Source of the DNA: Parcubacteria group bacterium GW2011_GWA2_47_21
GTDB taxonomy: Bacteria > Patescibacteriota > Minisyncoccia > Phycocordibacterales > DSPV01
NCBI GenBank assembly: GCA_001000545.1
Contig: LCOC01000002.1
Coordinates: 1 to 36,998 of the forward strand
Direction of reading: 5' to 3'
Length of the DNA: 36,998 nt
Each line of letters starts with the position of its first letter. The stretch's first letter is position 1. The notes under the pieces are model-generated. The model was given only the letters and a program-made list of their open reading frames with translations. It did not search any database and had not been told where the DNA came from. The translations under genes were made by a program, and so were the position numbers. Positions 1 to 36,998 of this stretch are shown here, one piece after another.

Positions 1-217
1 TGTCTTCCTCTCTACAAAGACCGCAAGATACCCGCTCCCTTTCCGCCCCGACACGATGAAGTCCGCCTCCCAATCTCCGAAAAACCTCCTTTTCTCAACC
101 TGTTTCGGTCGTTTGTCTATGAACGTCCGATTCGTAATGCCCGACGAAGCATGTGCCTCGTCTTGTTTCGTTTGCTTGCCGTAGCGCAGGTACTGCTCCA
201 GCTTTCTTCCGTAGATT
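1..217 (-). mobile_element. IS30-family transposase fragment, runs off the left edge
   Basis: Minus-strand translation of about 217..1 reads KIYGRKLEQYLRYGKQTKQDEAHASSGITNRTFIDKRPKQVEKRRFFGDWEADFIVSGRKGSGYLAVFVERKT, with IS30-like RP..V..R..FGDWE.D and VERKT motifs. The N-terminal HTH part of the family is not recognisable upstream. Confidence 0.75.
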
Positions 218-418
218 TTGGTTGGAGTAGTCGCCGGTAGCTTTGATTTCCCTGTAAGCCAAACAATTGAGCGGCTTATAGAGGAGGGGCTGTCTAAACT
301 GTCGCGCAAAGGAAAACTACTGACCTCCGCAGAGCGAGTGAAGATGGTTCGCGGGGCGTTAGAAACGAAAGGATTAACTCTAGTCCAAGTGGAAACTGTT
401 TTTATCCCTCTGATGTAA
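218..418 (+). CDS. short hypothetical ORF (TTG start), possibly the 3' end of a gene truncated at the IS30 junction
   Basis: Open frame ending 25 nt before a strong + strand terminator; no recognisable family. Confidence 0.3.
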   Translation: MVGVVAGSFDFPVSQTIERLIEEGLSKLSRKGKLLTSAERVKMVRGALETKGLTLVQVETVFIPLM

Positions 419-442
419 CCCCGAAGCAAGTTATTTACAGAG

Positions 443-466
443 CCGAGTGTCCGCACTCGGTTTTTT
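443..466 (+). terminator. rho-independent terminator
   Basis: CCGAGTG-TCCG-CACTCGG followed by TTTTTT. Confidence 0.85.
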
Positions 467-494
467 GTTGACAAATGACAAGCGAGGTGAAAAG

Positions 495-731
495 ATGCAC
501 GCCGGACCAAGCACAACAATGACAACCGCCAACCAAGCACGACACAACGAATGCGCGCGACTAACTAGAGCGATAGCTAAAACAAAAGATGCGCTTCGGA
601 GAAAAGAGCTGCAAGGCGAACTATCTGATGTTCAAAGAATGTGCCGGCACACTAGCGCGAGAAAATGCCTCGGGCAACTGACGGAACCCTGTCCCATTTG
701 CTTTCGTCCCAAAGAACCCGAATTCAAATGA
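495..731 (+). CDS. small hypothetical protein with a Cys-rich C-terminus (CRH...C...CPIC)
   Basis: ATG at 495 preceded by AGGTG; MHAGPSTTMTTANQARHNECARLTRAIAKTKDALRRKELQGELSDVQRMCRHTSARKCLGQLTEPCPICFRPKEPEFK. Confidence 0.5.
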   Translation: MHAGPSTTMTTANQARHNECARLTRAIAKTKDALRRKELQGELSDVQRMCRHTSARKCLGQLTEPCPICFRPKEPEFK

Positions 732-925
732 AAACAACAACTGACATGCCGATTGACCCCCGGCAATTGGAATTCCGGCTCGTCTCGCCGCCCAAACCGA
801 AACAAATGGAAATGTTTAAACCGCCGGTGTTGCCAGAACCAAACGAACGCTGGTATTTTGCTCCGCGAGCCAAAGGCCGGGGGAAAGTTCAATTGCCGCC
901 CAAACGCTATGTCAACGAGCGTTAA
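728..925 (+). CDS. small hypothetical protein, ATGA-overlapped with the preceding ORF
   Basis: ATG 728 overlaps the upstream TGA stop; MKTTTDMPIDPRQLEFRLVSPPKPKQMEMFKPPVLPEPNERWYFAPRAKGRGKVQLPPKRYVNER; terminator immediately downstream. Confidence 0.5.
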   Translation: MKTTTDMPIDPRQLEFRLVSPPKPKQMEMFKPPVLPEPNERWYFAPRAKGRGKVQLPPKRYVNER

Positions 926-931
926 CAACCA

Positions 932-957
932 AAAACGGACACGCCGTCCGTTTTTTT
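932..957 (+). terminator. rho-independent terminator
   Basis: ACGGAC-ACGCC-GTCCGT with a following T7 run. Confidence 0.85.
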
Positions 958-995
958 ATTTCGACGGGCGAGGGGAAAAAGTCATCTTTTTCATT

Positions 996-3575
996 TTAAT
1001 TTTTAGTTTTCTTCAGTGTTTTCTTCAAATACTCTCCGGTATGCGTTTCGGCCGTGGCAATCTGCTCCGGCGTTCCCTTGGCAACCACTTGTCCTCCTCC
1101 GTCTCCCCCTTCCGGCCCGAAGTCAATGACATAATCGGCGGACTTGATGATATCCATATTATGCTCAATCACAACCACGGTATTTCCCCTATCCGCCAGT
1201 TTTTGAAGAATTTCAATAAGTTTTTTGACGTCTTCGTAATGTAATCCTATAGACGGTTCGTCTAAAAGATAAATGGTTTTTTCCAGATGCGCCCGGTAAA
1301 GCTCGGAAGAAATTTTTACCCGCTGAGCTTCCCCGCCAGAAAGCGTCGTGGCCGATTGACCAAGTTCTAAATATCCAAGTCCGACTTCCTCCAAGGTCTT
1401 TAGCCGGTCATAAATGGCCGGTATATCCTCAAAAAATTTTACGGCTTCTTCCACCGTCATATGCAAAACCTCGTCAACATTTTTCTTTTTAAACCTGACT
1501 TCAAGCGTCTCCTTCATAAAACGCTTGCCTTGGCAAATATCGCAAGTTACATAGACCGTCGGCAAGAAATGCATTTCCACGGCAATCTCGCCGTTTCCCG
1601 CGCAGGCCTCACATCGGCCCCCTGACACATTGAAAGAAAAACGGCCGGGACCGAAGCCCTTAAAGCGCGCCTCTTCCGTCGTCGCAAACATTTCTCTAAT
1701 GAAAGTCCAAGCGCCGGTATAAGTCGCCGGATTGGAGCGGGGCGTCCGGCCTATCGGACTTTGGTCAATTAAAATGGAGCGGCCCAAATATTCGCTGCCG
1801 GCAAATGACTTACAGTTGAAAATTTCGGCGCTCCGGTATCGCCGGTCAAACCGCGCCGCCAAATTTTTGTGAATTATTTCGTAAAGAAAAGTGGACTTGC
1901 CGGAACCGGAAACGCCGGTAACCGCAATCAGTTTCCCCAGCGGCAAATCAACATTGAGATTTTTGATGTTGAATAAATTCCCTCCGCGGATTTTAAGCGC
2001 GCCCTTGTTAGTGTCGCGCCGTTTTTTAGGTGTTTCAATATCTTTGTCGCCGCGGAGATATTCCAAGGTCAGCGATTTTGATTCGTTTTTTTTGGCGGTA
2101 ATGAGTTTCTCCAAATCCCCGGCCACTACCACCCTGCCGCCGTGAATGCCGGCGCCCGGCCCGATGTCCACGATAAAATCGCTTGAAAAAATCGTGTCTT
2201 CATCGTGTTCAACCACAATAATGGTATTGCCGCTGTCGCGAAGTTTGGTCAAGGTCTTCACTAATCGGGCATTGTCTCTGGCGTGAAGGCCGATGGTCGG
2301 CTCGTCCAAAACATAAAGCGCACCGACCAGACCGGAACCAAGCTGGCTGGCAAGGCGAATCCGCTGGGCTTCGCCGCCGGAGAGAGTGTGGGCGCGCCGG
2401 TCTAAAGTCAGATATTCTATTCCCACATCTTTCATAAATCGCAGCCGGTCGGCAATTTCCCGAAGCACCACCGTGGCGATTTCCCTTTCTTTCGCCGTTA
2501 ATTCCAAACCCTCAAAAAAATTCCAGGCGGCCTCAACGGAAAAAGCGCTAACCTCCACAATATTTTTACCGCCAATTAACACGTGAAGCGCTTCTGGACG
2601 AAGCCGAGCGCCCTGGCAAACCGAGCAGGGAACATCGCCGAAGAAATGCTTGGTGCCAAGCCCGTTGCAAGCGCTGCAAGCGCCGTAAGGAGAATTGAAA
2701 GAGAAAAGGCGCGGTTCAACTTCCGGATAAGCGAAACCGTCGTAAGGGCACATAAATTTCGCCGAAATCAGCCGTTCGCCTGAAGGCGAAACCACTTTAA
2801 TAAGCCCGCCGGACTCGTGAAGAGCTCTTTCTATCGCTTCAGTCAATCGCTCCATCACCCCCTTGTCCCTCCTTGACAGTTCGGTGGTAAAAAATTCGTC
2901 AGCTAAAACATCTATGCTGTGCTTTTTGTTTTTGTCTAGAATAATCCGTTCGCGAAGCTGTTTCGCCGCCCCGTCCAAAAGAATTTCTTTATAGCCCTTG
3001 CCGAGCAAATCGTAGAGCAGTTGATAATACTCGCCTTTCCGTCCGACCACCACCGGCGCAAAAATTTTTATTTTCCCGCCGTCCACCGCGACGCCAAGCA
3101 CTTTCTTTTTCCCGCTCGCGTCTTCCGAACTACGAATGGAATCCAAAATCGTCGCGGTGATTTCTTCGTTGGAGAGTTTTTTTATCGGTCTATTGCAAGT
3201 CAGGCAATGAGGGGCGCCGACTCTGGCAAAAAGCACTCTAAGATAATCGTAAATTTCGGTGGTGGTGGCGACGGTGGAACGCGGATTGTTGGAGCGGGAT
3301 TTTTGGTCAATGGAAATGGCCGGCGAGAGGCCGATGATTTCATCCACATCCGGCTTTTGCATCTGGCGTAGGAATTGCCTGGCGTAAGCCGACAATGATT
3401 CTACATAACGCCTTTGGCCTTCGGCGAAAATGGTGTCAAAGGCAAGCGACGACTTCCCCGAACCGGAAAGCCCCGTGAACACAATGAGCTTGTTGCGGGG
3501 CAACTCTACCGTGATGTTTTTCAGATTGTGAGTGCGAGCGCCTTTAACTATTATGGTTTCTAGTGGATTACTCAT
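996..3575 (-). CDS. uvrA: excinuclease ABC subunit A
   Basis: 859 aa; [35 protein letters not shown], duplicated ABC signatures LSGGEAQR, Zn-finger cysteines. Confidence 0.98.
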
Positions 3576-3584
3576 AGAGATAAA

Positions 3585-3690
3585 AATTAAAAGTGTAAAA
3601 CCAAAACCGCAAAATTAAAATTTAAAAGATAAAAGACAAAGTCCTTTTTGTTTTGAGTTTTAGTTTTCAGTTTCGCACTTTTAATTTCAC
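3585..3690. repeat. AT-rich intergenic inverted-repeat element (GCGAAAA/CTAAAA family)
   Basis: A-rich left half (aaaattaaaagtgtaaaaccaaaaccgcaaaattaaaa) and T-rich right half (tttttgttttgagttttagttttcagtttcgcacttttaattt) are imperfect reverse complements. Confidence 0.6.
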
Positions 3691-3757
3691 AAAGCGAAGC
3701 TCCCCAGAGTGTGACTCTAGGGTGTACCACCGGCGGTTCCCAGTATAACAGAGCTTC

Positions 3758-4171
3758 CTATGATGACAAAACTTTGGCCGCTTCGGCCACAATTTCATCC
3801 AAACCGGCGGTGGCCTTGATGAGATATTTAGTGGCGCCAAGCCGCATACCTCTTTCCAAATCGGCTTTTTGGCCGAGATTGGACAAAACAATCACCGGAA
3901 TATTTTTGGTCGTCTCGCCGCTTCTGATGCTCTTCAATAGGTCAAAACCGCTTACCCCGGGCAACAGGAGGTCAAGCAAAATCAAATCCGGCTTTACCGT
4001 CTCTAAAACTGCAAACGCCTCCTCGCCGTTTTTGGCATGATGAAGCTCGCATCCTTCGGTGGAAAGCCGCTCGGCGATGAGAGAACTTAGAAAATTATCA
4101 TCTTCAACCCAAAGAATTTTCTTGCCCGAAAGGATGGGGTTAGGAACTTTTTGTTTGTTTGGCTCGTCCAT
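3758..4171 (-). CDS. response regulator receiver-domain protein (CheY-like)
   Basis: KILWVEDDNFLSSLIAERL...DLILLDLLLPGVSGFDLLKSIR...PVIVLSNLG...GATKYLIKA. Confidence 0.92.
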   Translation of the reverse strand: MDEPNKQKVPNPILSGKKILWVEDDNFLSSLIAERLSTEGCELHHAKNGEEAFAVLETVKPDLILLDLLLPGVSGFDLLKSIRSGETTKNIPVIVLSNLGQKADLERGMRLGATKYLIKATAGLDEIVAEAAKVLSS

Positions 4172-4183
4172 AAAAGTGGGTAC

Positions 4184-4224
4184 TAGGAAGTAGGAAGTAG
4201 GAAGTAGGAAGTAGGAAGTAGGAA
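4184..4224. repeat. 7-bp tandem repeat (TAGGAAG)
   Basis: Five perfect TAGGAAG units plus a partial unit. Confidence 0.95.
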
Positions 4225-4354
4225 TTTTGAAAATTTGTTACTAAAAGTCGCTCAAGTCGGGTTACTAATGAATACATTCTAGCATACTTACGAATTTCAC
4301 AAGCGCATTTGTCCACATAAAGAATTGAATATGATATAGGTCCTTGCGGCAAAC

Positions 4355-4396
4355 CTGCCTGCCCTGTCTGCGTCTGGACGCACAGGCAGGCAGGAA
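4355..4396. repeat. GC-rich dispersed palindrome (CCTGCC...GGCAGG)
   Basis: cctgcctgccctgtctgcgtctggacgcacaggcaggcagg, inner TGCGTC/GACGCA; shares GGCAGGAACCACGCGGGG with the element at 9166. Confidence 0.7.
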
Positions 4397-4502
4397 CCAC
4401 GCGGGGGTCCTGACCTAATTTGCGTCACTCGCTCGGTAATAAAAAAGATGACTTCTTCCCCTCGCTCGCTAGGAAATAAAGACCACCGCAGATATTGGAG
4501 CT

Positions 4503-5087
4503 CTAAGCCGCAATCGGAAATTTTTCGTATTCGGGAAGGAGGCCCCTCTTATAAAAAAGCCGTGAGAACGCTTCGGCCTCTAGTTTAGCGTCTGCCAAGC
4601 CGTTGTGTTTACCCTCCCTTGGGCGCAAACCGACATATTTCAGAATTCTGTCTAAATTCAAGGCCGAATGACCTTTATCTTCGGGTGGTCTGATGCCGTG
4701 TTCTATCATATGAGAATAGCATACCGAGTGAAGGTCAATGGTGCGGTGGGCAAACTTCCAGTCCAAATGATAGCGGTGGGCGGTGGCTTGCAAGAAATCC
4801 CTGTCAAAAGCCGGATTCTGGCCGGCAATGGTCCTCTCCTTCGCTTCATTTGCCCAACGCAAAAAACTTTCAATCACCTCCCTGTCAGTTTTCTTTTTTG
4901 AGTCGGTAATCTCTTCGTTGGTGAAGCCGTTGATTTTAAGGGATTCTTTATCAACGTGAGCGCCGTCAAAAATGCGGCACTCTTCATAGAAGAGCCGCCC
5001 GGGATTTGAAAAATCAACCGCCCCCACCGAAAGGAGCGAGTGGCGAACTGGCGTTATACCGCTGGTTTCTACGTCAACAATAATCAT
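4503..5087 (-). CDS. DnaQ-like (DEDD) 3'-5' exonuclease
   Basis: MIIVDVETSGITPVRHSLLSVGAV...GQNPAFDRDFL...HNGLADAKLEAEAF. Confidence 0.85.
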   Translation of the reverse strand: MIIVDVETSGITPVRHSLLSVGAVDFSNPGRLFYEECRIFDGAHVDKESLKINGFTNEEITDSKKKTDREVIESFLRWANEAKERTIAGQNPAFDRDFLQATAHRYHLDWKFAHRTIDLHSVCYSHMIEHGIRPPEDKGHSALNLDRILKYVGLRPREGKHNGLADAKLEAEAFSRLFYKRGLLPEYEKFPIAA

Positions 5088-5107
5088 ACTTATATAATAC
5101 TAATGCT

Positions 5108-5157
5108 ACGAATAACAGGCAATGCGAATGCCACGAATAACAGGCAATGCGAATGCC
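5108..5157. repeat. 25-bp direct tandem duplication
   Basis: ACGAATAACAGGCAATGCGAATGCC occurs twice back to back (5108-5132, 5133-5157), followed by partial ACGAAT. Confidence 0.95.
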
Positions 5158-5229
5158 ACGAATTATTCGCATGAGCGGCATTGGTAGAGCCGCAATCCCC
5201 CATCTCCTTGGAAAAGTGGGGGATGACAC

Positions 5230-5257
5230 AAAAAAGGCCGCCGATAGTTCGGGGGCC
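5230..5257 (-). terminator. rho-independent terminator (minus strand)
   Basis: Reverse complement GGCC-C-CCGA-ACTA-TCGG-C-GGCC-TTTTTT. Confidence 0.75.
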
Positions 5258-5282
5258 TGTGTTATCCATGTATCCTAGCATC

Positions 5283-5492
5283 CTATTGTCGTATCCCCTT
5301 TCTTGCGAGGAACTCGCGCCTCTTACCGACATCCGTGTTGATCGGCGCTTCCGCATAGTATGTTCCTTGATAGCGACACCCTTCACGAGTGCACCTCATG
5401 ATAAAGATGTTGCTATCGCTTGGTCCGCCGCAGTATTCCATCGGCGTCCCGCATTGTGGGCACTTCATTTCAGGAATCTCGGACATGGCCAC
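5283..5492 (-). CDS. small zinc-ribbon-like hypothetical protein
   Basis: 69 aa with CPQCG...CTREGC; directly downstream of pyrF and followed by a terminator. Confidence 0.6.
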   Translation of the reverse strand: MAMSEIPEMKCPQCGTPMEYCGGPSDSNIFIMRCTREGCRYQGTYYAEAPINTDVGKRREFLARKGIRQ

Positions 5493-5499
5493 TTCCTTT

Positions 5500-6357
5500 C
5501 TATCGGTACTGGTTGATGAAGTCGCGAAGTTTCTCCGTCTCGCGACGAGCCGCTTCCGCGAAGTCCGCGCCTTTCGAGGCGAAGATGATGCTACGCGAAG
5601 AGTTGATGATCATGCCATATCCGCGACTGTCCTTGCCCGCCGAAACGGTCTTCTCCACATCGCCACCTTGCGCGCCGATACCCGGAATGAGTATCGGCAT
5701 ATCACCGACGAGTCCGCGGATTTCGCGGAGTTCATCGGGATATGTTGCGCCGACGACGAGCGCGCAGTTGCCGTTCTTGTTCCACTCGCTTGCGACACGA
5801 CGCGCGACTACGCGGTAAAGCGGTCCTTGTCCGAGCACGATCAAGTCCTGAAACTCACCCGCGCCCGGATTGGATGTGCGGCAGAGCACGAAAATGCCTT
5901 TCTCTTTTCGTTCCAGAAACGGTTGGAACGATTCTCTTCCCGTATATGGATTAACGGTAACCGCATCTGCCTTCAAATAATCAAACGCGTCCCCGGCATA
6001 TTTTACATTTGAGTTAGCGTTGTCGCCGTATTTTGCGTCCAAAATTATAGGGACATTCGGTGCAACCTCATTGATATACGTGATGGTCTCACGAAGTGGA
6101 ATCCAACCCTTATTTTGACCGTAGAATGCCAGATTGAATTTGTAGGCACACACGAGGTCTTTTGTCACTTTCACGATTGCGCGGTTGAAAGTTTGAATAT
6201 GGCTTGCAATCGACGCACCCAGGAAACTACCGTCACCATCGGTCAATCTCTGGCTAGCTTCCGGAATTTTTTCAAAATCACTATCCAATCCCACGCAGAC
6301 GAAGTTACCGCGAGACCATTGGGCTTCCAGCATTTGTCGGAAGTTTCTGTTATTCAT
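5500..6357 (-). CDS. pyrF: orotidine 5'-phosphate decarboxylase (class 2)
   Basis: FVCVGLDSDFEKIP...IILDAKYGDNANSN...AVTVNPYTGRES...LIPGIGAQGG; start placed at MNNRNFRQ within the longer ORF. Confidence 0.95.
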   Translation of the reverse strand: MNNRNFRQMLEAQWSRGNFVCVGLDSDFEKIPEASQRLTDGDGSFLGASIASHIQTFNRAIVKVTKDLVCAYKFNLAFYGQNKGWIPLRETITYINEVAPNVPIILDAKYGDNANSNVKYAGDAFDYLKADAVTVNPYTGRESFQPFLERKEKGIFVLCRTSNPGAGEFQDLIVLGQGPLYRVVARRVASEWNKNGNCALVVGATYPDELREIRGLVGDMPILIPGIGAQGGDVEKTVSAGKDSRGYGMIINSSRSIIFASKGADFAEAARRETEKLRDFINQYR

Positions 6358-6572
6358 AAGGATATGTTTCAAAGGGCGAGCGTGCGCTATGCACACCCAA
6401 TTTACCAAGACCCGCTTGGCAAAATTTCCATTTCCCACTCTACCCGATAGGCAACACGAAATCAACCGAAAACATGGACTCACAAAGTGCGATATTTATC
6501 GGATTTGTCTCTGTCTACCCACACTTAATACTAAATACTTTATACCAAATACTTACTGGGATGTCCATTCAG

Positions 6573-6592
6573 CCCCGCCCCTTGGGGCGGGG
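6573..6592. terminator. GC-rich hairpin downstream of the 6597-7043 ORF, possible terminator
   Basis: CCCCGCCCC-TT-GGGGCGGGG perfect 9-bp stem; a T-rich stretch lies only on the + side. Confidence 0.5.
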
Positions 6593-6596
6593 TTCT

Positions 6597-7043
6597 TTAC
6601 TTCAGTCCCTTGCAATTCGCCGCCGGCATATAACCTTTGGCGCGAGCGGCCTCGGCAGAATCAAAATAAATTTTGTTTTGCTCGCTTATTTGTTTGGCGC
6701 CGGCGCACCACGGAAAGTGATATTTGCTGCCGTTTTTGGAAGCGACCACTTGGCCGCCGGAATTTGTCACTGACGGCAGAACAGATTTTTTTTCCGCGCG
6801 CGTTTCCCGCTCCCCCTCCAAAGCGCCCGAAACAGCAACAGCGCTGGCCGGTAAAACGAAGGGCTCTTTTATCAAAATTCCCCGCCCCTTTTTATAAGAA
6901 TCCAATACCGAAAGCCGGCCAAGGCCAAATGACGCAAAACAGGCCAAAATTATCAAAATCACGGAAGCGTTTCTTGGCTCCACGAACTTTCTGCCCAAAT
7001 CCTTGATTTTTCCCAGAAGTTCCGTTACACTATGTCCCATCAT
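6597..7043 (-). CDS. membrane-anchored protein with an Ada-type/nuclease-C-terminal-like metal-binding module
   Basis: TM segment [19 protein letters not shown]-terminal [46 protein letters not shown]. Confidence 0.7.
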
Positions 7044-7087
7044 TATTTAATTATAGCAGAGGAAAATTTTTTCTAAAATCCAACACC

Positions 7088-7360
7088 ATGGCGACAAAAA
7101 AAGCCGGCGGAACGGCAAAAAACTTAAGGGACTCGCAACCCAAATATCTCGGCGTTAAACTTTACGACGGCGAAACAGCCGATGTCGGCTCTATCATCGT
7201 GAGACAGCGGGGCACGAAAATCCTGCCGGGAGACAATGTCGGCCTAGGCAAAGACCATACTCTGTTTGCGTTGAAATCGGGTAAAATAAAATACGGCAGA
7301 AAGAGAAAAGTCGGTTTCAATCGGCAAACTCTGGTGAAAAAAGTGGCGAATGTGATTTAA
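7088..7360 (+). CDS. rpmA: 50S ribosomal protein L27
   Basis: [24 protein letters not shown]...[27 protein letters not shown]. Confidence 0.98.
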
Positions 7361-7371
7361 TCTTTTAGGAT

Positions 7372-7818
7372 TTACTCAAAAGCTTCAACTTTCAGCCGAA
7401 GCTTTAGTTTTTTGTCGCCAATCTTAATCAGCGCCTCATGAGCGCCAACTGTTTTAATGGCCTCCGAAATGTCTATAAATTCCGCGGGAATATCAGCGCC
7501 GATGCCCTCCTTTACGGCCTTGGAGATTTCCGCGGCATGAATACCGGCAAACAGATGCCCTTTGTCGCTCGCCTTGCCTTTTATGATTATCTCCGCGCCT
7601 TCCACTCCTTTAAGATTTTTGACAAGCAGGTCTTCTTGAACCTTTCTTTTCACCTCCGCTTGGGCTACGGCCTTCTTCACCCGTTCCACGGCTTGAGGCG
7701 TTGCCGGTTCGGCCATTTTTTTAGGAATAAGAAAATTTAAAGCGTGCCCATCCGCGACGTTTTTGAGCTCAAAACGCTTGCCCAAACCGCCAATATCTTT
7801 TAATAAAACAATTTTCAT
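7372..7818 (-). CDS. rplI: 50S ribosomal protein L9
   Basis: MKIVLLKDIGGLGKRFELKNVADGHALNFLIPKKMA. Confidence 0.97.
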   Translation of the reverse strand: MKIVLLKDIGGLGKRFELKNVADGHALNFLIPKKMAEPATPQAVERVKKAVAQAEVKRKVQEDLLVKNLKGVEGAEIIIKGKASDKGHLFAGIHAAEISKAVKEGIGADIPAEFIDISEAIKTVGAHEALIKIGDKKLKLRLKVEAFE

Positions 7819-7819
7819 A

Positions 7820-7911
7820 CAAAGTATTTATTGAGAATGAAAACAAATAATTAAAAAGGAAAGCGCGCATTTTGCTTTAAGTTTTAACTTTGCGTTTTTT
7901 GCTTTGCGTTC
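7820..7911. repeat. AT-rich intergenic inverted-repeat element
   Basis: aacaaataattaaaaaggaaagcgcgc ... gctttaagttttaactttgcgttttttgctttgcgttc. Confidence 0.5.
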
Positions 7912-9135
7912 TTAATTTTTGAGAATCTCCACCGCTTTTTCAAGCTGGGGGTCGCGGCCGGCTCTCACGTCTTCCGCCGTCATTTTCACCTCCACGTCCG
8001 GCGTAATGCCTTCCTCGGAAATTGACACGCCGTTCGGAGTAAACCATCTGGCAATCGTCACCTTAAGCGAAGTGTCGTCCGTCACTTTGACAAGTTCCTG
8101 AACGGACCCCTTGCCGAAGGTTTTCTCGCCGACAAGAGTGGCCCTGTTATTCTCCCTCAGAGCGCCAGCCAAAATCTCCGAAGCCGAGGCCGAACCGCCG
8201 TTTATGAGAATAGCTATTTTCACATTATCTCTAAAAATGTTGTAACCGCGGCTCCGATAAATCTTCGGGTCGCCGTTTTTACCTTGTTCATTTACCACCG
8301 TTTTGCCGGGCGGAAGGAACCAGCTGGCCATTTCAATGGCCGCTTCCATATAGCCCCCGGGATTACCGCGCAGGTCAAGAACTAATTTATCGGTGCTGGA
8401 TTCAATGAATTCGCGAAGCGCTTGGCGGAAAAGGTCGGTAGAAACGGCGGAGAAATTCTTGAGCGTCAGAACAAACACGCCATCCGGCCGCAATTCGGTC
8501 TCTATCGTGGGAATTGTAATGACATCGCGGATAATGCTGATTTCCAAGGCATTCTTCGCCCCCTCATGAAGCACGGCGAGAATCACCGTTGTGCCTTTTT
8601 TCCCCCTAATGAGTTTAACCGCGTTTTCGGTCGCCATCCCTTGCGTGGTTTTCCCGTCAATTTTTAAAATCTTGTCGCCCGCTTTAATGCCGGCGCGCTC
8701 AGCCGGATTGCCTTTAAGCGGAGCCACCACGACAATCACCCCTTCACGAGCGTCAATTTCCATGCCGACGCCGTCAAAATGGCCGCTGATATCCGCTTCA
8801 AAATTCTTTTTTTCTTCCGGCGGGAAAAAAACGGTGTAAGGGTCACCCAAGGAAACGGTGAGCCCGCCAATCGCGCCGTAAACTTTCTCCTGGTCAGTCG
8901 GAATTTGTTTGGTGGCCATATACCGGTCGTTTAAAATGTTCCAGGCCTTCCAAAAAGCGGAGAAATCAACGAACTCCGGTTGGCCGGTTTCCAAATTTTC
9001 CAGACCGACCACCTTTTTTATTTCTGGCACCCTAAAGTCCGCGCCGACCCAAAAGCCGAACAAAAAAACGGCGGCGGCAGAAACACCGCCAATTACAAAT
9101 TTATTTTTCAGAAACTGAAATTTCATTATGCTCAA
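7912..9135 (-). CDS. S41 family C-terminal processing peptidase
   Basis: PDZ (AERAGIKAGDKILKIDGK) and protease core (LVLDLRGNPGGYMEAAIEMASWFL...GGSASASEILAGALRENNRATLVGEKTFGKGSVQ); true start may be the internal MKFQF. Confidence 0.95.
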   Translation of the reverse strand: MSIMKFQFLKNKFVIGGVSAAAVFLFGFWVGADFRVPEIKKVVGLENLETGQPEFVDFSAFWKAWNILNDRYMATKQIPTDQEKVYGAIGGLTVSLGDPYTVFFPPEEKKNFEADISGHFDGVGMEIDAREGVIVVVAPLKGNPAERAGIKAGDKILKIDGKTTQGMATENAVKLIRGKKGTTVILAVLHEGAKNALEISIIRDVITIPTIETELRPDGVFVLTLKNFSAVSTDLFRQALREFIESSTDKLVLDLRGNPGGYMEAAIEMASWFLPPGKTVVNEQGKNGDPKIYRSRGYNIFRDNVKIAILINGGSASASEILAGALRENNRATLVGEKTFGKGSVQELVKVTDDTSLKVTIARWFTPNGVSISEEGITPDVEVKMTAEDVRAGRDPQLEKAVEILKN

Positions 9136-9165
9136 TTATTACAGACGCGCTATTTTTGGTCAATG

Positions 9166-9205
9166 CCGCGTGGTTCCTGCCTGCCGACAGGCAGGAACCA
9201 CGCGG
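9166..9205. repeat. perfect 18-bp palindrome with 4-nt loop
   Basis: CCGCGTGGTTCCTGCCTG-CCGA-CAGGCAGGAACCACGCGG. Confidence 0.95.
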
Positions 9206-9246
9206 GGATGATTCTGTTCTTGGCGTTTGTGTTATATAATTGACTC

Positions 9247-10149
9247 GTGAAAAATATCCGCACTTACAAAAACATCGTTTGGGTTGACTTGGAATCGCCG
9301 ACGCCGGAAGAGGCCCGGGAACTTGTTGAAACGCGAAACATTCATCCCGCCGTCGCCGAAGAGCTTTTGGCGCCTACGGCGCGGCCGAAAGTGGATCTCT
9401 ATGACAACGCCATATATCTTATCCTTCATTTTCCTTCGGCTGATAACGCCAAAGACCAAGAAATTGACTTTGTCGTCGGCAAAAATTTTCTGATTACCGC
9501 CAGATACAATGACAATCCGGATTTCCACCAATTCTCAAAACTCTTTGAAGTCAATTCAATTCTGGAACGAGGGACGATGGGCGAACACGCCGGTTTCGTC
9601 TTGTTTTTTATGCTCCGCCACATCTACCGCTCGCTTTTGGACCGACTGTCAAAAATTTCCTCCGACATCGCCGTAATTGAAAAAGAAATTTTTGCCGGGC
9701 GGGAAAAAGAAATGGTCTTTGCCCTGTCCAAAGCGGCCAGAGATTTGTTAAATTTCAAGCGCTCCATTCGCCTCCACAAAGACATTCTTTCGTCGCTTGA
9801 GGCCGCCGGCGAAAATTTTTTCGGCGGCGACTTCTCGCATTACCTCCGCGGATTGACCAGCGAATATTTCAAAGTGGAAAGCGCGCTTTCGAACGATTTG
9901 GACACCGTGTTTGAACTGCGCGAGACCAACAACTCGCTCGTTTCAACCAAACAAAATGAAGATATGAGGGCCTTAACAGTCATCGCCTTAATCGCTCTGC
10001 CCCTAACGCTCCTTGCCTCGCTTCTTCAAATTGACACTGTCTCAAGACCGATAATCGGCATCCAAGGCGATTTCTGGATAGTCCTCGGTTTAATGGCTGG
10101 CCTCGCAACGATTCTCTATATTTTGTTCAAAAAGAAAAGATGGCTGTAA
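9247..10149 (+). CDS. corA: CorA-family divalent cation transporter
   Basis: C-terminal transmembrane pair MRALTVIALIALPLTLLASLLQID and FWIVLGLMAGLATILYILFKKKRWL plus CorA-like N-terminal domain. Confidence 0.88.
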   Translation: MKNIRTYKNIVWVDLESPTPEEARELVETRNIHPAVAEELLAPTARPKVDLYDNAIYLILHFPSADNAKDQEIDFVVGKNFLITARYNDNPDFHQFSKLFEVNSILERGTMGEHAGFVLFFMLRHIYRSLLDRLSKISSDIAVIEKEIFAGREKEMVFALSKAARDLLNFKRSIRLHKDILSSLEAAGENFFGGDFSHYLRGLTSEYFKVESALSNDLDTVFELRETNNSLVSTKQNEDMRALTVIALIALPLTLLASLLQIDTVSRPIIGIQGDFWIVLGLMAGLATILYILFKKKRWL

Positions 10150-10242
10150 TAACATTTGTGAATTAAGAGGCGTGAATTAAGAATTATAGGTATAATCTTA
10201 TTTCAATATTCCTGATTCCCAACTCCTAATTCTTTATTCCTT

Positions 10243-11739
10243 ATGTCCCCTTTTTTCTCATCCTTCATAAATAAATTATACGGCCAGCCGCGAGGTGAGG
10301 CGGGCGCAATATATCTTTTCAACACGCTCACCAGACAAAAAGAAACATTCGTGCCGCTCCGAAGGGGGCATGTCGGAATGTATCATTGCGGCCCAACCGT
10401 CTACAATTTCGCCCACATCGGCAATCTGCGCGCGTATGTCTTCGCCGATTTGTTGAAACGGCTTTTTCTCTACGAGGGTTACGAAGTCAAACAAATCATA
10501 AACATCACCGACGTCGGCCATTTAACCGATGATGCCGACCAAGGCGAAGACAAAATTGAGGAGGGCGCCAAACGCGAAGGCAAAAGCGCCAAAGAAATCG
10601 CCGAAAAGTTCACCGCCGCTTTTATGGAAGATATCGCCATGATGAATGTCAATACGGAAAGAACAATTTTCCCGAAAGCGACCGAACACGTCACGGAACA
10701 AATCGCCCTCGTCAAGACGCTGGAAGAAAAGGGTTACGCCTACCAAACGAGCGACGGCGTTTATTTTGATTCTTCATTATTTAAAAAATACGGCGTGCTG
10801 GGAGACATTAACATCAAGGGGCTTGCGGAGGGCGCCAGAGTGGAAAAAAATCCGGAGCGCAAACACCCGACTGATTTCGCCCTCTGGAAATTCTCCCCGA
10901 AAGAAAACTCGGGGCTCGGTAAGCGGCAGCAAGAGTGGCCATCGCCTTGGGGTCTGGGCTTTCCCGGCTGGCATATTGAATGCTCGGCGATGAGTATGAA
11001 ATATCTCGGCAAGACCTTTGACATCCATACCGGAGGCGTTGACCACATTCCGGTTCACCACAACAATGAAATCGCGCAGTCGGAATCAGTGACCGGCCGG
11101 CAATTTGTCCGCTATTGGCTCCATAACGAACACCTGAAGATGGAAGGAAGAAAAATTTCCAAGTCCTTAGGCAACACAATATATCTCAAAAATATCGTTG
11201 AGCGGCGATTTACGCCTCTGGCGCTCCGGTATTTATTTCTCTCTTCCAGTTATCGCGCGCCCCTTAATTTCACTTGGGAGTCATTGGAAGGCGCTCAAAA
11301 CGCGCTTTTCAAGGCCCACCGGCATTTTGTGGAAGAATTGGGCACAAAAAACGGAAAGATTATTCCTCGCTACAAAGAACTTTTCGCCGGGGCGCTCCGA
11401 AATGATTTGGACAGCCCGAAAGCGCTTGCCGTGATGTGGGAATTAATTAAGGACAACAAAGCGGGTAGGCCCGACAAACGGGTTACCATCCTTGATTTTG
11501 ACAAAGCGCTGGGTCTCGGTTTCCTGGAATCAAACAAGGAACTTTTGGCGATGAATCGCAAGAAAATCAAGACGGAAGAGTTGCCGGCCGAAGTAAAAAA
11601 ACTCCTTGAGGAACGCGAACGCGCCAGACGAGACAAGGACTTCAAAACCGCCGACCTGATTCGCGCTAAAATCTCCGCTTCGGGGTTTGAGCTGGAAGAC
11701 ACCCCCGCCGGACCTAAAATCTATTCTTCAGCGCGTTAA
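10243..11739 (+). CDS. cysS: cysteinyl-tRNA synthetase
   Basis: MYHCGPTVYNFAHIGNLRAYVFADLLKR...WHIECSAMS...GGVDHIPVHHNNEIAQSE...KISKSLGN. Confidence 0.98.
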   Translation: MSPFFSSFINKLYGQPRGEAGAIYLFNTLTRQKETFVPLRRGHVGMYHCGPTVYNFAHIGNLRAYVFADLLKRLFLYEGYEVKQIINITDVGHLTDDADQGEDKIEEGAKREGKSAKEIAEKFTAAFMEDIAMMNVNTERTIFPKATEHVTEQIALVKTLEEKGYAYQTSDGVYFDSSLFKKYGVLGDINIKGLAEGARVEKNPERKHPTDFALWKFSPKENSGLGKRQQEWPSPWGLGFPGWHIECSAMSMKYLGKTFDIHTGGVDHIPVHHNNEIAQSESVTGRQFVRYWLHNEHLKMEGRKISKSLGNTIYLKNIVERRFTPLALRYLFLSSSYRAPLNFTWESLEGAQNALFKAHRHFVEELGTKNGKIIPRYKELFAGALRNDLDSPKALAVMWELIKDNKAGRPDKRVTILDFDKALGLGFLESNKELLAMNRKKIKTEELPAEVKKLLEERERARRDKDFKTADLIRAKISASGFELEDTPAGPKIYSSAR

Positions 11740-13193
11740 ATTTTTGGCCGAACCAACGGGAAAAGAGTAACTTCCCGAATCGGACGGTTTTCCAGGAGAG
11801 CGAAAAGGCGCTCGCCAAAGCCAAAACCGCAAGTCGGCGGCATACCATGCTCCAACATTTCCACAAATTCAAAATCCGGCATCATCGCCTCTTCATCGCC
11901 CGCTTCTAAAAATTTTTTCTGCTCTTCAAAGCGCGCCCGTTGTTCTGCCGGGTCGTTTAATTCCGCGTAGCCCCTGCCCACTTCCGAACCAGCTATAAGC
12001 GGCTGAAACATCAAGGTCTTTCTCTGGTCTTTCGGGTCAAGTTTGGCCAGAGGCGACACAATGACCGGATGCCCGACTAAAAACGCCGGACCGGCAATAT
12101 TTTTTCGGCAATATTTCCAAAGAGTATCAATCAGGCGCTCCCGATTTTCTCCTTTGTAAGAAACCTTGAGCTCATCCAATTTATTTCTTATCTTTTGGTC
12201 GGAGTCGGAAAAAACATCAAGGCCGGTTTGCCTTCTGACTTCATCCGCGTAATCAACCAAAGGCCAATCGCCCGCTAAATCAAACTCCGAATCCTTAACG
12301 CCGAATTTCGTTCTGCCGTAGACCTTTTTAGCGATGGTTTGATAAAGTTCCTTTACGAAAGCCATGCCTTCAATATTGCTCCAGTAGGCGCTGTAGAATT
12401 CCACATTGGTGAACTCCTGCAAGTGTTCGGCACTCGTGCCTTCGTTGCGGTAGACCCGGCCAATCTCAAAGGTTTTAGGGAAACCGGCGGCCATCAGGCG
12501 TTTCTGCCAAAGCTCGCCAACCGAAATCCGAAGATACAAGTCCATATCAAAATCGTGGTGGTGGGTCTTGAAAGGCCGCGCTTCGGCGCCGCCAGTGGTG
12601 AACTCAAGCGTCGGGGTTTCTACCTCTAAAAATCCGTCGTCTTTCAAAAATTCCCTGGTCACATCCCAGAATTTCTGCTTGCGCAAAAATATCGCTTTAA
12701 GCTCCGGCGCAAAAAGCAGGTCCAGGTAACGCTTGCGAAGCTTCTCTTCCTGGTCTTCCAGACCGTGCCACTTTTCCGGCAACGGCAGAAGTGATTTGCC
12801 AAGCATCGCCCACGAAGAGACGAGAATCGTTTTTTCACCGCGCTTGGTCTCAAAAAGAGCGCCGGTGAAGTCGGCGAAATCGCCGATATCCGCCACTTCG
12901 GAAAAGAGCGAAAGGGCACCGGCTGGCGTATCGCCTTTCTTAAGAAGCGCTTGAAAAGTTGCCGTGCCGTCGCTGAAAGAGACGAAAATCAAAGCGCCTT
13001 GCGGCCGAAGCGCCAAAATCCTGCCTGAAAGCGTTACCGCCTTACCCGAAGCAGAGATGGCGGAAAAATCCGCTGTCGCATCAGCGTTAGAGAACGCCCG
13101 CTTTGAAACCGCGGGATAAGGATTTAGCCCGCCACTTTTAATCTTCGCAAGCTTTTCCCGACGGACTCTTTTTAATTCTTCAAGAGAGGACAT
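11736..13193 (-). CDS. lysS: lysyl-tRNA synthetase (class II)
   Basis: RKRYLDLLFAPE...FLEVETPTLEFTTGGAEARPF...RISVGELWQKRLMAAGFPKTFEIGRVYRNEGTSAEHLQEFTNVEFYSAY. Confidence 0.97.
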   Translation of the reverse strand: MSSLEELKRVRREKLAKIKSGGLNPYPAVSKRAFSNADATADFSAISASGKAVTLSGRILALRPQGALIFVSFSDGTATFQALLKKGDTPAGALSLFSEVADIGDFADFTGALFETKRGEKTILVSSWAMLGKSLLPLPEKWHGLEDQEEKLRKRYLDLLFAPELKAIFLRKQKFWDVTREFLKDDGFLEVETPTLEFTTGGAEARPFKTHHHDFDMDLYLRISVGELWQKRLMAAGFPKTFEIGRVYRNEGTSAEHLQEFTNVEFYSAYWSNIEGMAFVKELYQTIAKKVYGRTKFGVKDSEFDLAGDWPLVDYADEVRRQTGLDVFSDSDQKIRNKLDELKVSYKGENRERLIDTLWKYCRKNIAGPAFLVGHPVIVSPLAKLDPKDQRKTLMFQPLIAGSEVGRGYAELNDPAEQRARFEEQKKFLEAGDEEAMMPDFEFVEMLEHGMPPTCGFGFGERLFALLENRPIREVTLFPLVRPKI

Positions 13194-13213
13194 TCAAAAT
13201 ACGCTCGTTATTT

Positions 13214-13681
13214 CTAATTTATGGAAACGACTTTCCCCCTCATCTCCCCTTTTGGGGTTTTAAATTCAAAAGCGTCCCCCTTCTTTTTGCCAAGCAGGGC
13301 CGCGCCTAGGGGCGACAAAAAAGAGATTTTCCCTTCTTTAGTGTTGGTCTCTTCGGAGCCGACGACGGTGAAGGTCTGTTTGCCGTGGTTACCGTCTTTT
13401 TCAATGACAACCGTTGAACTGATACCGACTTCGCCTTTATGTTTTTCCGAGACAACTTCGGCAGAACGAAGCACACCTTCTAATTTGGCGATCCTGTCCT
13501 CTATGCTTGCCTGTAAATCCCTGGCTTCGTGATATTCGGCGTTTTCCGATAAATCGCCGAGCGATTTGGCATATTCCAAATTCTCCGCCACTTCCTTCCG
13601 CTTTACCGTTTTCAACTCCGCCAATTCTTTGATAAGCTCATCGCGTTTTTCTTTCGTAAGATATTCTTTTTGGTTGGACAT
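13214..13681 (-). CDS. greA: transcription elongation factor GreA
   Basis: YLTKEKRDELIKELAELKTVKRKEVAENLEYAKSLGDLSENAEYHEARD. Confidence 0.97.
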   Translation of the reverse strand: MSNQKEYLTKEKRDELIKELAELKTVKRKEVAENLEYAKSLGDLSENAEYHEARDLQASIEDRIAKLEGVLRSAEVVSEKHKGEVGISSTVVIEKDGNHGKQTFTVVGSEETNTKEGKISFLSPLGAALLGKKKGDAFEFKTPKGEMRGKVVSIN

Positions 13682-13854
13682 AATAACAAATTAAAGCTCA
13701 TAAAAACCTACCGGCGCTTAAATTAAAATTTACTCTGAATGAGATAGTAACACAATTCAACGCAAAACTAAAATTCCAAAGAGCAAACACGAAATTTTCT
13801 ATGCGCCGGCGGGCGAGAGAAAATTCTGAATTTTACGCTTTTCATTTTTAGTTT

Positions 13855-15567
13855 TTAATTTCTTAAATATTCCGGCGTGTTGATTTGCATCCATTCAAAA
13901 ACGGAACGCATTACGGACAAAGCCCCGAAAACATTGCCGCGCGGGCCTTTTTCCATAAGAACCGCGAACGCAAAACGCGGATTCTCGTAAGGAAAAAATC
14001 CCGTTACCCAGGAATTGACAAATTTCTTGGCGGCGTCAAGTTCGGCGGTGCCGGTCTTAGCGGCCACCGCCAAGTCGGAGAAATAAAGTCCGGAGGCGGT
14101 GCCGGATATCACTCCCTCTCTCATGCCTTCCCGAACCACCGCCAAATTTGCCGGATTAAGGCCGGTTTTCACTTTCTCGCCCGCTTTGCCGTCAAGCCGA
14201 AGCAGTGTCGGATAAACCAGAAAGCCCCCGTTTCCTATCGCCGCCACGGCGCGCACCGCTTGAAGGGGTGTAACTAAAAATCCGTATTGGCCGATGGAAG
14301 TATTGTAAGTATCGCCAATCCGCCACGGTTCGTCCGGGAAGGCCTCGGCTTTCCACTTTGGACTCGGAATAATTCCTGATTTGTTTGAAAATATGTCGCC
14401 TAAAATGCTTTCTCCAAAACCGAATAGGCGAAAATATTTTTCCAACCGCTCTATGCCAAGGCCCCCCTGTTCTTCAAAGCCGCCGCCGACTTCAAAAAAG
14501 TAAACATTGGAAGATACGGCCAGCGCCTTTCTCATATCCACATAGCCGTGCGCTTTCCAGTCGTTGAAAACGGACTTTTTGCTTTTATCATACGGATTGG
14601 GAATGGAGATGGAGCCGGTGCTTAAGATGTTTTTGTCCGGTTCTATTACTCCTTCTTCCAAAACGCCGACCGCGACATAGGGCTTTACAATGGAACCGGG
14701 CGTGTAAAGGCCAGCCGTGGCGCGGTTAAGGAACGGCTTCGCTTTGTCCTCTCTATAACGAGAAATCGCTTTATCATCCCTGCCCTCGGTTAAAATGGTT
14801 GAATCAAATTCCGGATAACTCGTCGAAGCCAATACTTCGCCGGTCTTGATGTCAAGAATCACGCCCGCTCCGCCGGTAAAACCAACCCTCTCCGCCAAGT
14901 TCTCGATATTTTGATGGAGCGCCGAGGTTAATCCTTGGTCAATGGAAAGATAGAGAGAAAGGCCGTCAGTTGGCGGATAAATCACGCTTTCCGAATCAAT
15001 CTCGCCTAAAGCGTCCACCTCAATCAACTTGACCCCGATACTGCCGGAAAGGGTCTCATTGAATAAGAGTTCAACCCCGTCTCGGCCGTCGGAATTGAGA
15101 TTATAGTAAAATCCGCTGGAATCCTTTTTCGGATACGAAACAAAACCAAGAATGTGGGCGAGTCCAGAAATATTTTTGTAGGTTCGGTCGGCAAACTCGG
15201 GATGCTTGGCTGACGGAGAATTCTCCACAAGCAAAAAATTATTCCTGTCGTAAATGACGCCCCGGTTGGGGAAAATCGGAACGTGCCGAAGCGAATTGAG
15301 ACGGCTCCGCGAGTTTAATTCTTCGCCGTGAATGATTTGAAGCGACCAGACCTTGCCCAAAAACACCGCAAAGATAACGGCTAAAAACAGGCCTAGATAA
15401 ACAAGGACGCGCCTTGAAATCGGCTGTTCCAAGCGGCCCTCAAACTGGTAACGGTTAAAGTCGGGCAGATTGCTGGAATCAAGAAAAATCTCATCGGGGA
15501 AAATTTCACCGCTTCTGCCGAAACCCCTCCGCCGGAAAATTCTTTTAAGTTTGGTGAAAAAAAACAT
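13855..15567 (-). CDS. mrdA: penicillin-binding protein 2 (class B transpeptidase)
   Basis: TPGSIVKPYVAVGVLEEG, SSNVYF, AAKTGTAE; N-terminal TM; start placed at MFFFTKLKRIF. Confidence 0.93.
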   Translation of the reverse strand: MFFFTKLKRIFRRRGFGRSGEIFPDEIFLDSSNLPDFNRYQFEGRLEQPISRRVLVYLGLFLAVIFAVFLGKVWSLQIIHGEELNSRSRLNSLRHVPIFPNRGVIYDRNNFLLVENSPSAKHPEFADRTYKNISGLAHILGFVSYPKKDSSGFYYNLNSDGRDGVELLFNETLSGSIGVKLIEVDALGEIDSESVIYPPTDGLSLYLSIDQGLTSALHQNIENLAERVGFTGGAGVILDIKTGEVLASTSYPEFDSTILTEGRDDKAISRYREDKAKPFLNRATAGLYTPGSIVKPYVAVGVLEEGVIEPDKNILSTGSISIPNPYDKSKKSVFNDWKAHGYVDMRKALAVSSNVYFFEVGGGFEEQGGLGIERLEKYFRLFGFGESILGDIFSNKSGIIPSPKWKAEAFPDEPWRIGDTYNTSIGQYGFLVTPLQAVRAVAAIGNGGFLVYPTLLRLDGKAGEKVKTGLNPANLAVVREGMREGVISGTASGLYFSDLAVAAKTGTAELDAAKKFVNSWVTGFFPYENPRFAFAVLMEKGPRGNVFGALSVMRSVFEWMQINTPEYLRN

Positions 15568-15724
15568 TGGGAAAAAGCAAATTAAAAACGTAAAGCGACC
15601 TGCCTGCGTCTGCCCGCGCATTGCGCTCCGGCGGGCTAACAGGAAAACGCAAAATTAAAATCCAAAAGGAAAAACGCTGAATTCCCGACTTGAGGTTGAA
15701 TTTGGCACTTTTCGCATTTAGTTT

Positions 15725-15994
15725 TTAGCTTGAGTCATACACCGCCAATCTTTTTCGGAGAAAAGCGCTCAAGCCCAAAACCAGAATGGCCAATGCCGTC
15801 AAAGCATACGGTATGCCGCCAAAGAAATCATCGGCGCCGCCGAATACCGCATCTATGAAAAAGCAGGCCAGAACAAACTCAAAATAAAAACGGAAATACA
15901 GGACGGCCGCTAATCCAAGCAAAACCCCAGCCCACCAAGGTAAAAATAAAAACGCGGTGGCTAAAATCAAATCGCCGATTACTCTCCATTTCAT
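15725..15994 (-). CDS. small membrane protein in mreD position
   Basis: 89 aa with multiple hydrophobic segments between mreC and PBP2 genes. Confidence 0.6.
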   Translation of the reverse strand: MKWRVIGDLILATAFLFLPWWAGVLLGLAAVLYFRFYFEFVLACFFIDAVFGGADDFFGGIPYALTALAILVLGLSAFLRKRLAVYDSS

Positions 15995-16034
15995 AAAATG
16001 TAACGATTAAAGACAATACCGCACCGCGGGGGCA

Positions 16035-16874
16035 TTAGTTTTCCTCTGGCTCTAAAACATCAGATAGAATCTCTCTCCTTTCCACTCCGACAAATCGGAC
16101 TTCGGAAATGCTGACGGAACTTCGGAAATAAATTTTTTGAAAAGTGTCAGTTTCATCGGCCACCACCCTTTCCACAAAACCGTAAATGCCCAAGTTGAAG
16201 CTGGGCATAGTTACCGCATCGCCCTCCGACACGCTAACTCCCTTGGGCAAGCGAGCGAGAAACGCGCCCCCGCCCTGCCCCAAGGCCTCCGCCTGAATAT
16301 TGGCGTCGCCGACAAGTATCGCCGTCTTAACATTAGGCGAGGAAAACAATTTTACTTTGGCGTAAGTTATACCCACTTCCGTTATCTCGCCAATAAGATG
16401 CGCGCCGGCAAAAACCGCCAAATCGCCGACCTCAACGCCTAAGGCCTTGCCGGCGTCAATGATAAATGTGTCATACGGTGAAAACGGCGGCCGCGACAGC
16501 ACGGCAGCGGCAATAGCGACCCTCTCCCCGTCGCGGCCGAGCAACTTCTTTAGCGCGGTATTTTCTTCTTGCAGGGCCTTGAGTGTTTTCAACCGAAGTT
16601 CCGCGTCAATAATTCTTGAGCGAAGCTCGCGGTTAACGCTCAAAACCTCGGCTTTCGAAGAAAACAAACGGGCGGAAGCGGCGCCCGTTAGGCCGTCGCC
16701 CGCCTTCCAGAACGGCTTGGCGACAAACAAAAAAATCGCAGGCAGAAAGGTCGGCAAAACAATGTCTAAGGCGAGAACACCCATGGCGAATAAAGCGAAA
16801 ACGATATACTTGCGCCGTCCGGAAAAATCGCCTCTAAATTTTTGATAATTCATCATCGCCTTGAACCAAGACAT
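16035..16874 (-). CDS. mreC: rod shape-determining protein MreC
   Basis: N-terminal TM, coiled coil and MreC-like core (SPYDTFIIDAGKALGVEVGDLAVFAGAHLIGEITEVG); adjacent to mreB. Confidence 0.88.
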   Translation of the reverse strand: MSWFKAMMNYQKFRGDFSGRRKYIVFALFAMGVLALDIVLPTFLPAIFLFVAKPFWKAGDGLTGAASARLFSSKAEVLSVNRELRSRIIDAELRLKTLKALQEENTALKKLLGRDGERVAIAAAVLSRPPFSPYDTFIIDAGKALGVEVGDLAVFAGAHLIGEITEVGITYAKVKLFSSPNVKTAILVGDANIQAEALGQGGGAFLARLPKGVSVSEGDAVTMPSFNLGIYGFVERVVADETDTFQKIYFRSSVSISEVRFVGVERREILSDVLEPEEN

Positions 16875-17895
16875 CCTTAAAACGAGGAAAGTCCTCTAAA
16901 ATAATGCCGGTGCCCCGCGCCACCGCCGTCAACGGGTCGTCGGACACATGAATGGCAATCCCGACAAATTCCTCCAAAAGCGCGGGCAGCCCTTTAAGCA
17001 GGGCGCCGCCGCCGGTCAGATATATTCCTCTTTGCATCACATCGGCAACAATTTCCGGCGGCAACTGTTCCAAAACCTCCCTGACTGTTTCCAAAAGAAT
17101 GTCCACCGAAGGGGTCAGGGCTTCTCGCACGTCTGAATCGGTAATGACCGTTTCCCTCGGCAATCCCGTAACCAAATCCCTCCCCTTAATGACCGCTTCC
17201 AAGGGCGCGGGCAGTGGAGTAACGCTGCCGATGAGAATTTTCACGTTTTCCGCCGTATTCTCGCCGATTAAGATTTTAAATTCGCTTCGGACATAGGAAA
17301 TTATATCGCGATTGAAACGGTCGCCGGCAATTTTAATATTTTTAGCGCCCACCACGCCGCCCAAAGATATGATAGCGATATCGGTCGTGCCGCCGCCGAT
17401 GTCAATGACCATATTCCCGATCGGCTCAAAAATCGGCAGTTTAATGCCGATAGCCGCCGCCATGGGCTGTTCCACAATATGCACCTCCCTCGCCCCGATA
17501 TTTTTGCTGACGTCTCTAACCGCCCGCGCCTCAACATTAGTGATGCCGGAAGGCACGCCGACCACCACCCTCGGCCCGAACACAAAATTCCGGCTTTTGG
17601 CGACACTGCCTAAAAGGTAAGCCATCATTTCTTCCGTCACTTCAAAATCCGAAATGACGCCTTCGACCACCGGCTTGACTGCCCTGATGTGCTGCGGAGT
17701 GCGCCCCAACATATCTTTGGCCGTGGCGCCCACCGCCACCACTTGGCCGGTCTTTTGATTCACGGCCACGATAGAAGGCTCGTTTATCACAATGCCCTCG
17801 CCCCGAACATAAACCAAAGTATTAGCCGTTCCCAAATCAACGCCGATGTCGTGGGAGAAAAGCCGGTAAAATTTGTCAAGATATTTGCGAAGCAT
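16834..17895 (-). CDS. mreB: rod shape-determining protein MreB (copy 1)
   Basis: DIGVDLGTANTLVYVRGEGIVINEPSIVAV...VVGVPSGITNVE...MVIDIGGGTTDIAIISLGG. Confidence 0.97.
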   Translation of the reverse strand: MLRKYLDKFYRLFSHDIGVDLGTANTLVYVRGEGIVINEPSIVAVNQKTGQVVAVGATAKDMLGRTPQHIRAVKPVVEGVISDFEVTEEMMAYLLGSVAKSRNFVFGPRVVVGVPSGITNVEARAVRDVSKNIGAREVHIVEQPMAAAIGIKLPIFEPIGNMVIDIGGGTTDIAIISLGGVVGAKNIKIAGDRFNRDIISYVRSEFKILIGENTAENVKILIGSVTPLPAPLEAVIKGRDLVTGLPRETVITDSDVREALTPSVDILLETVREVLEQLPPEIVADVMQRGIYLTGGGALLKGLPALLEEFVGIAIHVSDDPLTAVARGTGIILEDFPRFKDVLVQGDDELSKI

Positions 17896-19141
17896 TTGAT
17901 TTGAGATATTTTAGAAATTGGGACTCGTCTATCATTTCCACTTTGCCGGTCCGGCGATTTTTAATTTCAATTTTCCCCTCCGCAAGCGCCTTCTCGCTCA
18001 CCACAACGCGGCGCGGCAGGCCGATTAAATCGGCGTCGGCGAATTTTTCGCCGGCGCGGGCATCGCGGTCGTCATATAGCACGGACACGCTTTCGGAAGT
18101 TAAATCGCCGTATAATTTGTCGGCTTTGAGCCGAGTCTGCTCGCTTCCGGGCAATGCCAATAAGTGTAAAGCGAAAGGCGCGATGGCGTCCGGCCAGACC
18201 AAACCCGAAGCGTCGGAGCGTATTTCCGCGACGGCGCCGATAAGCCGCCCGGGTCCAATACCGTAACTGCCCATAAAGACCGGCCGGCTCACGCCTTTTT
18301 CATCGGCATAATTCAATCCGAAGGAGTCGGAAAAACGAGTACCTAGGGTAAAAATGTTTCCGACTTCCACCGCCTTTTCCTCTTTGAGGTTCTTTTCGCC
18401 GCAAGACGGACAAACCTTTTGCTCGGCAAAAATTTCGTCGTTCACCGCCACCTTGCACTTGCCGCAAAGCCGAATCAAATCCTCGCCGGCGGAAGCGATG
18501 GTCTGAAACTCGTGCGAGTATTTGCTGAAACTGCCGCCCGAAGCGTAGGTTAAATAAGTGAACTCTCCTATGCCGACTTTTTCAAAAATTCTCTTGTAGG
18601 ACTCTTTCGCCTTTTCGTAAAATTCGGCGTGCTCTTTCTCGTCCTTGGAAAAAGAATACAAATCCTTCATTAAAAACTCGCGCGTTCTAAGTATGCCGCT
18701 TTTAGCCCTTTTTTCATTGCGAAACTTCGTCTGAAATTGATACACGTAACGAGGCAAATCGCGGAAAGAATTGATTTGGTCTTTGGCGATTCTGGTGAGC
18801 GGCTCTTCATGAGTGAAACTAAGACCGAGCTCGCTCTTGTTTTTTAGTGCCGTTTTAAACCAAATGTCCACCGCGCGGTCGTCAAAACGGCCTGTCTTTT
18901 CCCAAACGCTTCTGTCTTGAAGAGCGGAAAGGAAAACTTCCTGCCCGCCGAGAGCGTTCATTTCTTTTCTGATGAGTTCCACCACTTTATTAAGGACCAG
19001 AAGGCCGAGCGGCAAAAAAGAATACACGCCGGCCATTTCTTTATAAATAAAACCGGCCCGAATAAGAAGCTTCGCGTTTCTGGCCTCTTCGTCCTTTGGC
19101 GCTTCGCGGCGGGTCTTGGTGAAAAGGGTGGATTGGAGCAT
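17876..19141 (-). CDS. proS: prolyl-tRNA synthetase, short form
   Basis: GFIYKEMAGVYSFLPLGLLVLNKV...FTHEEPLT...YVYQFQTKFRNEKRAKSGILRTREFLMKDLYSF...VEVGNIFTLGTRFS; 421 aa. Confidence 0.95.
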   Translation of the reverse strand: MLQSTLFTKTRREAPKDEEARNAKLLIRAGFIYKEMAGVYSFLPLGLLVLNKVVELIRKEMNALGGQEVFLSALQDRSVWEKTGRFDDRAVDIWFKTALKNKSELGLSFTHEEPLTRIAKDQINSFRDLPRYVYQFQTKFRNEKRAKSGILRTREFLMKDLYSFSKDEKEHAEFYEKAKESYKRIFEKVGIGEFTYLTYASGGSFSKYSHEFQTIASAGEDLIRLCGKCKVAVNDEIFAEQKVCPSCGEKNLKEEKAVEVGNIFTLGTRFSDSFGLNYADEKGVSRPVFMGSYGIGPGRLIGAVAEIRSDASGLVWPDAIAPFALHLLALPGSEQTRLKADKLYGDLTSESVSVLYDDRDARAGEKFADADLIGLPRRVVVSEKALAEGKIEIKNRRTGKVEMIDESQFLKYLKSNASQIS

Positions 19142-19291
19142 AACAAAAAATTAAAAACTAAAAACGAAAAACGCAAAATTAAAGCAAAAGACCGACACGG
19201 TTATCATACAAGAAAACGGGAAGTGGCGCGAATTTGCTAAATTTTATTTTTGATGTTAATGTAAATAACGGAAAAAACCCCGACACCCTTT

Positions 19292-19726
19292 ATGCCCTGG
19301 AAAAGAAGAAAATACGAGCATCACCCTCACACCCCGACATATGTCATTGAAAAGGATCTCGCTGATTCTAGATTGGAAAACAATGTCTACTTGACAGCCA
19401 ATATCGTCAGAGAGCTCCGTCAAAGAGGCGAAAACGTTTCCCTGACAAAGGAAGAACAAAAAATGTTGATCGGCTGGTTGCGCCGCGCTCGGCACGGTAA
19501 AAAACCATTGGCCATGTGGTTGCCACGCGGTTATCAGGTCGTCCGCTTGCTCTGCGTATTAAAAATACTGAATCCGCGGAGAAAAATTATCGCTTCAACA
19601 TCAGATAAACGATTATTTTCACTGGCCGAAGCTCATTACACAAAACGGATGAAGACGGGCGACATTCACGCTTCGGCCCAGCTCCAATCGCTCTACCACT
19701 CACTCCGATTTTTGGGCTTGCGCTAA
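19292..19726 (+). CDS. hypothetical basic protein
   Basis: 144 aa + strand ORF bounded by a strong terminator; no recognised family. Confidence 0.55.
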   Translation: MPWKRRKYEHHPHTPTYVIEKDLADSRLENNVYLTANIVRELRQRGENVSLTKEEQKMLIGWLRRARHGKKPLAMWLPRGYQVVRLLCVLKILNPRRKIIASTSDKRLFSLAEAHYTKRMKTGDIHASAQLQSLYHSLRFLGLR

Positions 19727-19735
19727 AAGCGCGCC

Positions 19736-19778
19736 GCCGCCGAAGGTTTTTTGTTTTGAACAAAAAACCTTCGGCGGC
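19736..19778. terminator. bidirectional terminator, perfect 20-bp stem
   Basis: GCCGCCGAAGGTTTTTTGTT-TTG-AACAAAAAACCTTCGGCGGC between convergent ORFs. Confidence 0.9.
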
Positions 19779-19780
19779 TT

Positions 19781-20140
19781 TCATTTTTCCGCAAGCGAGC
19801 GATGATTATACAAAGCGTCAGAGATTTCCTCTAGGGCCGCATCTTCGTCCGGTGTAAAATTCTTCGCTTTAAGTTCCGTTATTTTAAGCGTCCCCAATCG
19901 CGTAAGGCGTTTTATCAAATCAGGCCGGCTTTTACGAACTTCATCAAACAAATCGGAGAAAGAGCGGGCTTCTTTTTCCACCCATTCAAATTCTTTCCGG
20001 CTCCGGTTTTCCGGCGTAAAACCAAGATATCTGTTTATCAGAACGGCCTGAATTTTGTTTCTAAGGACACGCTCTTCATCGCCAAGCGCTTCCGCTTCTT
20101 TCCATTCATTATTTTCTTTTGGTTGTTCAAGATTTGTCAT
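19781..20140 (-). CDS. hypothetical protein
   Basis: 119 aa acidic ORF with its own intergenic boundaries. Confidence 0.6.
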   Translation of the reverse strand: MTNLEQPKENNEWKEAEALGDEERVLRNKIQAVLINRYLGFTPENRSRKEFEWVEKEARSFSDLFDEVRKSRPDLIKRLTRLGTLKITELKAKNFTPDEDAALEEISDALYNHRSLAEK

Positions 20141-20248
20141 AAAGTAAACTAAAAGCGAAAAATTGAAAGCTAAAATGCAAAAGGGAAAACAATAATTTTT
20201 TGTGTTTTAAGCTTTCGTTTTACGCTTTTCATTTTACATTTTAATTTG
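20141..20248. repeat. AT-rich intergenic inverted-repeat element
   Basis: actaaaagcgaaaaattgaaagctaaaatgcaaaa ... tgttttaagctttcgttttacgcttttcattttacattttaat. Confidence 0.65.
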
Positions 20249-21343
20249 TTAGAACAACCTAATTATATCCCGATAAGTCACGACCACCATCAAAGCGAGA
20301 AGCAAGGCAAAACCCAAGGAATTGAGAGCGTTGGCGATTCTGGCGGGAATGCGCCTTCTTGAAACCGACTCAATCAAGACAAACAAAAGACGCCCCCCAT
20401 CCAGCGCCGGCAAAGGCAGAAGATTTAAAATCGCCAAATTGACAGAGATGAACGCGGTAAAAGAAATAAGATAAGAAAGCCCCAGTTTCCTCGCTTCGCC
20501 TACCAGACCGGCAATGCCAACCGGCCCCGTCAAATCAGAAATGGAGGTCTCGCCGACGAAAAGGCCTTTTAGAAAAAAATAAAAACCGACGCTTGTGCCT
20601 TTGGCTAAATTTAAAGTCGTCCTCGCCCCTTCCAAAAACGCGGGGATGAGCGGTAATTTCAAAATCCCCGCCTCCGTCATGCCAATGCCAATCATTGGCA
20701 CCCGCTGTCCCGGAAGGACTTCCGGCGCGACAGCCAACTCCAATTCATTATTTAAGCGAGAGACCTTAATCGCTAAACTCTTTCCTTCTCTTTCTTCAAT
20801 AAAGCGAGCGATGACCTCCGGTTTGTTTTCTTCGAGAAAAAGCCCGCCTTCGGCGACAGAAACAATCGCATCGCCTCCCTTAAGGCCGGCTTTGGCCGCC
20901 GGCGAGTCGGGCGCCACAAAGGTGATAATGGTCTTAACATCTGAAAAATTTTCCGCTCCGAGCCGCTCGTTAATAGACGCCGGCATTCCTCTCAAAAACC
21001 CAAACCCGAGCAGGAGCCAGGCGAATAAAAAGTTAGCGGCGACGCCGGCAACGAGCACGGCGGCTTGGACGGCGCGATTCTTATTTACGAAACTCCGCTT
21101 GCTGTCCGGTCCGGATACCGCTTCATCCGTAATTCTCTCGCCGAAAATTTTCACATAGCCGCCGAAAGGAATAAGGTTGAAGGAATACAAGGTCTCTCCT
21201 CGCTTTTTGCTCCAAAGCCGCGGTGGAAAACCGAAACCGAATTCGTCCACCCTAATATCCGCTTTTTTGGCAACAAAAAAATGCCCGAACTCGTGGACTA
21301 AAATCAAAGCGGCAAGAATTATGAGGAAGGTAATTAGAGTCAT
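20249..21343 (-). CDS. rseP: RseP-like M50 site-2 protease with PDZ domain
   Basis: LVHEFGHFFVAKKADIRVDEFGFGFPPRL...IPFGGYVKIFGE...LPLPALDGGRLLFVLIE. Confidence 0.94.
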   Translation of the reverse strand: MTLITFLIILAALILVHEFGHFFVAKKADIRVDEFGFGFPPRLWSKKRGETLYSFNLIPFGGYVKIFGERITDEAVSGPDSKRSFVNKNRAVQAAVLVAGVAANFLFAWLLLGFGFLRGMPASINERLGAENFSDVKTIITFVAPDSPAAKAGLKGGDAIVSVAEGGLFLEENKPEVIARFIEEREGKSLAIKVSRLNNELELAVAPEVLPGQRVPMIGIGMTEAGILKLPLIPAFLEGARTTLNLAKGTSVGFYFFLKGLFVGETSISDLTGPVGIAGLVGEARKLGLSYLISFTAFISVNLAILNLLPLPALDGGRLLFVLIESVSRRRIPARIANALNSLGFALLLALMVVVTYRDIIRLF

Positions 21344-21429
21344 CTACAATTCAAAATTAAAAGTGAAAAATGGCAATGCAAAATTTTAAACAAGATTTAG
21401 TTTTTAATTTTTCGTTTTAAGTTTTGCGT

Positions 21430-21978
21430 TTAATTTGATATTTCTTTTTCTTTAGCTGCGTATAAGGATTCCAATTTGCCATTGGCTTCATCAACGATTT
21501 TTTGCATCTCATTTTTAAGGCGGAATTTGTCATCCTCGCTTATCTGTTTCTCCCGCTCCTTGTTTTGAATATCCTGCCAAACATCGTCTCTAGCGCTCCG
21601 AAGGCGTATCCGAGCGCTCTCTAATTTCTCTTTGGCGACTTTAACAAGCGCCGTCCGCCGTTCGCTGGTAAGTTCTGGAAAAAAAATTCTGATGCCTTTG
21701 TCGTCCATCGCTACCGAAAGCCCCAAGCCGGAATTGGCGACGGCCTTTTCAATATTCTTGCCCTGCGCCGCATCCCAAGGAATTAGGCGGAGCGTCCTGA
21801 CATCTTCAACGCTGACAGAGGCCAGTTCGCGGATGCCCATTTTCGCGCCGTAGCTTTCAACAACGACATTGTCCAAAATCGCCGGCAGGGCTCGGCCAGT
21901 CCGGAGCGTTGAGAACTCTTTAACAAGCCATTCCTCAATTTCCTTTGACTTGGTCTTTAGAGAAGAAAAATTGTACAT
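21430..21978 (-). CDS. frr: ribosome recycling factor
   Basis: EEWLVKEFSTLRTGRALPAILDNVVVESYG...LIPWDAAQGKNIEKAV...PELTSERRTALVK; start at MYNFSSLK. Confidence 0.96.
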   Translation of the reverse strand: MYNFSSLKTKSKEIEEWLVKEFSTLRTGRALPAILDNVVVESYGAKMGIRELASVSVEDVRTLRLIPWDAAQGKNIEKAVANSGLGLSVAMDDKGIRIFFPELTSERRTALVKVAKEKLESARIRLRSARDDVWQDIQNKEREKQISEDDKFRLKNEMQKIVDEANGKLESLYAAKEKEISN

Positions 21979-22151
21979 AATAAATTCAAAGCTTAAAGCG
22001 GAAAATTCAAAACTCAAATAAGAAACAGAAAAAATCCAGTGGCCAAATAATTTTGTTGTTTGGTTTGTTTTTAATAGTTTATAGTAAAAAATATAAAATA
22101 CAAATTCATTTTTTGTTTTAAATTATTGTTTTGCGCTTTACGCTTTATGTT

Positions 22152-22832
22152 TTACGTTTTCGGCGGCAATACCAGCGCAATGTGCTCCAAAATTATCTTC
22201 ACGGCCGGAGAACGACCGAAAATCAGGCGTTTGGCCTTCACCACTTCTTCTAAAGCCGCCGGAACGCCTCGGGATGACTTATTTCGGTACAAACGCCGTT
22301 CAACGCGCTCCAAAAACGACAGGACTTCGGCTTTGCTTTTTTCTTCATCGGTAACGGAGTCAGCAAGTTTTTTAGAGATTCTTAAGCGCCCGGCGAGCGG
22401 CGCTTTAAGAAATTTTTCGGCTGCGCTTGCTTCATCTGGTTTCTCACCGTTTACCCCGAGGAGTTTTACGAACATTAGGCGCGATTTAAGCGTCGGCAGA
22501 AAAATAACAGCCGAAGGGGCGATAAGGAAAAAATTGGTGTGAGCCGCTGGCTCCTCAAAAAGTTTAAGAAGGGAATTTTGCGCTTCGCGGGTAATGAAAT
22601 TAAAAGCAATCACAAACACCCGCCGCTCGCCGAACGGCTTTTTAATCGCCATGTCGGAAATCATCCGTCCGTCATCTATGGCGAAGGTATCGTATTCTAA
22701 AAACAAAACATCGGGATTGCCGACGATTTTTATTTTTAGTTCATGGCCGATAAAATTCTTCACGCTCGCCATTGCTTCCGTCCTATCCCCTTCCACGCAA
22801 TAAGCATGGTGAAGTTTCTCCTTTGGAAACAT
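22152..22832 (-). CDS. holB: DNA polymerase III delta'-like protein
   Basis: KLHHAYCVEGD...RRVFVIAFNFITREAQNSLLKLFEEPAAHTNFFLIAPSAVIFLPTLKSRLM. Confidence 0.8.
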   Translation of the reverse strand: MFPKEKLHHAYCVEGDRTEAMASVKNFIGHELKIKIVGNPDVLFLEYDTFAIDDGRMISDMAIKKPFGERRVFVIAFNFITREAQNSLLKLFEEPAAHTNFFLIAPSAVIFLPTLKSRLMFVKLLGVNGEKPDEASAAEKFLKAPLAGRLRISKKLADSVTDEEKSKAEVLSFLERVERRLYRNKSSRGVPAALEEVVKAKRLIFGRSPAVKIILEHIALVLPPKT

Positions 22833-22937
22833 AGAATAATTGTAGCACTAAATGCGAAGCACTCGCTTTTTTACACCCAATGCCTTTTGTTTGAAAATTA
22901 TGTAATTGAAAATTAATTGAAAATTGAAAATTTCAAA

Positions 22938-23951
22938 TCATCTTTTCGCAATAATGCTTCTCTTGTAAGTATCCAAATGCTCCAGCGCGATACCGGTTCC
23001 CAGAGCGACGCAGTACAAAGGGTCCTTGGCCAAAACGGCCTTGACGCCTAGCCGGCGAAAAACCAATTCGGGGAAATTGCGAAGCAGAGACGAACCGCCG
23101 GTCATCACGATGCCTCTGTCTATAATATCGGCGGAAAGTTCCGGCGGCGTTTCTTGCAGGACGTCTTTCATGGCTTTAATCATCTCGCGCAGTTCCTTGC
23201 CGGTCGCCTTAACGATATCGTTGCTTCTAATTTCCGCCGTGCGCGGAAGCCCCGTAATAAAATCCCGCCCCCTCACGGCCATCACCAATTCTTCTTCAAG
23301 CGGCACTGCCGAACCGATTTTTATTTTTATATCTTCCGCCATTTTATCGCCGATAATCAGGTTAAAGGTCTTCTTGACATAATCGGCAATGGCGCTATCC
23401 AACCGATTGCCCGCGCACTTCACCGAAGTGGAAGCAACAATGCCGCCCAAAGAAATCACGGCGATGTCGGTCGTGCCGCCACCGATGTCAACCACCATAT
23501 AGCCGAAGGGCTCGTAAATCGGAATGCCGGCGCCGATGGCGGCCAGAATCGGTTCTTTGACGACATAAGCGTTTTTCGCTCCGGCTTTTACCGCCGCTTC
23601 AATGACCGCCCGCCGTTCCGTTGAGGTAATGCCTGCCGGCACGGAAATCAAAACATCCGGCTTCCAAATGTTCCATTTGCCAAGCGCTTTCCTGATAAAG
23701 TAGCGGAGCATCGCTTCGGTAATGCGGTAATCGGCAATGACGCCGTCCCGCATCGGCCGATAAGCAGTAATGTTGTCCGGCGTCTTCCCCACCATTCTTT
23801 TCGCTTCCAAACCGACAGCTAAAATTTTCCGGTCTGATTCGGAAACCGCCACCACCGACGGCTCGTTTAAGACAACGCCTTTGCCCGGCACAAACACCAA
23901 AGTGTTCGCCGTGCCGAGGTCAATGCCAAGTTTGGGAGAGAAAAAAAGCAT
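22938..23951 (-). CDS. mreB: MreB-like protein (copy 2)
   Basis: KLGIDLGTANTLVFVPGKGVVLNEPSVVAV...YMVVDIGGGTTDIAVISLGGIV. Confidence 0.95.
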   Translation of the reverse strand: MLFFSPKLGIDLGTANTLVFVPGKGVVLNEPSVVAVSESDRKILAVGLEAKRMVGKTPDNITAYRPMRDGVIADYRITEAMLRYFIRKALGKWNIWKPDVLISVPAGITSTERRAVIEAAVKAGAKNAYVVKEPILAAIGAGIPIYEPFGYMVVDIGGGTTDIAVISLGGIVASTSVKCAGNRLDSAIADYVKKTFNLIIGDKMAEDIKIKIGSAVPLEEELVMAVRGRDFITGLPRTAEIRSNDIVKATGKELREMIKAMKDVLQETPPELSADIIDRGIVMTGGSSLLRNFPELVFRRLGVKAVLAKDPLYCVALGTGIALEHLDTYKRSIIAKR

Positions 23952-24074
23952 AATGAAAATTAAAAACTAAAAGCGAAAAAATGAAAACTAAAATTCAAAA
24001 AAGGAAAGATTAAGAAACTTGATATTTTTTATTTTATAGTGTCGTTTTGCGCTTTTCGTTTTGAATTTTACGTT
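23952..24074. repeat. AT-rich intergenic inverted-repeat element
   Basis: aaaattaaaaactaaaagcgaaaaaatgaaaactaaaattcaaaa versus ttttatagtgtcgttttgcgcttttcgttttgaattttacg. Confidence 0.7.
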
Positions 24075-25370
24075 TCAATTGGTAGTCCTTATAATATCCG
24101 CCCCAATCTTTCGCAACCGTTCCTCCACCCGCTCGTAACCTCGGTCAATGAAATAAACATTACTGATGGCTGATTCGCCTTCGGCGATGATGGCCGCAAT
24201 GACATAAGCCAGACCGGCGCGAATATCGGGCCCCTCAAGCTCTCGCCCGCGGAGTTTCGCCGGCCCTTTTATCCTGACGCGATGAGTATCCATCATCTCA
24301 ATTTCCGCTCCCATCCGCACCAAATCCTCAACATAGTGAAGCCGCCCCTCAAAGATTGATTCAAAAACCTGGGCTTCGCCCGCCGCTTGCGTAAGAAAAA
24401 CCGTCGCGGGCGCTTGAAGGTCGGTCGGAAAGCCCGGGTATTCGTGCGTCTTAATGTCAAAGGGTTTGAAAGAACGCGAAACGCCCTTCTCCGCCCCAAA
24501 AACCTTTAAAGAACTCTCGCCGATTTCTATGGCGACGCCCGAACGGCGCAGTTCATCAATGACAATTTCCAAATGTGTCGGATTGCAATTGGTTATTTTC
24601 AAGTCCTTGCCCGCCAAAGCGCCCAAAAATAGAAAGCTCCCGGTTTCAATCCTATCAGGTATGACCGACCAAGGAGAGCCGGAAAAGTTAAGCTTGCCGG
24701 CGCCCGTTATTTCAATAACGGGCGTCCCCGCGCCTTTTATTTTCGCCCCGGAAGCGATTAGGAAGTCCGCCAGTGAAATGATTTCCGGTTCCATGGCCGC
24801 GTTTTTAAGCGTGGTCTTGCCTTCCGCCAGCACGGCCGCAAGCATCAGGGTTTCGGTGGCGGTTACGCTTTGCACCCTAAAAAATATTTCCGCGGCGCAG
24901 AGCCGTTTGTTACGGGCTTTTACGACATAATACTCGCCGTCCTCAAAAATCTCCGCTCCCATTTTCACAAAGCTCTCCAAAAAAAGGTCAATGGGCCGTT
25001 TGCCGATAACGCAGCCGCCCGGATGTGGGAAACGCACGGCCCCGCTCGCCGAAAGAATGGGGCCGGTAAGAATGATGGAAGCCCGCATTCTTTTGGAAAG
25101 CGTCCGGTCAAATTGAGTGCCAAAAGAATCGCCCCGAAGCGTCATCCTCCCCCCTTCAAAGCTAATGTCGGCGCCAAGCGCTTTCATCAGCTCGGACATT
25201 CTCGCCACATCCTCTATCGCCGGCACATTTTGAAGCGCCACTTGATTTTCAAAAAGCGGCAACGCGGCCATTAAGGGCAGAGCGGCATTTTTTGCTCCTC
25301 CCACGGCAATCTCTCCATGAAGCGCCCTCTCTCCGCCCAATCCTCGGATGAAAAAAGAATCTTTGTGCAT
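24075..25370 (-). CDS. murA: UDP-N-acetylglucosamine 1-carboxyvinyltransferase
   Basis: VGGAKNAALPLMAALPLFENQVALQNVP...RASIILTGPILSASGAVRFPHPGGCVIGKRPIDLHL-like...YPGFPTDLQAPATVFLTQAAG. Confidence 0.97.
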   Translation of the reverse strand: MHKDSFFIRGLGGERALHGEIAVGGAKNAALPLMAALPLFENQVALQNVPAIEDVARMSELMKALGADISFEGGRMTLRGDSFGTQFDRTLSKRMRASIILTGPILSASGAVRFPHPGGCVIGKRPIDLFLESFVKMGAEIFEDGEYYVVKARNKRLCAAEIFFRVQSVTATETLMLAAVLAEGKTTLKNAAMEPEIISLADFLIASGAKIKGAGTPVIEITGAGKLNFSGSPWSVIPDRIETGSFLFLGALAGKDLKITNCNPTHLEIVIDELRRSGVAIEIGESSLKVFGAEKGVSRSFKPFDIKTHEYPGFPTDLQAPATVFLTQAAGEAQVFESIFEGRLHYVEDLVRMGAEIEMMDTHRVRIKGPAKLRGRELEGPDIRAGLAYVIAAIIAEGESAISNVYFIDRGYERVEERLRKIGADIIRTTN

Positions 25371-25371
25371 T

Positions 25372-25470
25372 GAAATAAATTTAAAGTTAAAAGCGAAAAA
25401 GTTAAAATTACGGCGTAAAAAACATATTTTTCTGAATTATGGTTTTGCGCTTTTCATTTTACACTCTCAA
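25372..25470. repeat. AT-rich intergenic inverted-repeat element
   Basis: ttaaagttaaaagcgaaaaagttaaaattacg ... ggttttgcgcttttcattttacactc. Confidence 0.55.
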
Positions 25471-25670
25471 TTTCCAATCTATAAATCTTAAGAGCGGCAT
25501 CGGAGTATTAAACTTTTATCTGGTCGCCTCGCACGACCCTGCGCATAAGCGCGGAGTGTCTTTGTATTCGCGGGAATTCGTATTCGTATGTTTATCTCGT
25601 AAAGTATGCGTCATAAACGGGTTATTATCAAATTCCATAATAGTCCCGAGTGGTTTAGAATGAATCTGTT

Positions 25671-27572
25671 ATGTACCTTATTGATGTCATACCAATCGGG
25701 AAAGAGGCGAGTTTCAAATCATTTTCGTATTGGCATAAAAAAGAAATCAAGGCCGGCGCTTTGGTGGAAGCGCCGATACGAGGCAAATTGAAATTCTGCC
25801 TTGCCCTTTCCAGCAAAGAAGCCGCCTCCTCAAAATCAGAAATCCGCAAAGCAACGTTTAAGATGAGAAAAATCGGGAAAATAATCAAAGAAAACTTCTA
25901 TAGTAAGGATTTTATCGCCGCGGCAAAAGAAACCGCGAACTATTACGCTTCTCCGCTCGGAGCGACGCTAAACGCCTTGACGCCGAAAGCCATTCTAGAA
26001 AACGCCGTAAAAGAAGATGGGGTTGGGTTTTTCGCGCCAGAAGAAAAAAAAGATTTCCAAAAAAGGAAACATTACAAAGCGGCCATTCTGTCGCCCGACA
26101 GCGAACGGCTAAATATCTACAAAAATACCATTCGCGAGTCATTCGCCAGGAATCAATCAATTATTTTTTCTTTCCCGACAATTCCCGACGCGGAAAGGTC
26201 AATGGCCTTTCTCTCCAAGGGTATCGGCAATTATTGCCTAGTCCTCCATTCCAAAATACCGAAGAAAAAACTCCGCGAGGACTTGGCGGAGAAAATAAAG
26301 AGTGCCCACCCGTTGGCCATTTTCGCCACGCCGGCCTTTTTAGGATGCCGGCTTTTTGATGTCGGCACGATTGTCTGCGAAAACGAGAGCAGCGTTTTTT
26401 ACTCCTCGGAAAGCCGGCCTTTCATCAATACTTCATTTTTTGCGGAAAAGCTGGCCGAAAAAATAGGGGCTAAATTCATCTTGGCTGATTCGCTGCTTAG
26501 AACGGAGAATTTTTTTCGGATGAATCGGGGCGAAATTCTGGAAGAGAATCCGGCGCTCCGAAGTTTCATTTTGGGAAAAACGAAGAAAATCATTGATATG
26601 AGGAATTATCGCTTTAACGCGCCAAAACAAAAATTCGAGGTCTTAAGCGATGAGCTTAAAGCGCTGGTTAAAAAAGTCCAAACCGAGCAAAGCCGTCTCT
26701 TTATCTTAGTCGGAAGAAAGGGCTATTCCAGCACCGTCGCCTGCGGCGATTGCGGAGAAACTCTGGTCTGCCCGAAGTGTAAAATGCCAGAACGGCTTCA
26801 AACAGCCGGCGGAAAGCGGGTCTTCGTCTGCCCGCGATGCGCCAAAATAGAGTCAGCGGAAAAACGCTGTCCCGTATGCCAAAGCTGGAAGCTCGTCCCC
26901 TTAGGCATTGGGGCGGAAAGGGTCTTTGAGGAGGTGTCGGCCATTTTCCCGCCAGAGACAATTTTCATAGCGGATGCGAACAAAGACGCCGCCGCAACCT
27001 CCGGAGAAATTATGACAAAATTCTTCGCGGCAAAACCCGGAATCCTCATAGGCACGGAGGCGACGCTTAATCGCCTAGGAGAAACCGTTCCCTACGCGGC
27101 CATCGCTTCAATCGACTCGCTGCTTTCCCTGCCGAACCTCCGTTCAAACGAACGGGCAGCTCTTATCATCAACCGACTTTACGCCAACACCTTGAAAGAA
27201 CTCTTGATTCAGACCAGAAAACCCGATAATGCCGCCATCAAATACGCGGAGACGGGAAATGTCTCGGAATTTTACAAAGCCGAGCTCTTGGACAGAGAGG
27301 CGCTTGGTTATCCGCCGTTTAAGACGCTCGTAAAGATTTCACTTTCCGGTTCGGAAAACCGCCTTGGGACAGATATGGCGGCCGCCAAAAAAAATCTTTC
27401 CCCTTTTGAATTTGAAGTTTATCCCGCTTCTAAAAACGCCCGAGGCAAAGCGACGCTCTGCGGCCTTTGCCGCCTAGAACCAAGCAGCTGGCCAAACCGG
27501 GAACTGCTTCAAAAACTCGCCGCCTTGCCTCAATCCTTTAATATAGAAGTGAATCCGGATAAGCTTGTGTAG
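25671..27572 (+). CDS. priA: PriA-like primosomal protein N', ATPase motifs degenerate
   Basis: Zn-cluster CGDCGETLVCPKCKMPERL...VCPRCAKIESAEKRCPVCQSWKLVPLGIGAERVFEEVSAIFP; LLDREALGYPPFKTLVKI near the C-terminus. Confidence 0.85.
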   Translation: MYLIDVIPIGKEASFKSFSYWHKKEIKAGALVEAPIRGKLKFCLALSSKEAASSKSEIRKATFKMRKIGKIIKENFYSKDFIAAAKETANYYASPLGATLNALTPKAILENAVKEDGVGFFAPEEKKDFQKRKHYKAAILSPDSERLNIYKNTIRESFARNQSIIFSFPTIPDAERSMAFLSKGIGNYCLVLHSKIPKKKLREDLAEKIKSAHPLAIFATPAFLGCRLFDVGTIVCENESSVFYSSESRPFINTSFFAEKLAEKIGAKFILADSLLRTENFFRMNRGEILEENPALRSFILGKTKKIIDMRNYRFNAPKQKFEVLSDELKALVKKVQTEQSRLFILVGRKGYSSTVACGDCGETLVCPKCKMPERLQTAGGKRVFVCPRCAKIESAEKRCPVCQSWKLVPLGIGAERVFEEVSAIFPPETIFIADANKDAAATSGEIMTKFFAAKPGILIGTEATLNRLGETVPYAAIASIDSLLSLPNLRSNERAALIINRLYANTLKELLIQTRKPDNAAIKYAETGNVSEFYKAELLDREALGYPPFKTLVKISLSGSENRLGTDMAAAKKNLSPFEFEVYPASKNARGKATLCGLCRLEPSSWPNRELLQKLAALPQSFNIEVNPDKLV

Positions 27573-27685
27573 AAAAAAATTAAAAACATAAAGCAAAAAA
27601 CATAAAGCAAAAATGAGTTCAGAATGTTTTCTGTTGCGGGGTGATTGTACATTTTTCGCTTTTCATTTTTAGTTTCGTTATAATT
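27573..27685. repeat. AT-rich intergenic inverted-repeat element
   Basis: aaaaattaaaaacataaagcaaaaaacataaagcaaaaatgag ... tttttcgcttttcatttttagtttcg. Confidence 0.55.
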
Positions 27686-27690
27686 ACTCC

Positions 27691-28248
27691 ATGCCGAAAA
27701 TCTTCTCAAAAAACGATAAAATCCTTAGGAAGGTAGCCGCGGAAGTCCCAATTGAAAACATCAAATCGGAGAAAATCCAAAAAATCATTGCCGATATGCG
27801 CGAGGTGCTCGCCCGCGAAGAAGACGGCGTGGCCATCGCCGCTCCCCAGGTCGGCGCGGCGCTTCGCATTTTCATTATCTCCGGAAAAGTCCTGAAAATG
27901 AAAGAAGCGAGAGAAAAAATCAAAGAAAAAGATAAAACATTGGATAGCGATGATGTAGTGTCCCCCGATTTGATTTTTATAAATCCGGAAATTACCAAGA
28001 CCTCCAAAACCGCCAAGCTGATGGAGGAAGGATGCCTTTCCGTCCGGTGGTGGTACGGCGAAGTCCGGCGGGCGGTCAAAGCGACCATTAGGGCTTTTGA
28101 CGAAGACGGAAAAATTTTCACTCGGGGCGCTTCAGGTCTTATGGCTCAAATCTTCCAGCACGAAATTGACCACCTAAACGGTATCCTATTTACGGATAAG
28201 GCAAAAAAACTCCGAGAGACACCGCCGCCAAACGAAGAAAAGGCGTGA
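27691..28248 (+). CDS. def: peptide deformylase
   Basis: GVAIAAPQVG, EGCLSV, QHEIDHLNG motifs. Confidence 0.95.
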   Translation: MPKIFSKNDKILRKVAAEVPIENIKSEKIQKIIADMREVLAREEDGVAIAAPQVGAALRIFIISGKVLKMKEAREKIKEKDKTLDSDDVVSPDLIFINPEITKTSKTAKLMEEGCLSVRWWYGEVRRAVKATIRAFDEDGKIFTRGASGLMAQIFQHEIDHLNGILFTDKAKKLRETPPPNEEKA

Positions 28249-28261
28249 AAAAACTCTAAAA

Positions 28262-29134
28262 ATGGATAAAATCTCACAAATCCGCTTTGTATTCTTCGGC
28301 ACCGGCGACTTTGCCGTAGGAATTTTAGATGTGTTGGAACAAGCCGGCTTATTGCCAAACTTAATAATCACAACACCGGACGCGCCCAAAGGACGAGGCC
28401 TTAAAATGACGCCAAGTCCGGTAAAGGAATGGGCGGGGAAAAAAGATACGCCGACTATAAGTCCGCGTAAATTAGATTCAACTCTGAACAACCGGCTACG
28501 AGCTGCGGACTCGGCCATTTTTATCGTGGCTGATTACGGAAAAATTATTCCAAAACCAATACTTGAAATACCGCCGCGCGGGGCGCTGAATGTTCACCCG
28601 TCATTACTGCCGAAATATCGCGGCCCTTCGCCCATTGAAGCGCAAATTTTGGCGGGAGAAAAAGAAATCGGCGTTTCAATAATGCTTTTGGATGAAGAGA
28701 TGGACCATGGGCCGATTATAGGAAGCGAAAAACTAAAAGCGCCAAACGAAAAATTGGAAGACGCGCCGCGAGCGGCAGAACTTGAGAACGCGCTGGCGGA
28801 TATGGGGGGCCGGCTTTTGGCGAGCATTATTCCGAAATGGCTGGCGGGAGAAATAAAGCCGGCAGAGCAAGAACATAAACGAGCAACTTACACGAAAAAA
28901 CTGGAAAAAACGGATTTCTTGATTGATTTGAACGATAAGCCGGAAAAAAACTTCTTGAAAATCCGTGCCGCCGGCCGCGCATTTGAACCGTTCTTCTTCA
29001 CTGAAGGAAGAGGAAAAAAAATCCGCGTTCTTATCAAAGAAGCGACACTGAAAGACGGCGAACTTAAAATCCTCCGCGTAGTGCCCGAAGGGAAAAAAGA
29101 AATGAACTACAACGACTTCCTGCGCGGGCTTTAG
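28262..29134 (+). CDS. fmt: methionyl-tRNA formyltransferase
   Basis: RFVFFGTGDFAVGIL...VADYGKIIPKPILEIPPRGALNVHPSLLPKYRGPSPIEAQIL; directly after def. Confidence 0.96.
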   Translation: MDKISQIRFVFFGTGDFAVGILDVLEQAGLLPNLIITTPDAPKGRGLKMTPSPVKEWAGKKDTPTISPRKLDSTLNNRLRAADSAIFIVADYGKIIPKPILEIPPRGALNVHPSLLPKYRGPSPIEAQILAGEKEIGVSIMLLDEEMDHGPIIGSEKLKAPNEKLEDAPRAAELENALADMGGRLLASIIPKWLAGEIKPAEQEHKRATYTKKLEKTDFLIDLNDKPEKNFLKIRAAGRAFEPFFFTEGRGKKIRVLIKEATLKDGELKILRVVPEGKKEMNYNDFLRGL

Positions 29135-29159
29135 CTTTGGGACTTGGTGGAAAGCTATC

Positions 29160-29789
29160 TTATTTCAAAACAACATTCTCTATGATTATGGGAATTAACG
29201 GAACATCATTTTTGTCCCTGGAAGCGTTGCTTATCCTCTCGGCCACATCCATACCCCTAATCACTTTGGCGAAAATCGTATGCTTGCCGGCAAGCCAAGG
29301 CGCGGCCGGCGCGGTAACGATAAAAAATTGGCTGCCGTTGGTGTCCGGCCCCCTGTTTGCCATCGCCGCCACTCCCTTTATAAACTCTTCTCCGTTTATC
29401 TCGTCCTTAAAAAAATAACCCGGGTCGCCGGTGCCGTAAAGCCTCCGGTCTTCGCCTTTGGAGAGCGGGTCCCCGCCTTGAATCATAAAATTCGGGATAA
29501 CGCGGTGGAATTTTGTGCCAGCATAAAAATTGCTCGCCGCCAGTTTGGCAAAATTTATGACGGTCGTTGTCGCCAAATTACGGAGAAAAACAATTTCAAT
29601 TTCTCCCTCCGAGGTGTGAAGCACCGCTCCTTCGTAAGAATTTTTCACGATTTTTAAGTTTTCAGCTTTAATCGGGTCAGCTAATTTAGCTCCCGTCCTA
29701 TTGATATACCAAACCAATCCTAAAGCGAAGGCCAAAATGACGACGGCGAAAACGTGGAACTTCCTCAAGTCTCTTTTATCGGCAAACAT
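29160..29789 (-). CDS. membrane-anchored cyclophilin-type peptidyl-prolyl isomerase
   Basis: TKFHRVIPNFMIQGGDPLSKGEDRRLYGTGDPGYFFKDE...MANRGPDTNGSQFFI. Confidence 0.95.
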   Translation of the reverse strand: MFADKRDLRKFHVFAVVILAFALGLVWYINRTGAKLADPIKAENLKIVKNSYEGAVLHTSEGEIEIVFLRNLATTTVINFAKLAASNFYAGTKFHRVIPNFMIQGGDPLSKGEDRRLYGTGDPGYFFKDEINGEEFIKGVAAMANRGPDTNGSQFFIVTAPAAPWLAGKHTIFAKVIRGMDVAERISNASRDKNDVPLIPIIIENVVLK

Positions 29790-29807
29790 CTGTTTACACG
29801 GCGCGCG

Positions 29808-30182
29808 TCAACGCCTTCGCTTATAAAGGCCTTTAATAAATAATTTGATTCTCTCCCCGCTGCGGCGAAGTAAAGACATCCGCTTGTTCTTATCCGCCCG
29901 CAAGGCGTGAAGAATTTCATCCTTGACCAAATCAATCGCGCTGTGCAAACTCTCGCTCTCGCAGGCGGCGCGGAAACTTTTTCCGCCGACGAAGATATTA
30001 AACTCCGCCCGGAAGATGTCGCCTGTCTGATGGCGACGCGTGGTTTTCCCAAGTTCAATGTCAAATCGCACCGCGTCGCTTTCATAATCAACAAACTTTT
30101 TTAAACTTTCAAGTTTCTTTTCCAAATAAACCGCGAGCTCCTGAGAAACGCTTACATTGGTGCCTTTGATGTGTTTTGACAT
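29808..30182 (-). CDS. hpf: ribosome hibernation promoting factor / RaiA family
   Basis: MSKHIKGTNVSVSQELAVYLEKKLESLKKFVDYESDAVRFDIELGKTTRRHQTGDIFRAEFNI. Confidence 0.85.
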   Translation of the reverse strand: MSKHIKGTNVSVSQELAVYLEKKLESLKKFVDYESDAVRFDIELGKTTRRHQTGDIFRAEFNIFVGGKSFRAACESESLHSAIDLVKDEILHALRADKNKRMSLLRRSGERIKLFIKGLYKRRR

Positions 30183-30312
30183 ACGAAGAAATTAAAAATT
30201 AAAAGCGCAAAACGCAAAACGCAAAACGCAAAATTAAAACTCAAAACAAAAAATAATTGTTTTATCTTTTAGGTTGCGGTTTTAAATTTTTCGCTTTGCA
30301 TTTTACATTTCT
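30183..30312. repeat. AT-rich intergenic element with CGCAAAA tandem units
   Basis: aattaaaagcgcaaaacgcaaaacgcaaaacgcaaaattaaaactcaaaac ... gttgcggttttaaatttttcgctttgcattttacattt. Confidence 0.75.
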
Positions 30313-30313
30313 A

Positions 30314-30541
30314 TCATTTCACCTCTATTATCTTACTCCTCGTCTGATGACCCGCTCTTATTCTAACACTTTTATCGGGAAATTTCTTACAAAGAAGCGC
30401 GAGTACCGCCTTGTTGGCCTCGCCGCCACGCGCGCGAGCTTTCACATAAGCGGTTAAAGAATCATCACCTTCCTCTTTAAGCAAATCCTCCGCCGCTTCA
30501 GGAAACACTTTAACCTTAATATGTTTAACGTTTCCGCTCAT
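30314..30541 (-). CDS. DUF167 / YggU-like protein
   Basis: IKVKVFPEAAEDLL...YVKARARGGEANKAVLALLCKKF...VRIRAGHQTRSKIIEV. Confidence 0.85.
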   Translation of the reverse strand: MSGNVKHIKVKVFPEAAEDLLKEEGDDSLTAYVKARARGGEANKAVLALLCKKFPDKSVRIRAGHQTRSKIIEVK

Positions 30542-31106
30542 ACGTTCCGGTTAATTCCGATTGGCTTAAAATATGGCCCGCCATCGCTTGTTCCAAATCC
30601 AATTTTGTCGCGCCCTCCTTTAAGGAAAGCTTTGCGTCCAAAGCGTATAGTTTAAAGAAGTAGGTATGTCTCGCATCGGGCGGACAAGGGCCTTGATACT
30701 CCAGACCGCCGCGCGTGCCCCTGCCGTGAACGCCCTCCGGTTCTTCACCCTCGGCGATTTCGGTTGCGGTTTCAGGCATATTCCAAACAACCCAATGGTC
30801 CCAAATTTTTCCCGCCGGCTTAATCGCATCCGGGTCGTCCATGACAAGAGCCAGCGATTGCGCGCCCTTAGGCACGCCTTTAATTGAAAGCGGCGGATTT
30901 ATATTTTCGCCGTCGCAGGTATATTTGGCGGGCATCGGCTGTCCATTTTCAAAAGCCGGACTAGAAATTTTCAGCTCCGGTTTGTTGATTTCGTTTGTCA
31001 TATTTAAGTCGTTGGTGCCGTTAATCTCGGTTTGTTTCGGCAAAAAGAAAAACCACACTAAACCGGCAAGAACCAGAAACATGACAGTGTAACTCCCAAC
31101 CCTCAT
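30525..31106 (-). CDS. YbhB/YbcL-type phosphatidylethanolamine-binding protein family
   Basis: MPAKYTCDGENINPPLSIKGVPKGAQSLALVMDDPDAIKPAGKIWDHWVVWNMP...YQGPCPPDARHTYFFKLYALD. Confidence 0.94.
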   Translation of the reverse strand: MRVGSYTVMFLVLAGLVWFFFLPKQTEINGTNDLNMTNEINKPELKISSPAFENGQPMPAKYTCDGENINPPLSIKGVPKGAQSLALVMDDPDAIKPAGKIWDHWVVWNMPETATEIAEGEEPEGVHGRGTRGGLEYQGPCPPDARHTYFFKLYALDAKLSLKEGATKLDLEQAMAGHILSQSELTGTYERKR

Positions 31107-31118
31107 AGGATGATGATA

Positions 31119-31149
31119 ACAAAAAACCGCCCCGAATCAAACGGGGGCG
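31119..31149 (-). terminator. rho-independent terminator (minus strand)
   Basis: Reverse complement CCGCCCCCGTTTGATTCGGGGCGGTTTTTTGTT. Confidence 0.85.
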
Positions 31150-31577
31150 GCGCTGACGTTCACCGAAATATTGACGGAAACGCCTCCTTTCCTGGCTCTC
31201 TTGGTTCGCTTCACCTTGAGGGCGGAACGCTTCGGCGTCTTCTTCTTTGCTACAGAAAAACTCTTCTCTTCAACGCCTGGGGCGCCTTTCTCCCCTATCT
31301 CAAGTTCTGCCAAAGGAATCGGCCGGGCCGGCTCATCCGGACCAATTTGGCGGAAAGGCAACAAAGGCAGCTTGAGACGGATTGCCTCTTGCATTAAATG
31401 CTTAAGGCCTTCTTCGTTTTGGAGCAACCACATCTCTCGTTCGCCCGTATCGGTCTTAACCTCTTCCAAGGGCTCCGCCCCTTTACTGTTTCTGAAAACA
31501 AAATCGTTGGCAAGCGAGCTTTGCGGCTCCACAAGCCACCTTGTGGGCGCTTGGCCTTTTTCTGTTGTTTTATTCAT
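31137..31577 (-). CDS. hypothetical protein with a Lys/Arg-rich C-terminal region
   Basis: 146 aa; KKKTPKRSALKVKRTKRARKGG; terminator overlaps its 3' end. Confidence 0.6.
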   Translation of the reverse strand: MNKTTEKGQAPTRWLVEPQSSLANDFVFRNSKGAEPLEEVKTDTGEREMWLLQNEEGLKHLMQEAIRLKLPLLPFRQIGPDEPARPIPLAELEIGEKGAPGVEEKSFSVAKKKTPKRSALKVKRTKRARKGGVSVNISVNVSAAPV

Positions 31578-31630
31578 ATAACCTCTCCTACCAGAGTATG
31601 CTTAATCGTAAAAAAATCAAGCTATTGCGC

Positions 31631-31660
31631 TTGGTCAAACTTTTGCTATTATCCTATAAT
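31631..31660 (+). promoter_or_regulatory. sigma70-like promoter
   Basis: TTGGTC (31631-31636), 18-nt spacer, TATAAT (31655-31660); about 25-30 nt upstream of the structured region. Confidence 0.65.
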
Positions 31661-31894
31661 GCTTGTTGGCTCTTTAAAAAAGAAATGATGACTTTTGAAC
31701 TCCGGGATAGCAAAGCGGTGGAGTTGAAATTTGCTAAAAGCACACAAACTGCTTTGTGTGCGGGCAAATTTCAAAGCCGGAGTATGTTGATATGAGCACA
31801 TAGCAACAGCGAGGCGGGGTAGCGGCTTTTGTGAGGCGACGGCCGAACAAAAAGCTGTGACGCCGCCTACTGAATATAAAAATGATTTGTAAGC

Positions 31895-31966
31895 TCCGCG
31901 GTAGCTCAGCGGTAGAGCAATCGCCTGTTAAGCGATTGGTCGCTGGTTCGAATCCAGCCCGCGGAG
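31895..31966 (+). tRNA. tRNA-Asn (anticodon GUU), no encoded CCA
   Basis: Full cloverleaf: TCCGCGG/CCGCGGA acceptor, GCTC/GAGC D stem, ATCGC-CTGTTAA-GCGAT anticodon arm, GCTGG-TTCGAAT-CCAGC T arm, discriminator G. Confidence 0.97.
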
Positions 31967-31989
31967 CTTACAAATTATTCCTCTCCTTT

Positions 31990-32010
31990 TTAAGCGGTTG
32001 GTCGCTGGTT
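31990..32010 (+). repeat. partial duplicate of tRNA-Asn anticodon-to-T-arm segment
   Basis: TTAAGCGGTTGGTCGCTGGTT versus tRNA TTAAGCGATTGGTCGCTGGTT (31928-31948), 20/21 identical. Confidence 0.9.
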
Positions 32011-32220
32011 GAGGCGCAAAAACATGTAGCGCCGAAAGACCTTTTGAGATATTTTTGAGCCAGCGAAATAAAATATCCAAAAGGTGTACTGCTCCTGTAA
32101 GGAGAGAATCCTGCTCCCGGAGTTCAGAAGTTATTAGACGCAGCCGTTTTGATTTATAAGTAAATATTGTTACGCTAGTGTTTGGAGTCCGTCGCAATTA
32201 TTAAATAGATAAAAAAATTT

Positions 32221-32934
32221 ATGTCTGAAGAAACAACAGAAAGTCAACAGGGGGCGACGAAGAGGCGGGGTTCATTGTTTTTCAAACTCTTCGTATTTAT
32301 TGTTATTGCGGGAGTGATTGCCGGCGCGGGATATTTTTTAGTGAAAAATGGCATTGGCGGCAGTAACCAAGCGGTCGCTATGGTGAATGGCGAAAAAATA
32401 ACGCGAACGGTCTACGACGAGCGTTACGCCCGACTTGCCGCGAGCATCACCGCCCAAGGACAATCAGCGACCACTACCGAAGCGGTAGCCGCGATAAAAA
32501 ATCAAACATTGGACAATCTCATCACAGAAACCTTGATTCTTAAAGCCGCTGAAAAAGAAAATATAAAAGCCAACGAAGAAGCGATTAACACTCAATTAGC
32601 CCAAAGCAAATCGCAATTTGCCGACGAGGATACTTTCGCAAAAGAACTAACCGCCCAAGGATTTACTGAAAGCACTTTCAGGAAATTCTTAACTAGAAAC
32701 AACATCATTCAGCAGTATCTTGCGGTTCATATTGACATAAGCTCGGCGACGGCCTCGCAAGAAGAAGTGACGGCTTTGTATAATCAGGCGGCCGCCGGCA
32801 ACGCAAATATTCCGCCTCTCGCCGAAATCCGCACTCAAGTTGAAAATCAAATCGTGCAAACGAAACAACAGCAACTTGTCACAAAATTCATTGAGCAACT
32901 CAAGGCCTCAAGCGTGATTGAGACCTTAATTTAG
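32221..32934 (+). CDS. SurA N-terminal-like chaperone/PPIase-family membrane-anchored protein
   Basis: TM LFVFIVIAGVIAGAGYFLV followed by VAMVNGEKITRTVYDERYARL...LDNLITETLILKAAEKENI. Confidence 0.85.
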   Translation: MSEETTESQQGATKRRGSLFFKLFVFIVIAGVIAGAGYFLVKNGIGGSNQAVAMVNGEKITRTVYDERYARLAASITAQGQSATTTEAVAAIKNQTLDNLITETLILKAAEKENIKANEEAINTQLAQSKSQFADEDTFAKELTAQGFTESTFRKFLTRNNIIQQYLAVHIDISSATASQEEVTALYNQAAAGNANIPPLAEIRTQVENQIVQTKQQQLVTKFIEQLKASSVIETLI

Positions 32935-32959
32935 CCGCAAAGCCAAACACAGGAATTAA

Positions 32960-32995
32960 AACCAAAAACTGCCCCGCGAGAGGCGGTTTTTGGTT
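32960..32995 (+). terminator. rho-independent terminator
   Basis: AACCAAAAACTGCC-CCGCGAGA-GGCGGTTTTTGGTT. Confidence 0.85.
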
Positions 32996-33003
32996 AGGCC
33001 TAT

Positions 33004-33171
33004 TCATTTCATCTCCGGCGCCGCTTGCGGCCGAGTATTCCTATTGGCGCACCTAATGCAGCCCGTTTGTCCCAAACGGGTCTTAATGTATTTGCTGCCG
33101 CAGGCGCATACCAAAATCTCCGTCCGAAACGGTTTGTTCACCCACTTGCCGTCTTTTTGAAAGGTTTTCAT
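33004..33171 (-). CDS. 55-aa zinc-ribbon-like micro-protein (below the ORF-track cutoff)
   Basis: MKTFQKDGKWVNKPFRTEILVCACGSKYIKTRLGQTGCIRCANRNTRPQAAPEMK, CxC...CxxC; just downstream of the helicase gene. Confidence 0.6.
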   Translation of the reverse strand: MKTFQKDGKWVNKPFRTEILVCACGSKYIKTRLGQTGCIRCANRNTRPQAAPEMK

Positions 33172-33195
33172 GGGTTTTGCGCAAACATTCTAAAC

Positions 33196-34425
33196 CTACT
33201 CAATGAAAGTCAGCGCTTTCCCTTTTTTATTCCCTCGGCCAGTTCTGCCGATGCGATGGACATAATCATCATAGGTCGCGGGTATATCAAAGTTAATGAC
33301 ATGGCTGATATCGGCAATGTCAAGCCCGCGCGCCGCGACGTCGGTCGCCACTAAAACCTGCACATGGCTATCCTTAAATGACTTAAGCGCTCTTTGCCGA
33401 TTTGAATGGCTCTTATTGCCGTGAATGGAATCGGCTTTGAAACCGCGTAAAAGCAAATCTTTGGAAAGCCGGTCGGCGCCGTGCTTGGTCCTGGCAAAGA
33501 CAAGCACTTTACTAAAATCCTTTTGCGTCAAAAGTCCGTGGAGCGTGTCAATCTTCCCGCCGCCTCGCGGAACTTTGACCACATCCTGCTCAATGTTTTT
33601 GGCGGTATTCCCCGTTTTAACCGATATCCGTATCGGTTCGCGGAGAAATTCTTTGATGAGGCCTTCTACCTCGTTTGAAATCGTGGCGGAGAAAAAGAGG
33701 GTCTGCCTCTCTTTTGGCATCAGCGAAACCACGAAACGCATCTCGCCGACGAAACCCATATCAAGCATCCGGTCGGCTTCGTCCAAAACCAAGGTCTGAA
33801 ATTCGGCCAAGCGAATCATCTTCCGGTTAATTAAGTCCTTGAGGCGACCCGGGGTGCCAATAATAAAGTTATGCGGTCGGCGCAACTCGGCAATTTGCCG
33901 TCCGATACCGGCCCCGCCGACGGCGCAAACGGAAAAAAGTCCCATTCCTTTGGCGAATCCTTTGAGCTCGGTATCAATTTGTATGGCCAATTCTCTGGTC
34001 GGTACGATAACTAGAACCCGCTCTTTGCGATTGCGGAACACTTTATCAAGTAAAGGTATGAGAAACGCGCCGGTCTTGCCCGTGCCGGTGTTCGCGACGC
34101 CAACCACATCCACGCCTTTGAGCACATAGGAAATCGCCCGGTCTTGAATCGGCGTCGGTATCTCGTATTTTTTCGCCGCGATTGATTGTTTTAAGACGGG
34201 AGTAAGAGCAAAGTCGTTGAAAGAATGTTCGGCGGTAAAATCCGGCATTTCTTCGGTAATTACCGCTTTACGGATGAATTTAGCCGGGTCTATTCTCTTT
34301 GTGAAATTTCCGCCTCGGTTATTTTTCCTTCCAGAACCCAAACGAGAAAACCCCCCGCTTCTAAATGGGCGGGAACTTCTGCGAAAGCGCGAGTGGCCGT
34401 GGCCTCCAAAATTTTTCTTAAACAT
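33196..34425 (-). CDS. DEAD-box RNA helicase
   Basis: FALTPVLKQSIAAKKYEIPTPIQDRAI...ANTGTGKTGAFLIPLL...LVLDEADRMLDMGF...FFSATIS...HRIGRTGRGNKKG; Gly/Arg-rich N-terminus. Confidence 0.97.
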   Translation of the reverse strand: MFKKNFGGHGHSRFRRSSRPFRSGGFSRLGSGRKNNRGGNFTKRIDPAKFIRKAVITEEMPDFTAEHSFNDFALTPVLKQSIAAKKYEIPTPIQDRAISYVLKGVDVVGVANTGTGKTGAFLIPLLDKVFRNRKERVLVIVPTRELAIQIDTELKGFAKGMGLFSVCAVGGAGIGRQIAELRRPHNFIIGTPGRLKDLINRKMIRLAEFQTLVLDEADRMLDMGFVGEMRFVVSLMPKERQTLFFSATISNEVEGLIKEFLREPIRISVKTGNTAKNIEQDVVKVPRGGGKIDTLHGLLTQKDFSKVLVFARTKHGADRLSKDLLLRGFKADSIHGNKSHSNRQRALKSFKDSHVQVLVATDVAARGLDIADISHVINFDIPATYDDYVHRIGRTGRGNKKGKALTFIE

Positions 34426-34665
34426 AATGCATAACTATCCATCCGCGCTCTTGTTTGTGAAGCCCTCTTCGCTTGTGTGCCTTTGCGTCCAAAGCCAACT
34501 AAAAAGCCAATCGTTTAGATTTAGTTATAAAGATAGAATATATGAAAATTAGATTTATGTCAAATGTGCTACTTTTGGCTGTCTGTCTTGAACAAAATCC
34601 GAACTTTTTTCGCTTCTGGGGTTCCGCCACCGCCGAATTTCGTGCCAGTGAAACTGGCGCGCCGC

Positions 34666-36108
34666 TTAAGAGTTCATTTCTAATTTTCTAACTTCGCTAT
34701 CTATCCATTTTCCCGCTTCTTCTTCATTTTTCTCAATCGCCATTTCAACGCCCCGCTTAGCAATTTCAAGCAGAGATTTTGATAATTTTCTATCACTAAA
34801 GGATTTTTCAACAAGCTCTTTAATTTCCTTTTGCTTCTCGTTTTTTAAAATAGGAATTAGTGTCGCTTTCACCTGATCAGGTCTCCAGTGATTTATAATT
34901 GATCCGCCAGCGTCGCGCTCAATTTGTTTCTGAACAATCACGGAATTTAACACAAGTGTTAGATATTCGGGCAAAACTTGTTTGTTATCTATTTTTAATC
35001 TCAAAATACCACCCGAAACAATCATTTTTTGCGGTTCTTCATTCAAATAATAGGCCATACCGGGCGTTGCGTCCTTTGAAAGCAAAATTTCACCTTGTTT
35101 TGGCTGATGAATTTTTAATTCCCCGTATAATTCCTCTGATATAAACTGCTGATTGTTGTCGGAAAGCTCAAATTTTGAAAGATTGCTTACGCGAACAAAT
35201 GGGATTCCGTTTTCTTGATATGCTTCGCTTCCCGGCTCAATGCTTTTTTTCACTTTTACCAAATTTCCCAGTTCATCAAATCCGCCCTTGTATTTTTTTA
35301 CCGCTTCAACGATTTCCTCATATTTCGGCTGAAAATACTCCGCGTCAAAACGATCTGATTGTTTGGTATCGGAAAAGTTTTTTACAAAAGCGAGTTCGTG
35401 TTTTTGATTCCAGTCCAAAAGCCCGAGTTCGGAAAATAATAATTGTTCGGCTTGTGTATAGAGAGATCTGGAAGATTGGTATTTTGATTGTGAATCTAAA
35501 ATTAGTTGATAAATTCTTTCAACAAAATTATCTGCAACAACTGGAATAGTAAGGTTTTCAATATCCGAAACATTTAATTTTGGTTGAACATTACCACTGC
35601 TTAATCTTAAAATCTGCTTTTGCCCGAATTTTGAAAGTAGGAAAGCAAAAATAAAAAAACGATTTTGGACACTAATGTCTTTTGAAAACTTGATTCCAAT
35701 ATTATTTTCGCTTATCGCCACCCTACCTAAATCGTCTGTAACTAAACTTAACCTACCGACAGTCCCAATTTTTGAAAATACTATATCGTTTATATCTAAC
35801 TGGTATTTTTTAACCCTTTCAAATTCTTTATCATCAAGATAAACCATTCCTTCTTTCTCAATATAAACATCTTGAATATCCGAAATCCTTATAAAGGGAT
35901 GGCCGCTTTCTTGATAGCTTTCGCTTTTTAAAAAAGAACCGAATGGGCCACTAAAAATTCTGCGATCTTTACTTTTTAAATTTTCGTGTTTTTTATTTTG
36001 AATCTCATCTAAAATTTCAAGATAATCTGGGCGAAAAAAATCTGCATCAATTCTTAATGAATGAGATTCTTCTTTTACCGTTTTATAATTTACAACTGAA
36101 TATTGCAT
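34666..36108 (-). CDS. hsdS: type I restriction-modification specificity subunit
   Basis: Two target-recognition-like halves: GPFGSFLKSESYQESGHPFIRISDIQ and IEPGSEAYQENGIPFVRVSNLS...GEILLSKDATPG. Confidence 0.92.
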   Translation of the reverse strand: MQYSVVNYKTVKEESHSLRIDADFFRPDYLEILDEIQNKKHENLKSKDRRIFSGPFGSFLKSESYQESGHPFIRISDIQDVYIEKEGMVYLDDKEFERVKKYQLDINDIVFSKIGTVGRLSLVTDDLGRVAISENNIGIKFSKDISVQNRFFIFAFLLSKFGQKQILRLSSGNVQPKLNVSDIENLTIPVVADNFVERIYQLILDSQSKYQSSRSLYTQAEQLLFSELGLLDWNQKHELAFVKNFSDTKQSDRFDAEYFQPKYEEIVEAVKKYKGGFDELGNLVKVKKSIEPGSEAYQENGIPFVRVSNLSKFELSDNNQQFISEELYGELKIHQPKQGEILLSKDATPGMAYYLNEEPQKMIVSGGILRLKIDNKQVLPEYLTLVLNSVIVQKQIERDAGGSIINHWRPDQVKATLIPILKNEKQKEIKELVEKSFSDRKLSKSLLEIAKRGVEMAIEKNEEEAGKWIDSEVRKLEMNS

Positions 36109-36110
36109 GG

Positions 36111-36827
36111 TTAGTTTTGAATCTTTAAATCAACTGCGCGCACAGTAGAACCGTCATCAAATTCTATATCACGATCATTAGCTTCTGTTATCTTTTGGAT
36201 TGGCAGTATGATTAAATAATCAGTATTATCAACTTGGTGTGGAAAAATTGTTATGTTTTTTATTATATTGTTATTTTTATTTATTCTTATATAAGATTCT
36301 TCAGAGATAAAACCGAGTAAATATATTTCCGTAGGACTAATTTTATGCATCTCAAAATATAAATTACTATAAGATCTAAATCTGTTCACCCTAGCATCTA
36401 AAATTACCGAGGAATTTTCACGCGGGGTAACTCCTAAATATACACTTGATACATAAAAATATGCTTTTGATGACAATTCTTGTATGGTTAAATCAGATTC
36501 TAGGGCTGAAAGTTGGCGAAGGTCATCTTTTTTTCTAAGGCCTGTTAAAAATGCCTCCGTTGAAGTGGCGAGATTGTTCATTTTATAACCCGTTATGGTA
36601 AAATTATTATTTTGCGTCGGCTCAATATTTTTTGTTGGAGTATTTTCTTTTACAGAAATTGTTGGTCTTGAAATATAAAATATGAAAGAAAAAATAGTTG
36701 CTAATGCTGCAAAAAGCATAACGACTTGAAACCAAGTGCTTTCCCACCACTTTTTGCTAGCATTGTTTTTGTCGTGGTTTTGTTTGCCAGAGTTATTTAT
36801 CTGAATGTTATTGATTATTTTTGGCAT
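36111..36827 (-). CDS. hypothetical single-TM protein between hsdM and hsdS
   Basis: 238 aa; TM WFQVVMLFAALATIFSFIFYI; 2-nt gap to hsdS. Confidence 0.75.
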   Translation of the reverse strand: MPKIINNIQINNSGKQNHDKNNASKKWWESTWFQVVMLFAALATIFSFIFYISRPTISVKENTPTKNIEPTQNNNFTITGYKMNNLATSTEAFLTGLRKKDDLRQLSALESDLTIQELSSKAYFYVSSVYLGVTPRENSSVILDARVNRFRSYSNLYFEMHKISPTEIYLLGFISEESYIRINKNNNIIKNITIFPHQVDNTDYLIILPIQKITEANDRDIEFDDGSTVRAVDLKIQN

Positions 36828-36830
36828 ATA

Positions 36831-36998
36831 TTATTTCCAAAAACTTAATTTCTCATTTTTTGCCCATTCAATAAACTTTTCCGCCACGCCATCGGGCAAT
36901 TCGCCGTCGTGATTGTGTAAGTCGTGGTTAATTACCAAATGGCCGTTTTTGTCCAGCTTGGGTTGATTGTTGCCGTTTTTGATGAAAACATACTCGCC
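36831..36998 (-). CDS. hsdM: type I restriction-modification methylase subunit, C-terminal part (runs off right edge)
   Basis: Minus-strand translation GEYVFIKNGNNQPKLDKNGHLVINHDLHNHDGELPDGVAEKFIEWAKNEKLSFWK-stop, HsdM-like C-terminus, next to hsdS. Confidence 0.75.
   Translation of the reverse strand, partial: GEYVFIKNGNNQPKLDKNGHLVINHDLHNHDGELPDGVAEKFIEWAKNEKLSFWK

Follow-up and report, generated by a model that had tools for sequence, protein, structure and literature searches.

The 451-nt stretch at positions 31686–32136 of the window (the whole 36,998-nt stretch of DNA that was analysed) is a composite, in which a module termed R2, an intact tRNA-Asn and a module termed R1 lie inside a broken second copy of tRNA-Asn. 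The locus is probably best explained as a duplicated tRNA-Asn, the outer copy of which has served as scaffold for two small mobile elements, R2 and R1, which are structured, occur dispersed and are attached to helices of host RNAs, with the intact tRNA-Asn in mid-locus. The components of the locus are as follows.

31686–31707, + strand: 5′ arm of the closing helix, made up of the leader (31686–31700) and the acceptor 5′ strand TCCGGGA (31701–31707) of the outer tRNA-Asn copy (pairing; comparison with the inner tRNA-Asn arm)
31708–31723, + strand: D-region remnant of the outer copy, TAGCAAAGCGGTGGAG, the counterpart of which in the intact tRNA is TAGCTCAGCGGTAGAGC (sequence comparison with 31902–31918)
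31724–31774, + strand: stem TTGAAATTTGC/GCAAATTTCAA enclosing the hairpin AAGCACACAAACTGCTTTGTGTGCG at 31738–31762 (fold; similar hairpins beside this genome's tRNAs)
31773–31862, + strand: R2 module, three-way junction GCCGGAG-hairpin-CGAGGC-GGGGU-hairpin-GUGAC (40.8 bits, E 4e-11, with a covariance model built from ten loci, the window excluded)
31881–31901, + strand: extended helix of the inner tRNA-Asn, leader and acceptor 5′ arm (21-nt inverted repeat with 31959–31979)
31895–31967, + strand: intact tRNA-Asn (GTT) (ARAGORN; RF00005, 74 bits)
31959–31979, + strand: extended helix of the inner tRNA-Asn, acceptor 3′ arm and trailer (21-nt inverted repeat with 31881–31901)
31990–32010, + strand: second copy of tRNA-Asn positions 31928–31948 (anticodon 3′ arm to T-arm 5′ strand), 20/21 identical (direct repeat)
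32007–32105, + strand: R1 module within the T-loop of the outer copy, with hairpins H1, H2 and H3 and the order GAAAGACC-H2-GGUGUACUG-CUCC UGUAA GGAG (covariation; 110.8 bits with the R1 model, the window copy being among its 17 building sequences)
32106–32121, + strand: T-arm 3′ strand and acceptor 3′ strand of the outer copy, GAATCCTGCTCCCGGA (comparison with the 3′ end of the intact tRNA)
32115–32136, + strand: 3′ arm of the closing helix, made up of the acceptor 3′ strand and trailer of the outer copy (pairs with 31686–31707)

Because the pieces of the second tRNA-Asn surround the intact one, the closing helix is identified as the acceptor stem of the outer copy lengthened by pairing of its leader with its trailer. 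In the outer copy, the 5′ half of the anticodon arm is missing and the T-arm contains a T-T mismatch. Were the interior removed like an intron, the outer tRNA would still be without its 5′ anticodon arm, and the locus has an intact copy besides.

The helix itself had been reported in a first-pass annotation of this DNA as 22 uninterrupted base pairs with three G.U pairs in the + sense and further GCA/TGC pairs past a 2-nt bulge, and it was found exactly so (31686–31707 with 32115–32136; 3 of the 22 pairs are G.U). It is the longest helix spanning at least 100 nt in the region 31501–32300, and it lies beyond chance, since the longest helices in 100 dinucleotide shuffles averaged 12.8 bp and did not exceed 18 bp. 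The predicted fold of the 451-nt stretch, in which the closing helix is formed, has an energy of −205.8 kcal/mol (z = −11.9 versus shuffles), in keeping with the strongly structured interior that had been described, and the earlier statement that no credible ORF is present also held, as no supported ORF was found in the stretch. An ORF of 146 aa upstream of the locus (window 31137–31577, minus strand) gave no Pfam match. The TATAAT sequence proposed as a promoter is indeed situated at 31655–31660, with a 10/12 promoter match, but it constitutes weak evidence for a promoter because chance alone would give 1.3 matches of this quality in the 1 kb scanned.

The inner tRNA-Asn has an extended helix of its own, of 21 bp and of the same kind as that of the outer copy. 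When the two were aligned from the acceptor outwards and their pair lists compared by hand, 14 of the 21 aligned pairs were identical, six differed by double compensatory changes, one had gone from A-U to G-U, and none was broken. With seven of 21 pairs changed and none lost, it is apparent that the closing helix has been kept through change. The two helices would seem to have been kept able to form side by side, since identical arms would cross-pair, and the compensatory changes suggest selection on the composite. These changes are between paralogues within one genome; the search of 98 relatives gave no orthologue of the unit as a whole, so that the covariation proposed earlier as a check on the helix was seen between the two tRNA-Asn copies and not between orthologues. 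A closing helix as a general trait of tRNA-Asn was also considered and rejected, strong pairing of leader and trailer being found at only about 3 of the 31 tRNA-Asn loci examined.

An alignment of 17 R1 copies contains three helices, all of which covary, with double changes in 16 of 25 pairs. Double-changed cells numbered 42, versus 12 in shuffles, and slid controls gave far lower values. The core consists of GAAAGACC, the long H2 hairpin, GGUGUACUG and a short hairpin with the loop UGUAA, the stem of which varies freely (CUCC/GGAG, AGCC/GGCU, UUC/GAA). The ends of the module are TGAG and TGTAAR, and the arms beyond differ by host. In the R1 helices read on the + strand, the ratio of G.U to A.C was 80:24 in the model-fitted alignment and 11 to 6 in the unfitted one. 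This excess is consistent with folding of the + strand, the sense that had been favoured in the first-pass annotation; it fits RNA and single-stranded DNA alike.

With the covariance model, five R1 copies were found in the window's own genome, and matches were present in 155 of 297 genomes of the order, which is presumed here to be GTDB order UBA9983_A. Among 380 genomes sampled across the phylum, matches occurred only in members of the order (10), under stricter filters that may have missed weak, distant matches. Copy number ranged from 8 to 22 per genome in ten genomes searched with looser filters. The named genomes recovered in a pattern scan included Paceibacterota and Nomura-, Taylor-, Kaiser-, Zambryski-, Lloyd- and Vogelbacteria, among others. 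A phage-borne origin of R1 is argued against by the viral search, in which no exact match of the 23-position pattern was found in 2.9 million viral contigs. At one locus (L175, about 405–501), an R1 copy is followed just downstream by a partial R1 copy in the opposite orientation, the two forming a palindrome.

The R2 motif, GAAAGACGGAG-hairpin-CGAGUC-GGGGUCG-hairpin-CGUGACC, was first noticed beside tRNAs. It too covaries, with 53 double-changed cells versus 16 in shuffles, including GAC/GUC, AGC/GCU and GGC/GCC swaps. Its distribution is phylum-wide (48 of 362 genomes, other classes included), and of 20 R2 loci fetched, 16 contained at least one tRNA gene and one contained a tmRNA. In the latter (L361, minus strand, from another class of the phylum), R2 lies directly 3′ of the tmRNA (1635–2017) and has a T-arm-like closing stem. 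Hairpins of the kind found at 31738–31762 precede R2 modules at other loci as well. R1 and R2 are different modules that occupy the same slot. With their conserved junctions and permuted open ends, both bear a resemblance to small ribozymes. A possible third module in that slot, GGGAAGGGGTCGGGAAACGGGAGTTTCCCGTGGAGGAA...GAAACCGTGGGTTTC, was observed at L318, L329, L338, L231 and L234.

The association of R1 with tRNA genes is pronounced. An intact tRNA was situated within 200 nt of 49 of the 99 distinct R1 copies, against a background in which about 4% of the genome is within that distance of a tRNA, and in 48 of these cases the two were on the same strand, in one on opposite strands. The common layout is an intact tRNA followed by a hairpin, an antisense copy of the tRNA 3′ end, the module and a sense copy. 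At 41 loci with a tRNA upstream, the antisense copy was present in 33 and the sense copy in 26, the cut-off for both being a score above the 95% level of mismatched pairs. The antisense arm reaches the T-loop and in some cases also extends through the trailer, over as many as 27 aligned nt. At L343 (tRNA-Gln), L113, L039 and L257 the module has a T-arm strand on each side, with an acceptor strand and then a hairpin before the first and an acceptor strand after the second, and at L363 and L365 the sense copy extends through an encoded CCA.

Antisense copies were also found at 40% of tRNAs without R1, versus 2.8% for mismatched pairs, in fetched loci that had partly been chosen for the module. 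For that reason the count over whole genomes is the fairer one: a strong antisense arm was present at 13 of 32 tRNAs in genome G104, at 4 of 37 in the window's genome (none of them the window's own tRNA-Asn) and at 1 of 53 in two genomes of the same class outside the order. The last two figures speak against the arm as a universal trait of tRNA trailers. Of 36 positions at which the sense copy and the tRNA differ, the antisense arm fits the tRNA at 32. Compensation between the antisense arm and the sense copy was not seen; it is the intact tRNA that the arm follows.

Near-identical R1 cores were found at tRNA-Asn in G044 and at tRNA-Glu and tRNA-Gln (and near tRNA-Trp) in sister species, with arms that in each case match the local tRNA. 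As the cores are alike and the arms come from each site's own tRNA, the arms appear to have been made new at each site. The arrangement is not found at the same tRNA across sister species, and turnover is high.

Hosts other than tRNA genes were also found. Fifty R1 copies are not near tRNAs, and most of these have no flanking repeat. In an alternative layout, seen for tRNAs, 5S rRNA and a uvrD-like helicase, a partial copy of the 5′ part of a gene is followed by the module and then by the intact gene. The module at L045 is situated in a 5S-like copy between 23S and an intact 5S rRNA, and R1 copies were found at the ends of uvrD-like (L169) and rpsI genes, as named from their translated sequences. 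In two species, a gene identified from its sequence as mnmA (L117:2003–3199 and L145:100–1299) contains R1 in antisense and in frame and is otherwise intact; the insert in MnmA amounts to about 35 residues encoded on the R1 antisense strand.

Direct signs of mobility come from comparisons between copies. Two loci of one genome, L231 and L232, share 138 identical nt, and L232 contains two further R1-type units where L231 has none, i.e. nested insertions with empty sites. Other pairs of R1 copies are 94–100% identical over 120–200 nt and have unrelated flanks. Target duplications at R1 are variable or absent, and fixed terminal inverted repeats were not seen. No Y1 transposase (Y1_Tnp) was found in the copy-rich genomes G013, G041 and G034, from which such an enzyme could have been lost or in which it could act from elsewhere, and no reverse transcriptase (RVT_1) was found in the window's genome (G000, 73% complete), G013 or G014. 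Neither enzyme seems to be needed at present within a carrier genome, since G013 has 18 R1 copies and neither of the two was found there. Y1 transposases of 220–260 aa (the size of RAYT proteins) occur in many genomes of the order, with up to 11 per genome, apparently without relation to R1 copy number.

These observations may be accommodated as follows. R1 and R2 would be three-way-junction RNA modules of about 80–110 nt that spread through the order or, for R2, through the phylum, and settle at helix ends or loops of structured RNA genes, above all at the tRNA T-loop. A host helix, either the acceptor and T-arm or an antisense 3′-end copy with a second sense copy, would then close the module, and one intact copy of the gene would survive. 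The spread is more plausibly selfish than a result of recruitment. The arms may arise at landing, by target duplication together with fold-back or template-switch copying at the conserved T-loop sequence GTTCRA, rather than by slow evolution, and the folds would matter in RNA, in that the neighbouring tRNA or rRNA stays able to fold. The data directly support the structure of the modules, their covariation, their dispersal in many copies, the clean nested insertions, the match of arms to tRNAs and the restriction of R1 to the order in the sampled genomes.

It is on the covariation, the copy numbers, the L231/L232 pair, the arms matched to each local tRNA, the antisense and sense copies at loci with a tRNA upstream, the strand agreement with neighbouring tRNAs, the 5S, uvrD-like, rpsI and mnmA sites, the closing-helix compensation and the excess of G.U over A.C that the preference for mobile elements rests. 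Against it, no transposase or other partner was found, even with 18 copies in G013; the R1 copies away from tRNAs mostly lack a flanking repeat; and the compensation in the closing helix, as noted above, suggests selection at the level of the composite. A purely selfish element is further opposed by the antisense arm, which stays complementary to the intact tRNA even where the sense copy has decayed. The same arm is central to a less likely account, in which the modules act as cis-acting folding switches on tRNA genes. Two pairings would be open to the arm. In one, it would join the 3′ end of the new tRNA over 20–24 bp and spoil that tRNA; in the other, it would join the sense copy downstream and so close the module. 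The choice would lie with the module, possibly aided by a ligand or protein, and would thereby set the amount of mature tRNA. Such a switch would suit the reach of the arm to the T-loop and trailer, its fit to the tRNA where the sense copy differs, the single slot shared by R1 and R2, and the reappearance of the R2 arrangement next to a tmRNA and in further classes of the phylum. It accords poorly with the modules' lack of amino-acid specificity, with the minority of tRNAs in G104 and in the window's genome that have a strong arm, with an arrangement that sister species do not keep at the same tRNA, with the copies at 5S rRNA and protein genes, and with the window's tRNA-Asn, which has no strong arm. 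That the Patescibacteria possess a phylum-wide class of such cis switches, the module fold deciding whether a new transcript becomes a tRNA or a dead hairpin, is more doubtful still.

Three further explanations are improbable. The acceptor stem and T-arm might have been copied to give a tRNA-like decoy or minihelix RNA, in which the module substitutes for the T-loop and a hairpin for the D and anticodon arms; this RNA would be released and recognised by tRNA enzymes. The layout at L343, L113, L039 and L257 matches this idea, as do the sense copies that include the encoded CCA, but half of the R1 copies are not near tRNAs and many copies lack a full acceptor stem, and the idea is given little credence. 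Quite improbable, too, is a decaying tRNA pseudogene accompanied by ordinary repeats, with no selection on RNA. The defects of the outer copy and the high turnover between sister species would be expected of decay; against this stand the unbroken closing helix, with its seven changed pairs, and the covariation of both modules. Strongly disfavoured, and the least probable of all, is a single large, ornate non-coding RNA of the kind represented by GOLLD and ROOL, which are large and structured and often lie near, or sometimes contain, tRNAs. The first-pass annotation had proposed a previously undescribed large RNA here. The structure is real, and the Rfam scan it recommended returned only tRNA (RF00005) at gathering score and nothing else credible to E 10 in 31600–32240; the long closing helix with its compensation, the very stable fold and the enclosed tRNA would also fit one RNA. 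However, the interior consists of a tRNA and two separately dispersed modules, and 98 related genomes yielded only tRNA and separate modules, never the whole, so that what had been taken for one conserved RNA is a composite. In Rfam searches of other copies, to E 1 or 0.5, only tRNA, 23S and 5S rRNA, tmRNA and chance matches appeared.

With mobile elements as the preferred reading, the nearest described kind is the small palindromic repeats that insert into protein and RNA genes, such as the Rickettsia palindromic elements (RPE). These small MITE-like repeats are found between genes, in frame within protein genes, and inside tmRNA and M1 RNA (Delihas review, PMC2229807). Like them, R1 and R2 are strongly base-paired, on the scale of the 100–150 bp or so of such elements, and present in many copies both between genes and within protein and RNA genes; for R1, near-identical copies, filled and empty sites and insertion into protein and RNA genes were found, whereas fixed inverted repeats and a short target duplication were not. 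R1 and R2 are set apart by their occurrence in another phylum, their different sequence, a branched junction with conserved unpaired bases, and arms that copy the neighbouring tRNA 3′ end in antisense and in sense in place of a fixed terminal inverted repeat. REP/RAYT elements and non-autonomous IS200/IS605 copies resemble them in being small hairpin elements with orientation-specific insertion and no terminal repeats, but in several R1-rich genomes no Y1 transposase was found.

Other tRNA-associated systems are more distant. From GOLLD and ROOL the locus differs in having no Rfam match at a useful threshold and in being composed of small dispersed modules. The RtT repeats after tyrT in Escherichia coli lie downstream of a tRNA and carry a copy of the tRNA 3′ end, but they have no antisense copy and no branched module, and are found at one locus rather than genome-wide. 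T-box riboswitches share an RNA folding logic that involves tRNA; they reside in mRNA leaders and read the tRNA in trans, whereas R1 and R2 are placed in cis after tRNA genes and show no amino-acid specificity, and no T-box match was obtained in the Rfam scans. No account of such elements in CPR bacteria was found in the open-access literature.

R1 and R2 are two strongly covarying families absent from Rfam and present in many copies in very small genomes, where such a load is unexpected. The antisense and sense copies of tRNA 3′ ends imply a route that none of the enzymes tested explains. If selfish, the modules would represent a new way for a tiny element to inhabit RNA genes without killing them; if functional, they would add a hitherto unrecognised level of tRNA regulation in a large lineage that has hardly been studied. 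The locus is also a caution that large RNAs predicted near tRNAs can be nested accretions of small ones.

A different kind of interruption was observed at another tRNA-Asn (L346, about 1500–1960, in genome G278). ARAGORN detects no tRNA at that site, where the anticodon loop is split by roughly 350 nt that resemble a group I intron and include a P7-like pairing, GACTA/ATATAGTCC.
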